64,000 nucleotides of DNA from Sedimentisphaerales bacterium (lineage in GTDB: Bacteria > Planctomycetota > Phycisphaerae > Sedimentisphaerales > SM23-30). Where the stretch lies: NCBI GenBank assembly GCA_028281535.1, contig JANQJS010000024.1:1-64000 (forward strand). Direction: 5' to 3'. This document shows positions 1 to 64,000 of this stretch, one piece after another; the stretch's first letter is position 1; every line of letters begins with the position of its first letter. The position numbers and the translations under genes are program-made. The notes under the pieces were generated by a model that was not told where the DNA came from, ran no database searches, and worked only from the letters and a program-made list of their open reading frames with translations.

Positions 1-1013
<1,013 letters not shown>

Positions 1014-1195
1014 ATCATTTTTTGGTTTATTTAAATTAAGTTGCTAAAAAATGTTTTCAAAAGAAAACACTTTACCAGTATTCGATTGCCCAAGGGCAAG
1101 ACAAGTGAATAGAGTTTCTTTTAGTGAAATATTTGCTAAAGGAGATCACAAAACAATTTGAAAGAGTCCCGACGCGTTCGGGTTACTAACGAAAT
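1014..1195 (+). other. 23S-5S spacer
   Basis: This is an AT-rich transcribed spacer of about 180 bp between the two rRNA genes. It contains a small hairpin (TTGCCC AA GGGCAA near 1085-1098), which may be a processing stem. I see no tRNA in it. Confidence 0.6.
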
Positions 1196-1304
1196 TGTTG
1201 GTGACAATACCTGGTGTGAAACGCCTGATCCCATCTCGAACTCAGAAGCTAAGGCACTAGGGCCGATGATAGTGCGTGAGCGTGAAAGTAGGTAATTGCC
1301 AGCA
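1196..1304 (+). rRNA. rrf: 5S ribosomal RNA
   Basis: The gene is about 109 nt long and carries the 5S signatures CCCATCTCGAACTCAGAAG (1230-1248), GCCGATGATAGTG and GAAAGTAGG. The terminal stem pairs TGTTGGTG at the 5' end with TTGCCAGCA at the 3' end, including G-U pairs, and this sets the ends. It lies about 180 bp behind 23S and is followed by a terminator, which is the normal end of an rRNA operon. The exact termini are uncertain by 1-3 nt. Confidence 0.93.
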
Positions 1305-1314
1305 TTTATGAAGA

Positions 1315-1345
1315 AGACCAGCCAACAAAGCTGGTCTTTTTCTTT
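1315..1345 (+). terminator. Rho-independent terminator of the rRNA operon
   Basis: An 8-bp perfect stem (AGACCAGC / GCTGGTCT) with a 7-nt loop is followed by TTTTCTTT, starting 10 nt after the 5S gene. Confidence 0.9.
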
Positions 1346-1350
1346 GCGCA

Positions 1351-1449
1351 CACGTTCGTGTGATTTAACGCCGCGACAGGCGTTCGCCTGATTAAACTCT
1401 TAGGAATTTTTGTAAACTCGTTCACGTTGTTCACTTCTTGGTTGGCGAT
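1351..1449 (+). repeat. Dispersed ~99-bp repeat, copy A
   Basis: This 99-bp stretch aligns essentially without gaps to 7462-7560 (copy D). By eye about three quarters of bases match, and the core GACAGGCGTTCGCCTG plus TTAAACTCTT is conserved. The core is a perfect hairpin, CAGGCG-TT-CGCCTG shape. It sits directly behind the rRNA terminator. It encodes nothing recognisable. Partial relatives lie at 6705-6814, 6973-7050 and 8241-8300. Confidence 0.75.
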
Positions 1450-1499
1450 ATTTGGTTATTATTTTGATTTGTTGAGATTATGATTTAGAGATTTAAGTG

Positions 1500-1985
1500 A
1501 TGGTTAAGCTTAAGCCTGGTGTTACTGGATTTTATGGGAATACGGAACCCCCTTACATTGATTTTAAAGCGTATAAACAAGTTGTTTATGCCATTGCGAT
1601 TGAATTGAGAATGAAAGTTACAAAATGTTCTTCAGAACCGGAAGAATATAATGATAATTTTTACCGTGCTATTCTTAAAGGGGACAAAAAGTTATGGGTA
1701 TTATGTAACATGCATTATCCCATTATTGCCTTATCCGATGGTTTTCACTATTCGTATGAAAGTGACGATGAACGTTGTGGGTATTATTGGGATCGTTTTA
1801 TTGAAATACCTTCGATTATTGAATTAGTTGAAAAGATCAGTGGTTTTAAATGTCTGACAGCGGAAGAATTTAATCAGCCAGTTACGGGTGAGTGTATAAG
1901 AGATTTATGGGGATCGGAGCTTAATCAAATAAAATATTGGAAACCAAAAACAATTAGTGAAATCTTATTTAATTTTTGGGATTAA
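1500..1985 (+). CDS. Hypothetical protein (161 aa), orphan small gene
   Basis: I do not recognise the family. The protein is soluble, with no signal peptide or membrane segment, and is rich in aromatic residues. The C-terminus (LNQIKYWKPKTISEILFNFWD region) looks like a conserved terminal motif. An in-frame GTG at 1497 directly precedes the ATG at 1500; I chose the ATG because there is no strong ribosome-binding site to favour either. It is first in a run of four same-strand small genes (to 3528) that includes CbrC-like and SUKH-type proteins, so an immunity-like role is possible. That is inference from neighbours only. Confidence 0.7.
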   Translation: MVKLKPGVTGFYGNTEPPYIDFKAYKQVVYAIAIELRMKVTKCSSEPEEYNDNFYRAILKGDKKLWVLCNMHYPIIALSDGFHYSYESDDERCGYYWDRFIEIPSIIELVEKISGFKCLTAEEFNQPVTGECIRDLWGSELNQIKYWKPKTISEILFNFWD

Positions 1986-2048
1986 GTGGTAAAAGTGAAA
2001 GTTGTCTTACTTCTTTAATATTATTCTGTTGTAGTGAGATGTTGCTTT

Positions 2049-2393
2049 ATGAGATTTGTGATATATTGTAAAAATTGTCGAGCTCAACTGACAGCAGAGA
2101 CGAAATCTCATAGCGAAAATTTCTGTAGTCCTAAGTGTTTTTATGAATATTTAGATCAGCATTATGGCCGAGCTTATAATATTCTTTGTCGAATTGTTAA
2201 AGTTATGGTTGTTTTAGCAATGATTGTGCTGAATCTTCTCTTTTATAATGCATCGGGTGGTGTCATTTCATTTGATATTATATTTATGTCACTTGGTTTT
2301 GCATTAATTCTTTATCATTACAGTTATAGGTTTTTTTCAGGATTATTTATGTTGGTTATAAGGATTTATTATTTGATAACAGGTAAAGATTGA
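2049..2393 (+). CDS. Small zinc-ribbon membrane protein (114 aa)
   Basis: The N-terminus carries CKNC and, about 20 residues later, CSPKC, a likely four-cysteine zinc ribbon. Two hydrophobic segments follow (about residues 44-66 and 74-96), suggesting a cytoplasmic zinc knuckle tethered to the inner membrane. The open frame extends upstream to a GTG at 2034, but I prefer the ATG at 2049 because it starts MRFVIYCKNC directly before the ribbon. The stop lies 15 nt before the next gene, so the two are probably co-transcribed. No function can be assigned. Confidence 0.6.
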   Translation: MRFVIYCKNCRAQLTAETKSHSENFCSPKCFYEYLDQHYGRAYNILCRIVKVMVVLAMIVLNLLFYNASGGVISFDIIFMSLGFALILYHYSYRFFSGLFMLVIRIYYLITGKD

Positions 2394-2408
2394 ATTTGAG
2401 ATACTGAA

Positions 2409-2951
2409 ATGACTTTTAAATATTTTAGGGATTATGAGAATTTTACTTATTTGGTAGATAAGCCGATGCCATGTTCATTTTGCTCTGCAGTAGGGCGGTG
2501 GCCTTATTATTATGGTGAGGATGATCAAGATAAGCCCATTTGTCCTGATTGTTTAAATGCGGGTAAGCTCATTGATCTTGATGTTTGGATGAATGATGTT
2601 GTTAATCAAAGTGAAGTCATTAAAGTATTAGGTGAACAAGAAGGGCATGCCGTGATCAATCAGATTGTCTATATGACGCCCAAATTACCGACTTGGCAAG
2701 ATTTAGAATGGCCGTTTCAAGGTAATGATTTTTGTGTGTTTGAAAAGATCGCTTCGAAAGTTGATTTTGAAGATAAGGAAGAATTTATTAATAGTTTTTC
2801 TCAAGAAGATCAAGATATATCCGATTTAGATTTCATCTGGGATGGCTTACCGGAGCATCCTATTCGAAATATCAAGGAAGGGCAGTATAGTGCTTGCGTT
2901 TATTTGTTTACATCAGGAAATAAAAAACGTTGTTTGTGGGATGCGGATTAA
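2409..2951 (+). CDS. CbrC-like (UPF0167) protein, 180 aa
   Basis: The order of motifs resembles the CbrC/UPF0167 family: an N-terminal F-x-Y-F-R-D segment, a CSFC pair near residue 23, a tyrosine-rich YYYGEDDQD stretch and ICPDC near residue 45, which together suggest a bound zinc. E. coli CbrC is associated with colicin E2 tolerance, though its mechanism is poorly understood. The gene is 15 nt behind the zinc-ribbon gene and 22 nt before the SUKH gene, so it is probably in the same transcript. The assignment rests on motif layout only; a generic zinc-binding orphan is the alternative. Confidence 0.5.
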   Translation: MTFKYFRDYENFTYLVDKPMPCSFCSAVGRWPYYYGEDDQDKPICPDCLNAGKLIDLDVWMNDVVNQSEVIKVLGEQEGHAVINQIVYMTPKLPTWQDLEWPFQGNDFCVFEKIASKVDFEDKEEFINSFSQEDQDISDLDFIWDGLPEHPIRNIKEGQYSACVYLFTSGNKKRCLWDAD

Positions 2952-2973
2952 ATGAGATGTCGAAAAAATAAAT

Positions 2974-3528
2974 ATGAGATTAGATGAATTAATAGCAATG
3001 TTTCCTCCTCCGGAAGAGATTTATTATGCTGGCAGTGATGAACAATGGCAGCGTCTTGAACGTGAGTCGAATCTGATTTTTCCTGAGGACTATAAAATGT
3101 ATACATCGCTTTATGGCAGTGGATCGTTTGAGGATTTTCTGCATATTTATAATCCCTTTACGGATAATCTTCCTACGAATCTTGTTCATTTAATTCCAAT
3201 CATCTATGATGTTTACGAACATGGTTATGAGGGTCGCAATGAGAGTGCATGGCCATTTAAAGGGTTTCTTCAAGAACGTCCCATTATGCCATTCGCGCGA
3301 ACGAATAATGGCGATGAACTCTTTTGGCATTGCAAATCTGATGATCCGAATCAATGGGGGATTACTATCAATGAAACTCGATCAACAAATTGGGAGTTTT
3401 ATGATCTTTGTTTTGTTGATTTTTTAGTGCAGGTATATAAAAAGGAAATCACACCTGATATTTTTGAGGATCTACTTCCTGGGGAAAATCCACGATATGA
3501 TAATTCATTTTATCAAGATGTGGATTGA
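2974..3528 (+). CDS. SMI1/KNR4 (SUKH-1) family protein, 184 aa
   Basis: The protein has the typical SUKH-1 layout: an N-terminal W-x-x-L-E...FPEDYKMYTSLYGSGSF core (residues about 25-52), then a loop ending in nPF, a central WPFKGF strand, and a GDELFWH segment near residue 109. Family members act as immunity proteins in polymorphic toxin systems and as general protein-binding modules. No Rhs, WXG or CdiA-like toxin is present in the window, so this would be an orphan immunity gene. It closes a four-gene same-strand cluster. Confidence 0.75.
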   Translation: MRLDELIAMFPPPEEIYYAGSDEQWQRLERESNLIFPEDYKMYTSLYGSGSFEDFLHIYNPFTDNLPTNLVHLIPIIYDVYEHGYEGRNESAWPFKGFLQERPIMPFARTNNGDELFWHCKSDDPNQWGITINETRSTNWEFYDLCFVDFLVQVYKKEITPDIFEDLLPGENPRYDNSFYQDVD

Positions 3529-3563
3529 AGTAATTAAAGTACCTTATCTCTCTAGTTACCTAA

Positions 3564-3788
3564 AAGTCAATTCTGTTTAGCAGATTATTCGTTTTACTAG
3601 GCAAATTGAGGGATTTGCTCAACAGATCGAGCGATTTGCTTAGTAAATTGTGCTCGGTGTTTACCAAATTGACCATTTTGGTAAGCAGATTGGTAATTTT
3701 ACTAAGCTGCGAGTGTTTTTTGGTAAGTGAATTGGGCGATTTGATTAATGGAAAGTGGTTTTTGATAAAGATGAAACGCTCAAATTGA
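3564..3788 (+). repeat. Degenerate ~21-bp tandem repeat encoding leucine heptads
   Basis: About ten imperfect 21-bp units run through this gene-free stretch (3529-3931). In the frame open from 3564 to a TGA at 3786-3788, every unit starts with LL, VF, LV or LI followed by S/G/N, K/R, L: for example LLSRLFV, LLGKLRD, LLNRSSD, LLSKLCS. That is a strict seven-residue leucine repeat. There is no ATG in the frame and no ribosome-binding site, so I list it as a repeat and not a gene. A leaderless or TTG-initiated (3606) coiled-coil peptide cannot be excluded. The remainder of the 3529-3931 gap shows nothing else. Confidence 0.6.
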
Positions 3789-3931
3789 GGTTTAGAGGCT
3801 ACGAATAAGGGAGTTCTGATTTAGGTAGAGTGATTCGTCTTGTAATTAGAATGAGTAAGTTTATACTTAAATATAAATTGGATTAAAAACTGAACATACA
3901 AAAATAGTGTTTTAGTAGGCCACTCCTCGAT

Positions 3932-5119
3932 TTATTCTTTTGATATTTTCCATAGTCCGTTATCATCATAGTGAAGTGATCTTTCGTAACCACAAGCGTT
4001 CCATACAGAGTCAAAGGCTGGTTTTAAGGCATACTCACCTTCTATATTCATATCTTCTAAGTGAATTTCAGGGATTATTAATTCATTACGGTCTATAGCA
4101 TCTCTATCTTTTCCACTGTATTGATCGCGTTTCAACCAATAACCTAATACACCTTGGAGTGTAAGGCAAATCCAGATAGCAGAATCGATCTGTAACTCTT
4201 TAAGCAGCTTAACAAATTGATCATATGCATGCGACAGCTCTTCTTCAAAAGCTTTAGGGTATAACACTTTGTCGTGTTCTGTTGATGAAAAATTTAGCAA
4301 ATCGGCGTTTACTGCTTCTGTAATTCCATTATGAAATAATTGAGTATATGAATCATGTTTTTCTTTTTTATCTAAACTGAAATAAGAGACATAACCATCA
4401 AAATTATATTTGCCTGATTTGTTAAGCATTGAGTTTTCATAAATTAAAGTTAGTTTGTTGTGCAGATAGCCACTTAAGTTTAACTTTTTACCTATCTCAA
4501 ATGACTCTTCTGGCAATATATGCATAATCACTCTAGCTTTATTTGATAATGGAACAGGTGTTTCGCCAATTGATATTTGAGCTAATCTGTTATTTCGGAA
4601 ATTACGTATACGTGTTGCCAATGTTTCACTAGAAAGAAAAGATTTTTTTATATCGTCAACATCCATGGGATGAATCCCGCTAGAGTGTCTCATGTAAAAT
4701 CTAAAATGGCGATTTGAATTTACAGCATGCGGGCGAGATAAACTTCGAGGTATTTCTATGACCATTACTTTTCTTTTTTTATCCACATCAACAGCATTAA
4801 AATTAATTCCCCTGAGCGATGGTTCTATGCCAGTCTTTACCAAATTTTCAAATCGTAATTTCAATGCGTCAATGTCAGTTTCTATGCCGATAATCTCAAC
4901 TGGAACACCTTCTTCTTCTCTGATTCCTAAAATAAGAAAACCTCCTACGCAATTTGCAAAGGCACTGATATCTTTAAGGAATTCAACTTTATCTTGATTT
5001 TGGTTTCCATATAATCCTTGTTTATATTCAATTTGTCGATTCTCTGGAACATTATCTTGAATGAGTCGCTCAATATCTTCCAGTGAAATTTGATCAAGAG
5101 GTTTATTAAATGGGCTCAT
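3932..5119 (-). CDS. AlbA_2/Schlafen-domain putative DNA-binding protein, 395 aa
   Basis: The N-terminal ~150 residues match the AlbA_2 (Schlafen) domain: IEYKQGL near residue 31, FLKDISAFANCVGGFLILGI near 48-67 (the ANxxGG motif), then VMVIEIPRS and HFRFYMRHSSG. The remaining ~240 residues are not recognised; they could be a ligand-binding or effector region. Such proteins are often transcription regulators or parts of defence loci, but nothing beside it supports either role. The gene stands alone on the minus strand between plus-strand orphan genes. Start at ATG 5119; no strong ribosome-binding site is visible. Confidence 0.8.
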   Translation of the reverse strand: MSPFNKPLDQISLEDIERLIQDNVPENRQIEYKQGLYGNQNQDKVEFLKDISAFANCVGGFLILGIREEEGVPVEIIGIETDIDALKLRFENLVKTGIEPSLRGINFNAVDVDKKRKVMVIEIPRSLSRPHAVNSNRHFRFYMRHSSGIHPMDVDDIKKSFLSSETLATRIRNFRNNRLAQISIGETPVPLSNKARVIMHILPEESFEIGKKLNLSGYLHNKLTLIYENSMLNKSGKYNFDGYVSYFSLDKKEKHDSYTQLFHNGITEAVNADLLNFSSTEHDKVLYPKAFEEELSHAYDQFVKLLKELQIDSAIWICLTLQGVLGYWLKRDQYSGKDRDAIDRNELIIPEIHLEDMNIEGEYALKPAFDSVWNACGYERSLHYDDNGLWKISKE

Positions 5120-5266
5120 AAATAAATTCCCCTTTTGTGATTGATATATAGTAAGTAATTTTGTTATTACATTTTATGGCATTATAGAGTGGATTGTCGA
5201 GGTTCGCAAGGGGATAGAAATGATTTGATTCCAAGGGGTAATAAAAGCCATTTGAACCACCGCCTG

Positions 5267-5286
5267 CCCTGAGCGTAGTCGAAGGG
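5267..5286. repeat. REP-like palindrome CCCTGAGCGTAGTCGAAGGG
   Basis: This 20-bp imperfect palindrome belongs to a short repeat motif seen between genes in many unrelated bacterial genomes. It lies in the spacer between two divergently oriented genes. A degenerate relative occurs near 58688. Confidence 0.55.
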
Positions 5287-5400
5287 AAACACACCAAGAT
5301 CCCGAAAGAAAGGCAATAAGCTCTTGCCAGAAGAGATTGTGGGGGATAGAATCCATTAGTAAATGGCTCAAGGGAATTAATTATTTTGATAGGAAACGAT

Positions 5401-6333
5401 ATGATCTCGCCAACGATGATGCGAACTGTTAAGGTCAAGGGGGTTACAACTCACGGGATTATCTACAACGGAAATTATTATTTTACTGACATTGAAGTAT
5501 ATTCAGATGGATTAATTAACTGTTGGGATATGGTGGATTTAAAACAGTTTAAAAATAAGCTAAAAACAGATTGGGTTGTCGTTGAAATCTCAAATCATCA
5601 ACGTTTATACATACATCATGTAGGATATGTTGAAATTACTGAAGGCAATTGGAAGTACAATAAACGAAGCTATAATAAATATATTACGTCAATTGTTAAG
5701 TCCTTAAATCCAAGAATGGAAAATATATTTAATTGTCATAATCGTGATATAGAAATTAGGAATGGTATTCGTTATACATGGCCTCCTCGGGGAGAACCAA
5801 AACCCTTGTGGATAGATACATCAGATCATGTTTTTCCTAAAGAAGTATGTGGTGATTCGCGCTATGCTATATGTAAATATGAAAATGTTAACTACTTGGT
5901 TTCTGTTCATCTATTTGAAAATGATATCGTCCGGATTGTTGGTTTGCCACATGACAAAGAAATGACATTTAATGAATTACTTGGTAGTTTTGAAAATGGT
6001 TCTTTCTTTACGATTCCTAAACAAGGTGAAAAGTTTGTTGTGTCAGAAATTGGAGAGTTTGTTGTTGGGGAGGATTCGAGATTCATTGATCTAAATGATG
6101 TGAAATTAGAGCTTCAAGATGAATATAATAGAATCCAGGGCAAGCATTCTATTGTAACTATTTGTGCAAAAGCCTTCGAAGAATACGAAAATAATCCAAA
6201 TAGCGAAAACCTTGAGAAGCTAAGAGTATCTTATGAAGTAATTCCCCAGCATTTAAGATGTTATTGTGGTGATATGGATAGACGTGATACTATGATACGT
6301 CGTGCCTTGTATGGTGATGAGTGCGTAGAGTAA
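5401..6333 (+). CDS. Hypothetical protein, 310 aa
   Basis: I do not recognise a named domain. It starts with a V-K-V-K-G-V-T-T-H-G strand followed by YYFTDIEVYSDGLINCWDMVDL, which looks like a small beta-rich module. A central basic region and a C-terminal helical part ending ...RCYCGDMDRRDTMIRRALYG follow. No signal peptide or membrane segment is visible. The frame opens at a TTG (5386), but ATG 5401 is preceded by AGGA at 5391-5394 with good spacing, so I start there. It lies in the orphan-gene region between the AlbA_2 gene and the palindrome-rich stretch. Confidence 0.75.
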   Translation: MISPTMMRTVKVKGVTTHGIIYNGNYYFTDIEVYSDGLINCWDMVDLKQFKNKLKTDWVVVEISNHQRLYIHHVGYVEITEGNWKYNKRSYNKYITSIVKSLNPRMENIFNCHNRDIEIRNGIRYTWPPRGEPKPLWIDTSDHVFPKEVCGDSRYAICKYENVNYLVSVHLFENDIVRIVGLPHDKEMTFNELLGSFENGSFFTIPKQGEKFVVSEIGEFVVGEDSRFIDLNDVKLELQDEYNRIQGKHSIVTICAKAFEEYENNPNSENLEKLRVSYEVIPQHLRCYCGDMDRRDTMIRRALYGDECVE

Positions 6334-6438
6334 TATAGTTACCATTGGGTATGAAATAGATTCAAATTTTCCTTGCAAAAGTACCGATAAAGGGTGTATA
6401 TTGAAAACGATCAAAGGGGTCTTTCAGAGGCAAATGCT

Positions 6439-6711
6439 TCAATTTAAAACTTCCTTTGATAGACAATTGAATATGCGGAAATCGTTAGAGATTTCAGCTG
6501 TCTCAGAATAAATCAGCAGCTCATAGCTTTTGTTATGAGATTTTACCAAGAGGCACTGGATAGCTCGCGATGACTCTGTGTCTATCACGTCATAGACTAA
6601 AAGAGCATCGCTTGCTTTTGTGTTCTTGGTTAGGTTCTGCTGAACCTTTTCTGAGCACAGGGTAGGCGGTGCTCTTTTATTGCGCGCGGACATAACCTTC
6701 ATGTCTCGCAT
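6439..6711 (-). CDS. Doubtful small ORF (90 aa)
   Basis: The translated C-terminal two thirds (DALLVYDVID...CLLVKSHNKSYELLIYS) has the composition of a real beta-alpha protein. The N-terminus, however, runs into inverted repeat B (6705-6814), and there is no convincing ribosome-binding site; M4 or M7 would be alternative starts. I cannot name a family. It could be the remains of a gene whose front was replaced by the repeat. Confidence 0.3.
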   Translation of the reverse strand: MRDMKVMSARNKRAPPTLCSEKVQQNLTKNTKASDALLVYDVIDTESSRAIQCLLVKSHNKSYELLIYSETAEISNDFRIFNCLSKEVLN

Positions 6712-6814
6712 TAATGCAGCGAACAGCGTGAGCGGGTTCTTTACGCTCAGGTCGCGGCGTTCTTAAAGTGCACGACGTGCACCCGTTCTCGTTGTTCGCT
6801 CCTTTGTGGGCGAG
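6705..6814 (+). repeat. Dispersed repeat copy B, imperfect 110-bp palindrome
   Basis: The right part, CCCGTTCTCGTTGTTCGCT plus CTTTGTGGGCGAG, matches the right half of copy D (7462-7560). The left arm begins CTCGCATTAATGCAGCGAAC and is an imperfect reverse complement of the right arm, so transcribed RNA could fold into one long stem. An internal GTGCACGACGTGCAC palindrome lies at about 6767-6781. Confidence 0.6.
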
Positions 6815-6846
6815 GTGCCATAGGCTTTTGCTTTTGGGGTTTGATT

Positions 6847-6868
6847 GCCGGGCAAGAGGCTGCCCGGC
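6847..6868. repeat. GCCGGGCA...TGCCCGGC hairpin
   Basis: An 8-bp perfect inverted repeat with a 6-nt loop, of the REP-like kind often found between genes. It has no T-tract, so it is unlikely to be a terminator. Confidence 0.5.
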
Positions 6869-6921
6869 CTACAGAATACGAGACATGGGCGTAAAAAGAG
6901 TACCTACAAATAATCTCATAA

Positions 6922-6969
6922 GCTCGGTTGCGTAGGGATTACGCTGTCTACATGACGGGACAACCGAGC
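6922..6969. repeat. Inverted repeat GCTCGGTTG ... CAACCGAGC
   Basis: A 9-bp perfect inverted repeat separated by 30 bp, directly beside repeat copy C. No coding content is seen. Confidence 0.5.
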
Positions 6970-6972
6970 ACC

Positions 6973-7050
6973 CATACGTTCGTATGGATTAAGATCGCCG
7001 CGACGATTATACAGTAACCCACTCACGCTGTTCGTTACTTTGTGGGCGAG
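6973..7050 (+). repeat. Dispersed repeat copy C (internally shortened)
   Basis: The left end (TACGTTCGTATGG, then CGCCGCGACGA) and right end (GTTCGTTACTTTGTGGGCGAG) match copy D, but the central hairpin/TTAAACTCTT core is missing or replaced. Confidence 0.55.
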
Positions 7051-7140
7051 ACATGTGAGTGGGGAATCTAAAAAAGGAAAACGTATTGATACGAGGTGCT
7101 TAACCTGCGCGCAGAGAAAACGAAAGGCATAAAACAGTTT

Positions 7141-7255
7141 TAACCACAGATTGCGCAGATGCTCACAGATTTAAAAGACATGATGTTTTAGTTTTAAATA
7201 ACAAAAGAGAAATGGTTTTAATTCAATCTGCGATAATCTGTGAAATCTGTGGTTA
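7141..7255. repeat. 115-bp element with TAACCACAGA / TCTGTGGTTA ends
   Basis: A 10-bp perfect terminal inverted repeat flanks an interior that contains further CAGATT/AATCTG half-sites (CAGATTGCGCAGA on the left, ATCTGCGATAATCTG on the right). Short elements with these ends are common between genes in diverse bacteria. There is no ORF inside. Confidence 0.55.
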
Positions 7256-7270
7256 GAAATAAAAACATGG

Positions 7271-7290
7271 ATTCCCGCCTTCGCGGGAAT
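7271..7290. repeat. Perfect hairpin ATTCCCGC CTTC GCGGGAAT
   Basis: A 20-bp sequence with 8-bp perfect arms and a CTTC loop, resembling widely spread REP-like sequences. It sits 15 bp after the previous element. Confidence 0.55.
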
Positions 7291-7397
7291 GACAAACGTG
7301 TGTGTGTGGGATTCCATTTGTGGACAGGTCATAAAGTGAGAAATGTATAAAAGGAAAAATCAGAAGGGAGGTGATACGAACTAGATAAAAACGGAGA

Positions 7398-7460
7398 GGT
7401 CTGACTAGGACGGGTAGAGGTCTTTTACTCCACTTCCGCCTTCCGTGGGATAGTCAGACC
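7398..7460. repeat. Inverted repeat GGTCTGACTA ... TAGTCAGACC
   Basis: A 10-bp perfect inverted repeat spans 63 bp and ends 1 bp before repeat copy D. The interior (GGACGGGTAGAGG / CCACTTCCGCC) can extend the stem imperfectly. A Shine-Dalgarno-like GGGAGGTGAT lies just upstream (about 7366-7375) with no ORF behind it. Confidence 0.5.
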
Positions 7461-7461
7461 A

Positions 7462-7560
7462 CACATTCGTATGTTCTAACGCCACGACAGGCGTTCGCCT
7501 GCTTAAACTCTTGGGTTGTGTAAGTAAACCGCTCCCGTTGTTCGCTGCTTTGTGGGCGAG
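7462..7560 (+). repeat. Dispersed ~99-bp repeat, copy D (most complete)
   Basis: This is the reference copy of the family. It has a left TTCGTATG block, a central hairpin ACAGGCGTTCGCCTG, the TTAAACTCTTGGG core, and a right end CGTTGTTCGCTGCTTTGTGG then GCGAG. The full-length partner is copy A at 1351-1449. It lies 24 bp before the first 43-bp direct repeat of the toxin-antitoxin unit. Confidence 0.75.
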
Positions 7561-7583
7561 ACAGAGTTGGTTTATACGTTTTT

Positions 7584-7626
7584 ACCATCCCCATTTCATC
7601 TTTGATGAACTGAGGCTACCACCCAG
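7584..7626 (+). repeat. 43-bp direct repeat, left copy, bounding the toxin-antitoxin unit
   Basis: Begins ACCATCCCCATTTCATCTTT and ends CCAC(C/T)CAG. It matches 8201-8243 in 41 of 43 positions. Internally it contains a perfect TTCATC-TTT-GATGAA hairpin. The two copies are in the same orientation, 617 bp apart start to start, with the whole toxin-antitoxin pair and its promoter between them. Confidence 0.85.
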
Positions 7627-7655
7627 ATGCATACTCGATATGTAAAATTGTATAC

Positions 7656-7683
7656 TTGAATTGTGGGAGATTTGTTGTATAAT
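7656..7683 (+). promoter_or_regulatory. Sigma-70-type promoter of the toxin-antitoxin operon
   Basis: A -35 TTGAAT (7656-7661) and a consensus -10 TATAAT (7678-7683) are separated by 16 bp, ending 32 bp before the antitoxin start. Autoregulation by the antitoxin is usual for such operons; no clear operator palindrome is seen. Confidence 0.65.
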
Positions 7684-7715
7684 AGTAGCCAAACCATTTT
7701 AATCGAGAGGGTCTT

Positions 7716-7904
7716 ATGCCAACGAATAAAGAAATCATATTGAACGCTATTAACGAGTTGCCAGACGATATTTCGCTTGAAGAGATTATCGAACGAGTCA
7801 ACTTTATATCTGGTGTTCATCAGGGACTTGAGCAGTTAGATTCCGGCCAGGGTGTTTCCCATGAAAGAATCAAAGAGGAATTTTCGCAGTGGCTCATCAA
7901 CTAG
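7716..7904 (+). CDS. Type II antitoxin (62 aa)
   Basis: The protein is short and acidic, with the typical layout of antitoxins paired with ParE/RelE toxins: MPTNKEIILNAINELPDD, then a helical middle, then G-L-E-Q-L-D-S-G-Q-G-V-S-H-E and a C-terminal KEEFSQWL that would bind the toxin. GAGAGGG at 7705-7711 is its ribosome-binding site. The last 16 nt overlap the toxin gene, which indicates translational coupling. Its job would be to neutralise the toxin and repress the operon. Confidence 0.85.
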   Translation: MPTNKEIILNAINELPDDISLEEIIERVNFISGVHQGLEQLDSGQGVSHERIKEEFSQWLIN

Positions 7905-8191
7905 TCTGGGCTCCACTCGCTAGACAAGACCTGCTTGATCTATTTAATTATATCGCTCCTGCCAGTCCAAATCACGCCAAGCAATTTATACAGAAAATCT
8001 TTCATGAGGTCGAACGTTTAATCGAATTCCCACAATCAGGTCGAGTGGTACCGGAATTTAATAATCCATCAATTCGAGAAGTTCTTCGTAAGCCTTGCCG
8101 GATTGTTTATCGTGTTTCCTCTGATAGTAAGACGATTGAAATCATTCGTGTTTGGCACGCCGCAAGAGGCATTCCCGGAATCGAGGAGTAG
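7889..8191 (+). CDS. ParE/RelE-family toxin (100 aa)
   Basis: Full-length for the family (about 90-105 aa). It shows the N-terminal W-A-P-L-A-R-Q-D-L-L-D-L segment, two helices, then SGRVVPEF, the strand IREVLRKPCRIVYRV, and a C-terminal IEIIRVWHAARG. The last motif, with R/H near the end, is typical of ParE-type members that act on gyrase; RelE-type ribonuclease activity cannot be excluded from sequence. Start at ATG 7889 inside the antitoxin gene. The 43-bp direct repeat begins 10 bp after the stop. Confidence 0.9.
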   Translation: MAHQLVWAPLARQDLLDLFNYIAPASPNHAKQFIQKIFHEVERLIEFPQSGRVVPEFNNPSIREVLRKPCRIVYRVSSDSKTIEIIRVWHAARGIPGIEE

Positions 8192-8200
8192 TTTTAATGC

Positions 8201-8243
8201 ACCATCCCCATTTCATCTTTGATGAACTGAGGCTGCCACTCAG
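8201..8243 (+). repeat. 43-bp direct repeat, right copy
   Basis: The right partner of 7584-7626 with two mismatches. Its last bases (CAG) form the left arm of the CAGGCGTTCGCCTG hairpin of repeat copy E, so here the two repeat types are fused. Confidence 0.85.
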
Positions 8244-8300
8244 GCGTTCGCCTGTTTAAGCTCTTGGGTTTTGCAGTAATCCGGCTCTGTTGTCGCCTAC
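8241..8300 (+). repeat. Dispersed repeat copy E (right portion)
   Basis: Matches copy D from its hairpin onward: CAGGCGTTCGCCTG, TTTAAGCTCTTGGGTTTTG, and a diverged CTGTTGTCGCCTAC end. The left third of the family element is replaced by the 43-bp direct repeat. Confidence 0.6.
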
Positions 8301-8342
8301 TTAGAGTCGTTAAAGGTGTTGATTCTTTTAAGTCTCAATTTT

Positions 8343-9665
8343 TTAAAGCGGTACACATGAAGGATTGTTCGGATCGGTTTTGCAGTCGGTTAGCCAGTTT
8401 TCTATAAGAATGGCAAAATCGGTCAAGTTGAAAATGCAGTCCCGATTCGCGTCGCCTTGTAGCTTGAAAGCGCAAGGATGCTTGATGAGGAACCCTTGAT
8501 TATTGTAAGCTACATCGGTGCCATGGGCGATCTGCAGGCCGTCTGTGCCATCGAAGTTTTCAATGCCAACAGAGGTTCTTTGACCGTCGCCCTGGGATGG
8601 GGCATCGAGATACTGCAGTTCAATATGGCTGGTTCTTTCGTGCAGGATTATTTGAAAAGTCACAGGTAGAGGAGGTGGGCCGTTATGCTGAACATTGTAG
8701 AATCCAACGACCAATTCCCGATTGGGAAACGTTCCCACGACTTGATATCTAAAGATGCTACTTGAGTCCTCATCTGTATTGTATTGTTCCCAGAAGCCAG
8801 CAATCAGACCGTTTATTCCATCTGCTAGTGGTACAGCCGCGCCACAGCAACCGTGACCACCAGGATTATCCAAATAAATAAAGCCGTGAGTCGAGATAAA
8901 GAGTTGCGTGACTAGCTGGCCGTAGAAATCAAATTCAAATGGGATTTCAATTGGTGCACTGATAGCATTATTCACACTTGGAATCCACGTTGTGCCGCCG
9001 ATGTTGCGAAAGTTTGGTGCGATGCAATCGGCGGTATAACCATAGTTGTCCGGACCGATGGGACCGAGTGTTTCATCCGCGTCGCCATTACAGTTATTAT
9101 CAATGCCATCGCAAAGAATCTCTGTTGCACCTGGAAAGATGCCAGGATTGGTATCGTCGCAATCGCCTTGGCAGAGGCTGACTCCGTCCTGATCGACATC
9201 CAGTTCATCATTTGGAATGACGCTATCGCAGTTGTTATCGATACCATCGCAAAGTTCCGGGGCGCCAGGGTAGGTATTAGGGTCGGTGTCATTGCAATCG
9301 ATCAGTTCATGAAACCCGTCATTATCATTGTCTGGAATGAGTTCGATCTCGCTACAATGCACAAAGCTGGCTGAATTGGTAATCGGATGGATCGGCGTAC
9401 AAAAACCGTTGCCATTATGGCCGTTGCTCCATCCATCCCAGTCGACCAGAATCGGTGGAGATCCTGCAGTGATACAGACGACGGTTCCCAGCGTTCCTGC
9501 CGGTAAGGCATTGGCGCCCGAAGGATCGTCTACCAGGGTTTTTACCGTGTCGCCGAGACTGAGGGGAGGGTTACAATTTGCATTTGCCGAGGAGGCCAGG
9601 GAAAAAATGACACTAATTAGCAGCATCCAACTTGATAATGTATTGAAATCTCTCATTGTTTTCAT
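8343..9665 (-). CDS. Secreted protein with MopE-type metal-binding motifs, nidogen-like and dockerin-like regions (440 aa)
   Basis: A signal peptide (MKTMRDFNTLSSWMLLISVI to ASSANA) is followed by a GDTV...GTLGTVVC domain with WDGWSNGHNGNGFC. Next come two copies of the DCNDTDP-x-YPGA-E-LCDGIDNNC type motif known from MopE-like copper/calcium-binding proteins, then a nidogen-like beta region with an FISTHGFIYL core. The C-terminus LQGDANRDCIFNLTDFAILI has a dockerin-type calcium loop. The longer frame starts at 9716, but ATG 9665 has GGAGAAACTGCT before it and gives a clean signal peptide. It is probably exported and calcium-dependent in its folding. Confidence 0.82.
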   Translation of the reverse strand: MKTMRDFNTLSSWMLLISVIFSLASSANANCNPPLSLGDTVKTLVDDPSGANALPAGTLGTVVCITAGSPPILVDWDGWSNGHNGNGFCTPIHPITNSASFVHCSEIELIPDNDNDGFHELIDCNDTDPNTYPGAPELCDGIDNNCDSVIPNDELDVDQDGVSLCQGDCDDTNPGIFPGATEILCDGIDNNCNGDADETLGPIGPDNYGYTADCIAPNFRNIGGTTWIPSVNNAISAPIEIPFEFDFYGQLVTQLFISTHGFIYLDNPGGHGCCGAAVPLADGINGLIAGFWEQYNTDEDSSSIFRYQVVGTFPNRELVVGFYNVQHNGPPPLPVTFQIILHERTSHIELQYLDAPSQGDGQRTSVGIENFDGTDGLQIAHGTDVAYNNQGFLIKHPCAFKLQGDANRDCIFNLTDFAILIENWLTDCKTDPNNPSCVPL

Positions 9666-9787
9666 AGCAGTTTCTCCATATAGTAGTCGCCAATGGGATA
9701 TTCGTTCTGCCTTCAATTATAGTCTCGATGAGTTTTTTTTCAACTCTCTAGTTCGTTGCCCATTTATTTAGAAAATCCAGCACTTTT

Positions 9788-10027
9788 TTGGGGGCATTGA
9801 TATTTCTTGTTGTTATTTTAGTTTTTCTTCTGATTTTAACGGTTTTTGCTTTGATGTCTCATCCCTGGGCTTTAATTCCTGCGGTTGGTGAGTTGACTTC
9901 TGTTTTTTTCGGGCTCTGCAGCCTTGCCGTGGCATGGAAAATATATAAAATGAAGAGCTATACAAGTTGTCTAGTTTTCGAGATATGTATAATGAAGGAA
10001 AACTCACCAAAGAAGGGAAGAATTTAA
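9788..10027 (+). CDS. Possible small membrane protein (79 aa)
   Basis: Two strongly hydrophobic stretches (about residues 2-24 and 30-50) are followed by a lysine-containing tail. The only starts are TTG codons (9788 or 9797), and the G-rich run before them is a poor ribosome-binding site, so the start is weak. It ends 38 nt before the methyltransferase ATG and may be its leader gene. The family is not recognised. Confidence 0.35.
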   Translation: MGALIFLVVILVFLLILTVFALMSHPWALIPAVGELTSVFFGLCSLAVAWKIYKMKSYTSCLVFEICIMKENSPKKGRI

Positions 10028-10065
10028 AGTACCTGGTACCTTTAATTACCTTAGGAAGTAATACG

Positions 10066-11076
10066 ATGGGATATTTTGACGACGAAAAGAATGTGCAGGA
10101 TTATATCGAAATGGTCGATGGCTATGATGGGGCGGCATTGATCAAAGTTCTTCAAGATTATTTACCTGATGAGTCTGCACTTCTGGAATTAGGTATGGGG
10201 CCTGGTAAGGATTTGGATATCCTGAATCAGTGTTTTAAAGCGACGGGTTCTGACATTTCACAAGTGTTTATTAATCTCTATAGGGAAAAGCATCCAGAGG
10301 CAGATCTGTTATTGTTGGATGCCGTTACACTTGATACGGATCGAACATTTAACTGTATTTATTCTAATAAAGTTTTACACCATTTGACTAAAGATGAATT
10401 ACAACATTCCTTGTGTAACCAAACAAGGCTTCTCCGAAAAAATGGTCTATTGTTTCATTCTTTTTGGCATGGCGATAAAGAAGAAATGAATCACGGATTA
10501 AGATTTGTTTATTACCTGGAAGAAGAATTGAAGGCGATTGTTGATGGGCTGTTTGAAGTTGTCAAAATGGAGCGATATAAAGAGATAGAGGAGGATGACT
10601 CCTTTTATGTTATATTGAAAAAGATAGATTATGTCGCAAATGAGATTTTAGAGGAAGTGAAGAATATTCAGTGTCCAATTGAAGAACTAGATGGACAGAA
10701 GTCTGAAAAAATTCGAAATGACGTCAAAAAAAAGTATGTTCATCCATCTTATAGGGAAATACACTGGGAAAATTTTGTGCAAGACCTTGAATATAGCTTT
10801 AAAGATGAAAACGGTTGGTATGTCATCCAAAATTTTCCATACACCAAACCTGTTTTAATGTTCTTCAATGAACGCGAAAGTAAGTTTATGTTTCGATTTA
10901 ATAATCTTCGAGATGTGTCAAAAGTTTATGGCGAAACTTTTGGGTATGAGTTCTATTTAACAAATGAAGATAGTGATTTTCTTATCTGCTTTAATCATCA
11001 TGATTATTTAATAGGTCTGGGAAAGGCTTATGAATGGGTTCAAAAGGCACATTTAAAAAAGTTAGGAACGAATTAA
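10066..11076 (+). CDS. SAM-dependent methyltransferase with extra C-terminal domain (336 aa)
   Basis: Class I methyltransferase motifs are clear: LLELGMGPGKDLDIL (motif I), TGSDISQVFINLYREKHP (acidic end of strand 2), FNCIYSNKVLHHLTKDEL (motif IV and post-motif), then LLRKNGLLFHSFWHG. The remaining ~150 residues are a charged domain I do not recognise. The frame is open from a TTG at 9967, but ATG 10066 has AGGAAG at 10053-10058 and starts just before the fold, so I start there. The substrate is unknown and no partner genes hint at it. Confidence 0.8.
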   Translation: MGYFDDEKNVQDYIEMVDGYDGAALIKVLQDYLPDESALLELGMGPGKDLDILNQCFKATGSDISQVFINLYREKHPEADLLLLDAVTLDTDRTFNCIYSNKVLHHLTKDELQHSLCNQTRLLRKNGLLFHSFWHGDKEEMNHGLRFVYYLEEELKAIVDGLFEVVKMERYKEIEEDDSFYVILKKIDYVANEILEEVKNIQCPIEELDGQKSEKIRNDVKKKYVHPSYREIHWENFVQDLEYSFKDENGWYVIQNFPYTKPVLMFFNERESKFMFRFNNLRDVSKVYGETFGYEFYLTNEDSDFLICFNHHDYLIGLGKAYEWVQKAHLKKLGTN

Positions 11077-11374
11077 AGGCATTTCCTAATTCCCATAATT
11101 AAAGTAATTCAATAAAGTAAAAGCCTGGTCGATTCTCCATTGCCGATCAAGAGGAATGGGAGATATTTGAATCTTTTATTTTTCTTGAAAACGAATTGAA
11201 TTTAGTGTATAAGGTTGTTCAGAGATAAATGAGAGAGATACGGGATATCTATCGAATCTTAAGGAAATTTTACTGTTTTGAATTAATGTAACTATTTAGC
11301 AGGCAGTAAACCCCTGTCTTTTTAACTATTCCCGTATATGAATAATATCCTATTTTTCAGAGGAGCTTATAATT

Positions 11375-12343
11375 ATGCAAAAGCCATTACTATCTTTATT
11401 GGTGTTGATGATATTGAGTCAACTCAGTTGGGGATATACTATATATGAGCCGGGATACACTGTGGAGCATTATGTGACATTTTCCCCGGGTTGGTCGCAA
11501 CATATGACGTTTGATGATTCTGGTAATTTATATACCATTCATAAAGGATCTGGGAATATCACAAAAATCGCTCCAGATAAAACGATGACTAATTTTGCCA
11601 GTGGTTTGCATGGCATTGATGATATTGTTTGGACGGGAGGGACAGCGTTTGGTGATCATTTATATGTTAATGTCAAACCCAATAGTATTAAAAAAATAGA
11701 TTTAAATGGTAACATAACACATCTAGGCAATATCACAGAACCTTCATTTATGGGAATCGATCGCTCTGGCTTATTTGGTGGTAATGTGATATTTGGTATC
11801 AGTGGTCAAGATGCGCTTTATCAAATCAATACGAGCAATCAGATTAGTTTATTTAATCCATGGCCTACCCCAACCGGCGGTGGTGGTCCTGAAGATATGG
11901 CCATGAAATTAGGAAATACAGGTCCTTTGGCGGGTCGCATGTTTTTGACGGGGCATTTTACGACGTCGTCACTTAACAGTGGATTATTTGAGATAGATAC
12001 TAATGGTAATGTGACACGTTTTACAAATGCGATTGGCGCAGCAAAATTTATTGATATTGATCATACTGGTGCTATGTTTGGTGGCGATATGTTTGTTGAT
12101 GGAACAGATATTTATGGTTCTCCTGATTGGGGATTATGGCGAGTCAATCCTAATGGTCAGGCAACACTTTTTGGTGAGAGAATAACAAACTTTACCTTCG
12201 GGCCTGACGGAGCACTCTATATTGCACAAGCGGTTAATGGGATGACAGAGGTCAGTCGTATTGTTGAAATTCCTGAACCTCTCACAATTTCACTCATAGG
12301 GATAGGTGGGCTAATGATTTCTAGAAAGAGAAGGGTAAGCTAG
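11375..12343 (+). CDS. PEP-CTERM sorted beta-propeller-like protein (322 aa)
   Basis: A signal peptide (to about residue 20, LSWG) is followed by repeated NGN-[IV]-T strands (GNLYTIHKGSGNITKI, DLNGNITHLGNI, DTNGNVTRFTNA), suggesting an NHL/SMP-30-like propeller. The end, VEIPEPLTISLIGIGGLMIS then RKRR, is a complete PEP-CTERM signal: PEP box, hydrophobic helix and basic tail. Such proteins are exported and processed by an exosortase, which is not in this window. GAGGAG lies upstream of the ATG. Confidence 0.85.
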   Translation: MQKPLLSLLVLMILSQLSWGYTIYEPGYTVEHYVTFSPGWSQHMTFDDSGNLYTIHKGSGNITKIAPDKTMTNFASGLHGIDDIVWTGGTAFGDHLYVNVKPNSIKKIDLNGNITHLGNITEPSFMGIDRSGLFGGNVIFGISGQDALYQINTSNQISLFNPWPTPTGGGGPEDMAMKLGNTGPLAGRMFLTGHFTTSSLNSGLFEIDTNGNVTRFTNAIGAAKFIDIDHTGAMFGGDMFVDGTDIYGSPDWGLWRVNPNGQATLFGERITNFTFGPDGALYIAQAVNGMTEVSRIVEIPEPLTISLIGIGGLMISRKRRVS

Positions 12344-12392
12344 AAATCAAAAACGCACAACTTTAGTTACTTGAATAACAGAGGCGGTTTCA

Positions 12393-12740
12393 ATGAAACA
12401 TGTCGGACCTGAATATTATTTGGAAGATGCTCGTAATGTTGTATGGGCGATTGGTTTTCTCAATGCTATCTATTTGCTTGGTTTGTCCATATATGCCATG
12501 AGTGAATATGGTACAATTAAACTAGATTTAGTTAATATCTTTATAATATTATACCTTGTTGTTTTGTCTATATTATCATTTTACGCAGGAATTATGTGTC
12601 GTAGGGGTAAAAAAGTGGGGCATATTCTTGGGAATACGATCGGTATCATTGCTTTTTTTAATTTTCCTCTGGGGACATTATTTTCAGTGGCGACATTTAT
12701 TAAATTGAATAAAGCGGCATTTGTAAATCAACTTAAGTGA
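12393..12740 (+). CDS. Small multi-pass membrane protein (115 aa)
   Basis: Three hydrophobic segments are visible, at about residues 17-35, 48-68 and 82-103, with a CRRGKK basic loop before the last. The family is not recognised. GAGG (12381-12384) precedes the ATG. It lies 49 bp after the PEP-CTERM gene, possibly in the same transcript. Confidence 0.65.
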   Translation: MKHVGPEYYLEDARNVVWAIGFLNAIYLLGLSIYAMSEYGTIKLDLVNIFIILYLVVLSILSFYAGIMCRRGKKVGHILGNTIGIIAFFNFPLGTLFSVATFIKLNKAAFVNQLK

Positions 12741-12943
12741 GCAAAATACAACCCGATTCAATTTCGTCTACAAGGCGATTGTCTATCGATCCCGCCAAAT
12801 GGTCGCCGTAAATAAATCCAAAAAATTATGTTATAAATATTTATGTCTTGGGTATAATTATTTTATGTTGGGATGTAGGGTTTACGGATCCATATCTTAT
12901 AAAATACTATATTAGACATGCTGGGTATAATGAAGAGGAATGT

Positions 12944-13711
12944 ATGAAAAGGATATTTTTAATTATTAATTTTAAGACGTTATTGATTGCCTCATTGTCG
13001 GTACTTTCAACTTATTTGTGTATTCGATATGATGTGAAGGCAGATTTTCCCTTAACCCTGATCGCAACGGCGGTGATTTTTCCAATCGTTTTTTCTATCA
13101 ATGGTGCCTACAAGCGACGTGAAATCACATTAACCAAATACAGTAGCTTAAAATCGCATGGAAAGGCGATCTATTTTGTGACGCGGGATTGGTTGGAGAA
13201 ACCATCTGATGAAGTGTTGGCAAAGGTAAAAGGTAAGCTGCGAGATTTATTTCAGTCTTGTAAAGATCTTTTTACGGGCAATGTTGATGATATTCGGGAA
13301 AATGAAGAAAAGGTTTATGTCGCTTTTTCAGAATTATCACGCTATATCAAAACTGATCTGAGAGGTGGCGGTCTGGCGACGGGTGAGGTGTCGCGATGCA
13401 ATCAGTATTTAAGCAAAATGTTTACGGCCTTTGAAGATGCCAAGCATATTTTTCAATATCGCACCCCCCGAACACTGCGTGCGTTTAGTTCGATTTTTAT
13501 TACAATTTTACCTGTTTTGTATGGTCCTTATTTTGCCAGTGAAGCCTCGCAATATACACAATATGTGACCTATGTGATGCCGGTGCTTTTTTCTTTGATT
13601 CTGGTGAGTCTATCCAATATTCAGGATCATCTTGAAAATCCTTTTGATGGGATTGGTGAAGATGATGTGACAATTAATGTTGATCAGTTTATCAGGCGTT
13701 TGTATGACTAG
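12944..13711 (+). CDS. Bestrophin-like membrane protein (255 aa)
   Basis: An N-terminal hydrophobic pair (about residues 12-55) precedes a long soluble helical region. Then comes RTPRTLRAFSSIFITILPVL and a second hydrophobic segment (VMPVLFSLILVSLSNI), and the C-terminus has HLENPFDGIGEDDV. The last motif resembles the PFG-x-DDxD turn behind the membrane part of bestrophin-like channels. The frame opens at a TTG at 12848, but ATG 12944 has GAAGAGGA directly upstream, so I use it. A chloride or anion channel role is a family-level guess. Confidence 0.55.
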   Translation: MKRIFLIINFKTLLIASLSVLSTYLCIRYDVKADFPLTLIATAVIFPIVFSINGAYKRREITLTKYSSLKSHGKAIYFVTRDWLEKPSDEVLAKVKGKLRDLFQSCKDLFTGNVDDIRENEEKVYVAFSELSRYIKTDLRGGGLATGEVSRCNQYLSKMFTAFEDAKHIFQYRTPRTLRAFSSIFITILPVLYGPYFASEASQYTQYVTYVMPVLFSLILVSLSNIQDHLENPFDGIGEDDVTINVDQFIRRLYD

Positions 13712-13753
13712 TGATTTATAAAACATAAAATAATTTATCGGTTGTAGGAGAAT

Positions 13754-14188
13754 ATGATGAACTGGAAAACAATGGTATATTATGGAATACCATTAGGATG
13801 TATATTCTTTCTAGTTTCAGGTTGTGCGTTTTTTGTTTGGCGAGCTATGTTTGTCAGTAATTCGAAAATTGCTCAGGCAACACTCGTGCGATTGATTGAA
13901 TCCTATGATGAGGATGGTGAGTTATTTTATAAACATGAATTTAGTTTTGTCGATGATAAAGGGGGTAATCATTCAGCAGTTTCAATGATAGCCTCTTATC
14001 CACCTCATGGTAAAGTAGGAGATATCATAGAGATTCTATATGATCCTGAGAACCCTTCGAGAGTGGATGTAAATACGTTTAGTGATTTATGGGGGATTCC
14101 TACAGTATTTTGCAGTTTTGGGATAATTGGTTTAATCATATGGCAAGTCGTTTGTAAACGAATATTTAAAGAAAAAAGTTTAGGTTGA
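13754..14188 (+). CDS. DUF3592-type membrane protein (144 aa)
   Basis: Two membrane segments (about residues 9-30 and 110-133) flank an extracytoplasmic beta domain with the DUF3592 pattern: ATLVRLIES, YKHEFSFVDDKGGNHSAVS, YPPHGKVGDIIEILYDPENP-x-R. Its function is unknown in all members. Two ATGs (13754, 13757) are adjacent. AGGAG at 13746-13750 supports either. A longer relative lies at 21474-22358. Confidence 0.8.
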   Translation: MMNWKTMVYYGIPLGCIFFLVSGCAFFVWRAMFVSNSKIAQATLVRLIESYDEDGELFYKHEFSFVDDKGGNHSAVSMIASYPPHGKVGDIIEILYDPENPSRVDVNTFSDLWGIPTVFCSFGIIGLIIWQVVCKRIFKEKSLG

Positions 14189-14311
14189 GAATAAATGGTA
14201 TTATATATGTAATATTGTTATTTCAATATATTTAATTGTATGGTTAATAACATGCCAGCTTGTATAATATAAAATGTAACGATATATGAAAGATATACTA
14301 TGAGGTAAACA

Positions 14312-14698
14312 GTGCTTAATATCTTGTATGGAAAATCATTGAATGAATTAAGTCTTTGTGGCAATGAAGTTGATCTTAATCATTTTGCGAACTTTATTAA
14401 AGAGTGTGATATTAAAAAACAGTATGATAGCAATGGAAATGCCAATCCAGATGATTATGATTTGGCTTTGTCAGACGTTCGTGTACAACTCGTCGAAGGG
14501 CAACAAGTATGTTTTTCTGTTGATGATCGATGTTTGATGATTTCCGGTGAAAAAGATTGTTTAACAATGCTCGCCGATACCATTTCTGTTTTTTCTAAGG
14601 AATTTGAACCTGGTGAGCATATTCGATTAGAGTATTTTGACGATCATTGGTACCTGGGTGAATCTTCATGTCCTGCGGTTTTGGTAAAGTCGGAATAG
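14312..14698 (+). CDS. Imm32-like hypothetical protein (128 aa)
   Basis: The pattern (L-S-L-C-G near residue 14, LNHFANFI, a VCFSVDDRCLMISGEKDCLT strand-turn, and H-I-R-L-E-Y near residue 104) resembles the Imm32 immunity family. Start is GTG 14312 with GAGG at 14302-14305. It is convergent with the sigma fusion gene, 17 bp apart. If the call is right, it is another orphan immunity gene without a cognate toxin nearby. A stand-alone orphan is the alternative. Confidence 0.5.
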   Translation: MLNILYGKSLNELSLCGNEVDLNHFANFIKECDIKKQYDSNGNANPDDYDLALSDVRVQLVEGQQVCFSVDDRCLMISGEKDCLTMLADTISVFSKEFEPGEHIRLEYFDDHWYLGESSCPAVLVKSE

Positions 14699-14715
14699 GG
14701 CCACCAAGGGATGGA

Positions 14716-17700
14716 TTAATTTTTTTTCTTCATTTGAATCAAAACGGATTGATTATTAAATATGGAGAATGTCTTTTCGGTGTTGTTGATAGCTTTTACG
14801 TTAAATTCTTTTTCTACTGGTTGATATCCTTCTGCAACGGCTTGCACGACATAATTTCCAGGCAATACTTTAAATGTTGTTTGCCAGCCAAATTCGCTAT
14901 CCGGTTCAATGATGTCGTGTCCATGCATCGTGACTTTCGCATGAAAAGGAAATCCTGATTCAGATACAACGGATACTGTAACATTGCTTGCATGATAAGG
15001 AACGTCAAATGTTTGTGAGCTGATATCAATGTTTTTGCTTTCATCTTCTGCCAATGAGATTTTGATTGAATTGCCTGGTAATAAAGAATATAAACCCAGT
15101 CGATAATCACCTGGCGGTAAATGTTCAAATTTATACTGGCCATTATCAAGCTGATTGATTTGACTTTGGATACGTCCATCTTCACTTTCAATGCAGATAT
15201 ATTTAATATCTTCACTAATTTTACCATGAATAACGCCGCGATCATCCGGTAGCTGAAAGATTTTGGTCACATCCTGAGAATTTGTGGTTAATGCAATTTG
15301 ATGATTATATGAAATACTACCACTCCGACTTAATTGCACATTAATGAGGCCTGCTTGAAGTGGACTTACCATAAATGGGGCTTCTGGATTTTTGAGTTTG
15401 TCAAAAGGCAACGGGATGGTATTCATTGTGCCAACATACGCGAGGCTTAGCCAGCAATTTATATCTGCCTGATCAACAGCTAGATTTAACTTCAGGCTTG
15501 ATTTCGGTACGATTTTTAAATCCAGATCACCCTCTGGAACATTGACATCCATCAGTTTGACTTTATAGTGGTTATGAAATCCGACATGGCTAAACAAGCC
15601 GTAATGACCAGGTAGAATCCCTTTAAAACTAAAATGGCCTTTTGAATCTGTAAAGGTTTTTGCTCTTAATCCTTCGAGCTTCCACGAGGAATAGGGGCTA
15701 GATAAGACAACTTTGACATTAGCTTGTGGCACGCCATCATAGATAAGCTGACCTTTCAGTTCATTTTGGCCACCGAGATCTATCCGCATCATTTTCCCTT
15801 TTTGAGGGACAAAATTACGCTGTGTCACGCCATAGGAATTGTACTCATCTTTATGGATTAAATAACAAATATTTTCCGGCAGGCCATCCATGCGATAGTA
15901 CCCATTTGCATCTGTGACCGCAGAGGCCATCACCGTTGAATCATTGATTCGAATGGCATTTCCTGGACGAGTCTGGGCATACAAAACTTGTCCCTCTTGA
16001 GGCTTGCCTAATTGATCATAGACGATGCCTTCAATGCTGCCGCCTTGTGGTAAAATAATGTCGACATCATGTGTTGTTAGACCATTTTTAACTGGAATAT
16101 CCTCTTTGATGATAAAAGTATAATCAGAGTGGACGACTCTAAGCGTCTCATGGCCTTCGGGTAAATTTTCAATGAAAAACTTGCCTTGGGAGTCTGTTTG
16201 TACAGCACCTTGTTTTGAAACAAACTGTGTACCTTCATCAGATCGTAGTCCCTGGGCTTTTGATAAAGCAATAATCTGGGCATTTTCGACCGGCCTTCCT
16301 TCTTCGTTGAGTACCTTGCCCTGAATTCGACTACCACCGGGATAAAGTTCTATTTTAACTGGTTCTTCTAAATCACTATCTATCATTTCACTCCAGGTAA
16401 TCCCATACCCTTCAGCTCGAACACATAGTTTGTAATAACCTGGTGTATTTACCTCTAGATCGTATTTTCCAGCGTCACCAGATAGCGTAACCCATCGGCT
16501 GGTGATATTACTTCGCAATCCAGGTTTGTCTTTCACTTTTACGATTCGTATCTCATATTCATCAACAGGGACACCATTTAATTTGTCTACGACAACACCT
16601 TGCAGGCGTGGTTTGTTAAAGGTTTCAATAACGATATCCAGTTCTTCCGTAGGGGCTTTGACTTGATTTAATGTGATGGGCTTGATTCCCTGACCGACGA
16701 TTCGTATTGTGTAGGTTCCCGGTTCAATATCTTCCAATTCAAAATAGTCTTCATGAATACTTAAGGACGTTGAATAGGAGCGGTTACCAAAGCTTTGTCT
16801 AGCTTCTAGCTCAATATATCCAGGCTGACCATCACCTACCCATTCAATATGACCTGCAATGACTGCAGTGCTAGCTGCTGGTGAATTAAATGGAAGTTCA
16901 ATGGATAATATCTCACCATCTTTGGGTGGTAATTTTGTCTGAAGTAAAGAATATACTGATCTACCACCATGTCGAATAGGAACACGTGCTGTAATATTGT
17001 ATAGACCTGGTTTAATATTTTCAGCATTGAGATAGCCGTTTTCATCAGGGCTGAATGATGGACCTAAGCTGGGCGAATTCCACCATATTGGTAGGATTCC
17101 GATATCTATCTCTTTGTTGGGTTGGCCATCTTTATAATAAGAAAATGCCCGAAATCCTTTTATCTTTTCTAATGACACTTCAAGCCGTTCAACCTTGTCT
17201 GGGTTATCCAAAAATATTTCAAGTCCTTCTGGAGCATAATTATGAATTGCAACATTGGTATAGATGCCTTCGTCTAATTGCCTTCGTTCTGAATTCGTGT
17301 GTACGACCGTAATAAAATATCGATCATTCTTTGCTAGCCCACCTAGCATTACTTTTCCCTGTTCATCAGTTAAATTTCCTCGGTTATGATATGGTTCGGC
17401 GCCAACCTCTTTATTTCTGTCTGTTTTTTTCGTCACACGGACCCTCGCATTTTCCAATGGATTGTCTTCATGATCTTTGATAATCATTTGCACTTGGCAT
17501 GCCCTCGCTAACTTAAAATGGCGAACTATTTTTTCATCATGCTCTAAGCGAATATTTGGAGATTCGGGTGTAAATGGAAGAATACAAACATAATCCCATG
17601 AGTTGATGCAAAGTCGAAAGTCACCCGTTTTTTCGATCTTATCAAAACTATAGAATCCATTTTCGTCGCTACTTACCGTTAAATTTTTACCGGAACTTGA

Positions 17701-18867
17701 AAGCCGTACCTCTGCATTTACAATGGGGATACCGCTATCAATATCAGTAAGAAGTCCACTTAATACACCTTTGGCTTGAAATTCATACTCTGTTTTTTCT
17801 TCAGTCGTTTCTAAGTTTGTTGATTGTGACTCTTCAGATTCATCCTCATTATTTTTAGGTGTTATGTTATTCACTTGGGTATTGGCAGAATCGTTGGGAA
17901 TAATATCTTCAACCTGATTGGATTCAGTATTATATGTCTCATCTGTTTGTTGTAATGATTTGTCCTGATCTGCGTTACTTGATGTTTTTGGAGCAGTGGA
18001 AAACCTCGACTGGGCATCATTTGACTTTGCTACTTGCTGAGATGCTGGTTGTTCAACTTGTTTGCTCTTATCAGCTGCTGGGGGGGTAGTGTTTTGTATG
18101 TAAACAACAGAGCCGATCGCAACCATCGCAACTGCCGCAGCAGTGATGACTTTTGCCGTCGCACCACTTACCAATACGCCTAAGCCAGATGCTTTTGTTG
18201 CAGCTAGGCCTGCGGCAATGGTTCCAGCACCTTCGATAGCCAGACCTGAAATGGATGTGACCACCGCTGTCGTAAAAGTTTTGGAGGGGCGTGTAGATTT
18301 TAGCGTTTCTTCGACCAGGCTGCTCAACTGCTTTTTGATCATCCCGCGGCCCCGATGCAATCGTTGCCGTACGACATTTTCTTTCAAGCCTAAATATTGC
18401 GCCACTTCTTGAACAGATTGCCCTTGACGATAGTAAAGAACAATGGGTTCACGGTAACTTTCCGGTATCTGCTCAATTGCTTCACGAACCAGCTTTTGAT
18501 TTTCCAAGCTTATGGCAGAGGTAAGTGGATCCGGTTGTACTGATGCCGCGTCATATGCTTCTTCGACTGGCTGAGCTTTTGAAACGACATCTCGCTGCTG
18601 CTTTCTGTAATAAGCCTTTACGTTATTTCGCGCGATGACGCTAAGCCATTGCTGGAATTTATGAAGTTCTTTGAGTTGTCCCAGCTTTTTCCATGCGTTG
18701 ACAAATGTTAAATGAGCCAATTCTTCACTAATTTGGAAGTCAGCTGTACCACTATAGGTGATCGATGTGACCAGATTTTGATATTTTTCAACAATAAGCT
18801 CAAAGGCTGCGGAATCTCCCTTGAGGCATTTTTTTAGCACTTTCTCGTCATTAATCATTGTAGTCAT
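14716..18867 (-). CDS. ECF-type sigma factor fused through a membrane helix to a ~1,100-residue extracytoplasmic region (1383 aa)
   Basis: Residues about 10-90 are sigma region 2 (FELIVEKYQNLV, LAHLTFVNAWKKLGQL, KFQQWLSVIARNNVKAYYRK). Residues about 122-182 are region 4 (IEQIPESYREPIVLYYRQGQ, SVQEVAQYLGLKENVVRQRL). A helical, alanine/glycine-rich segment and a membrane helix (about 238-258) follow. Then comes a Ser/Thr/Asn/Gln-rich linker and a chain of carboxypeptidase-regulatory-like beta domains, each with a G-x-V-x-D-x-x-G-x-P-[VI]-x-x-A motif and a DxNGxYxFxxLPxG motif, ending in a PEGA-like module. The expected topology is sigma part inside, sensor outside. There is no separate anti-sigma gene beside it; release by proteolysis is inferred. 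No strong ribosome-binding site before ATG 18867. Confidence 0.85.
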   Translation of the reverse strand: MTTMINDEKVLKKCLKGDSAAFELIVEKYQNLVTSITYSGTADFQISEELAHLTFVNAWKKLGQLKELHKFQQWLSVIARNNVKAYYRKQQRDVVSKAQPVEEAYDAASVQPDPLTSAISLENQKLVREAIEQIPESYREPIVLYYRQGQSVQEVAQYLGLKENVVRQRLHRGRGMIKKQLSSLVEETLKSTRPSKTFTTAVVTSISGLAIEGAGTIAAGLAATKASGLGVLVSGATAKVITAAAVAMVAIGSVVYIQNTTPPAADKSKQVEQPASQQVAKSNDAQSRFSTAPKTSSNADQDKSLQQTDETYNTESNQVEDIIPNDSANTQVNNITPKNNEDESEESQSTNLETTEEKTEYEFQAKGVLSGLLTDIDSGIPIVNAEVRLSSSGKNLTVSSDENGFYSFDKIEKTGDFRLCINSWDYVCILPFTPESPNIRLEHDEKIVRHFKLARACQVQMIIKDHEDNPLENARVRVTKKTDRNKEVGAEPYHNRGNLTDEQGKVMLGGLAKNDRYFITVVHTNSERRQLDEGIYTNVAIHNYAPEGLEIFLDNPDKVERLEVSLEKIKGFRAFSYYKDGQPNKEIDIGILPIWWNSPSLGPSFSPDENGYLNAENIKPGLYNITARVPIRHGGRSVYSLLQTKLPPKDGEILSIELPFNSPAASTAVIAGHIEWVGDGQPGYIELEARQSFGNRSYSTSLSIHEDYFELEDIEPGTYTIRIVGQGIKPITLNQVKAPTEELDIVIETFNKPRLQGVVVDKLNGVPVDEYEIRIVKVKDKPGLRSNITSRWVTLSGDAGKYDLEVNTPGYYKLCVRAEGYGITWSEMIDSDLEEPVKIELYPGGSRIQGKVLNEEGRPVENAQIIALSKAQGLRSDEGTQFVSKQGAVQTDSQGKFFIENLPEGHETLRVVHSDYTFIIKEDIPVKNGLTTHDVDIILPQGGSIEGIVYDQLGKPQEGQVLYAQTRPGNAIRINDSTVMASAVTDANGYYRMDGLPENICYLIHKDEYNSYGVTQRNFVPQKGKMMRIDLGGQNELKGQLIYDGVPQANVKVVLSSPYSSWKLEGLRAKTFTDSKGHFSFKGILPGHYGLFSHVGFHNHYKVKLMDVNVPEGDLDLKIVPKSSLKLNLAVDQADINCWLSLAYVGTMNTIPLPFDKLKNPEAPFMVSPLQAGLINVQLSRSGSISYNHQIALTTNSQDVTKIFQLPDDRGVIHGKISEDIKYICIESEDGRIQSQINQLDNGQYKFEHLPPGDYRLGLYSLLPGNSIKISLAEDESKNIDISSQTFDVPYHASNVTVSVVSESGFPFHAKVTMHGHDIIEPDSEFGWQTTFKVLPGNYVVQAVAEGYQPVEKEFNVKAINNTEKTFSIFNNQSVLIQMKKKN

Positions 18868-19260
18868 TTAAGTTATCTCACTTTTTATCTGGATACTATT
18901 ATAATCTCTATAATAATGAAAATTCAGAACAAAAAAGGTGACAAAGAAAATTATGGAAATATTTTTTATGACCTAATTTATTGAAAATGACTATTTGAAA
19001 TGTTAGTCAAGAATGGATCAGTATAGAGAATTAATAGAAAATTGATAAAAAAGAAAAGATAAGTTATGGAAAACGTTCCATATAACCAAGTTTTTTGAAT
19101 CGATCATTCCGACAAGGTTGAATTATCGTCCTATAGTTTTTTCTTTGGCAAGAATTAATTATTCACTTGTGATTCAACCGATGACTCTATAGACTGCGTT
19201 TAGGTCAGAGAGAGAGAAATAGATTAGATAATAGATTAAATATCCATATGGGAGAAAAAA
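18868..19260. other. Divergent intergenic region (sigma fusion / PEP-CTERM gene)
   Basis: An AT-rich 393-bp spacer that must hold both promoters. One clear inverted repeat, GTTATGGA AAACGT TCCATATAAC, lies at about 19063-19086 and could be an operator. I cannot assign -35/-10 boxes with confidence. GGGAGAAAAA stands before the PEP-CTERM ATG. Confidence 0.4.
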
Positions 19261-19959
19261 ATGGGAAAATATTCTATCTATAAATGCGTCTATTTACATT
19301 TAATGGTTTTACTTTTTGTGTTTGTCAGTACTGATAGAGCCTATTCTGCTCTGTTGTTGCCTGTTGATGATGCCTATACGCGCGTTGCGGCACCAGATAC
19401 GAAATTTGGTAATCTGGATGACAATATCATTTTTCTTGAACGGATTATTGTTGATTCAGAATCGATCTCATCTGCAGAAGCGCATTTTAAATATGATTTA
19501 AGTGTTATACCTGCAAATCAAATTATTACATCTGCTACGATTCTGTTAGATCCATTTACATTTACAGGCTCACCTGAGATTAGTCTGTTTGAAATGGGTG
19601 ATAACTGGGATGAATCTACGATTACGTATAATAATAGACCCACTTTTACACAGGCAGATAAATTAGGTGAAAAACCTTTCTCGGAGTCAATTTTTGACGC
19701 ATTCGATGTGACTGCTGCGGCTCAAGCGAATTATTTAACCGATGGATTTATCAGTCTGACGGCTGTGATTTCAGGCCCCTTACAAACCGCCAGTAGTGTT
19801 TCGATGTATAGCCAAAATATATTTAGTGGGAATAATAATTTTACCCCGATCTATTTGAATGTTGAGTATCAAGAAATCCCCGAGCCTGCAACGTTGTCAA
19901 TACTTCTATTAGGTGGTGTTATATCTTTTCGAAAAAAGATTCGCTCACCTCATTTTTAA
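19261..19959 (+). CDS. PEP-CTERM protein with DNRLRE-like domain (232 aa)
   Basis: A signal peptide (to about residue 29, AYSA) precedes a domain with the DNRLRE layout: a VDDAYTRV start, AEAHFKYDLSVIPANQIITS, WDESTITYNNRPTF, and FDVTAAAQANYLTDGFISL. Such modules behave like carbohydrate-binding or stalk domains in exported proteins. The tail EIPEPATLSILLLGGVISF then RKK is a PEP-CTERM sorting signal. It would be exported and processed by an exosortase located elsewhere in the genome. Confidence 0.85.
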   Translation: MGKYSIYKCVYLHLMVLLFVFVSTDRAYSALLLPVDDAYTRVAAPDTKFGNLDDNIIFLERIIVDSESISSAEAHFKYDLSVIPANQIITSATILLDPFTFTGSPEISLFEMGDNWDESTITYNNRPTFTQADKLGEKPFSESIFDAFDVTAAAQANYLTDGFISLTAVISGPLQTASSVSMYSQNIFSGNNNFTPIYLNVEYQEIPEPATLSILLLGGVISFRKKIRSPHF

Positions 19960-20187
19960 AAAATTTTAGTGGCTTAACTGCATTATACGTTTCAGATCCT
20001 TCTCATTTTCCTATCCTGAAATCATTAGTTGTTTTTTTCTGTTTGATATTTTTATACCGCCTATGGCGATTAAATATAAATTCGCTGATTCGGGAATACA
20101 TTCTTTAATGACTTGTATTTGATATCTTTTAAACTATAATCGATTCCGGTTGATTAGGACGAGTTGCTAGTTATTGTCGGAGATATC

Positions 20188-21378
20188 ATGATGAAACAGT
20201 GTCAGATTGTTAAGGCGGCTTTTATTATTCTTATGCATTCAGTGTTTTGTGTGGGAGCTTCGTTTCAAGGATTGGGTCTTATTGAGGGAAGAGATTATCA
20301 ACATCCTTGGGCGATGGATGCCTATGGAACGACTATTGTGGGGGAATCGTCATCTACGAAAGTCTTAGAGCATTCGACAGGTTCAGATACCATCATTTAT
20401 GCCAATACAGGATTTGTGTGGCAGAACAATACCTATACAGAAGTTGCGACTGTTCATAATGAATTTATCAGTTTTTTGGCTGATATCACGCCCGATGGCA
20501 CTGTTAAAGTTGGAGCATTACAACTTCAAGTCGGCAATACTCCTTATCTTGAGGATAAAGCTTATAAAGATGTCAAAGGCACAGTCACTTTTTTGGAAAA
20601 CCTTAATGGTGGTACACGTTCAGCAGCGGTTGGGGTCTCTGCTGATGGACATCGTATAGTGGGTGGGGCTATTAGTGGTAATGGCAGTTACCGTGAAGCT
20701 GTGATGTGGGATGATGGTGTTATTTCCAGCTTGGGAATATTACCTTCTTATAATTCTAGCTTTGCGTCAGGGATTTCAGCCGACGGACAGGTTGTGGCTG
20801 GTTTTTCAAATAATAGTGATTGGGCGACTCCGAGTGAAGCATTTCGTTGGGAAAATGGTCAGATGGTTGGTTTGGGGTATCTCAATGGTGGTACTTCGAG
20901 TTTTGCCCAAGGCATTTCAAGTGATGGTTCAGTCCTCTTTGGAACCGCTTCGGATGGTAGTGAAAATAATCGATTTGAAGGCGTGCGTTGGGTTAATGGT
21001 ATCTTGATGTCTTTAGGTCGTTTAGATGGTGATTATATTCAGCCATTGGGTGCATCTGGGGGTGGTTCGATTATCGTTGGTGGAACAAGTTTCGATCTTT
21101 TTGATCATTATGTTGATCGACAGGCGTTTATTTGGGATGAAGTGAATGGAGCTAGATCTTTACAGGATGTTTTGATAAGTGAATACAATCTTGATTTGAC
21201 CGGCTGGACGTTACAATATGCTAGTCATATCAATGATGCAGGTAATATTATGATTGGATTGGGGGAAAATCCTGATGGTCAGAAGGAGGCATGGATTGCA
21301 CATATTCCAGAGCCTTTAACAGTGAGTTTGTTGGGAGTGGGTAGTGTTATTATTTCTCTAAGAAAAAAATATCATTAG
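20188..21378 (+). CDS. PEP-CTERM protein with HAF-type repeats (396 aa)
   Basis: A signal peptide (MMKQCQIVKAAFIILMHS to VGAS) precedes six or so repeats of the HAF type: G-[IV]-S-x-D-G-x-x-[IV]-x-G followed by EA-x-x-W-x-x-G and L-G-x-L. Examples are GISADGQVVAGFS..EAFRWENG and GISSDGSVLFGTAS. The tail IPEPLTVSLLGVGSVIISLR then KK is a PEP-CTERM signal. The frame opens at TTG 20164, but ATG 20188 follows CGGAGA and starts the signal peptide; ATG 20191 is equally possible. Function of HAF-repeat proteins is unknown. Confidence 0.82.
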   Translation: MMKQCQIVKAAFIILMHSVFCVGASFQGLGLIEGRDYQHPWAMDAYGTTIVGESSSTKVLEHSTGSDTIIYANTGFVWQNNTYTEVATVHNEFISFLADITPDGTVKVGALQLQVGNTPYLEDKAYKDVKGTVTFLENLNGGTRSAAVGVSADGHRIVGGAISGNGSYREAVMWDDGVISSLGILPSYNSSFASGISADGQVVAGFSNNSDWATPSEAFRWENGQMVGLGYLNGGTSSFAQGISSDGSVLFGTASDGSENNRFEGVRWVNGILMSLGRLDGDYIQPLGASGGGSIIVGGTSFDLFDHYVDRQAFIWDEVNGARSLQDVLISEYNLDLTGWTLQYASHINDAGNIMIGLGENPDGQKEAWIAHIPEPLTVSLLGVGSVIISLRKKYH

Positions 21379-21473
21379 TTTCTTATATCGTAATACAAGG
21401 TTTATTAGTCGTATAACCATGCGGATATCTGATGTTATAAGTATGAAGTATTTCATTTGTAAGGAAAGTTAAG

Positions 21474-22358
21474 TTGAGACCTAAAACTGTAAGGCAACAT
21501 AGGCTGTCGAGTTATGTTTGGGGGTTTCTTCTAATTGGATTAGCTATCCGTGGAAGTTGGCTTGTCTATAATGATGTTCGTCTATTGATGAGCAGTCAAA
21601 AATGGGTGAGCACACAAGCGATACTTGAGACCTTTGATGTATATAAAGAACTCGGATCTAGTAACTATCGAGTGAAACTTGCTTATGTGTTTCAATACAA
21701 TGGTGTAGAGTATAGAGGAGATCAGTTAAAAATACCACGCAAAGCTTTTAATCAAAAGGTCATTGATGTAGCCATGGCCATTATTGAGAGTGGATCGCAA
21801 GTGGAAGTCTATTTTAATCCTGAATTTCCTGAAGAGTCGAGTCTATTGTTGCCTGAAATATCTTATTCTCGTATCTTATTGTTTGGAGGTGGGGCTGTCC
21901 TATTTCTATGGTTAGGATTATTTTTTCTTAGGAAAAAAAATAGAACCATCGAAGTTACATCTGAATCTACCATAAATCAGGAGGTTAGCTTTTACTTATT
22001 TGATGAAACAGCAAAGGTCCAGGAGCAAGGGCCTGTTACTCTGAGTGAAGCTATGGAGATTATGGATGGCTATATGATTAAATCAAAATCATGCGATCCT
22101 TATGCAGATTCTAACATACATATCTCGATGAGTTCATTCGGATTATCGAAAGGGCCATCGACTTTTATTGAAATAGCTATATATGGTGAAAATGATATTA
22201 ATATTAGGTATGAATCACCTGAACCCGAAATATTGGGGGTTACAGGGCTATATCAAGGAGATTGTCGTACAAATAATATTGATGAAGCACATATTATTAT
22301 TTCCAAATTTTATGAGTTAAGTCATTCCCAGTTTAAAGAGTATTTTAAGAGTAATTAG
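21474..22358 (+). CDS. DUF3592-type membrane protein with C-terminal extension (294 aa)
   Basis: The first 155 residues repeat the DUF3592 design seen at 13754: a membrane helix (about 15-33), a beta domain (TQAILETFDVY, YRVKLAYVFQYNGVEYRGDQ, GSQVEVYFNPEFPEES), then a second helix (about 135-152) and a basic stop. The last ~135 residues form a soluble domain I do not recognise. Start is TTG 21474 with AAGGAAAG upstream. The H-X9-DG remnant lies directly behind it. Confidence 0.75.
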   Translation: MRPKTVRQHRLSSYVWGFLLIGLAIRGSWLVYNDVRLLMSSQKWVSTQAILETFDVYKELGSSNYRVKLAYVFQYNGVEYRGDQLKIPRKAFNQKVIDVAMAIIESGSQVEVYFNPEFPEESSLLLPEISYSRILLFGGGAVLFLWLGLFFLRKKNRTIEVTSESTINQEVSFYLFDETAKVQEQGPVTLSEAMEIMDGYMIKSKSCDPYADSNIHISMSSFGLSKGPSTFIEIAIYGENDINIRYESPEPEILGVTGLYQGDCRTNNIDEAHIIISKFYELSHSQFKEYFKSN

Positions 22359-22366
22359 TATTTCTT

Positions 22367-22525
22367 GAGTTTAATATAGCATTTTTAGATGGTCATTGTA
22401 GTCGGGTAGCCTTGGTAGATTTATGGTCATTTGAATGGCATCGAAATTATACGAAGCATTACCGAGAAGAGATCATGGCTGTTACGAACCTGGAGGCAGA
22501 TGATTATAAGTGGCTTAAGCCGTGA
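22367..22525 (+). pseudogene. C-terminal remnant of an H-X9-DG type pseudopilin/secretion protein
   Basis: A 52-codon frame without a start reads EFNIAFLDGHCSRVALVDLW and ends in DYKWLKP before a TGA. N-[IV]-x-F-x-DGH-x-x-x-V followed by L-W-x-x-x-W-x-R-x-Y is the C-terminal signature of the planctomycete prepilin-like proteins. The N-terminal pilin signal (FTLIE) and the body are absent; the fragment begins just after the stop of the preceding gene. It is probably left from a deletion. Confidence 0.6.
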
Positions 22526-22586
22526 TCTTTTTGGGGGAATTCCTAGATGACAAGAAGGAAAAATAAAAGATCGCTAGAGGTGGTAA

Positions 22587-23867
22587 TTATTTCGCTAAGC
22601 TGACGCAGATGAGATATTCATCGTTGCGAATATAGACGTGTTTGTTGGCGAAAGCCGGGTGACTCCAACAGACTCCACCTCGTTTATTGTATTGGCCCCG
22701 AGTCGGTTCGATAAGTTGGGTGCGGCTGATTTCTTTATAGCCCTCTGGAGTAAGATTGGCTATGATTAATTCACCTCGTTCGTTAAAGATCCATGTCTTC
22801 TCTTCGTGTTGAATCAAGTGTGCTGATGCGAATCTTGCTTTAGGTACAACTGACGTTTCTTCCCAGAGTCGGTCACCCGTTTCAGTTTTTAAACAACGTA
22901 ATTGGCCATAAGAGTCAATGCCATAGATGTGTTTGTCTTTGAGGATTGGTGTTGAGATTAGGCTATGTAGTGAATCTGTTCGGATCGATGTAGGACCTTT
23001 TCGCAGCCATAGCTTTTCAGCTTTTAATTCTGTTGGATTAATTTTAATGGTGCATCCGCCATGATCAAAGCTGGATACAAACAGGTAAGGTGGGTCATAG
23101 GTCGGAGTTGTGATACCTGAATGTGATTCGAAGGGGACATGCCAATAAAGTTTTCCAGTTAGTGGATTCATGCCGACAACACGCTCGCGAGTCCAAGTGA
23201 CCAACACATCCTGGTTTGCTTGTTGGATGATAATGGGGGAGACATAGGTGTTTCTGTCTTTAAGATTACGCCATATTTCTTTGCCATTATTTTTATCAAA
23301 TGCGACCATGCATGCATTGTCTTTGCCGCCGATTTGCACAATCACTAAATCTCTGTAAACTAAAGGAGAGCCGGAAATGCCCCAAGTTGGCATGCGAATT
23401 TGATATTCGTTATACAGGTCTTTTTCCCAAACAATGTGTCCATTAGAGGTGTCAAAGCAGAATAGATGTCCCATGGTTCCAAGTGAATAACATTTGCCAT
23501 GATCTATGCTCACGTTGGTCCGTGGTCCGATAGGGAAATCAACTTCCTTATAAACGCATGGGTATTCGTGTGACCAGATTTTCTTACCTGTTTTTTCGTC
23601 AAAACAAAGAACACGTTCAATTTCTTGCGGTTCGCTGATGCGATCCGTAATATATACTTTGCCATCGGCAACTGATGGTCCGCTATAACCGCCTGAAATT
23701 TTTGCTTTCCAAATAGGGGTTAATTTTTTGGAAGGAAATGAGGTGATGATTCCGGATTCTCGCCAAACACCATCTCGTTGTGTACCTCGCCATTGCGGCC
23801 AATCTTCTGCATATAAAGGTAGACTTAGAAGTAGGCTATATATGAATATGTTTATGAGATTTTTCAT
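22587..23867 (-). CDS. Secreted PQQ-binding-like beta-propeller protein (426 aa)
   Basis: A signal peptide (MKNLINIFIYSLLLSLPLYA) is followed by DWPQWRGTQRDGVW, the usual start of this planctomycete family. Repeated propeller blades follow with W-x-x-x-[LI]...G-x-V-Y-[IV] and D-x-x-[TN]-G-x-x-x-W patterns (CFDEKTGKKIWSHEY, CFDTSNGHIVWEKDL, AFDKNNGKEIWRN, MNPLTGKLYWHV, CLKTETGDRLWEE). It belongs with BamB/PQQ-type eight-bladed propellers, probably a periplasmic scaffold; no catalytic residues are identifiable. A GTG two codons upstream (23873) is an alternative start. Confidence 0.85.
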   Translation of the reverse strand: MKNLINIFIYSLLLSLPLYAEDWPQWRGTQRDGVWRESGIITSFPSKKLTPIWKAKISGGYSGPSVADGKVYITDRISEPQEIERVLCFDEKTGKKIWSHEYPCVYKEVDFPIGPRTNVSIDHGKCYSLGTMGHLFCFDTSNGHIVWEKDLYNEYQIRMPTWGISGSPLVYRDLVIVQIGGKDNACMVAFDKNNGKEIWRNLKDRNTYVSPIIIQQANQDVLVTWTRERVVGMNPLTGKLYWHVPFESHSGITTPTYDPPYLFVSSFDHGGCTIKINPTELKAEKLWLRKGPTSIRTDSLHSLISTPILKDKHIYGIDSYGQLRCLKTETGDRLWEETSVVPKARFASAHLIQHEEKTWIFNERGELIIANLTPEGYKEISRTQLIEPTRGQYNKRGGVCWSHPAFANKHVYIRNDEYLICVSLAK

Positions 23868-24389
23868 GGGCACATTCTAACAATAGGTGTCGAGCTGAGC
23901 AAGTTAACAATAGTATTGTCTTTTGTTTGTGATAGCGGATACATCGTGAACTTTTTTGTTTATCAAAGCAGATTTATCTTATTTATTAACCGGAAGGTAA
24001 ATCGTTAAGCTTGAAATTTGAAAAGGGAAGTTTTACTGCAGATTATTTGAACCCACGTAGTGACGAAGGTATAGAGGCTTTGCTCAAAATTAAAATTTTA
24101 GTGGCTTGAGTGACAAAACTTTTTAAGCCTCTAGATCAAAAGATTGGTTGTGAGTGGTTAGCTCATTAAATGGAGCAAAATTCAATTGCTTTAGAATACT
24201 CTAACGAGAAAATGCAAAAAGCGAATTGTGTTGAGATTGCCTACTTTTTTGAAATAATATCTAGTTGAACATCATACCAGTATTAAGTAAACTAGTTTTA
24301 GTATAAAATTTATCTATTTGTTAATAATGCACTTAACGCATTGTTTGTTCTGGTGTTTATGTGTTTTATTGAAAATGTATAAAGTTTGC
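23868..24389. other. AT-rich divergent intergenic region
   Basis: About 520 bp between the propeller gene and the BlaI promoter. I see no ORF, RNA gene or strong repeat in it. Confidence 0.4.
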
Positions 24390-24418
24390 TTGACGAAATT
24401 CTATTTTTGTAGTATTAT
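24390..24418 (+). promoter_or_regulatory. Promoter of the blaI-M56 operon with possible BlaI half-site
   Basis: TTGACG (24390-24395) and TATTAT (24413-24418) are 17 bp apart. TGTAGTA (24409-24415) overlaps the -10 box and matches one half of the TACTACA/TGTAGTA operator recognised by BlaI/MecI-type repressors, which suggests autoregulation. The other half-site is not clear. Confidence 0.6.
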
Positions 24419-24442
24419 ATTTGTCGTAGGAAGAGGCCTCAT

Positions 24443-24814
24443 ATGAAGTTAACAGACTCTGAATGGTTAGTAATGAATGCTCTGTGGGAAAGGCAGCCTG
24501 CAACAGCTCGGCAAATTGCTGAGAATTTGCCTGACGAAGTTCAATGGGCTTATACTACCTTAAAGACAGTATTATCACGGCTGGTTGAGAAGAAGTGTAT
24601 TGCAGAAGAAAAAGTGGGGAATACGAGCCAATACACATCCATTTTGTCCCAAAAAAAAGCGCGAAAAAGTGCTTTTTCTAAATTAATGGACCAAGCGTTT
24701 GACGGCGCTTTTGGTTCCATGTTGCATTTCTTGATTGATGATCAACCTTTGACAGAAAAACAACGTGCTGAAATTTTAAAAATTCTTCATGAAGAAGAGC
24801 AGAAGGAAGAATAA
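24443..24814 (+). CDS. BlaI/MecI/CopY-family transcriptional repressor (123 aa)
   Basis: The winged-helix domain is clear: LTDSEWLVMNALWERQPATA, then RQIAENL, YTTLKTVLSRLVEKKCI, and a wing EEKVGNTSQYTSILSQ. The C-terminal part (SAFSKLMDQAFDGAFGSMLHFL) is the dimerisation region where BlaI-type repressors are cleaved or inactivated. It ends 15 nt before the M56 gene. By analogy with BlaI-BlaR1, the membrane protease relieves repression when its outer domain receives a signal. The family is common in Planctomycetota and usually not linked to beta-lactams. Confidence 0.93.
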   Translation: MKLTDSEWLVMNALWERQPATARQIAENLPDEVQWAYTTLKTVLSRLVEKKCIAEEKVGNTSQYTSILSQKKARKSAFSKLMDQAFDGAFGSMLHFLIDDQPLTEKQRAEILKILHEEEQKEE

Positions 24815-24829
24815 ATCATAGGGATTTAG

Positions 24830-27800
24830 GTGTGGGAAACTATGATCGAAGTAATTAATCATTTTGCTGGTATCTGGTGGAGTTGGATGTTACCGATGTT
24901 CTGGCAAGTTAGTTTATTGGTTATTGTTGTCTGGGCATTTGATCTACTGATTCATAAATGGGTTTGGCCGCAGGTTCGTTATCTTTTATGGTTATTGATC
25001 CTATTAAAGTTAATTTTACCTCCGGCGTTTTCCTCGCCTGTTAGTGTGACGTCACGTTTAATTGAAAATGAGATGATTGAGGTTCCAGTTGCCACAGTAC
25101 CAAGGAGTGTCATTAGCACGTCTCAACCACCTCTTATAAAGCTATTTGATTATTCTCAGAATCCTCCAGATTCTATTGGGTCGGATCTTGGCCCAGATAT
25201 TATTAGCAGTAGTAGTAATGTTGTTCAGCCTGAACGTTTAGCAGAAGAAAAGGTAAGTCCTTCAGAGGGGGGTGTGGCTGCAACTTCCGATATGGTAGAG
25301 ATGTCACTGCAAAGTTACCTGATGTTATTATGGTTATTGGGAGCATGCTTTTTCAGTGTGTGGTTATTTATTCGTTTTAGAAACTTACAGAAATGTTATT
25401 TTCAGGACAGTCTGGACGTACAGTTGCCAGACTGGTTTGACGAGCAATTTGATGAAATCAGTGCTCTTTTAAAATTAAAACGAAAGCCAAAAATTATATT
25501 ATCTCAAAAAGTACACTGCCCAGCTGTTTTTGGCGTATTTCGGCCTGTCTTTTTAATGCCAGCAAACCAAATCTGTTATTTGTCAAAAGCTGAAGGACGG
25601 CATATTATTTTGCATGAGCTTGCTCATATTAAACGTAAGGATTTGTGGTTACATGCCATATATATGGCATTGCAGATTCTTTATTGGTTTCATCCTTTGG
25701 TTTGGTGGACATCAAAACGTTTGCAACATTTAAGAGAGTTGTGTTGTGATGCGACTGTTTCAAATTTTTTGCGGGAAAAAACAAAAGATTATCGTGAGAC
25801 ATTAATTCAAACCGCGAAAGCGTTGGTGGCAAAACCTGTAGAGCCGGGGATGGGCTTGTTAGGGCTCTTTGAGGATTCGCATCGATTGGTTGTTCGATTA
25901 CGCTGGTTAGATAAACAGACCTGGCGTTATCCCAAAATCCGTTTGAGTGCCATCGCAATCACATTTGTGACAATGCTAATGTGTGTCTTGCCCATGGCGG
26001 GTTACGTTTATGAAGAGACCTTTTCTGCTTCGGTTGGGCAACTAATGAAAGCAGAAGATGGAAGAATTGTCTATCGGCCTGATCAGGATGCTGAAATAGA
26101 AATTTTAGGAATAACAAGTTATCCATTGTGGCCATCACAATTATGGTGGGCTGCGGATGGAAGTTTGTTGCCACATGCACCGGAAGAATTTTCTGAAAAC
26201 ACCGAAACGTATACATTTGGCTCTGTTGAGCATGATCATGTATATTTATATATGCTTACGCGTTCTAAGGTTCCTGATCACTATAATTTAAAATTCGTGA
26301 CACCTCAGGATGATGTGAAAACCTTTCTTTTAGCAAATCTAGAGAAAAATATTCAATTATGGGGTATTTCGATAGAAGGGACAATATTTAGTCCTTTAAT
26401 GGATGTTGAAATAGCTTTAGCCAGTGGTGCGTGGAACAGCTATGATTTATATCGTGATATCGATCTTGATCGTGCTTTTGCTAAAGAAAGAAGGGAAGAC
26501 TATCCGAGCTGTCAATTGCTCCATTCGAAGAAAAATCGTACGATGCTTGCATTATGGCATTCAAAACCTTTTTTTGATTTATCTTTAGATGGTCGTATCG
26601 TGGCAATTAGTAACAATGGTGATGTGATTGCTCCTACCCGTTCTGAGCAATTGTTTAATGGGAATGATTTTCGATTTAATTTAGAATTTCCAGTTAAGGC
26701 GAGTGATATTAAATCGCTTAGAGTACAATACCGGCGGTATATTTCTTATTGCTTTAATAGCTTTCCAATGATGGCGGGGGTTGAAGCAAAATTGACACCT
26801 GTTACTAAAAAGATTCGTCGTATTCGTAAAAATGTTCGTGTGTCGGTTGTAGATAAACAAACGCAAAAGCCTATTCCTCATGCGACTGTTTTTGGTATAG
26901 ATCAAACGTTTGTCTACTGGAGTAAAGTTGCCAATAAACAAGGAAAAACTTTAGTAGAGCTTGAAGCGTCAAAAGACAATAAAATGACCTTTAGTGTAAG
27001 TGCAGATGGATATGGGGGCTATGGGATGTCCTGGAATAATATTTTTCGTGAAAATGATATGCCTGGAGAGGTTTTGTTCGAATTAGAACCAGGTTATTCT
27101 ATTGGAGGTATTGTAATAAACACAGAAGGGCAACCTATTAAGGATGTTGTTATTGACTTTAGGATTCCTAAGAGTGCAGAAGCTGCAAATAGCTTTTTTA
27201 CCTTCCCAACGAATTATCATGTAAGAACAGATGCCGATGGTCGGTGGCGTTGTGACAATGCTCCCGAAAAACTCAACGAAATTCAGATGAGATTAAACCA
27301 TCCAGGTTATATAAGGCATACAAGTATTGATGTCGCCGATGTCTCTTCAATTGATCAGCTAAGACAATTGAAAGGTGTCATGGTCATGCATCAAGGGTAC
27401 CGTGTTCGGGGTAGAGTTGTCGACCAGATTGGGGCACCTATAGTTAACGCTCGTGTTGTTAAAGGAGCTGATTTGTTTGGTAATTATTCTCCTGAATTGA
27501 TTCATGATCGTCCTCGTTTACGAGAGGTGTTTCCTGAGATAAGCACTTATACAGATGCCGATGGTTATTATCAGTTTAATCGTTGTCCATCTGGTCCATT
27601 GGTATTAACGGTTTTTCATGATGAATTTTCTCCTGATTTAAAAGAAATCACTGTGGGAACAGAGATAGAAAAGCAATCTGTTGATTTTCATTTGGGTTTT
27701 GGGATACCGCTGGAAGGAGTCGTGGTCAATTCCTCAAGAGAGCCGGTTCGTTGGGCTATTGTTATGGCGGATCAATGGCGTGGACACCGAACACTTGAGG

Positions 27801-28255
27801 ACGTTAGGTTTCTGACGGATGAAAAAGGTAATTTTTATTTTCCTCATATGCCATTAGACGAAATTACTTTTTCTGTTTTTAAAGATGGAGAATATTCAAC
27901 ACTACGTAATGTCGCTTTGCGTGGTGGCCAGAAAACGGTGAGGGTAACTCTACCTAACTTATTAAACGTTAAAGGGAATGTCATTGATGCTCAAACAGGT
28001 GAGAAAATTAAGCGTTTTAGAGTGATTGAAGCGATGCATTCAGATCTGTCCAGTCCTGCAAAACTAAATCATCAAAATGCTGTTCCATTTACTCAAGGAC
28101 AATTTGAGTTGACCTTTCAAAATTATCACCAGTTCCGATCATTATGCATTGAAGCCGAAGGCTATTTACCTGCTTTTACGAAGGTTTTTGATAGTAATGA
28201 GGCAGCGATGGAATTTAATTTGAAATTGCAAAAGAAGCCATATGTGTCTGAGTAA
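24830..28255 (+). CDS. BlaR1-like M56 membrane metalloprotease with carboxypeptidase-regulatory-like repeats (1141 aa)
   Basis: Membrane helices are at about residues 22-40, 46-64 and 162-182, then the M56 protease domain with HELAHIKRKD at 262-271 (zinc HExxH) and RELCCDA near 302-308 supplying the third ligand. A further helix lies at about 370-390. The remaining ~750 residues contain several beta-sandwich domains of the carboxypeptidase-regulatory type (VVDKQTQKPIPHATVFG, VVDQIGAPIVNARVVKG, TDADGYYQFNRCPSGPLVLT). There is no penicillin-binding domain. The predicted role is to sense an envelope signal and inactivate the BlaI partner. Start GTG 24830 or ATG 24842 is undecided. Confidence 0.88.
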   Translation: MWETMIEVINHFAGIWWSWMLPMFWQVSLLVIVVWAFDLLIHKWVWPQVRYLLWLLILLKLILPPAFSSPVSVTSRLIENEMIEVPVATVPRSVISTSQPPLIKLFDYSQNPPDSIGSDLGPDIISSSSNVVQPERLAEEKVSPSEGGVAATSDMVEMSLQSYLMLLWLLGACFFSVWLFIRFRNLQKCYFQDSLDVQLPDWFDEQFDEISALLKLKRKPKIILSQKVHCPAVFGVFRPVFLMPANQICYLSKAEGRHIILHELAHIKRKDLWLHAIYMALQILYWFHPLVWWTSKRLQHLRELCCDATVSNFLREKTKDYRETLIQTAKALVAKPVEPGMGLLGLFEDSHRLVVRLRWLDKQTWRYPKIRLSAIAITFVTMLMCVLPMAGYVYEETFSASVGQLMKAEDGRIVYRPDQDAEIEILGITSYPLWPSQLWWAADGSLLPHAPEEFSENTETYTFGSVEHDHVYLYMLTRSKVPDHYNLKFVTPQDDVKTFLLANLEKNIQLWGISIEGTIFSPLMDVEIALASGAWNSYDLYRDIDLDRAFAKERREDYPSCQLLHSKKNRTMLALWHSKPFFDLSLDGRIVAISNNGDVIAPTRSEQLFNGNDFRFNLEFPVKASDIKSLRVQYRRYISYCFNSFPMMAGVEAKLTPVTKKIRRIRKNVRVSVVDKQTQKPIPHATVFGIDQTFVYWSKVANKQGKTLVELEASKDNKMTFSVSADGYGGYGMSWNNIFRENDMPGEVLFELEPGYSIGGIVINTEGQPIKDVVIDFRIPKSAEAANSFFTFPTNYHVRTDADGRWRCDNAPEKLNEIQMRLNHPGYIRHTSIDVADVSSIDQLRQLKGVMVMHQGYRVRGRVVDQIGAPIVNARVVKGADLFGNYSPELIHDRPRLREVFPEISTYTDADGYYQFNRCPSGPLVLTVFHDEFSPDLKEITVGTEIEKQSVDFHLGFGIPLEGVVVNSSREPVRWAIVMADQWRGHRTLEDVRFLTDEKGNFYFPHMPLDEITFSVFKDGEYSTLRNVALRGGQKTVRVTLPNLLNVKGNVIDAQTGEKIKRFRVIEAMHSDLSSPAKLNHQNAVPFTQGQFELTFQNYHQFRSLCIEAEGYLPAFTKVFDSNEAAMEFNLKLQKKPYVSE

Positions 28256-28399
28256 ACGATTTGAGTTTGATTGTTTTTTCTAAATATCTACAGGGTAATC
28301 ATCAGGGGGAAATCGAGAGAGTGCGTGAGCGTCGATTCTACTTCAATACCATTATATTTATCTTTAGCCAAACCTATCTTGATATGATATAGTACTGGC

Positions 28400-28849
28400 A
28401 TGCAAAATGTAGCTTGTAAGAAAACAAATCCATGGTTAGCGCTTGTTCTGATTTTGGGGGTCGCTTTTTTTATAAAATTTTATTTGGTCGAACCCTACTA
28501 TGATTCAGGACCATCGGTTTTTCAGGTCGGTGGAATCTATGCCTCTATTCGGAATGAAGGGCCAGGGTACAATGTGCTTAAACTGTTAAAAATTGATGAT
28601 GGTGGATACCATATCAAAGTTTACAGTAATATATTTCCAGATATGCCGGTTGAAATTGATGAAACAGCTTTGGTTATCGTCGGTTTGTTGGATAAGCAGC
28701 CAAACACGGACCCTGGTATTTCACATGTACCTATTGCAAAACAAAATTTTGAGTCTTGGAAGTTAACCTTCATTCAGCATGGTCAGGTCGTCGAGGATGA
28801 TTTAGAGGGTTATTATGTTTGGAAAGAAACACAAAAGAATTATTTTTAA
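28400..28849 (+). CDS. Hypothetical membrane-anchored protein (149 aa)
   Basis: One N-terminal membrane helix (about residues 12-30) is followed by an extracytoplasmic beta-rich domain (FQVGGIYASIRNEGPGYNVLKLL...GGYHIKVYSNIFPDMP). I do not recognise the family. No ribosome-binding site precedes the ATG, and an AT-rich GATATAGT lies only 8 bp upstream, so the mRNA may be leaderless. It is separated from the M56 gene by about 145 bp. Confidence 0.6.
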   Translation: MQNVACKKTNPWLALVLILGVAFFIKFYLVEPYYDSGPSVFQVGGIYASIRNEGPGYNVLKLLKIDDGGYHIKVYSNIFPDMPVEIDETALVIVGLLDKQPNTDPGISHVPIAKQNFESWKLTFIQHGQVVEDDLEGYYVWKETQKNYF

Positions 28850-29016
28850 AAGAGAATAGTTTTTTGCTGCTTTTATCTTGTTGGCCAGTCATCATAATAA
28901 TTGTTCTATATTTATGTCGATGATAATAAGTTTGTTGTTTAATACAAGCATTGCGAGAGTATTTGTTCATATCGAATACATTAAGATTAAAGAAAATATT
29001 TATAGGTAAAGTGGCA

Positions 29017-30333
29017 TCAATACAGTTCACGAGAACCTTGGACATGTATTTTGCCATATTGTTTGAAATCATAGGTGATTTCCCAGCGAACGCGAAGTGG
29101 CCATAATTGTTCAATCGCGCGGATTAAGGCTTCATCCATTTCGTCTTCTTCCATCTCTTCACCTTCTATGAGTTTCTCTGGAATGTTCGGCCATTGGTCT
29201 TTATTAAGGAGAATCTTGCAAGGAACCATTTCTACACTATTGGGAGCAATGGTTTTAATGATTTCTGCAGGGCTATAGTTGACATAATGACTTTCATCGA
29301 AGGTTAATTTGATCTGCATCGGGATATCCTGAGAGTTATAGAGTCGAAACTTGATTGGCGAATCTTTGAACGGTGTATCTTCGTATCCTTTCGATTCAAT
29401 GCGAACGGCTTTGTCACTGGTAATAACCGTAAGGTAATCTTGAACATCTTTTTTTGTAAAATCTTTATCCCAAATACCTGAAAGCATGAGGTTGGCGAAG
29501 ATCGGGCCGTTATCTGTCATGGTGACCCAGAGAACATGATCAAACTTCATGAATGGATTTCCAATGCTAAGACCGCCTCCCATGGCCGCTAGTGTAATGT
29601 AATCTTGCTTATGTTTCTTTTCATAGCGATAGGTATGGGTATGTCCGGCAAAAACGCTATGTTTGCGATGTTGTAATAGCGATTCAATTTGTTCCCAATT
29701 CGTTTGTTCTCCTTTTGGATATCGCCAAACAGGACGATGCATAAAAACAAGCGTCCATCGAACATCGGGATGATCTTGAAGAACTTTCTTTACATACTTA
29801 GTTTGTTCTTTAGAAATAGATTGATCTGATTCTTCCATTTCATCGCATTCACTATTAAGGCATAAAAATAACACGTCACGATAAACGAAGTGGTAATAAC
29901 TAACGCCAAATTTTTCCTTCCAAATTTTTGCAAGCTCTACACTGCCAATATCATGATTCCCTGGTACAAAAAAGAAGGGCATGTCCAATTTGCCTAAAAG
30001 CTTAAACAAATCATCCCATTCTTTGTAAATCTGTTGAGTGTTATCAGTATAACCTTCAATGATATCGCCAACACTGACAACAAATTCTGGTTGAAGTAAA
30101 TTTACTTTTTCAATACCAATGTCAAACACGCCGTCTCGTTCTGCTCCGGTTCGGTCGGTAACGATGACAAATTGGAAATTCTCTGGATTATTATTCCAAT
30201 TCATGTGCGTCCAAGGGTGACGATTATTTGACGTTAGGGACTTTGATTGAGAGGGTTGTTCTGCATGGATGGTGGACATTAATAGTAGAAAACCAATGAA
30301 ATAACAGACGATATTGTGGGGTTGTAAAGACAT
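29017..30333 (-). CDS. Secreted calcineurin-like metallophosphoesterase (438 aa)
   Basis: A signal peptide (to about residue 24, IHAE) is followed by metallophosphoesterase motifs in order: VTDRTG (motif I), VSVGDIIEG (II), VPGNHD (III), FMHRP (IV) and FAGHTHTYR (V). Motif I has D-x-R in place of the usual D-x-H, so the metal site lacks one standard ligand; the rest are intact. The C-terminal 150 residues form an extra beta domain and end in an acidic EEMEEDEMDE stretch. It should act outside the cytoplasm on an unknown phosphoester. It stands alone on its strand. Confidence 0.85.
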   Translation of the reverse strand: MSLQPHNIVCYFIGFLLLMSTIHAEQPSQSKSLTSNNRHPWTHMNWNNNPENFQFVIVTDRTGAERDGVFDIGIEKVNLLQPEFVVSVGDIIEGYTDNTQQIYKEWDDLFKLLGKLDMPFFFVPGNHDIGSVELAKIWKEKFGVSYYHFVYRDVLFLCLNSECDEMEESDQSISKEQTKYVKKVLQDHPDVRWTLVFMHRPVWRYPKGEQTNWEQIESLLQHRKHSVFAGHTHTYRYEKKHKQDYITLAAMGGGLSIGNPFMKFDHVLWVTMTDNGPIFANLMLSGIWDKDFTKKDVQDYLTVITSDKAVRIESKGYEDTPFKDSPIKFRLYNSQDIPMQIKLTFDESHYVNYSPAEIIKTIAPNSVEMVPCKILLNKDQWPNIPEKLIEGEEMEEDEMDEALIRAIEQLWPLRVRWEITYDFKQYGKIHVQGSRELY

Positions 30334-30547
30334 ATTTCTTTCCTTTGTTCATCAGATTTGGGTAGCGAGATGCTTCATTGGTTTGTGAATTGTATCGGAT
30401 TATATATTAAAATCAAATAGATTAAATATCGATATTTTAAGTGGGTATTTGACTTAAATCAGTATGAATCGTACATTTTTAATAGAACGTATTAAATGAC
30501 ATCAATGGGAGGATGACTTTTAATACCTACATTGGTGGGATAGCGAT

Positions 30548-30709
30548 ATGGGAAAAGAGCACGGTCGAGATTGGAGCCAACCTGAAGATGATGCGCTAAG
30601 ACAGGAAGCGATTGAAGACATCCTGGCATTCATCGAAGAAAGGAACAATGCCAAAGACACCAAAAGCCTGGTTGCACTAGTGGGGTTTATTCACATCAAA
30701 TTTGAATGA
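30548..30709 (+). CDS. Short hypothetical ORF (53 aa)
   Basis: A short frame starting ATG GGA AAA GAG with coding-like composition: MGKEHGRDWSQPEDDALRQE, then a helical EDILAFIEERNN and VALVGFIHIKFE. A weak GGTGGGATA precedes it. I do not recognise it; it may be a small soluble helical protein or the preserved front of a larger gene. It lies between two convergent-side genes on the opposite strand. Confidence 0.4.
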   Translation: MGKEHGRDWSQPEDDALRQEAIEDILAFIEERNNAKDTKSLVALVGFIHIKFE

Positions 30710-30773
30710 ATCAAGATAGATTTATGAGTTGTAATTCATTATTAAGTCTATCTTTTAATTTTTATATGTATCA

Positions 30774-33700
30774 TTAGAGCCCTGGTGTTGCTATAGAGCT
30801 ATTCCAATTAATCGGATCATTGCCATAGGTGGTCAGGTTTAATCTTTGTAGGGCAGGTCCAGTTCCATCAGGTCCTGTAGGCCATGGATCTGTAATGCCA
30901 TCAAAATTTTCTGGATGAGCACCATCACTATAATTGATTCGATCGATACGAATATATTGTCGTTCGTTTTGGCCATTCACATCACCAGGCATAGAAATTT
31001 CTACTTTTTCTCCGCTATTATCCAAACTGCCATTTAACCATTGGAGAATTTGCGTTCCAACTGGGGCACCATATTCCGAATTAAATGCGGCGATATTTTT
31101 GACGAGTAATATTCTTTCATTGGCAGCCATGGTAATCATTGGACTCGTTGGGAATGTAAAGTCAATTCCTTGTGTGATTTTCCAAGGTTCGCTTGTACTC
31201 GGATCGAATAAAGTGATTGACGAACCGCTCGTGTTGGTAAGTTCAATATATTCAGCATTTCCATTATTTGCCGGGTGATACATTATTTCACTGATCACAA
31301 TAGGACCAACTTTAGCAGAGGCGTTAGCACTACCGGGTGTGTTGGTGCTCGCTGCAACAAAATTGTAGGCACCAGTGCTTTTAAGGATTCGTCCGAAGGC
31401 AATATCGGCTTCTGACGCACCAAAGGATTCATCTGTGCTATAGGTGCCAGTGAAATTAATGCCATCGCCAGATGTTAGGTAAGCTGTTTCACCATTTTCA
31501 CTAAACGCAAATGTTGTAGAAGCCCCAGGTGCAATAGAATTACCAAATGTTAAATCTTCATGAAAGACCATGAACCCATTGCCTGATATGGTTGTTCCTG
31601 CTGGTATGGCGTACTTTTTCAAGTTGTTGTTATTATCACTGAGAAACCAGCCTCCGATATTAATGGGTGATCCCGTGGTATTGACTAATTCAAGGTAATC
31701 ACCATTAGGAATCGTATCCGAATGAGCTAGAATTTCATTGATGACAATGGATCCATTTGATAAGAAGCTACCCAAATCATTTGTGCCCGGGGTTCCACCT
31801 GATATTGTACTCGCATGCCAACCCGATCTGCTATCCCAGCTGGTGATATTACTACTGTCAGGCGTAATCTTTGTTAATGAAAACCCATACCCATCTGTGA
31901 CAGGGTACCAACCATCTTTATAGTTAAAGTTGTGAATGCTGTTCCCGTCAGCATCGATAAGGATAATATTTTCACCGCCATTATTTAGATTTCCAGTATA
32001 TTCTCCAATAATTAAAGACGTATTGACACTAGGGTATGTTGCTGTGAAAACACTTTGATTTCTTACCACCAATCCATAAGCACCAGGGACAAGGCTAAAA
32101 TTTGGAAATGTAAAGTTAATGCCTTGGGTGAATTGTGCCAGATTTAGGTTGATGGTTTCAAGGCCAATATTTTTAAGTTCGATAAATTCTGCATTTGGAT
32201 CTTGTGGGTGATACATGATTTCTGTAATGCGTAAGTTGGTATCAACCGGTCCGACATCAAATGTTGCTTCATTTAATGCACTCCATTCGGGGCCATTTAA
32301 CACTCTGGATTTTACATGAACACTTTCCGTTAATGTTTCTGGACCACTGTAGAGAATCGCAGATGGGGAGATACCACCTGGGACAACATTGGATCCGATC
32401 AGTTGAGCAGAGATAAGAAAATCGCTACTGCCACCTGCCGAATCGTTAAGGCCGTGGATAGCTAAAATGTTGCTGCCGACTTGAAGATTGCCAAGATGGG
32501 CGCTAATATTAAAATCTTCGAAGATGTCTCCTTCATGGTTACCATCGGCTTCAGCGTTCCAGGATAATGTTCCTGGTTCATTGATTTGAGCCACTTGGAT
32601 ACCATTGATATAGGCTATGAAGCCGTCATCATATTTCATTCTTAGAATCAAATTATTGATATTGCTAAGGTCATTACTAGTGACACTAAAGGGAATACGG
32701 ACATAGCAACTGGCATTGATCCCAAACATTTGTGAATTCACATCGTATGAGATGAAATCCTCATAGCCTGAACCATTTTCATACCCAATAGCTCCATCAT
32801 TTCCACCAATAAAAGTGAAATTATTCCAAGCAGTATCATTATAGGCTGGATCTGTTCGCCATTGGGTGTTACTCGGATTGATCGCTGTTGGGATAAGAAC
32901 TTTTTTTGTAGCATTCTCGGCTACAAACGTGATGTCGTTTGATGCTCCTCCTCCAGGTGTACGAGGATCTGTGCCATCAAGCGTATAATAAATCGATCCC
33001 GCAGGTGCTGACATGGTCAGGTTGAAATTTGTCGGTACCGAGCCACCATGCTGATTAAATGTTGCGGCATCGGTATTAGGGTAAAGATTAATATCACGAT
33101 ATTGTCCAATCATGATTGCTGTGCGAACGGGCAAGAAGGTGTTAAGGATCCAATCACGTGCTGGAATCCAATGGCTATCTTTCATGTAGGGTTGATTATT
33201 ATTAAGAAACATCCAGCTATCGCCCCAACGAGCGGACTCACCAATGATGGCAAGGTCCAGTTCATTAGAACGTGCGGTATATCGATTGATACAAGCCGTA
33301 GGAGTTAATACACCATTATTGAAAAGGTGGCGATGAACGCGATCTCCAAAACGAATGCGAAATTCTGGGTTGGCTCGCATGGCTTGATAAAGACTTTGCG
33401 GGTTATCTTCATCATTTCCCCAAGTGGTAATATTATTAAATTCATCAAACATACTGAATTCTGCATCCCACATGAAAAACTTAAATCCTGCACCAGGTTC
33501 ACGCTTACGCCCGGCATACCAGTTCCATGGGCCCCAATCTTCATTTTGCATGTAATGTTGAATGATGGCATAGTCAATCAAATTATCTACATCAAGATAT
33601 TGCAGCATGGCATTATAGGCAGAAGCAGAACTCATGCCTGCATTGGCTATGGCAAACATGGCATCCCAGCTATCTCTAGTCCCATCAATCAGTTTTCCGT

Positions 33701-35369
33701 TAGCGACGCCTTCTTTACTTTTAAGAGCATCATAATCTTCTTTTTCGCCGCCAAGATGAGATGCCATAAAAGGCGCACTGGGCCGTTCACATGGATTGTA
33801 GAGGCCCCAGTAAAGTCCATTGAAATAAAGGTGAACATAAGTACTATGGGATGCGGGTTGGTTCATCGCGGCCTGTGTATCTCGTCCCCAGATATCACGG
33901 ATATATTGGGCACCTTCACGTTGCCATTCCAATTCATCCATGCGGTGTACCCAGGAAAAATTTGAACCGCCGCGAAGCCTGAGGGTATCAAACTCATCAA
34001 CATCGGTGTCTTCAAAGAGTTTGAATTTTAATTTTGTCGGTCCGTAAATTCCTTTAAATAATAATCTGAAGGAATGTTTCAGGTTGACTTCAGGAATCGC
34101 ACTTCCAGAACCGCTGGCACGTATACCGCAGTTGATGTCAAATCCTTTTCTACCGTCCGGGTAGATGAGCTCAACGGAAGCGGGTCTTTCCCAGGCAACT
34201 CCTCGTTCTTGAGAATTAGAATAGATGCCCGTTTGCTGGTCGAATAAATCATCCTGGTCCATAACGATTGACATGGTCGGTATCGCAAGTAACGCATCAT
34301 TCATTTGGGCAGCATATTGACTGGTCACCAAAGGGTGCATTTCATAATTAACTTCGAAACCTGGATGCCAAACGGTTGGCCAGCCAGCAGGCTGAGCGGG
34401 TTGGGTAATGACATCTGCCAGAAAAATGTATGAATGCGTAATGGCTGTACTGGTTTGATATCCCGCCTTAAAAGCTATGGCTTGTAATATCGTTGTCGAT
34501 GAAACGTTAATAGGGCTTGAGTAGACCGATGTTGTGCCTGTCGGAGGATTGGTCGGTTTGCTGCCATCGGTGGTGTAGTGGATCACTGAGCCAGGGGTCG
34601 AGCAGCTTAAGGCGACATTAAATGCCGTTTGATAGAAGCCGCGATCAACACTGAATTGTGGATTGGCAACAACACCGAAGAACGAATTATTATTTGATGC
34701 ACCTGGCGTAGGAATCAGAGTCGTCCAGTTGGGGCTTGCATCTGGTTCGCGGCCTGTCGTAATGTTTGTGATTTGAGATGAAAAGGCATAGGTATCGATG
34801 AATGTTTGGCTGGCGGCATCATAGATACCAAGCGATTCGCCCGATGCGCTTAATTTAAAGTTTGCGTGCAACGGCCCGTCAGAGGTGTCATTATCTGCCC
34901 ATATGGTAATAAAGCCTCCTGCTGGAATTGTAGACGTGGCTGGCACATTCGTTGGGAATTGCCACTTAGTAGGATTACCTAGAGAGTCTGTAAAGTATAA
35001 ACCTCCGATATCGTAGGGAACGCTGGCGGTATTGTAGACTTCAAACCAATCATCATATTCACCTTGCGGATCGGAGATTCCGCTGCTTGGATCATTAGAA
35101 GCCATGAACTCGTTAATCACCACTGGATGGCCTGATTGTAGCCAAGAATTTGACACAATACTAAAGTCTTTTAGATTGATATCATTTTCGCCCGTGATAT
35201 CTGCACTGCCACCCGAAGGATTTAACCATTGTGACGCCATGATGACTAAGTCTGTCACACCAACCTGGCAATCATTGTCAATGTCTCCAGGAGGACAAGC
35301 ACCAAGGCTAAAAGTGTTAAAATAAACGAAACTTAATAGGGTAAGTGTTGTGTAAAATACCGTGCGCAT
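30774..35369 (-). CDS. Giant secreted lamin-tail/CotH protein with N-terminal dockerin-like repeats (1531 aa)
   Basis: A signal peptide (MRTVFYTTLTLLSFVYFNTF to LGA) is followed by a dockerin-like pair (PPGDIDNDCQVGVTDLVIM and DINLKDFSIVSNSWL). Then come a lamin-tail domain (VINEFMASNDP..YDDWFEVYN), a chitobiase C-terminal-like domain (GSVIHYTTDGSKPT), the CotH region (LRLRGGSNFSW, STYVHLYFNGLYWGLYNPCE, FKFFMWDAEFSMF), another chitobiase-like segment (GSIYYTLDGTDPRTP), and three further lamin-tail domains (ITEIMYHPQDPNAEFIEL, IVINEILAHS, ISEIMYHPANNGNAEYIEL). CotH is a kinase-like fold that phosphorylates spore coat proteins in Bacillus; activity here is unproven. ATG 35369 follows GGAGATTTGCC, so I start there and not at 35393. 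Confidence 0.85.
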   Translation of the reverse strand: MRTVFYTTLTLLSFVYFNTFSLGACPPGDIDNDCQVGVTDLVIMASQWLNPSGGSADITGENDINLKDFSIVSNSWLQSGHPVVINEFMASNDPSSGISDPQGEYDDWFEVYNTASVPYDIGGLYFTDSLGNPTKWQFPTNVPATSTIPAGGFITIWADNDTSDGPLHANFKLSASGESLGIYDAASQTFIDTYAFSSQITNITTGREPDASPNWTTLIPTPGASNNNSFFGVVANPQFSVDRGFYQTAFNVALSCSTPGSVIHYTTDGSKPTNPPTGTTSVYSSPINVSSTTILQAIAFKAGYQTSTAITHSYIFLADVITQPAQPAGWPTVWHPGFEVNYEMHPLVTSQYAAQMNDALLAIPTMSIVMDQDDLFDQQTGIYSNSQERGVAWERPASVELIYPDGRKGFDINCGIRASGSGSAIPEVNLKHSFRLLFKGIYGPTKLKFKLFEDTDVDEFDTLRLRGGSNFSWVHRMDELEWQREGAQYIRDIWGRDTQAAMNQPASHSTYVHLYFNGLYWGLYNPCERPSAPFMASHLGGEKEDYDALKSKEGVANGKLIDGTRDSWDAMFAIANAGMSSASAYNAMLQYLDVDNLIDYAIIQHYMQNEDWGPWNWYAGRKREPGAGFKFFMWDAEFSMFDEFNNITTWGNDEDNPQSLYQAMRANPEFRIRFGDRVHRHLFNNGVLTPTACINRYTARSNELDLAIIGESARWGDSWMFLNNNQPYMKDSHWIPARDWILNTFLPVRTAIMIGQYRDINLYPNTDAATFNQHGGSVPTNFNLTMSAPAGSIYYTLDGTDPRTPGGGASNDITFVAENATKKVLIPTAINPSNTQWRTDPAYNDTAWNNFTFIGGNDGAIGYENGSGYEDFISYDVNSQMFGINASCYVRIPFSVTSNDLSNINNLILRMKYDDGFIAYINGIQVAQINEPGTLSWNAEADGNHEGDIFEDFNISAHLGNLQVGSNILAIHGLNDSAGGSSDFLISAQLIGSNVVPGGISPSAILYSGPETLTESVHVKSRVLNGPEWSALNEATFDVGPVDTNLRITEIMYHPQDPNAEFIELKNIGLETINLNLAQFTQGINFTFPNFSLVPGAYGLVVRNQSVFTATYPSVNTSLIIGEYTGNLNNGGENIILIDADGNSIHNFNYKDGWYPVTDGYGFSLTKITPDSSNITSWDSRSGWHASTISGGTPGTNDLGSFLSNGSIVINEILAHSDTIPNGDYLELVNTTGSPINIGGWFLSDNNNNLKKYAIPAGTTISGNGFMVFHEDLTFGNSIAPGASTTFAFSENGETAYLTSGDGINFTGTYSTDESFGASEADIAFGRILKSTGAYNFVAASTNTPGSANASAKVGPIVISEIMYHPANNGNAEYIELTNTSGSSITLFDPSTSEPWKITQGIDFTFPTSPMITMAANERILLVKNIAAFNSEYGAPVGTQILQWLNGSLDNSGEKVEISMPGDVNGQNERQYIRIDRINYSDGAHPENFDGITDPWPTGPDGTGPALQRLNLTTYGNDPINWNSSIATPGL

Positions 35370-35638
35370 TGGCAAATCTCCATTCTCTAGCAAAGAATAA
35401 TTGGCTGAACGATAAATTAGGTAACACTAGGAGTGATGGGTAAGTAGACGTGACAAGTTTTCAACACACATTTTTTGTTTTGTCTCTGACTCCTATATCT
35501 CACATAGTATAACAATTAAAACCCGTGTTGTAAACCATTTTAAAGTGTCTCTTATTATGAGGAGTGAATTTTCTAATTGTGTTATTTGTCAAGTATCCAA
35601 ATAATCACATTGGCTTAAGTCGGAGGAAAAGGGCATAG

Positions 35639-36589
35639 TCAGTTATTATTGCGAATTTTGTTTAATATATTCCTGCCACCGATTTCACATAATTTGATTG
35701 CCAGGTCGCGTCCAAGTTTTGTCGCATGTGAAACTCGATCATCATTCGGTAAGTTGATCGTTATGTGGTCCCTGATTAATTCTGTGCCATCTAGGTTGGC
35801 AATCATTCCGTAAAGCGTTAGCCGATTTCCTTCTAATTGTGCATACGCACCGATGGGAACTTGACAGCCACCTTCTAATGTAGCAAGCATACATCGCTCT
35901 GCTAGTGCGGTGATTTCGCTGCTGGGGTCATTGAGTTTCTTGATCATGTTTAACTTCTCAGGATCATTGATTCTTGTTTGAATTGCCAATGCGCCTTGGG
36001 CGCAGGCAGGAAGAAAATCAATGGGCGAAAGAATCTGATGATGATCGAGTTGAATTTCTAGGCGTGCAATTGCAGCATTGGCCATGAGTAGGCCGTCAGC
36101 ATCTGATTCTTGAAATTTCTGCAAGCGTGTTTGGACATTGCCGCGAATATTTTCGGTTTGGATATCTGGTCGTAAGTGTTTGATTTGCGCTGCTCGTCGG
36201 AGTGAGCCTGTTAGAATTTTGGCTCCTTTCGGTAATAGGTCTATCGAGTTTGTCTCACGCATAATCAATGTATCGCGGCAATCTTGACGTGTCGGTACCG
36301 CGGCGATCATCAAGCCTTCTGGGGAGGCGGTTTCCATATCTTTATAGGAGTGGACTGCCAGGTCGATTGAGCCATCAAGCAGGGCTTGCTCTATATCTTT
36401 GGTGAAGAGACCTTTGTCACCAATTTCAGCAAGAGGTGTTTCGAGATTTATGTCGCCAGTGGTTTTGATGATTTTTTGCTGAAACGTGGTTTCTGGAAAA
36501 TGCTGTTTTAGCATGTCTTCAACACTCTGGGCCTGCCACAAGGCCAGGGCGGATCCTCTGGTTCCGATAACTATTGGTTTGTCACTCAT
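35639..36589 (-). CDS. hemC: Porphobilinogen deaminase (hydroxymethylbilane synthase), 316 aa
   Basis: It condenses four porphobilinogen units into hydroxymethylbilane in the cytoplasm. Family motifs are complete: IGTRGSALALWQA at the start, FTKDIEQALLDGSIDLAVHS, catalytic Asp84 in HSYKD, LTGSLRRAAQIKHLRPD, NIRGNVQTRL, ACAQGALAIQ and EGGCQVPIG, where Cys242 would carry the dipyrromethane cofactor. The usual LKDLPT is YKDMETASP here. Length is normal. It is divergent from dnaG, and separated by about 10 kb from cobA-hemD and hemL, on the opposite strand. Confidence 0.97.
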   Translation of the reverse strand: MSDKPIVIGTRGSALALWQAQSVEDMLKQHFPETTFQQKIIKTTGDINLETPLAEIGDKGLFTKDIEQALLDGSIDLAVHSYKDMETASPEGLMIAAVPTRQDCRDTLIMRETNSIDLLPKGAKILTGSLRRAAQIKHLRPDIQTENIRGNVQTRLQKFQESDADGLLMANAAIARLEIQLDHHQILSPIDFLPACAQGALAIQTRINDPEKLNMIKKLNDPSSEITALAERCMLATLEGGCQVPIGAYAQLEGNRLTLYGMIANLDGTELIRDHITINLPNDDRVSHATKLGRDLAIKLCEIGGRNILNKIRNNN

Positions 36590-36996
36590 TTGTTTGATTT
36601 ATTGTAAACGGTTTATGAATTTTCAAAAGGGCATCATAGCATTTGTGGATTCTTACGTCTTGTTTTATTCTCGAAAACTTTTTAGTCGGGTAAAATAAAA
36701 TAGTAAAAAATTTTTTGTTTTTTTGCCTTCTTACGATAATGGTATTTTAATATTTGTTATGTATGTAGGCGAGGCTTGTTACATTTGCAAATGACGTGTA
36801 AAAGATGATAGCTTAGCCAACAAAATTTACAGAACTTACGACCTAAAAGTTGTCAGTCTAGGTAATTTAAAACGACTAGGAAAAGTGGTGTTAAGATTTC
36901 ACGAGACAGGTAACGCTGTTTTGCCAATTGTGAATATTTTAACGATGAAAATGTGTTTAAATTCATCTATTTTCATGATTAATAACCCCACTTTAT
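36590..36996. other. Divergent intergenic region hemC / dnaG
   Basis: About 400 bp of AT-rich DNA upstream of the dnaG promoter. Two related blocks, GTCAGTCTAGGTAATTTAAA and the following ACGACTAGG, give a weak direct repeat of CTAGG near 36856-36880. No gene is seen. Confidence 0.4.
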
Positions 36997-37025
36997 TTGA
37001 CAAAATATGGTTCTGGTGATATACT
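36997..37025 (+). promoter_or_regulatory. Sigma-70 promoter upstream of dnaG-rpoD
   Basis: A consensus -35 TTGACA (36997-37002) and -10 TATACT (37020-37025) are separated by exactly 17 bp. Transcription would begin near 37032, giving a leader of about 110 nt before dnaG. Confidence 0.75.
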
Positions 37026-37142
37026 TAAAAGGTTTACAAGTGGTAGGCATAAACCTAATAGTAGAATAAGCAGAAACAAAGCAGAATTTACAAGAATATC
37101 TTAAAATTCTGACGCTAATTTAGAAAGACGCCAGGAATTTAA

Positions 37143-38954
37143 GTGTCCTTTTTTGATGATAGCCATATCAGGCAAGTCATAGCGGCGACAAACATTGTCG
37201 AATTGGTCGGCCGTTATGTCGCATTGAAGCAGAAAGGAAAAGACTTTGTCGGGTTGTGTCCGTTTCACGACGATCATAGTCCTTCGATGTACGTCAGTCC
37301 GGCTAAGCAGATATTTAAATGTTTTGTCTGTGGTGCTGGCGGCGATGCGATTAAGTTTTTACAACGTCGCGAACAACTGACCTTTCCGGAAGCGGTAAGC
37401 TTTCTGGCGCAGCAAAATGGGGTGCAGCTGCCAGAGCGAAAAGCAGAGCCCACTCGGTCAGGTGAGTATAGTAGAAAGGAACTGGAGCAGTCAAACGTTT
37501 GGGTTGCCCGGCTTTTTCGCAGTACTTATGAAGATGCGGAAAAGGGTCAGCGAGCAAGAAGCTACGTTGACGAGCGAGGCTTAACTGATGAGATTGCTCG
37601 TAAGTTTGGCTTAGGATGGGCACCGCCGATGTGGGATTATGTGACCGCTTCTGCCGCAAAGCAGAATCAGGACACAGGGAAACTTGTCCAAACGGGTGTG
37701 TTAGTTAGAAAAAGTGATGGAAGTGTGTACGATCGTTTTAGAGAGCGACTCATCTTTCCGGTGATCGATGCTCTTGGACGCGTAATAGCTTTTGGTGGAC
37801 GTACGCTTGGCGACGATCCTGCTAAGTATTTGAATAGTCCTGAAAGCGCACTTTTTAATAAGAGTCAGGCAATCTATGGATTGCATTTGGCCAAAGACGA
37901 GATCGTCAAGCAGCGAACAGCGATCGTTGTGGAAGGCTATCTCGATTGCATTATGTCGCATCAGTTTGATGTGGCCAATGTGGTGGCAACGCTGGGGACG
38001 GCTTTGACGCCAGAGCATGCTAAGACGTTGTCGCGGTATGCAGACAAAATAATATTACTTTTTGATCCGGATGAAGCGGGTCAGAAAGCGGCAGACCGAG
38101 CCTTGGAGATCTTCTTTGCTCAGCAAATTGAAGTTCGGCTCGCATCGTTGCCCACCGGGCTCGACCCGAGTGATTTTTTACTTAAGATGGGACGCGAGGC
38201 GTTTCTTGAAATATTGGAAAACGCCACCGATGCCCTGGAGTATAAATGGACATTAATGTTGGACAGGCTTGAGAAAACTGACACGGTCGCTGGCCGGAAG
38301 CAAGCTATTGAAACATTTTTATCATTTATCGCAAACGCGATGGCGTCTAAAAAAATGGACGTTGTACAGAGCGGGCTGATCATTAATGATGTTGCCAAGT
38401 TGTTAGATCAACCGGCGAGCATGATTAGAGATCGCTTTAAGCAGTTAGAGCGTCAAGCTGGCCAGTCGCCACGGAGAAAAGAAACTGTGGTGGTTAAGCG
38501 AGATGCCTTAGATATGGATAACACGAGACGAGCGCAACAGGAAATTTTAGAGGTGTTGCTGAATCGTCCTGAAATGTTTGAACAAGTGAATAATGAAATA
38601 ATGCCCCAGGATTTTGGTGATCCTGTCTTAGAGCAGATAGCTTCAACGATTTGGCGTTATTGCGAGCAAGGCGGACGTGGTCAAACCCACGAAATCATCT
38701 CAACAATTGAAGATGTAACATTAAGTGACCTTGCAACCGATATGGCCGAGCGTGGATCGAAGCGAGAAAATTACGATCAAACCATCGCTGGTGCATTAGA
38801 GTATTTAAAATATATAAAACTGGAAGAATCCAGGAAGCAGCTGCGTGAGCAGGTGACTTCAGCCGCTAAGGATTATGGCAAGGATGTTGAAAACGCGCTT
38901 TTGATGGAAATTCAAGCGAAGATGCAAAACAATCCAAGAAAACCTGGTGGTTGA
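37143..38954 (+). CDS. dnaG: DNA primase (603 aa)
   Basis: It makes RNA primers for DNA replication. The CHC2 zinc finger is intact (Cys39, His42, Cys60, Cys63 in [10 protein letters not shown]...[10 protein letters not shown]). The catalytic core follows ([19 protein letters not shown], then the Toprim segments VVEGYLDCI and [13 protein letters not shown]). The C-terminal helicase-binding region is helical (about 450-600). Start is GTG 37143 with AGGA about eight bases upstream. rpoD follows 86 bp later on the same strand, the core of the macromolecular-synthesis operon; rpsU is not in front. Confidence 0.97.
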
Positions 38955-39040
38955 TTGGGACCGAAAATTTCGGTCAAACTAAAATATTAATAATTAAAAA
39001 TAAATCTTTTAATCAAGATCGTTGTGCTAGGAGTGTAACA

Positions 39041-40807
39041 TTGATTAAAGCAAATGAAAAAGCTTCTGAAACTAAAGAGAAAACCGAAAACAGCGAAATC
39101 GTACAGCCAGCAGTTGTTGGTAGTGTAGGCGTTGTTGAAGGTGACAATACCGTTAAAGCCCTTGTAGAAAAGGGTAAGGCGCAAGGGTTCATTACTTATG
39201 AAGAAATGAACGACGAGCTGCCTGATGAAAACCTTTCTCCAGATCATCTCGATAGTCTTTTAATGACGTTGGACGACCTTGGTATCGATCTCATCGATGA
39301 GGCCGATGTCGAAAAACGTGGTTTGGACGATGAAAAAGATGGCAAAGGTGACATGGTTGCCCAGGATGCGACGCTGGAACAAGTTCTGACCGGTGGCGAA
39401 AGCGACCGTCGAATCGATGATCCCGTGCGTATGTATCTGACTCAGATGGGTGAGATTCCTTTGCTCAATCGCGAGAGTGAAATTTCCCTGGCTAAGAAAA
39501 TTGAGTTGGCGCGTATGGCGTTTCGCCGCAAAGTGCTCGAAAGCGATTACAGCATGAGCATGGCGGTGAAAATCCTCGAACAAGTGGAAGCGGGCATGCT
39601 GCCATTTGATCGTACCATGCGTGTTTCTACCGCGAATGCCAGTGCAAAAATGTCTGTGATCAGACGCATGGCGGATAATATCAAAACCGTCCATATGATC
39701 ATGGAGCGTAACCGCAATGATTGGGAAACCTTACTTCAAACGAAAGATGCTCAAGATCGTAAGCAGCTTGAGAGTTTGATGATTCAGCGTCGTCGTCGTG
39801 CCGCGACTCTTTTAGAAGAGTTGGCACTGCGAACCAGCCGTGTTCGTCCGATGATGATTCGTTTGGAAAGCACGCTTAAGAAAATGGACGAACTGGCCAG
39901 AATGCTGGAGAAACCTGAAGATCATCAGTTGACCGATGAAGATGTCATGGTTATCCAGGAAGAGCTGGAAGGGCTTCAGGATTTATGCCTGGAAACGCCT
40001 GAGCAGTTGCGATTCCGTTGCGAATCTGTGCGAAAAGTGTTCAGTGAATATGAAGATGCCAAGCGTAAATTGAGCGGTGGTAACCTTCGTTTGGTGGTTT
40101 CGATTGCCAAGAAGTATCGTAATCGTGGTTTAAGTTTCTTGGATATTATTCAAGAAGGTAATACTGGTCTCATGCGTGCGGTGGATAAATATGAGTATCG
40201 CCGTGGGTATAAATTCAGTACCTATGCGACTTGGTGGATTCGCCAGGCGATTACCCGTGCGATTGCTGATCATGCTCGTACGATTCGTATTCCAGTGCAT
40301 ATGATTGAGACGATGAGTCGTCTGAGAAATATCAGTAAGAAACTTCAGCAAGAACTGGGTGTTGAGCCTAGCATTGAAGAAATTGCCAAAGCGGCCGATA
40401 TGCCGATTTCAGAAGCGCGGCGTGTTATGAAGATTTCACGTCATCCTATCAGTCTGGATCGACCAGTGGGTGAAAGTGAAGATAGCTACTTCGGTGATTT
40501 CATTGAAGATGAAGGTGCGGAGTCTCCGGTTAATGTTGCGACTCAGGAAATGTTGAAAGAAAAAATCGATACCGTCCTGAAGACATTGACTTACCGTGAA
40601 CGCGAAATTATCAAATTGCGTTATGGTATCGGTGATGGTTATACCTATACGCTCGAAGAAGTGGGTCGTATTTTTAAAGTGACTCGCGAACGTGTGCGTC
40701 AGGTCGAAGCCAAAGCGATTCGCAAATTACGCCATCCGGTTAGAAGTAGAAAATTGCAAGGCTTCCTGGATAAAGGCGAAGTGCCACCCGATGATGAACT
40801 AGAATAA
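39041..40807 (+). CDS. rpoD: Primary sigma factor, RpoD/SigA type (588 aa)
   Basis: This is the housekeeping sigma subunit. Region 1.1 is at about residues 38-90 ([19 protein letters not shown]). Region 1.2 is [21 protein letters not shown] ~200-residue non-conserved insert follows, then region 2 ([53 protein letters not shown]), region 3 (IPVHMIETM), and region 4 ([40 protein letters not shown]). The frame is open from 38951, but TTG 39041 has AGGAG (39029-39033) at ideal spacing and gives a normal N-terminus. GIGDGYTYT in region 4 is a few residues longer than the common GLxDGxxxT. Confidence 0.95.
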
Positions 40808-40840
40808 GCCTAAGTTCGGTTTGTTTAAATTATAAATTCA

Positions 40841-40880
40841 AGCGATGAGTTCGATATTATTGAGCTCATCGCTTTTTTAT
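40841..40880 (+). terminator. Rho-independent terminator of dnaG-rpoD
   Basis: A 9-bp perfect stem (AGCGATGAG / CTCATCGCT) with a 15-nt loop is followed by TTTTTT, 33 bp after the rpoD stop. Confidence 0.85.
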
Positions 40881-41010
40881 TTATTTGTGATTTGTTGTGT
40901 GCGTTACTGTTATTGGTGATTTTTGAACAGGCTGTTGTGAAATCGCTGACATTTACTGAAACGGTATCGGATGCTTTGGCCAATTGGATCAACACATCAT
41001 TAGCAATATT

Positions 41011-41421
41011 TTACTGTTCTAATACATGTTTGGCTTTATTCCAAAATGTTAATATTAAGGTTCCCAGGATGATGCAGGGAAGGGAGTCTCCCAGATACCA
41101 GATTGTCGGCATCTTGACAAAAAAACCTGTGAGAATGCAGGCGATGCCTAGAAAAAGAGTGCCAAGTCCTGCGAAGGGAACGAAAATACCATATTTCATG
41201 GGATCTTTTGCCAGCATGATGAAAAAGATCCCGATCATCACACTGGTTGCCAACATGAGTCGAATGATATATTCCGTTAATGGGGAGCTGGGAAATTGTG
41301 TTTGATCAATACCGAAAGCGGCAGCCAGATTTTTAAAAACAGATAAAGGCAGGACCAATCCGACAACACCTAACAGGCATAATAGCCCCGAAATCCATAA
41401 GCTTACTTTTAAAGCACGCAT
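41011..41421 (-). CDS. Small four-helix membrane protein (136 aa)
   Basis: Four hydrophobic segments are visible (about residues 5-30, 50-70, 78-100 and 108-128), with FPSSPLTEYIIRLMLATS between the first and second. It resembles small integral membrane proteins of the DUF4345 kind, but I cannot be sure. It lies convergent to rpoD and downstream of the LamG gene on the same strand, 117 bp apart. Confidence 0.65.
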   Translation of the reverse strand: MRALKVSLWISGLLCLLGVVGLVLPLSVFKNLAAAFGIDQTQFPSSPLTEYIIRLMLATSVMIGIFFIMLAKDPMKYGIFVPFAGLGTLFLGIACILTGFFVKMPTIWYLGDSLPCIILGTLILTFWNKAKHVLEQ

Positions 41422-41537
41422 GGCACAAACCCCTTTCTATTGTTTAATCGCAATCATTATATAGCCTATTTAAAGAATACACCATTTTGCAGAGAAAGCG
41501 AATAAAACGATAAAAATAGCTGGGATTAGACCATTTA

Positions 41538-44180
41538 TTAATTCGTTATTTGGATGTTTAAATCATTTTCTGTTTGTTTTTCAACCCATAATAAAAGTGT
41601 TTTTTGTCCTTGGGTGTCACGTACGATACCTTTTCTTAATGACGGTCCGTAATCTATCTTTGTATTGTTTATGCTAACCTCAGGAAAATCATCGCTTTGC
41701 CAGTTATTGATTTTTATACAGGGATTAACAACTGGGTGATCATTGGTTGCATGGATCGTGAATGAAATGTCATCAGATTCGCGATCGAAATCAAAACTTT
41801 TCTGGTCGGCATTAAATCCGTGAGAGGTTGCACCTTTGACGCTGATCACTTTAGCAGGTTTTCGCCAACTGCGTGCCAATGGCACAAGTTTGTCGATGGA
41901 TTGGTTGGTAAAACCATATAAAACACGGCTGCCACTTTTAGTGTCGCCATTACCGCCTAGCGCAAAGTGACTAACCCGATCTGTGTCGACGGCAAAGCGG
42001 CCATCTGAGGGGATAAAATAAATTGGCCAGTGATTCCAGGGGCCTGCAAATGGATCGTCGGTATATTCTGATTGTTCGTGTCGTCCCCAGGTGCCACTGC
42101 CATTACTGGAATAAACCAGGAAGACTTTATAATCGGATTTAGTATTAATGATTTCTATGCTAGAATCTCTGATTGGATTTCTAGGATTTCTGTTAGGCTT
42201 TTTCCAAGTGAGTTGACCAATTTTTCCATCGAGATTTGCCACTGTTTTTGCCGTTAAATCAACCACGTCGAGCGCTGTTTGGCCAGGGTTGGTGAATAAT
42301 TGGACGTCCTGGAATCCTGGCTGATCGACCACTCTATTCCAGATGACTTTGCGTACACCTGTGCCGTCAGGATAAATGGTATGGTATTCGTCTGTCCAGT
42401 GAAGCCGGTCAGGACAAATATAGGCAATGTCGACGCATGGGTATCGCCAGTGAATTATGACACGAGCTGGGGAGTTTTCAATAATACGGGCATAACTGTG
42501 TCGTGTTTGTTTGTCGGACATATGTTCTGAACAGCCATGTTTAGTAAAAATTTCTGAGCTTTGATCTGCCATCCAATTGTTTTTATCCGTTATCCAGTTT
42601 GCGGCATAATTGGTACCGCGCCAATAAACGACACTACATGGATTTTGGTCAAATTTCACCACAATATCGGCGTAGTTTGTATTGCGCCACATGTTGTCCC
42701 ATAGTTCATGGAATACTAGTTTCTTGTAGGTTGCTCCAAATTGAGTGGCTTGTCCAACTTCACCTGGAAGAACGGCTTTGGTTAAATCACTTGTGCGATT
42801 TTCCGGTAGGTAAGTCTTATAAAATGATTTAATTTGTTTAGCAGTTAGTACTTGATCATAAATTCGCAATTCATCCATGAGTCCTTGAAAGCCGAGTATG
42901 AATGGAAGGTTTTGGTCAAAATCTCGAACATAATCGGTACCGCGTAATTTTTCAGTGTTTAAACCAATGGTTGTATTTATCTCAAGCGGCTGATATGGTT
43001 TGTCCAGTTTCGCAGACTTGATTTTTTCTCCATCAATATACAAATGAATCTGATTCTCATCAATGATCCCAGCGACATGGTGCCATTTGTAGAGTGGAAT
43101 CTTATTTTCGCTTTGAACTCTTGAGCCATTTACGATGAAAATTAAGTGCCCATAAGCATCGATACCGAAATAATAACCTTGCTCACCAATATTTTTTGAT
43201 TCATGGATAATGGGAGCATCATTATATGGGTAGACGTCCAATGCGATCCATGCCTGAAGTGTCATCAGATGGTTTTCTTGTGTTTCATCCTCATTCTCTT
43301 CATCTTCTTCATATTCGTATTCCGAATAAATGTCATAACTAAATGATGTTGTATGTCCATCAAATGCTAACGCTGTTCCTGATACCCCTTTTTTAAAGGT
43401 GTTCATAAGACCGTGCAGCGGTGTTTCATACTCATCGTCGTCATCGTTTTCGACGACTTCGTTAAATAGCTGGTAAACATAGTCGCGGCGTTCTCTTAAT
43501 CCTTCATCCAATCGCCAGCCAGCGATAGGTCTAGGAAGTTTTGGGTCTTTGATGATCGGATTGCCATCGATGGGGTCACGTTTTAGTGGAGCGGGTAGTC
43601 CCCAGTCTACTTTACTGTGGTCTATGGCATGATCCGTCAGGGTGATTTTTTGCTTAATACCAAATCCTGGATGATTCCAATCTTCACTACGTGTTTTATC
43701 GGCCGCTTTCACTAAACGATCTATGGTGCCATTGGGGTAAATGGTAAATAATTCATGGACGACACCTGTGAAGCCATGTTGGATTACTGAGTCCAGTTCC
43801 TGAATTGATTTTTTTAATGTTTGTGTATCTTTGTAATATCGTAAATGGACGATGATTTTTTCTGGGGAATTTTCGATGAGGCGAACATAGGTATAATAGA
43901 AGTTATAGTCTTTATCTCTGTCGGGGAAAAAGTCATCTATTTGGCCTGTAAATGTTGGGGTGCACCATAAAGGTTGATAGCCAGTTTTGCGGGGAAATTC
44001 TAGCTGTTTATCTTTACCAAGAACGACCACTAAGTCGCTATATCCCCCAAGATAATCTGTGGCGGAGTGTTGTAATTTTGTATGGTAGGCATAAAAGTTT
44101 GATGCATTAACTGGAGTGCTTACAAAAAGCACAAAGCAAAGAATCTTGGCTGCAATTGGTGGGAGTTTTGATGAGATCAT
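41538..44180 (-). CDS. Secreted LamG-domain protein (880 aa)
   Basis: A signal peptide (to about residue 26, PVNA) is followed by a region with two related blocks that recur on both sides of the LamG domain: ...PLWCTPTFTGQIDDFF...IENSPEKIIVHLRY and ...YAANWITDKNNWMAD...IENSPARVIIHWRY, each followed by a TIYPDGT motif. The LamG/concanavalin domain (about residues 295-455) shows LQAWIALDVYPYNDAPIIHE, KWHHVAGIIDENQIHLYIDG and GLMDELRIYDQVLTAKQIKS. It is probably an extracellular sugar-binding protein; no catalytic motif is recognisable. It is divergent from the propeller gene at 44566. Confidence 0.8.
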   Translation of the reverse strand: MISSKLPPIAAKILCFVLFVSTPVNASNFYAYHTKLQHSATDYLGGYSDLVVVLGKDKQLEFPRKTGYQPLWCTPTFTGQIDDFFPDRDKDYNFYYTYVRLIENSPEKIIVHLRYYKDTQTLKKSIQELDSVIQHGFTGVVHELFTIYPNGTIDRLVKAADKTRSEDWNHPGFGIKQKITLTDHAIDHSKVDWGLPAPLKRDPIDGNPIIKDPKLPRPIAGWRLDEGLRERRDYVYQLFNEVVENDDDDEYETPLHGLMNTFKKGVSGTALAFDGHTTSFSYDIYSEYEYEEDEENEDETQENHLMTLQAWIALDVYPYNDAPIIHESKNIGEQGYYFGIDAYGHLIFIVNGSRVQSENKIPLYKWHHVAGIIDENQIHLYIDGEKIKSAKLDKPYQPLEINTTIGLNTEKLRGTDYVRDFDQNLPFILGFQGLMDELRIYDQVLTAKQIKSFYKTYLPENRTSDLTKAVLPGEVGQATQFGATYKKLVFHELWDNMWRNTNYADIVVKFDQNPCSVVYWRGTNYAANWITDKNNWMADQSSEIFTKHGCSEHMSDKQTRHSYARIIENSPARVIIHWRYPCVDIAYICPDRLHWTDEYHTIYPDGTGVRKVIWNRVVDQPGFQDVQLFTNPGQTALDVVDLTAKTVANLDGKIGQLTWKKPNRNPRNPIRDSSIEIINTKSDYKVFLVYSSNGSGTWGRHEQSEYTDDPFAGPWNHWPIYFIPSDGRFAVDTDRVSHFALGGNGDTKSGSRVLYGFTNQSIDKLVPLARSWRKPAKVISVKGATSHGFNADQKSFDFDRESDDISFTIHATNDHPVVNPCIKINNWQSDDFPEVSINNTKIDYGPSLRKGIVRDTQGQKTLLLWVEKQTENDLNIQITN

Positions 44181-44565
44181 TCTACTTCCTTCGATGTTTA
44201 GGTGTTCAATGGAAATTAATCATGGAAATGCCCAGAAACTGGTCAATAAATAGACTTCTGACTATATTGATTATTGTTAGAGGACGGATATCCCTTTTAG
44301 AATAGGTGTGGATGACCTATTCGTTGATTTAGTCTCCGATTATTGGTTTGTAGCTGGTTTGGATAGCTGTTAATAGATAAAATTATACTCAAAATAGCCA
44401 CAAGTAGTAGTTAAAATTTCCTTCGGTTATCACGAACTGGAGTTTTTGGGCTTAGGCCGAATCTGCTCAGAAGTTGAGGGTTTCCAAATGGGCTAAATTA
44501 TGTTAGTGTAGGCGATTATCGTATGGAAACGACAATATGCCCCGAATTTGTAAAGGACAATATCG
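44181..44565. other. Divergent intergenic region
   Basis: About 385 bp between two genes for secreted proteins, which must hold both promoters. AAAGGA precedes ATG 44566. I see no RNA gene or clear repeat. Confidence 0.4.
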
Positions 44566-46818
44566 ATGGATAGAATAGGCAGTGCTTTTTTGGTCATTTC
44601 TCTGTTACTCTTTGCCCCGCTTGTAGTTAATGGCGTAGAGACCAGTTACATAGAACATGGTAGCGAGGCGGCATTCAAAAACGGCGATCCCAATGAACTG
44701 CTTATTAGTAGTGTGGGTGAGATTTCACTGTCTTATCGAACTGAAACATTAATCAGCAATGAGTCTGACGTTTGGGTTGTTAATGATTTGATCAAAGGTT
44801 CTGACGGCAGCCTTTATGTTGCCACGAGTGGGGCTGGTTTTATCTATAAAATTTCTGATAGCCAGGATACTGAAGTCCTCTATGGCCAAGGGGAGAGTGA
44901 TCATGGGCATGTATTCAGTCTGGCAATGACGCCAGGGGGGAAATTGCTTGCCGGGACAGGTGGCGCTGAAGGTCACCTCTTGATGATTGATCAAAAAGGC
45001 AAAACGAAAACGCTATTTACACATGAGGATGTCGAATACATTTGGGATATAGTTGTTGGGCCTTCGGGGCGCATATTCCTGGCAACCGGTCCAAAGGGAA
45101 AAGTCCTGACGATGAATAGTAAAGGCAAAGATGTTGAAGAATTATTCGTTGCAAAAGAAAAAAATATTCTCTCTCTGGCATTAGATCGAGATGGTATTTT
45201 GTATGCTGGTGGAGATGAAAATGGACTGATCTATCGGATTGATCCAGGCAGTCAAAAAGTAACGATTGCCTTCGATTCTCAAAAAGGAGAAGTCAGCGGG
45301 TTGGTTTTTGATGAAAAGGGCATGCTATATGCCTCGACGGCTGATACCAAAACGGCAAAACCCGGGGCAAAATTGATTTTATCCGATGGGCAAAGTGATC
45401 GTGCCGATGAGTCCAGTAGTGAAGATAAAGTTAATCGTAAGAAACGCCAAAAAGATAACGATTCTCAGGAGGAGGAATCTGGTGAAAGTGATTCAGAAAA
45501 ATCTTCTGCTGAAAATGATACTGAAGATCCATTAAAATTGGTTCCACCCGCGACATCAGGTAAAAGCAGTGGCAAAGGTAAGAAGCCAAGTGGCGGCGGC
45601 GGTGCTGCAGGCGGTCCTACAAAAGTTAATGAAGTTTATCAGATTTCAAATGAAGGGTATGTCACAAAACTTTTTAATAAGAAAGTGATTGTCCTTTCAT
45701 TAGAATACGTCGCTGATGGCGAGTTGTTGATTGGTAGTGGCAATCAAGGTAACCTGATGAGTCTGGATGTGAATACGCGTGAAGCCGTTGTGTTGCATGA
45801 TGCCAGTCCTTCGTTGCAAGTGACGTCATTATTGGCTGATACTGAAGGGGTGATCTATGTTGGTTGTGCTAATCCTGGTCAACTCTTCGCAATAGAACCT
45901 TATTTTGTCGAGCAAGGCCAATTTTTGTCCGAAGTGATTGATGCTGAGCAAATCACTCAGTGGGGTAAACTTCAAATAGAAGCTGATATTCCAGAGGGCG
46001 CTTCACTCAAAGTGGCAACGCGAAGTGGCAACACCAAAGACCCTGACAATGGCGGATGGCAGGATTGGACTGAGCCTATTAATGTACAGGAGGATATTTC
46101 TATCCAATCACGTGGGGCTCGTTTTCTCCAATACCGACTTGATTTGAGTAGTGACTCAGGAGAGAAAACAGCTGTTGTTAAATCTGTTAAAATGGCACAT
46201 CGCTGGCCAAATATGGCTCCGGAAGTGAAAAATGTCAAAATTGAAAAGACGGGTAAGAATGGCAGCAGTAGCCAATGGTCCCTTAAATGGAAAGGCTCCG
46301 ATGAAAATAAAGACCAGCTGACGTATGATGTGTTCTTGCGAATGATTGGTAAACAGCGATGGATTCGATTGACGAAAGAGATCTCTGAAACTAAATATGA
46401 TTTTAATAGCCTGACTGTTGCAGATGGGCGATATGAATTTAAAGTTCAGGCGTGTGACGAAATAAGCAATATTAAAAATGAGGCCAAAACTCATAGCCGG
46501 ATTAGTCAACCCATCGTTGTAGATAACACGCCACCTGTTGTTAATGAATTAGATTATAAACTAGATAATGATAGTGTCTATATTCGTATGGAGTTAACAG
46601 ATAGCTTCAGTGTTATCGGTGATGTGAAGTATACCGTCAATAGCAGTGACCAGTGGCGAAAAGTTATTGCCAGTGATGGTGTTTATGATAGTCGTCATGA
46701 GTCAGTCGTTTTTGATGTAGATTTAGAAGAGCCTGGTGAACATTTTATTGCAATTAAAATCAGTGATGCATCAGGTAATGTTATGCATAAAAATATTACG
46801 GTTGACCATACGCCTTAG
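44566..46818 (+). CDS. Secreted beta-propeller protein with C-terminal Ig/fibronectin-like domains (750 aa)
   Basis: A signal peptide (to about residue 23) precedes propeller blades of the form D-x-x-G-x-[LI]-Y-[AV]-[AGS]-T/G (DGSLYVATSGAGFIYKI, SGRIFLATGPKGKVLTM, DGILYAGGDENGLIYRI, KGMLYASTADT). The propeller is interrupted at about residues 270-355 by a highly charged Ser/Glu/Lys stretch and a glycine-rich GKSSGKGKKPSGGGGAAGG linker. It resumes (ELLIGSGNQGNLMSL, EGVIYVGCANPGQLFAI), then come beta domains including YDVFLRMIGKQRWIRLT and DNTPPVVNELDY. The role is unknown, presumably envelope or extracellular. Confidence 0.8.
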   Translation: MDRIGSAFLVISLLLFAPLVVNGVETSYIEHGSEAAFKNGDPNELLISSVGEISLSYRTETLISNESDVWVVNDLIKGSDGSLYVATSGAGFIYKISDSQDTEVLYGQGESDHGHVFSLAMTPGGKLLAGTGGAEGHLLMIDQKGKTKTLFTHEDVEYIWDIVVGPSGRIFLATGPKGKVLTMNSKGKDVEELFVAKEKNILSLALDRDGILYAGGDENGLIYRIDPGSQKVTIAFDSQKGEVSGLVFDEKGMLYASTADTKTAKPGAKLILSDGQSDRADESSSEDKVNRKKRQKDNDSQEEESGESDSEKSSAENDTEDPLKLVPPATSGKSSGKGKKPSGGGGAAGGPTKVNEVYQISNEGYVTKLFNKKVIVLSLEYVADGELLIGSGNQGNLMSLDVNTREAVVLHDASPSLQVTSLLADTEGVIYVGCANPGQLFAIEPYFVEQGQFLSEVIDAEQITQWGKLQIEADIPEGASLKVATRSGNTKDPDNGGWQDWTEPINVQEDISIQSRGARFLQYRLDLSSDSGEKTAVVKSVKMAHRWPNMAPEVKNVKIEKTGKNGSSSQWSLKWKGSDENKDQLTYDVFLRMIGKQRWIRLTKEISETKYDFNSLTVADGRYEFKVQACDEISNIKNEAKTHSRISQPIVVDNTPPVVNELDYKLDNDSVYIRMELTDSFSVIGDVKYTVNSSDQWRKVIASDGVYDSRHESVVFDVDLEEPGEHFIAIKISDASGNVMHKNITVDHTP

Positions 46819-46870
46819 GAATCGTTAATCGAAAATATTCCAAATTCTTTCCAACCATAATTCATTTTCA

Positions 46871-47053
46871 TCATTGTTGTTTTGGTACATTATGGTTTAA
46901 ATTATTTGTATTGGTGCGATCAATAATTTTGTCCAATTCTCCGCGATCGAGCCAAATTCCTCGACATGTTGGGCAATTCATTATGTTTCCTTTTCTGACA
47001 AATGTAATTAATGTGCCGCCGACATAATCATTATAATCGGATTCACAAAAATA
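46871..47053 (-). pseudogene. zf-TFIIB zinc-ribbon fragment
   Basis: The minus-strand frame contains GTLITFVRKGNIMNCPTCRG then IWLDRGELDKII, an unmistakable second half of a TFIIB-type zinc ribbon protein (CPxCxGxWLDRGELdki). The expected first CxxC is reduced to a single FCES, and the frame is closed upstream by a TGA at 47054-47056, with no ATG before the internal one at 46981. AAAGGA lies 8 nt before that internal ATG, so a 36-residue product from 46981 to 46871 is possible. More likely it is a gene that lost its front end. Confidence 0.6.
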
Positions 47054-47148
47054 TCAAGATTAGCTGCGCGATATTCTTGATTTACGAGTGAGTATATAGG
47101 GGCTTTTTTTCATGACCTTTCTGAGGTAATTGTTTAAAATGGGAGCTT

Positions 47149-48669
47149 ATGAATGATTTTGGACAACCGCAAGTTTTTCTCGTTGGTGCAGGCCCTGGTG
47201 ATCCAGGGTTGTTGACGTTACGTGGCCATGAGTTATTGAGTCAGGCAGATGTTATTTTATATGATAACTTGGTAGCTCCAGAGTTGTTGCAATTTGCCGG
47301 TGAAGCAGCAGAGAAAATTTACGTTGGCAAAAGAGCTGGTCGGCACCAATATTCTCAAGAAGAAATTAATGCCTTGTTGATTGAGCATGGCAAAAAAGGT
47401 GTGATTGTTGTGAGATTGAAAGGGGGAGATCCATGTATTTTTGGGCGTGGTGGCGAAGAAGCTTTAGCATTAAAACAGGCTCAAATCCCTTTCGAAATAG
47501 TCCCTGGTATTACAGCAGGTATTGCCGCGTGTTCTTATGCGGGTATTCCGATTACACATCGCAATATGGCAAGTGATGTGGCGTTTATCACAGGACATGA
47601 GGACATTACGCGAATTGATGATTCGCAAATTGACTGGAAAGCTCTTGCCGCTTGGCGTGGTACGATTGTTTTTTATATGGCTGTCACGAAAATAGAAGCA
47701 ATCTGTCAACGATTGATGGATTATGGTATGGATAAAAAAACGCCTGCTGCGATTATCAGTTGGGCAACGACTCCCAAACAAATGACCTGTTCGGCATCTT
47801 TAGATGATTTAAGCCAAGTAGTTAAAGATAATAATATTCGACCGCCGGCGATCATTGTGATTGGAAAAGTAGCTGCTTTACGCGATGATCTTAGTTGGTT
47901 CGAGTCGCGTCCACTCCTGGGTAAAACGGTCGTAGTGACGCGGGCTCGGAGACAAGCCAGTGAGTTGACAAAACAATTAAAATATTTAGGGGCTCATGTA
48001 TTAGAGACTCCTACGATTAAAATTGCTCCGCCTGATAATCTTGAGAAGATTCAGCAGGCATTTGAAAAACTAATGGATTACGATTGGATCGTTTTTACTT
48101 CAACCAATGGTGTAGAAGCATTTTTTAAATATCTATTTTTGTACCAGCTTGATGGGCGAGATTTGGTAAAAAATAAAATTGCTGCGGTTGGTACAACGAC
48201 CTCGCAAGCATTATTAAACTATGGTATTAGTGCTGATCTTGTTCCTGAAACTTTTACATCTGCAGCTATAGTGGAAGCTCTTCGTCAATCTGATGATATA
48301 CAGGGATTACGTTATTTGTTGCCTCGCACCAATATTGCCCCAAAAGAGTTACCTGACGCATTAAAAGAACATGGGGGGCGTGTTGATGATGTTGTGTTTT
48401 ATCAAACCCAACCAGATTTTCAACACCAAAGTCTTTTGGAAAAATATTTAGACCAAGATCGAATCGATTGGATTGTATTTACCAGTAGTTCCACGGTGAA
48501 AAATTTTACCGACCAAATTAGTTTGAAAAACTATTCATCGAATAAATATCAAATCGCCAGTATTGGTCCTCAAACTACAACAACATTATCTAAAGCTGAA
48601 ATAAATAATGTTGTTGAAGCCCAGGAGCATACCATACATGGCTTAATAAAAACCATATTATCATATTAA
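47149..48669 (+). CDS. cobA-hemD: Fused uroporphyrinogen-III C-methyltransferase / uroporphyrinogen-III synthase (506 aa)
   Basis: The N-terminal half (about 1-245) is the SUMT enzyme making precorrin-2: VFLVGAGPGDPGLLTLRGHE, YVGKRAGRH, VRLKGGDPCIFGRGGEEALA, VPGITAGIAACSYAGIPITH. The C-terminal half (about 253-506) is HemD, which closes hydroxymethylbilane to uroporphyrinogen III: GKTVVVTRARRQASELTKQL, DWIVFTSTNGVEAFF, AAVGTTTSQALLNYGI, DWIVFTSSSTVKNF. The fusion makes sense because HemD's product is SUMT's substrate. GGGAG lies just before the ATG. hemL follows after 15 nt, forming a two-gene operon. Confidence 0.96.
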   Translation: MNDFGQPQVFLVGAGPGDPGLLTLRGHELLSQADVILYDNLVAPELLQFAGEAAEKIYVGKRAGRHQYSQEEINALLIEHGKKGVIVVRLKGGDPCIFGRGGEEALALKQAQIPFEIVPGITAGIAACSYAGIPITHRNMASDVAFITGHEDITRIDDSQIDWKALAAWRGTIVFYMAVTKIEAICQRLMDYGMDKKTPAAIISWATTPKQMTCSASLDDLSQVVKDNNIRPPAIIVIGKVAALRDDLSWFESRPLLGKTVVVTRARRQASELTKQLKYLGAHVLETPTIKIAPPDNLEKIQQAFEKLMDYDWIVFTSTNGVEAFFKYLFLYQLDGRDLVKNKIAAVGTTTSQALLNYGISADLVPETFTSAAIVEALRQSDDIQGLRYLLPRTNIAPKELPDALKEHGGRVDDVVFYQTQPDFQHQSLLEKYLDQDRIDWIVFTSSSTVKNFTDQISLKNYSSNKYQIASIGPQTTTTLSKAEINNVVEAQEHTIHGLIKTILSY

Positions 48670-48684
48670 GAGGAAAACGCAAAG

Positions 48685-49968
48685 ATGGCATCATTGAATC
48701 AGGTATTTCTTCAAACAGCTAAAGAAATCATTCCTGGAGGTGTAAATTCACCTGTGAGAGCTTTTGGTTCTGTAGGGTCAACACCGATATTTATGAAGAA
48801 AGCCAAGGGGGCTCGACTTTACGATCATGACGATAAAGCTTATATCGATTATGTGGGGTCATGGGGGCCAATGATTCTAGGGCATGCACATGATGATGTT
48901 ACCAAAGCTATTATAGATTCGGCGACTCTTGGAACTAGTTTTGGAACCGCAACAACTGCTGAGATTGATTTGGCAAAACGTGTTCTTGAAATGATGCCAA
49001 ATCTGGAAATGTTGCGATTGGTCAATTCCGGAACTGAAGCAACTATGACCGCATTACGTTTGGCACGTGCCGCAACCTCTCGCAATAAGTTAATAAAATT
49101 TGCAGGGTGTTATCATGGCCATGCAGATTCTTTTTTAGTTAAGGCTGGTTCAGGTGCGTTGACTTTAGGAGTCCCCAATTCGCCAGGTGTGACAGATTCC
49201 ACCGCAGGCGATACATTGATTGCGGATTTTAATGACATTGAATCGGTAAAGAAATTAATCGATCAACATCCTGATGAGATTGCTGCATTAATTTTAGAAC
49301 CTATTATAGGAAATGCGGGATTGATACCGCCAAACAAAGAATTTCTTATTGAATTGCGTGCTATCACTGAAGAGCATGGAATCATATTGATTTTTGATGA
49401 AGTTATGACTGGGTTTCGTGTGGATATAGCTGGGGCGCAATCGCTTTATGGAATCATTCCTGACTTAACAACCTTAGGTAAAGTTATTGGGGGAGGATTA
49501 CCCATAGGTGCATTAGGAGGTAAAAAAACATTAATGAATCAGCTTGCCCCAGCTGGCCCTGTTTACCAGGCGGGGACATTGTCTGGTAATCCTTTGGCGG
49601 TGGCTGCAGGATTGACGACATTAAATTTGCTTAATACCGATGTTTACCAAAAACTGGAAAAGCTAGCAGCCCGTTTAGAGGAAGGGATTCGAGAAAATTT
49701 AGGAGATTTGGGTTTATCTTTTCAGTATCAAAGAGTCGGAAGTATGGGTTGTTTATTTTTTACAAATAGGGCCGTCCAAAACTTTGATGATGCTATGACC
49801 TGTGATACAGACATGTTTGCCAGATATTATCAGGCCATGCTGAGTGAGGGCTTCTATTTTCCGCCATCCCAATTTGAAGCTTTCTTTATTTCCATGGCTC
49901 ATACCAGTGAAGATATTGAAAGAACCATTATAGCCAATAAAAAAGTGCTACGAACGATTCGTTCCTGA
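48685..49968 (+). CDS. hemL: Glutamate-1-semialdehyde 2,1-aminomutase (427 aa)
   Basis: It is a PLP enzyme converting glutamate-1-semialdehyde to 5-aminolevulinate in the C5 pathway. Motifs: IPGGVNSPVRAFGSVG, YIDYVGSWGPMILGHAHDDV, LVNSGTEATMTALRLARA, KFAGCYHGHADSFLVKAGSG, IFDEVMTGFRV, and the PLP lysine Lys266 in TTLGKVIGGGLPIGA. Length is normal. Ribosome-binding site GAGGAAAA lies upstream. Co-transcription with cobA-hemD places an early and a late precursor step under one control; hemA and hemB must be elsewhere. Confidence 0.97.
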   Translation: MASLNQVFLQTAKEIIPGGVNSPVRAFGSVGSTPIFMKKAKGARLYDHDDKAYIDYVGSWGPMILGHAHDDVTKAIIDSATLGTSFGTATTAEIDLAKRVLEMMPNLEMLRLVNSGTEATMTALRLARAATSRNKLIKFAGCYHGHADSFLVKAGSGALTLGVPNSPGVTDSTAGDTLIADFNDIESVKKLIDQHPDEIAALILEPIIGNAGLIPPNKEFLIELRAITEEHGIILIFDEVMTGFRVDIAGAQSLYGIIPDLTTLGKVIGGGLPIGALGGKKTLMNQLAPAGPVYQAGTLSGNPLAVAAGLTTLNLLNTDVYQKLEKLAARLEEGIRENLGDLGLSFQYQRVGSMGCLFFTNRAVQNFDDAMTCDTDMFARYYQAMLSEGFYFPPSQFEAFFISMAHTSEDIERTIIANKKVLRTIRS

Positions 49969-50005
49969 GTCATTTTTCTGACAATTTCCGGCTGGATAAT
50001 AAAGT

Positions 50006-50063
50006 GGCCTATGTCAAATCTGGCCGGTCGGGGATATGGGGAAACCAGATTCAAGCATAGGCC
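50006..50063 (+). terminator. Long imperfect hairpin behind hemL (possible terminator)
   Basis: GGCCTATG-TC-AAATCTGG pairs with CCAGATT-CAAG-CATAGGCC across a ~21-nt loop, 37 bp after the hemL stop. Only TTTGATTATT follows, so termination would be weak; an RNA-stabilising or processing role is equally possible. Confidence 0.45.
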
Positions 50064-50672
50064 TTTGATTATTCATATACATTCCCTCCATCAATAGTAA
50101 GCATATTGATTCAACCGAGAGATGTACTTAAGATCAAAAAAATATCGCAATCAATTCTTAAGAAACTGCTTTTTACTTTTCAAATGGTTATATAAATCTA
50201 ATTTAGTTATTCAAAAAAATAGTAACTTTTGTATTCCAATCTTACATGTCTACAATCGCTAATTTTTAACCGCCCTTTTAAAAATTAAGATTTGTCTTCC
50301 TTCTGTTTAAGAAATATCGTCTTTGATGATATGTAAGGTTTAATATTATTTTTCTGATACACTAATTTGAAATGATATGGAATAAATGTTCATTTTTGGG
50401 TTAATATCTGTATATTTCAAGAGTTTCTAAATGGAATAATCGTTGGTAGGGCCTATAATAACGGGTCAGGAAATCCCTGACATTAAAAAAATATTTTCAA
50501 ATTTTGTATAAATTATAGGATCTTATTTTCCTGATCACGAGATCTACTTTTTAAGTCTATTATTTAGCATTTTTTAGTCAACAAATGTCATCATGGACTT
50601 TCTGGAAATATTGTTCGAGCTGGATATTTCCATCAAATGGATTAAAGTGATTTCCGGTTGATAATAATCTGG
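50064..50672. other. AT-rich intergenic region
   Basis: About 610 bp with no ORF I would support. It has a short hairpin GTCAGG-AAATC-CCTGAC at about 50467-50483. Nothing else stands out. Confidence 0.4.
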
Positions 50673-50699
50673 TTGACATAAGAAACTCAGATATAATAT
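50673..50699 (+). promoter_or_regulatory. Probable promoter of the alcohol dehydrogenase gene
   Basis: A consensus TTGACA (50673-50678) is followed by the AT-rich ATATAATAT; the best -10 choices (TATAAT at 50692 or TAATAT at 50694) give spacers of 13 or 15 bp, shorter than ideal. Confidence 0.4.
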
Positions 50700-50762
50700 G
50701 TGAATTGTTTTAGTAAACAGTCTAATGATTATCAACTACTTTGAATATAACAGGAATATTTT

Positions 50763-51779
50763 ATGAAAAAAGTTGTTATCCGGAGTAAACAATCTGCTGA
50801 ATTGATCGATACGCCAGAACCGAAGGCCAAAGGGCATTGGGCGGTTGTAAAGATTCATGTTGCTCCTCTATGTACAGAGTATAAAGCATTTGATAGCGGT
50901 GAAAATCCTGATTGTCTGGGGCATGAAGCTGCAGGTGAAGTCATTGAAGTCGCTCAGGCTGGTCCTGTTAAAGTCGGTGATCGTGTTGTTGTGATGCCGC
51001 AGTATCCTTGCGGTGAGTGTTCTCTTTGTATTGAGGGAGAATATATTCATTGCGAAGATGTCGTCGATATCCATCAGTTTACTGGGGCAAGTGCAGGTCA
51101 AGATACCTATGCGCAGTGTCTTATAAAACACGATTGGTTATTACCTGTTATTCCTGAGGATATTTCTTATGAGCATGCTTCTATGTTGTGTTGCGGATTA
51201 GGCCCAACTTTCGGTGCAATGCAAAGGATGAATGTTTCTGCGTTTGACACTGTCTTAATAAGTGGAATGGGGCCTGTAGGTTTAGGGGGGATAGTGAATG
51301 CGGTTCATCGCAACGCCAAAGTCATTGCTGTTGTCAGTAATCCCTATCGGGCGGAATTGGCCAAATCGTTAGGGGCCTACGCTATTGTAAATCCAAATGA
51401 TGCTGATGCTTTATTAAAAATTAAAAACCTGACGGGGGGAAAAGGTGCGGATAAATCTATCGATTGTGCTGGCCATCCTGATGCTCAAAAATTATGTATC
51501 CATGGCACGCGTCGTAATGGTGAGGTTTCTTTTGTCGGTGAGTCTGATGATTTGACAGTGAAGGTGAGTGATGATTTGATTCGTAATGGGTTAAAGCTAC
51601 ATGGCATATGGCATTATAATTTGAATGATATTCCTTTGCTTTTCCAGGTCGTTCGTGAGCAAGGGCATTTGCTTGATAAAATGATCACGCATACCTTCGG
51701 TATGAGCCAGGTTGAAGATGCCTGGAAATTGCAATTGACTCGGCAATGTGGGAAAGTGCTGCTTTATCCTTGGAAATAA
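50763..51779 (+). CDS. Zinc-dependent medium-chain alcohol dehydrogenase (338 aa)
   Basis: The catalytic zinc site is visible (Cys37 in PLCTEYK, His54-Glu55 in CLGHEAAGEV), as is the full structural zinc set Cys83, Cys86, Cys89, Cys97 in CGECSLCIEGEYIHC. The Rossmann motif ISGMGPVGLGGI sits near residues 168-179, and SNPYRAELAKSLGA follows where cofactor preference is set. It belongs to the sorbitol/threonine-dehydrogenase side of the MDR superfamily; substrate is unknown. It appears monocistronic with its own promoter. The gene ends at the edge of a decayed gene on the opposite strand. Confidence 0.9.
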   Translation: MKKVVIRSKQSAELIDTPEPKAKGHWAVVKIHVAPLCTEYKAFDSGENPDCLGHEAAGEVIEVAQAGPVKVGDRVVVMPQYPCGECSLCIEGEYIHCEDVVDIHQFTGASAGQDTYAQCLIKHDWLLPVIPEDISYEHASMLCCGLGPTFGAMQRMNVSAFDTVLISGMGPVGLGGIVNAVHRNAKVIAVVSNPYRAELAKSLGAYAIVNPNDADALLKIKNLTGGKGADKSIDCAGHPDAQKLCIHGTRRNGEVSFVGESDDLTVKVSDDLIRNGLKLHGIWHYNLNDIPLLFQVVREQGHLLDKMITHTFGMSQVEDAWKLQLTRQCGKVLLYPWK

Positions 51780-52356
51780 TTAAGGTGTGATTGTAAATGA
51801 GGTTTCCGCTGATACTTTTTGTGGGGTTGGTTTTTGCTCATCATGATAGGTTATTTTCAGTGAGTAAGTATCGGGTGTTAAATTATACAATTGCTTTACA
51901 TCGAAGCTGCCGGTGGTTGTAGGTGATTTGGCTAGTCGTTCAACGGGGAATTTTTTTGCCTAGAACCTGATGACGCAAATGTTTTCTGACATAAATCACC
52001 TTTTTGCGTGATTTCAGGTTCATCTCCTTTGAATTATACACTTCAATAATGTGGTTTGGCCAAAAACCGCTTTGCCAAAGTGTCATTGGCTTATCACTAT
52101 TATTGGATATATTGAAGGAAAATTCGATAGGCTCTGATAACTTGTATTCAGTTTTATCTTGTACGACTGACGCTGTGATTGATTTTTGTATCATGGTATT
52201 CGATTGTGTTATTATGGGGTGGGGGATGTTTTCAACTTTGGGGTTATTTGTTGGCCACAGTTGAGCATAGAAAGCAACAGGGCATTTGCACATATCACAA
52301 GTCGCATTAAAAAGCTTGGTGACATCATCATCTTGCCACCTATTGATATACCTCAC
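51780..52356 (-). pseudogene. Frameshifted remnant of a secreted beta-domain protein
   Basis: Three minus-strand frames join into one protein-like sequence: LSEPIEFSFNISNNSDKPMT...GFWPNHIIEVYNSK in the first, then GDEPEITQKG...SGSRQKN in the second (shift near 52025), then FPVERLAKSPTTTGSFDVKQ and LYNLTPDTYSLKITY in the third (shift near a run of seven T/A at about 51951-51958), ending ETSFTITP and a stop at 51780-51782. The pattern fits planctomycete envelope proteins with a DKNxPV...FDLTxLYDL..PGxY design. The N-terminus has no credible start. The gene is dead unless both shifts are sequencing errors. Confidence 0.65.
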
Positions 52357-52459
52357 AAAAAAAGCTGATCGATAGTATTATACCACCGATCAGCATTAGA
52401 GGACCAGACTATTCTAATTGAAAGTCTGATATATTTAAGCGGCATATCTTCTGCGGCCA

Positions 52460-52576
52460 TTAATGGTAATCGCTGCGTTGAGCTGTTGAAAAAACTATTA
52501 ACAGCACGATGACTCTGGTAATCGTCTTCATGGATTTTGTCGAATTCCTTTCAGGCAAACGGTCCTTAAACATCAT
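52460..52576 (-). CDS. Small ORF with strong ribosome-binding site and hydrophobic segment (38 aa)
   Basis: GAGGAGG (52581-52587) stands 4-7 nt before two adjacent ATGs. The product reads MMFKDRLPERNSTKSMKTIT then RVIVLLIVFSTAQ, a basic front with a hydrophobic core like a signal peptide, then stops after SDYH. It lies upstream of, and on the same strand as, the frameshifted gene at 51780-52356, so it could be that gene's original start. It could also be an independent membrane peptide. Confidence 0.45.
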   Translation of the reverse strand: MMFKDRLPERNSTKSMKTITRVIVLLIVFSTAQRSDYH

Positions 52577-52711
52577 TTTGCCTCCTCATTCTTTTTTCCT
52601 TTGTTTACGCTTTTACACAGAACAGTTTAAAACCGCTTAACGCGAATTCATTGATGTGCTTACCAGATTTTATCTCTTGCATTGCGAAAAGAATTAATTA
52701 TCTAAATTTAC

Positions 52712-52752
52712 ATAAAAAAAGAGAGAGCACTTTTTGTAAAAATACTCTCTCT
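52712..52752 (-). terminator. Minus-strand rho-independent terminator or attenuator
   Basis: Read on the minus strand, AGAGAGAG...CTCTCTCT pairs over a 17-nt loop, extended by partly complementary AGTATTTTT/AAAAAGTGCT, and is followed by TTTTTT. No gene ends just upstream on that strand. A possible promoter (TTGACA at 52814-52809, TACTTT at 52791-52786, spacing 17) would make a transcript of only about 70 nt ahead of it. It may be an attenuator for the small ORF at 52576. Confidence 0.5.
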
Positions 52753-52814
52753 CAAAAATTCTCTCAAATCTAAATAACCTAATTAAAAGTATCAGTAATA
52801 GCGACCTTTGTCAA

Positions 52815-53290
52815 GATGAAAGTAGCTGATTAAATTACGTAACTTTCAGTGTTTTAAATATAATGGTGCAAAAATATGAACTATTGTAAGTCTGTTTTTT
52901 ATACTGAATTATGCTTCATGTTTATCTGTTTGTTTTCGTTTTTTTGGAGTAATAGTTACTTGCTTACCCAATGCAAACCTGGAGGATTTTGATACCATCC
53001 TTATACTTAAGCTCGTAGGAACAATTAAGTTGAAAAGGGAGCAGTATTTTCTAAGATGTCGGGGGGATTCGTGGCAACATTCGCGTCCTATAATATAAAC
53101 AAACTTATATTATTTTCTCGATAAATTTGTAGAGATTGAGGGGGAGAATGGAATTTCGATGCCAAATCACGGTTGATTATAGCCTATGGCTTTATCATTA
53201 CTCTCTTAACCCTAAGCACCTTATTTTTCAATAATTTTCATGAAAAAAACGCCCGATTAAATTAAAGAGTCGGTTTAAAAAATTTACTTC
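52815..53290. other. AT-rich intergenic region
   Basis: About 475 bp upstream of the CotH giant, which must contain its promoter. I see no ORF or clear repeat. Confidence 0.35.
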
Positions 53291-53343
53291 ATTTGGATCC
53301 TGTAAAGGATACAATTTTTTTAAGAGACCTTGGGAGGTTTACC

Positions 53344-56300
53344 ATGTATAACAGGCAAAGACGCTTCATTCATTGTTCTTTGATCATGTTAGCTTTTATC
53401 ATTTGTTCATGGAGCAACGTTTTTTTATATGCTGATCCAGTGATCAGTGAGTTCATGGCAAGTAATCAACAGTCACAGATTGATGGCGATGGTTTATATT
53501 CCGATTGGATAGAAATTTACAATCAGGATCCAAATGCGATTGATTTGAGTAACTGGTATCTTACAGATAAGTCAGGAAATCTAACCAAATGGCAATTTCC
53601 TGATGATGTCGCCCCTTTAGGGCCATTAGAAACGATGATTGTTTTTGCTTCAAATAAAGACAATCAAGATTACCAGGATTCAGAGGGGTATTACCATACG
53701 ACTTTTAGTCTGGATTCTGATGGAGAATATTTGGCATTAGTCAAGCCTGATGGTTTGACCATTGTTTCAGAATTCTTACCTGAATTTCCTCAGCAGTTTC
53801 AAGATGTTTCTTATGGTTTAGGCATTGGATCTGATTCAACTTTTTTTATAGATCCAAATACTTTGGTAGACTATTTTGTGCCAAGTGATAATTCTTTAGC
53901 TACGACATGGACGCAAGTTGGATTTAATCATTCATGGCTTACAACGAGTAATAATGGTATTGGATATGCCATAGATGATCCAAATGTACAAAACCCTGGT
54001 ATCAATGAAAATATTGTGGCAAATTGGTCTTTTTCGTCAGGTGAAACGCCAACCTTAGATAGTTCAAGTAATAATTTGGATGCAACAGTCATCGGTGCGA
54101 ATTGGTCTTCAGTTGGCTATATAGGTGGTGCATATGTTTTTGATGGTGTTGATGATTATCTTACCATTTCAAATACAGAAACGATGAATCATGAGAGTGA
54201 TTTTTCATGGACGGCTTGGATCAAAACTTCAGGTAGTGGCTCGGTTATGGCTTTAGCACCTACGGGTTCATGGGATGGCCAATTAGGAGGTAAGTCATTA
54301 TTTATTGATGAAGAAGGTATTACTTTCGATATCTCTAATGTTGATAGTGTCTTTGCGACAGTGAATGTTATTGATAATGAATGGCATCATATTGGTCTGA
54401 CTGTTGAATTTGATAATGAGAATGATATCGTTATTATGTATGTTGATGGTGAAGAAGTATCTCGTTCCCTGATAAACGTGGATACCTTTGATGATACAGG
54501 GATGGTTTTTAATATTGGATATACCACTTTTGATTTTCCAGACCAAAGTTTTTTTGAAGGTATGATAGATGAAGTTGCCATTTGGGATAGAGCTTTAACT
54601 GCCAATGATGTAGATGGATTGGCATCAGGTGGTACAATTAGTGGCAGTCCCATTAATATTAAAGATCTTGGTCATGTCAATTCTGATATTGAATCTATCA
54701 TGTATGATGTGAACAGTTCTTTGTACCTGAGATTACCATTTACTGTAACGGATTTATCGAATATAGATTCTTTAATCTTACAAATGAAATATGATGATGG
54801 GTTTATTGCTTACTTAAATGGACAGGAAGTGGCACGTCGTGGTATAGGTTTGTCGGATACTGCAACCTGGAATTCTTCGGCTCAATCGGACAACAGTATT
54901 TTAGACTTTGAAGATATCAATATAACTTCGAATATTAGTGACTTATCAATTGGAAATAATGTTCTAGCCATTCATGGTTTGAATTACTCAGAACCCAATG
55001 ACCCTGATTTTTTGATAGATGTGAGATTGCAATCCAATGATATTACATTGTCCATGGTGGAGCGTTATTTTGTGACACCAACGCCTGATGAATTGAATGG
55101 AACGGGTCAAAAAAATCTTGGGCCTTTGATTACACTGGTTAGTCATACTCCGAATGAACCCAACGATCTTGATAATATACTGGTTAGAGCAACGATTTCG
55201 TCGGCATTTGATCCTGTTGATACGAACAATGTGTTTTTAAACTATCGTGTGATGTACCAGGATGAAGTCTCTGTTCAGATGTTTGATGATGGGGCACATA
55301 ATGATGGTGCTGCAGGAGATGGCGTTTTCGGGGCAACGATCCCTCATTCTGCCTCCAATGATTATGAAATGGTACGTTACTATATAACGGCCAAAGATAC
55401 GCAAAATATTCCATCGAGATTCCCACCCTTTTTGACCAGTCAAACGAGTGAATATCTTGGAACCGTCATTGGCGTTGACTCTTATTCAACGAAAGGGTTA
55501 CCCATTTTTCATTGGTTTATGGATGACTATGCTGAAGATCTTGATGGAGACGAAGAAGATGAAGATGATGGAGACGACCCTTTAGATCAATTACCTGTAA
55601 CTGTCTCAGTACATCAAGCAATGTTTAGCGGAATTAGTGTAGTAGGTTCACTTTATTTCAATGGTGAATTATATGATAATATTAATAGTAAGGGGGTAGG
55701 GTCCCTGCTAGAGACTGGTGGAAAACCTGCAAGAAATTTTGAGTTTCATGATGATCATCGATTTAAGTATGATCCTGATCAGCGGCGCGTGGGTGAATTT
55801 CGTTTAAATACAACTCAAGCAGATAAATCTTATTTAAGACAAGTTCTTTCTGATGAAACCTACCTTAAAGCAGGTGTCAAAGTTTCTAAGTCCTTCCCTG
55901 TTCAAATAAACCTTAATGGGCAATTTCTAGCGATATATATATTTACCGAACATGTTACCAATCGACGTTTTCTGGATCGACATGGATTTAACCCAATGGG
56001 ATCCTTATTTAAAGGTGGCGGTGGTAATGAAGAGGAAGTAGGTGATGCTGAAAAGAAATTCCCTAGAAATGGTGGTGGTGTTGAGTTTTCTCTTCTTGAT
56101 AATGGGGTTTCAGATCAAAATACCCTGGAAGATCGAACAACGTTTGCCTTTGACAATTTAGATTTGCCGGCAATTGTGAATTATCTGGCAGCGAATGCTA
56201 TTATCAGTGGTTCTGATCATGTATGGGGTCCCAATATCTATTATTTTTATGATCCGGATACGCAGCTTTGGTCTTTGATCCCATGGGATAATGATTTAAC

Positions 56301-58575
56301 GTTTGGGCGGCATTCTATACCACCATATATTACAGGTGAAGATTGGGTGTTAAATGATGAGATTTGGGCTGATGTAGATTATGTTAAGCGATTAGGGGCA
56401 TCGAGGTCTCCAAGCCATCCATTTATGGGAAGTAAAGATTATATTCAAGTCGGGGGCGGTTGGCGCAATGTGATTGATCTGATTTTTACTGTTCCTGAAA
56501 CTAGAGAAATGTATGTCAGGCGTCTACGTTCATTAATGGATGACATTCTTCAGCCGCAAGGGATACCTATGGCTGTAAGAGATTTTGAAAAACGAATTGA
56601 TGAACTGGTATTACTCATCCAAGATGAAGTTCTTCTCGACAAAACGGTTTGGCAAGATTATGGTCAAACGCAAACATTTGATCAAGCAATTGACTTGTTA
56701 AAAAATAACTATTTAGATCCACGTCGAAATCACTTATATGTTAATCATCGTGAGGGGAGTAACTGGAAATATACCAGCGCTAATATACCTGGGCCGCAAA
56801 CGACGAGTCCATTGTTAACGTTTGATTTGGATGATCTTGATTTAGGATCAGAAGATATCTTTGAGAGTTATCTTAAGCTGGTAAATAATCATTCTGTTTC
56901 GGTTGATATTTCTGGTTGGAAATTAATTGGATCAATTAAAATGACCTTTCCTCCAGGTACTGTAATCGGGTCATCTGGAAATACTACTAGCCAATTGTAT
57001 CTTTCACCAGATGTTGCTTCATTTAAAGCTCGAACTGCAAGTCCAAAAGGTGGTGAAGACAACTATGTGCTAGGTAACTTTGAAGGGCAGTTAACGGCTT
57101 GGCCACACGAAGTCACTTTATTGGATGATAAAAATAATGTCATTGACCAAATAAATTTTACGAGTTCATTGAATAGTATTCAGAAGAATTTAAGAATTAC
57201 AGAATTGATGTATCATCCTCAGGATCCAAATATTGGCGCTTTCAATAATGATGATTTTGAGTTTATTGAATTACAAAATATAGGGGCCACCATTCTGGAT
57301 CTTTCTGGTGTTAGTTTTGTCGATGGTATTGATTTCTCGATTCCAAATGGAACGTCAATTGATCCTAATGGATTGTTGTTGATTGTCAAAGATCCAAATG
57401 CTTTTAATTCACTGTATACCGGACTTCCTGGAAATGTTCAAATAATAGGGTCTTATGATGGGCGTTTGTCTAATGGTGGTGAAAATTTGACACTGATTGA
57501 TTCTATTGGCAATACTATATTAGACTTTAAATACAAAGATGGTTGGAGGAATAGTACTGATGGCAATGGGAATTCTCTAACAGTGGTGGATCCAAATGCA
57601 CCTGTGACCCATTGGCAAATCAAAGATCAATGGCGTCCAAGTAGTGTTTCAGGAGGGACGCCTGGCCAAGTCGATATAAATTTGGATACAGATGGTGATG
57701 ATGATTTTGTTGATGAAATATTGATTGATAGTTTAGCCATCAAAGCTGGCAAAACCAGGGAATCATCAAGCGATTCCTTTACTATTTCAGGGACATTGCT
57801 TGATCCAAATGATGAAGACTTGTCTAACGCTATTATTCTATCAGTAAGTTTCTATAATCTAAATGGTGCTACACCAATATTTCAGCAAGAATTAGATCTT
57901 GGGATTTTGCCTTATGGCAGTGATGGTATGCAAACATTTAGTCAAAAATCAAGTAGTGGTATCCAATCGTTGACAATCGATCATAATGCTAATACCTTTT
58001 CGGTCCAGGCAAGTAATGTTAATTTGACAGGGTTGGCTAGCCCAGTGATTCTTGAAATTCAAATGGGTGACTACATTTGTGAAGGTGTTGCTGCAGAATT
58101 GAGTTCGGAATATGATTTAGCCGGGCTAGACAGTGCTCAGTTTACGGATGTTATCAATAGTACCAAACGTATGCCATTAGCATTATTGCAAGGGTATTCC
58201 AATGCTCTTCAGGTAACGAAAGCAAAATTTAAACGAAATGCGACTAAAGCAGACAGTGATTCTTTAAGTGTTTCGGGATTACTTACTACTGCTGGTGATA
58301 TTGATTTATCAACCGTTGATATAACTATAGAATGGGGTACTCTTTCATCGACAATCCCAGCTCAATCAGATGGAATAAGTCTGAAAGGGACCAGTAGTTT
58401 GAAATATAAAAAACCAAAAGGTTCAGATATCGCTTTTTCTTCAGTACAGATCGATTTGACTAAAGGAATCTTTAAAGTTTCAGCAAAGAAGGTCAATATC
58501 GGAGATCAGGAGAACCCAACAAACTTCAGAATTTCCTTTGGCACATTCGATCAATCTGAATCGGTGAACTGGTAA
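53344..58575 (+). CDS. Giant secreted protein with lamin-tail, LamG and CotH domains (1743 aa)
   Basis: A signal peptide (about residues 8-31, ending LYA) is followed by a lamin-tail domain (VISEFMASNQQS...YSDWIEIYNQ), then a LamG domain at about 220-420 (HESDFSWTAWIKTSGSGSV, EWHHIGLTVEFDNENDIVIM, GMIDEVAIWDRALTANDVDG). A CotH region lies at about 690-1030 (RRVGEFRLNTTQADKSYLRQ, FPVQINLNGQFLAIYIFTEH, WSLIPWDNDLTFGRHS). Two further lamin-tail domains (about 1120-1390, including ITELMYHPQDPNIG) and an unrecognised beta region end the protein. ATG 53344 follows GGGAGG at ideal spacing; the longer frame from 53293 is not needed. It has no PEP-CTERM or dockerin tail. A terminator follows. Confidence 0.85.
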   Translation: MYNRQRRFIHCSLIMLAFIICSWSNVFLYADPVISEFMASNQQSQIDGDGLYSDWIEIYNQDPNAIDLSNWYLTDKSGNLTKWQFPDDVAPLGPLETMIVFASNKDNQDYQDSEGYYHTTFSLDSDGEYLALVKPDGLTIVSEFLPEFPQQFQDVSYGLGIGSDSTFFIDPNTLVDYFVPSDNSLATTWTQVGFNHSWLTTSNNGIGYAIDDPNVQNPGINENIVANWSFSSGETPTLDSSSNNLDATVIGANWSSVGYIGGAYVFDGVDDYLTISNTETMNHESDFSWTAWIKTSGSGSVMALAPTGSWDGQLGGKSLFIDEEGITFDISNVDSVFATVNVIDNEWHHIGLTVEFDNENDIVIMYVDGEEVSRSLINVDTFDDTGMVFNIGYTTFDFPDQSFFEGMIDEVAIWDRALTANDVDGLASGGTISGSPINIKDLGHVNSDIESIMYDVNSSLYLRLPFTVTDLSNIDSLILQMKYDDGFIAYLNGQEVARRGIGLSDTATWNSSAQSDNSILDFEDINITSNISDLSIGNNVLAIHGLNYSEPNDPDFLIDVRLQSNDITLSMVERYFVTPTPDELNGTGQKNLGPLITLVSHTPNEPNDLDNILVRATISSAFDPVDTNNVFLNYRVMYQDEVSVQMFDDGAHNDGAAGDGVFGATIPHSASNDYEMVRYYITAKDTQNIPSRFPPFLTSQTSEYLGTVIGVDSYSTKGLPIFHWFMDDYAEDLDGDEEDEDDGDDPLDQLPVTVSVHQAMFSGISVVGSLYFNGELYDNINSKGVGSLLETGGKPARNFEFHDDHRFKYDPDQRRVGEFRLNTTQADKSYLRQVLSDETYLKAGVKVSKSFPVQINLNGQFLAIYIFTEHVTNRRFLDRHGFNPMGSLFKGGGGNEEEVGDAEKKFPRNGGGVEFSLLDNGVSDQNTLEDRTTFAFDNLDLPAIVNYLAANAIISGSDHVWGPNIYYFYDPDTQLWSLIPWDNDLTFGRHSIPPYITGEDWVLNDEIWADVDYVKRLGASRSPSHPFMGSKDYIQVGGGWRNVIDLIFTVPETREMYVRRLRSLMDDILQPQGIPMAVRDFEKRIDELVLLIQDEVLLDKTVWQDYGQTQTFDQAIDLLKNNYLDPRRNHLYVNHREGSNWKYTSANIPGPQTTSPLLTFDLDDLDLGSEDIFESYLKLVNNHSVSVDISGWKLIGSIKMTFPPGTVIGSSGNTTSQLYLSPDVASFKARTASPKGGEDNYVLGNFEGQLTAWPHEVTLLDDKNNVIDQINFTSSLNSIQKNLRITELMYHPQDPNIGAFNNDDFEFIELQNIGATILDLSGVSFVDGIDFSIPNGTSIDPNGLLLIVKDPNAFNSLYTGLPGNVQIIGSYDGRLSNGGENLTLIDSIGNTILDFKYKDGWRNSTDGNGNSLTVVDPNAPVTHWQIKDQWRPSSVSGGTPGQVDINLDTDGDDDFVDEILIDSLAIKAGKTRESSSDSFTISGTLLDPNDEDLSNAIILSVSFYNLNGATPIFQQELDLGILPYGSDGMQTFSQKSSSGIQSLTIDHNANTFSVQASNVNLTGLASPVILEIQMGDYICEGVAAELSSEYDLAGLDSAQFTDVINSTKRMPLALLQGYSNALQVTKAKFKRNATKADSDSLSVSGLLTTAGDIDLSTVDITIEWGTLSSTIPAQSDGISLKGTSSLKYKKPKGSDIAFSSVQIDLTKGIFKVSAKKVNIGDQENPTNFRISFGTFDQSESVNW

Positions 58576-58615
58576 TCGATCAATAATTTAATACCGCGGT
58601 ATCCACGTTACTCGA

Positions 58616-58645
58616 AAGCCGGGCAATAACTGCCCGGCTTTTTTT
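58616..58645 (+). terminator. Rho-independent terminator behind the CotH giant
   Basis: A 10-bp perfect stem (AAGCCGGGCA / TGCCCGGCTT) with an ATAAC loop is followed by TTTTT. Confidence 0.88.
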
Positions 58646-58687
58646 ATTACCATCTTCGTTGTATTTAGAGAAATATTTATAAGTTAT

Positions 58688-58703
58688 CTCGAGCGAAGTC
58701 GAT
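58688..58703. repeat. Degenerate REP-like motif
   Basis: TCTCGAGCGAAGTCGA resembles the arm of the CCCTGAGCGTAGTCGAAGGG repeat at 5267, suggesting a second, decayed copy. Confidence 0.35.
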
Positions 58704-58752
58704 AGATCTGACACTTTAGAAATTCCCCAATCGACCGAATGACATATTGTCT

Positions 58753-59532
58753 TTAAATAGATATCTGGCCCTGAAAATACTTGATTGCTTGTCCAGAAAG
58801 ATAAACTCGTTCATCGCCAAGTTCGCAGATTAATTCACCGCCACGCTGTGACAATTGTGCTGCGGATAAACTTGTCTTATTGAGTCTCTCAGCCCAGTAG
58901 GGTGTCAGGCTACAATGGGCACTTCCAGTAACCGGGTCTTCAGGAATCCCCGCATTGGGTGCAAAAAACCTTGATACAAAATCATGCTGTTTTCCAGGCG
59001 CTGTGATAATAACGCCTCGAAGATCATTATTTGAGAGTTGTTTGAAATCAGGTTCGATATTACGAACCGTCATTTCATCTTCAAACACCACAATGTAATC
59101 ACTGGCTTGTAATATTGCGTATGGGATTTCGTTGATACCTGCATCGATAAAATCAGGACATTGGCAGCTTCTGGGGTTTTCCATCGGAAAGTTCAATGTT
59201 AATATATCATCCTGACGTGTGACAATTAGTTTGCCGCTTTTTGATTTAAATACAATCTCAGGGGTATTGATATTCAACTCATTAAATAAGACAAAAGCAC
59301 TAGCCAGTGTGGCATGTCCACATAAATCGACTTCAACAGTCGGAGTAAACCAACGTAATTGCCAGGAATCTTTGTCGTTAACCAGAAAAGCTGTTTCTGA
59401 TAGATTGTTTTCCATGGCAATGCATTGCAGTATAGAATCGTCCAGCCACTCATCAAGAAGGCAAACAGCTGCCGGGTTACCTCTAAACGTTTCAGAAGTA
59501 AATGCGTCAATTTGATATAGAGGCAAATCCAT
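58753..59532 (-). CDS. PhzF-family isomerase/epimerase (259 aa)
   Basis: The diaminopimelate-epimerase-like fold of the PhzF family is clear: MDLPLYQIDAFTSETFRGNP, the catalytic Glu46 in ENNLSETAFL, LRWFTPTVEVDLCGHATLAS, and RFFAPNAGIPEDPVTGSAHC. Length is normal (about 260). Most members outside phenazine clusters have unknown substrates. Its start overlaps the end of the rhodanese gene by 26 bp, so the two are translated from one mRNA. Confidence 0.93.
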   Translation of the reverse strand: MDLPLYQIDAFTSETFRGNPAAVCLLDEWLDDSILQCIAMENNLSETAFLVNDKDSWQLRWFTPTVEVDLCGHATLASAFVLFNELNINTPEIVFKSKSGKLIVTRQDDILTLNFPMENPRSCQCPDFIDAGINEIPYAILQASDYIVVFEDEMTVRNIEPDFKQLSNNDLRGVIITAPGKQHDFVSRFFAPNAGIPEDPVTGSAHCSLTPYWAERLNKTSLSAAQLSQRGGELICELGDERVYLSGQAIKYFQGQISI

Positions 59533-60004
59533 CTTTGATCACACCTTTCTTGGCAAACAGATTGATACTGAATCGATTTCGAATCAGTGAGTAAAGTGAA
59601 AAAACGGATCGTTTAGTGGGCAGCAGTAAATTCGCAGACCCAAGTTTACCTTCGGTGGGATACTCTTCTCGTTTCCACCATTCTAGTCCACCAATTAATT
59701 CTCTCACATTAAATCCTAGCTTGGTCATATTTAATGCACCTTTGGTTGATGCATTGCAGCCAATACCATCACAATAGACGACAATAAGTGCATTAGGATT
59801 TAACTCGCTGGTTGTTAATTTATTCATTTTTGTATGTGGTATATGTGTTGCGCCGGGGATATGCTCTGTTTGAAAGCTTTCTTTGTTTCTTGAATCGATG
59901 ACAACCACATTTTCTTTACACCGTAATTTTTCTTTTAAATCCCACGAATCAATTTCGTAGGATAATTTAGACGCATAAAAACATTCTTGGTCCCTCATTA
60001 TCAT
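59507..60004 (-). CDS. Rhodanese-like protein (165 aa)
   Basis: One rhodanese domain: VVVIDSRNKESFQTEHIPGA, THIPHTKM, then the active-site Cys78 in VVYCDGIGCNAS, followed by KLGFNVRELIGGLEWWKREE. The six-residue active loop (DGIGCN) fits single-domain sulfurtransferases. The last ~40 residues are an extra basic tail. It overlaps phzF by 26 bp. GGGAAA precedes the ATG at 60004; a second in-frame ATG lies two codons later. Confidence 0.88.
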   Translation of the reverse strand: MIMRDQECFYASKLSYEIDSWDLKEKLRCKENVVVIDSRNKESFQTEHIPGATHIPHTKMNKLTTSELNPNALIVVYCDGIGCNASTKGALNMTKLGFNVRELIGGLEWWKREEYPTEGKLGSANLLLPTKRSVFSLYSLIRNRFSINLFAKKGVIKDGFASISN

Positions 60005-60067
60005 TTTCCCTTTATGTTAGTAAATCAAGAATAAAATACACTCCATCTCGATCGTGCCCATATTTCT

Positions 60068-60523
60068 TTATTCATCCAATACATATTGACTCCTTAGGAT
60101 GTCAAACACTTGTACATATTCATAGCCATCTTTGTAAGTAATGTCATGGCTCAATCCAATACGGTTTAAGGTTGTAATAGCATTTTCCGTTACTGGATCC
60201 AAAATCGTATAGATACGATTCAGTTCCATATTTTCAAGGCCAAGCTGTATGACTGCTTGAGCGGCTTCGATATGATATTCTTTGTCGATACAATCATATT
60301 CAACCCAGAATCTCATTTCTCCTTGGTTTTTCTGTTTATCGATTTCCAGAGTAATAGAACCTACCAATTGCCCCGTACTTCGATTGATCATAACTAGTGT
60401 AAGTTCCTGGTTGGGATTTGCCTCATAGCCATATCCATTCAAGCGGTCAGTGGCAAGTTGGCCACTTGGGATATAAGGCCGCAAAATTAATCGATCCGTT
60501 TCTAATGGATTTTGTAATATCAT
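60068..60523 (-). CDS. GNAT-family N-acetyltransferase (151 aa)
   Basis: Shows the RimJ/RimL-type design: ETDRLILRPYIPSG, LVMINRSTGQLVGSITLEI, GEMRFWVEYDCIDKEYHIEA, LENMELNRIYTILDPVTENA, and LNRIGLSHD. It is about 25 residues shorter than typical members, missing helix 1-2 between the first strand and QELTLVM, so the acceptor site may be altered. The acetyl acceptor is unknown. It may be co-transcribed with the rhodanese gene 63 bp downstream. Confidence 0.75.
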   Translation of the reverse strand: MILQNPLETDRLILRPYIPSGQLATDRLNGYGYEANPNQELTLVMINRSTGQLVGSITLEIDKQKNQGEMRFWVEYDCIDKEYHIEAAQAVIQLGLENMELNRIYTILDPVTENAITTLNRIGLSHDITYKDGYEYVQVFDILRSQYVLDE

Positions 60524-60620
60524 GATAATATCTCCTTATTCTGATGTTGTTTCTCTGCGCGCAGATTCCCTATGAACACTGTCGCGTTTGTTAATTAAAA
60601 GATTGTTCTCAGCCTAAAAA

Positions 60621-60658
60621 AAAAGCCTTCCGAACTTTTGGAGCTTCGGAAGGCTTTT
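60621..60658 (-). terminator. Strong rho-independent terminator
   Basis: A 14-bp perfect stem (AAAAGCCTTCCGAA / TTCGGAAGGCTTTT) has a 10-nt loop. On the minus strand it is followed by TTTTT, terminating the small unit at 60685-60825. It is symmetrical and could also work on the plus strand, where no gene precedes it. Confidence 0.88.
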
Positions 60659-60684
60659 GAATTCTAAGTTATGTTTAACTCAAT

Positions 60685-60825
60685 TTACCATCCGGCAGCT
60701 CCACATGAAGTTGATTTATTAAATGTGATCGCTGAAACCATAATATGGCTAGACAGGCATACCATCACTGACCACACGGAACGTGTTACATTTTGATAGT
60801 TTGAATGTCTTTGAGTTAAGTTCAT
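60685..60825 (-). CDS. Small ORF (46 aa) in its own promoter-terminator unit
   Basis: The frame reads MNLTQRHSNYQNVTRSVWSV, a hydrophobic MVCLSSHIMVSAITF stretch, then a short NKSTSCGAAGW end. A consensus-like promoter lies 35 bp upstream and a strong terminator 27 bp downstream, so the DNA is a complete transcription unit. Only a weak GAAAG stands before the ATG. The product could be a secreted or membrane peptide; alternatively the unit makes a ~230-nt small RNA and the ORF is incidental. I recognise no family. Confidence 0.5.
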   Translation of the reverse strand: MNLTQRHSNYQNVTRSVWSVMVCLSSHIMVSAITFNKSTSCGAAGW

Positions 60826-60859
60826 ATTAATTCTTTCGGTTTCTAGTAATTATTTCTTT

Positions 60860-60888
60860 AGAATAATCGGATGAAAAGGAATTGTCAA
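60860..60888 (-). promoter_or_regulatory. Sigma-70 promoter of the small unit
   Basis: Read on the minus strand, a consensus TTGACA (60888-60883) and TATTCT (60865-60860) are separated by exactly 17 bp. The -35 box starts 5 bp after the SRPBCC stop codon. Transcription would start near 60853. Confidence 0.7.
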
Positions 60889-60893
60889 CATAA

Positions 60894-61430
60894 TTATTGT
60901 TTTTGTTCGCAAGCTACTTTTAGCTTTTGCAGGCCCATATCAAAGAATTGCGCATTGACTGATTTCATGACGATTGCTAAATAGCCTCCCATGACAGGCG
61001 TTTTCATATCGCCTTGCATGGTCCAGGTTACCAGTGTATTGCCATTGGTTTCACTCGCTTGGTAATTAATAGTCGCAAAGCATTTATATTTATCCTGGTT
61101 AAAATAGAGATCATAGGCGATGCCATTTTCGTCACTTTGGGCGAATTCTAATCTGCCGTCACCACTATCAGGTATGGTCCAGCTTTGGGAGGCTCCTTTG
61201 CCCTGTGTAATTTCTCCTAATGTGATTAAAATACCTGAATTATCACTACGCCATGGTTCCCAGTGATCCCATTGCGTCAAGTCGTTGACAAATGAGTGAA
61301 TTCGAGTTTTATCTGCCTGGATAGTAATTGTCCGTTTAATTTCATACTCTGTTGGAAGAATGAGTCCGATGATGATGAAAATGGCTAGGATAATTCCGAC
61401 AACGATCAGGATTCGCTTAAAAATTTTCAT
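60894..61430 (-). CDS. SRPBCC-family protein with N-terminal membrane anchor (178 aa)
   Basis: A membrane helix (about residues 6-26) is followed by the START-like fold: YEIKRTITIQADKTRIHSFV, NDLTQWDHWEPWRSDN, TLVTWTMQGDM, and a C-terminal helix FFDMGLQKLKVACEQ. The pattern matches polyketide-cyclase-like lipid or hydrophobic-ligand binding proteins; ligand unknown. It is divergent from the peroxiredoxin gene. Confidence 0.88.
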   Translation of the reverse strand: MKIFKRILIVVGIILAIFIIIGLILPTEYEIKRTITIQADKTRIHSFVNDLTQWDHWEPWRSDNSGILITLGEITQGKGASQSWTIPDSGDGRLEFAQSDENGIAYDLYFNQDKYKCFATINYQASETNGNTLVTWTMQGDMKTPVMGGYLAIVMKSVNAQFFDMGLQKLKVACEQKQ

Positions 61431-61519
61431 TGCATTGTCCCATTAAAAGATTAATTTATAGATTGTTCGCTTATTTGTCTCTAGGTTAACGCAAAATAAA
61501 ATGGATGCAATCATAAATT

Positions 61520-61984
61520 ATGGACGAGATAATAGCACCCGATTTTACTCTTCAAGCCCACAACGGTGAGATGATTACATTGTCAGAACAAATCCAGAAA
61601 TCGCCGGCTATGTTGGTGTTTTACCCAGGAGATTTTACTCCGGTTTGTACGGCCCAGTTGTGTGACTATCGCGATAATATTGATTTATTTGATCAGTTGA
61701 ATGTGACGATTTTTGGTATTAGTAAAAACTCAGTCGAACAACATAAAAAATTTGCAGAGCAAAAGCAGTTTTCGTTTTTATTGTTAACCGATCCCAAAAA
61801 TAGGGTCGCTAAGGCTTTTGGTTGCACCTCAAAATATTTGCTGGGGATGGTTAGCCGAGCGATTGTCGTTGTCAACATGAATGGAGAAATCATCTATAAG
61901 TATGTTGAATCGATACCCATGACACGTCGAAAAGCGGATGAGATTGTTTTACAAATCAAAGATAAGCTTTCAGATCTTTCTTAG
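61520..61984 (+). CDS. Peroxiredoxin, AhpC/TSA-BCP type (154 aa)
   Basis: A thiol peroxidase reducing hydrogen peroxide and organic peroxides. The active-site motif FYPGDFTPVCTAQLCDYRD has Thr40 and the peroxidatic Cys43; Cys48, five residues on, is placed like the resolving cysteine of BCP-type enzymes. SRAIVVVNMNGEIIYKYV is the conserved strand-turn near the end. Length is right for the family. No ribosome-binding site is obvious before ATG 61520. Electrons would come from thioredoxin, not encoded here. Confidence 0.93.
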   Translation: MDEIIAPDFTLQAHNGEMITLSEQIQKSPAMLVFYPGDFTPVCTAQLCDYRDNIDLFDQLNVTIFGISKNSVEQHKKFAEQKQFSFLLLTDPKNRVAKAFGCTSKYLLGMVSRAIVVVNMNGEIIYKYVESIPMTRRKADEIVLQIKDKLSDLS

Positions 61985-61990
61985 TATTCT

Positions 61991-62019
61991 ATCCCATTTT
62001 ATTATTGTGTGGATGGGAT
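61991..62019. terminator. Possible weak bidirectional terminator between convergent genes
   Basis: A 7-bp perfect inverted repeat ATCCCAT ... ATGGGAT with a 15-nt loop sits just behind the peroxiredoxin stop and overlaps the end of the convergent gene. T-runs are short. Confidence 0.35.
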
Positions 62020-62505
62020 CTTCGTGAAATGCATACAAAATCGGTAGGTCCATATGATGATACAAATCATAAAAATGGCAAAACAGGTCCACATAATACC
62101 GCTTTTAAAGTGGACTGGATTTACCAAATTGGCTCGATACCCTAATTCAAATGCAATTAGCATAAAAACGATGGTTATGATTCCCATAATATCTAATTTA
62201 TCTAGAAAATAGATTAATGTATTCTGACGTCTTTCAGGCGAAAGCCAGTAATCCTTATTGGGTAGATTGATCAATCTATTGGGAGTCTTATGGATGAATA
62301 GGGGAAAACTTAAAAACATACCTGTCAAAAATAAAATGCTACCGATAGCAAGTCCCACATAACGGTCTTTAGACATGCTGCTGACAGGGGTTCCACTGGC
62401 ATCAAAACGGCTGGCCATAATCTCAGGCATGTGTGGCTGATAGTAGATTCCCTGAATAACACCTGTTAATAATAAGGCAAAATAAATGAAGTAAACCTTT
62501 TTCAT
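62002..62505 (-). CDS. DUF1648-type membrane protein (167 aa)
   Basis: Four membrane segments are seen (about residues 3-20, 48-70, 105-125 and 135-155). The first loop YYQPHMPEIMASRFDASGTP is the DUF1648 signature (LPxxxxxHFdasGxp), also found in SdpI-like proteins. The function of the family is not settled; in SdpI the related protein confers toxin immunity. It is convergent with the peroxiredoxin gene. Confidence 0.82.
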   Translation of the reverse strand: MKKVYFIYFALLLTGVIQGIYYQPHMPEIMASRFDASGTPVSSMSKDRYVGLAIGSILFLTGMFLSFPLFIHKTPNRLINLPNKDYWLSPERRQNTLIYFLDKLDIMGIITIVFMLIAFELGYRANLVNPVHFKSGIMWTCFAIFMICIIIWTYRFCMHFTKIPSTQ

Positions 62506-62685
62506 GTTAAACCTCCATTATAAAAAATGCTCTCGACTTTTCTTCTTAAAAGTTAACAGATTTTTTAATAAAGATAAACATAATTGTTTGACTAAATTTA
62601 CGTCTTAACTTTTTATTAGAATTATTAGGCAGGTTTGTTATATGAAAATAAATTGAATTTGCGTAGATTTTCTTGAAATGATAGA

Positions 62686-63975
62686 TTAATTACAATTCAG
62701 GAGCCAGTGAGTATGAATTTCGGAAAAGTCTTGAATTGTTGCTTGGCTGTTTAGCCAGATTTGTGATAATTCAATTAAATCGTTGATATCAACACTGCGG
62801 TCAAAATTAATATCGCCCGGAATGTCAATTGTAGGGTAGTTGCCCATCCAGGTCGTAGATTGAATACCTTGTATTTCCAGATAGCCCCCGGCAACAAACA
62901 ATTGGTTGCCAAGTATGCCCGCTAACGGTGATTGCCGACCTGAGGGTAAATCACCAATATGAATCCATTTGTTAGCGATTGGGTTATACTCAAAAATATC
63001 ATCGCTGCGTATGGAACCATTTAGGTCGTGGCTCATACCGCCCACAACGACTATACGATTATTTCGTACAAAGGTTGATGCGGCGATATGCCCTAGAGGT
63101 TTGGGAAGATTGGCAACTGTAGACCAGCTGTCAGAATTCGGATCATATGCTTGAACAATGTCTAAATTTCCTGAAGCTTCATTATTTTGTATTTGCCCAC
63201 CAATGGCATAGGCGAATCCGTTTAGTGCTGCGCCCGTCATGTGATTTCTAGGTGTTGGCATGGGAGCTGCTATTGTCCAACTGGTTGCGTCGTCGCTAAG
63301 ATTTGATGTTGGACCTAGAGATAAAACAAAATGATCCCCATGATCGATAAAATCTGTTTCACCTTTGATGTTTGTTGCACCACCAAAAAAATGAATATTT
63401 CTTCCGACTTTCACAGCCGCTCCACCTCCTCGATCGAAAGGCAGATTCGGTCCACTGAGCCAGCTATTGTTTTGCGTATCATAAATCCAAACATGGTGTG
63501 TGCTGGATAAATTTTTCCCCAAAAAACCACCGATTATGTATATATATTTTCCATCTGAAATTTGTCCAGCATGTGTGGTGAATTCCGGCATATTTGCAAT
63601 TTGTGTCCAGCTATTAGTGTTAGGATCGTATACATCGGAACGTTTTGAAATAGCCCAGCTACCGTAAAATCCACCAAAGACATAATACTTGCCATCAACG
63701 GCAATTCCCTGTGATTCCGCTCTCTCTAAAGGAAGTGGAGACATGGTTGACCAGTTAATAGGTTCAGGGGGGCACTCATTATTTTGGCTGGATAGTGGGA
63801 CTTGTCTGGGTTGAGATTGTAATGATCTGGTCTGCTCCCATTCGGTGAATGTCGGCGCAGAAGAATCCTGAATCAAACTGGCATTGCAGGCAAAGATTTC
63901 AGATCCTGAAATCATGACCAGAATGAATGACCAAATACCACACATGGCATACATTATGACCTTATCTCGACACAT
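62686..63975 (-). CDS. Secreted Kelch-repeat protein with C-terminal dockerin-like repeats (429 aa)
   Basis: A signal peptide (ending SEIFA, about residue 29) is followed by about six Kelch blades: GKYYVFGGFYGSWAISKRSD...DPNTNSWTQIANMP, GKYIYIIGGFLGKN...DTQNNSWLSGPNLP, GFAYAIGGQIQ...DPNSDSWSTVANLP, NRIVVVGGMSHD, NQLFVAGGYLE. The C-terminus GDINFDRSVDINDLIELSQI plus a second partial loop is dockerin-like. The product is probably extracellular, with a six-bladed propeller as a binding platform. Starts at 63975, 63954 or 63945 are possible; AAGG stands before 63954. Confidence 0.82.
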   Translation of the reverse strand: MCRDKVIMYAMCGIWSFILVMISGSEIFACNASLIQDSSAPTFTEWEQTRSLQSQPRQVPLSSQNNECPPEPINWSTMSPLPLERAESQGIAVDGKYYVFGGFYGSWAISKRSDVYDPNTNSWTQIANMPEFTTHAGQISDGKYIYIIGGFLGKNLSSTHHVWIYDTQNNSWLSGPNLPFDRGGGAAVKVGRNIHFFGGATNIKGETDFIDHGDHFVLSLGPTSNLSDDATSWTIAAPMPTPRNHMTGAALNGFAYAIGGQIQNNEASGNLDIVQAYDPNSDSWSTVANLPKPLGHIAASTFVRNNRIVVVGGMSHDLNGSIRSDDIFEYNPIANKWIHIGDLPSGRQSPLAGILGNQLFVAGGYLEIQGIQSTTWMGNYPTIDIPGDINFDRSVDINDLIELSQIWLNSQATIQDFSEIHTHWLLNCN

Positions 63976-64000
63976 ATATATAATATCTGCTAAATTTCCG

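Follow-up and report, generated by a model that had tools for sequence, protein, structure and literature searches.

The window, a stretch of 64,000 nucleotides of Sedimentisphaerales DNA, harbors on its minus strand a single open frame of 1383 amino acids, in which the domains of an ECF sigma factor are followed by one predicted membrane helix and a very large array of CarboxypepD_reg-type beta domains. This giant sigma-sensor protein is one of a family in related bacteria and not a one-off. The reading favored here, with a probability of about 0.55 for the statement as a whole, is that of a membrane-tethered ECF sigma factor with its own sensor, which would be silent as long as it is tethered and would be freed by stepwise cleavage. 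A first-pass annotation of this DNA had proposed a one-protein transmembrane sigma factor with an outside sensor, and the proposal is supported by the anatomy of the protein, its conserved family, and the presence of the same sensor on anti-sigma-like proteins. The features of the locus are as follows:

14716..18867, minus strand: whole ORF, 1383 amino acids, in the order sigma, linker, membrane helix, stalk, sensor (ORF, Pfam, and NCBIfam)
18592..18795, minus strand: sigma region 2, residues 25–92 (Pfam PF04542, Sigma70_r2, 5e-9)
18346..18492, minus strand: sigma region 4, residues 126–174 (Pfam PF08281, Sigma70_r4_2, 2.5e-12)
18256..18312, minus strand: post-sigma4 linker motif, residues 186–204, with E186, P194, F198, and V202 (family alignments)
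18097..18162, minus strand: predicted membrane helix, residues 236–257, Ala/Val-rich, of marginal hydrophobicity (hydropathy and dG-style scan)
17773..18093, minus strand: low-complexity stalk, residues 259–365, rich in T/S/E/N/Q (composition)
14719..17772, minus strand: sensor, CarboxypepD_reg-type beta-domain array, residues ~366–1383 (Pfam PF13620, 5.8e-54)
18915..18943, minus strand: promoter-like element TGTCAC-N16-TTTCATT, 47 nt before the ATG (family element search)

The protein has the layout of an ECF (group 4) factor, with sigma regions 2 and 4 as its only sigma domains; besides the Pfam matches, the generic NCBIfam ECF model TIGR02937 (sigma70-ECF) scored 82.5 bits, above its cut-off. 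CarboxypepD_reg was matched in seven stretches of the ORF. The order of sigma regions, one helix, and beta domains is as the first-pass annotation had described it, but the sensor comprises ~1,018 residues and not the ~1,100 given there, since residues 259–365 form the stalk. The helix at 236–257 is the sole membrane-helix candidate and a marginal one, at ~0.27 kcal/mol in a dG-style scan whose values are relative only; a conserved lysine, Lys239, lies near its start. The predicted topology places the sigma head in the cytoplasm, the helix across the membrane, and the beta domains outside. A search of the PDB with the sensor gave no match. Single-sequence AF2 models of the head (residues 1–262; mean pLDDT 43.8) and of 276 residues from the sensor (mean pLDDT 30.7) were set aside.

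To define the family, a profile of the head (sigma domains and linker) was searched against 397 genomes of the class. Scores >200 bits were reached by about 47 proteins from 30 genomes, whereas other ECF factors reached at most 143 bits, and the sigma-head family was also found in four further genomes of the same phylum outside the class. The family loci were fetched and their genes re-called, which gave ~20 long single-helix members (807–1383 amino acids), ~20 polytopic members (368–596 amino acids), and a few short ones. Pfam recognized sigma regions 2 and 4 in all 19 of the 19 long members and CarboxypepD_reg in 17 of them; no anti-sigma domain was among the Pfam families listed for these 19, and the HxxxCxxC motif was absent from every family member. 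A quick tree built from the sigma part separated the family from outgroup ECF factors (99) and placed the polytopic members on one side of a branch (91). The genome of the window encodes a full-length paralogue with 33% identity, and in ~20 long homologues, at ~20–33% identity, the frame is kept open through sigma, linker, membrane helix, and sensor; the fusion is therefore not a chance or assembly join. A scan of genome contigs with the full protein yielded only one match, at the CarboxypepD_reg level.

One homologue (L072:3389–7277, minus strand) breaks within the sensor into two overlapping frames of 444 and 861 amino acids, the cause being a genuine frameshift or an error in the assembly. 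At another locus (L048:4589–15486, minus strand), four sigma genes lie in a row on one strand, comprising one polytopic family member, one giant one, and two other sigma fusions of 751 and 915 amino acids, the latter with leucine-rich repeats. A 935-amino-acid sigma factor with several membrane helices (L066:7475–10282, minus strand), a distant relative by the family profile (132 bits), is situated beside a polytopic member. The genome of the window also encodes two sigma factors outside the family, of 626 and 629 amino acids (L091:6601–8481, minus strand, on C60, and L092:5971–7860, plus strand, on C24), each with a long C-terminal extension in which Pfam recognized no domain.

Immediately after sigma4, all types of members share a motif around E186, P194, F198, and V202, roughly E-x7-P-x-K-x-F-T-x2-V, with P194 and F198 invariant both in the alignment of long members and in that of the others, polytopic ones included. 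The matches of the family profile to solved ECF structures in the PDB (SigW, RpoE, etc.) end near position 190, and the motif extends beyond the region they cover. Profile comparison of the linker with the anti-sigma-like heads that bear the same sensor revealed no similarity (hhalign probability 1.6 and 2.5%). Since the motif is kept whatever the C-terminus, it probably acts on the sigma factor, RNA polymerase, or the membrane.

A search with the sensor alone in 161 genomes of the order revealed two main hosts, namely, the fused sigma heads (~18) and stand-alone single-helix proteins. In 13 of these stand-alone cases, the ORF of a separate ECF sigma factor lies directly upstream, frequently with a 4-nt overlap (sigma ORF 3352–3894 and sensor protein at 3891 in L143; 2755–3306 and 3303 in L144; 8998–9537 and 9001 in L088), and both sigma regions were confirmed by Pfam in all eight upstream ORFs scanned. 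Three of the separate hosts carry HxxxCxxC, the zinc-binding anti-sigma signature, and zf-HC2 was not called by Pfam in the two of these that were scanned; the other hosts have a different short helical head, whose position suggests an anti-sigma role. The presence of the sensor on sigma heads as well as on anti-sigma-like proteins gives it the look of an ECF signalling input module, and its placement after a single helix in the other hosts speaks for an outside position in the window protein. Judged from the sequences, the sensor looks as if it had moved between anti-sigma-like proteins and sigma factors, and the window family seems to have condensed a two-protein sigma/anti-sigma-like pair into one protein. 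A few sensor proteins occur without a sigma factor (L152, L153, and L154), and one more (L145) is cut by a contig end. At L153:2473–9169 (minus strand), two sensor proteins without a sigma or anti-sigma head are arranged in tandem and are possibly secreted. Another signalling device with the same kind of sensor is encoded nearby, at 24443–28255 of the window, where a BlaI/CopY-like repressor gene is followed by a gene for a BlaR1-like M56 membrane protease with a C-terminal CarboxypepD_reg part.

A spaced-word search upstream of 46 family genes identified a promoter-like element with the consensus TGTCAC-N16-TTTCTAT, situated ~45 nt before the start of ~20 members, both giant and polytopic. 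Scores of at least 11/13 were reached in 17 of the 46 upstream regions, against 0.45 expected from shuffled sequences, a count to be read with the proviso that related members and genes are not independent. With the strict pattern, 20 of the 28 matches in 598 kb were at family start codons, mostly 40–50 nt upstream, and seven permuted −35 control words gave 1–10 matches each in the same 598 kb. The window variant, TGTCAC-N16-TTTCATT (18943–18915), departs from the consensus in its −10 half; of six TGTCAC-N16-TTTC matches in its genome, it is the only one outside a long open frame. Over half of the family, the paralogue in the same genome among them, lacks a strict copy. Autoregulation is common in ECF factors. 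The position of the element upstream of sigma genes suggests a candidate autoregulatory promoter and, as it is common to giant and polytopic members, the shared sigma head is its likely reader; it could instead be read by another regulator. A regulon search with TGTCAC-N17/18-TCTAT in ten genomes gave 41 matches against 24 for the reversed-pattern control, and in view of this modest excess, we claim no targets other than the gene itself.

Several known systems resemble the window protein in part. In ECF52 (SCO4117 of Streptomyces coelicolor), positive autoregulation has been suggested and release by proteolysis proposed (PMC5826349, PMC8999054). Both ECF52 and the window protein combine sigma2-sigma4, a membrane helix, and an extracytoplasmic domain (a predicted one here) in one chain. 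However, ECF52, reported only in Actinobacteria, contains a carbohydrate-binding module as well as a zinc finger (pfam13490) located between the sigma part and the membrane, whereas the window protein has no detected anti-sigma domain, a different linker, and a ~1,000-residue CarboxypepD_reg array outside; pfam13490 was found by Pfam neither in the window protein nor among the families listed for members. IutY (ECF243), a sigma factor fused to its anti-sigma and activated by Prc and RseP (PMC8999054), likewise has a regulatory part that spans the membrane attached at its C-terminal side, but this part is a membrane anti-sigma of cell-surface signalling for iron uptake, and Pfam detected no such domain in the window protein. 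The pairs of a sigma factor and a single-helix partner described above (e.g., L088, L144, and L151) likewise place this CarboxypepD_reg sensor behind one helix; they differ in belonging to a different ECF lineage and in carrying the sensor on a second protein, whose head has HxxxCxxC or is of another helical kind. In the window family, the position of that head is occupied by the sigma head. Planctomycete WD40-repeat ECFs, likened here by description, also have large C-terminal repeat domains, of a different fold, and some ECFs have been observed in detergent fractions (PMC8567305). ECF41 has a fused C-terminal regulator, a TGTCACA-n16-CGTC promoter, and very few targets (PMC3426412). It shares the −35 TGTCAC and the ~16-nt spacer with the window family, but its −10 is CGTC and not (T/G)TCTAT-like, and its extension is not a membrane sensor; a SnoaL-like C-terminal extension of the ECF41 type was not found by Pfam in the window protein or among the listed member families. 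The window family thus resembles membrane-fused ECF sigma factors but has no recognized anti-sigma domain, the feature that defines ECF52 and IutY, and it may already have an ECF group number. A literature search for sigma, anti-sigma, and carboxypeptidase regulatory-like domains, with a scope outside the main ECF classification papers, found no paper.

By analogy with IutY and with the release proposed for ECF52, control by proteolytic release is plausible. In the mechanism we propose, the sigma2-sigma4 head would lie in the cytoplasm, the weak helix would span the membrane, and the flexible stalk would present the ~1,000-residue beta array outside, so that the fused protein would replace the usual pair of sigma factor and membrane anti-sigma, with the sensor attached directly to the sigma factor. 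At rest, the tether, probably together with the linker motif set against sigma4 or the membrane, would keep the sigma factor off RNA polymerase. When the sensor is engaged by a ligand or a stress, the stalk would be cut first and the helix next, with site-2-type (M50) proteases as candidates, and the freed sigma would activate, at a minimum, its own gene through the TGTCAC-N16 element. M50 proteases of the site-2 type are encoded in the genome of the window, which lends weak support because they are also encoded in 14 of 14 control genomes. For the family as a whole, we see about an even chance that it is a one-component ECF family without any anti-sigma domain, silenced by the ~20-residue juxtamembrane motif and the tether, and equipped with interchangeable sensors (giant beta arrays or polytopic modules), some of which also occur on anti-sigma-like proteins in unrelated ECF pairs. 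If this is true, an anti-sigma would be dispensable when the sensor is wired straight to the sigma factor, the control of ECF factors without a nearby anti-sigma would become testable on a defined motif and promoter element, and a membrane-to-promoter switch would be contained within a single gene.

The main rival to cleavage is switching in place, whereby, with the same topology and no proteolysis, the sensor would alter the helix and the linker and thereby mask or free sigma4, the sigma factor being active while tethered. The linker motif is kept past sigma4 in every sub-type, polytopic members included, as expected for an intramolecular switch, and the fused extension of ECF41 regulates sigma activity (PMC3426412). 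However, IutY, a membrane-fused sigma factor that has been studied, becomes active through proteolysis (PMC8999054), and a stalk of ~100 unstructured residues would be a poor transmitter of conformation; switching in place is possible but, on balance, doubtful. It is improbable that the linker (approximately residues 186–235) is a cryptic anti-sigma domain, which would make the protein a sigma-anti-sigma fusion like ECF52 or IutY: it is conserved, in the right place, and helical in the low-confidence AF2 model, yet only ~40–50 residues long, and the Pfam families listed for members, the absence of HxxxCxxC throughout the family, and the low hhalign probabilities against heads with the same sensor all argue against such an identity.

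The remaining alternatives concern the anatomy of the protein. A hairpin of two hydrophobic stretches (197–219 and 236–257), which would leave the beta domains in the cytoplasm, appears very unlikely, although polytopic members have a slightly more hydrophobic first stretch and a basic loop following the second. The first stretch of the window protein scored 2.5 kcal/mol on the same relative scale and is unlikely to span the membrane, and giant members mostly have one clear helix; moreover, in anti-sigma-like proteins this sensor comes after just one helix, and in the BlaR1-like protein of the window CarboxypepD_reg is placed behind the membrane protease part. That separate sigma and sensor products arise from internal starts, the fusion not functioning as one chain, is scarcely credible. 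In-frame GTG, TTG, and ATG codons do occur between residues 150 and 340, but a Shine-Dalgarno-like sequence precedes none of them (nor the annotated start), the frame is maintained across the ~20 homologues, and the frame change in the split homologue at L072 falls inside the sensor and not between sigma and sensor.

The surroundings of the gene agree with the earlier statement that no anti-sigma gene lies nearby, as no ORF with HxxxCxxC was found in the 4–34 kb interval of the window; among the neighbors of family members, one of 238 carried the motif. No neighbor gene was conserved across the family loci. The divergent gene at 19261, which encodes a DNRLRE/CBM96 domain and PEP-CTERM, had been put forward as a candidate target. 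This candidate was rejected because the element is missing on its side, where only background matches of 9/13 were observed as against 11/13 on the sigma side, and because synteny is not conserved; the genome encodes ~60 PEP-CTERM genes. PEP-CTERM genes are located around the window gene at 11375–12343, 19261–19959, and 20164–21378, and the convergent neighbor of the paralogue (L045:10215–11033) is also a PEP-CTERM gene. Both family copies in this genome thus adjoin a PEP-CTERM gene, as does no other family member checked.
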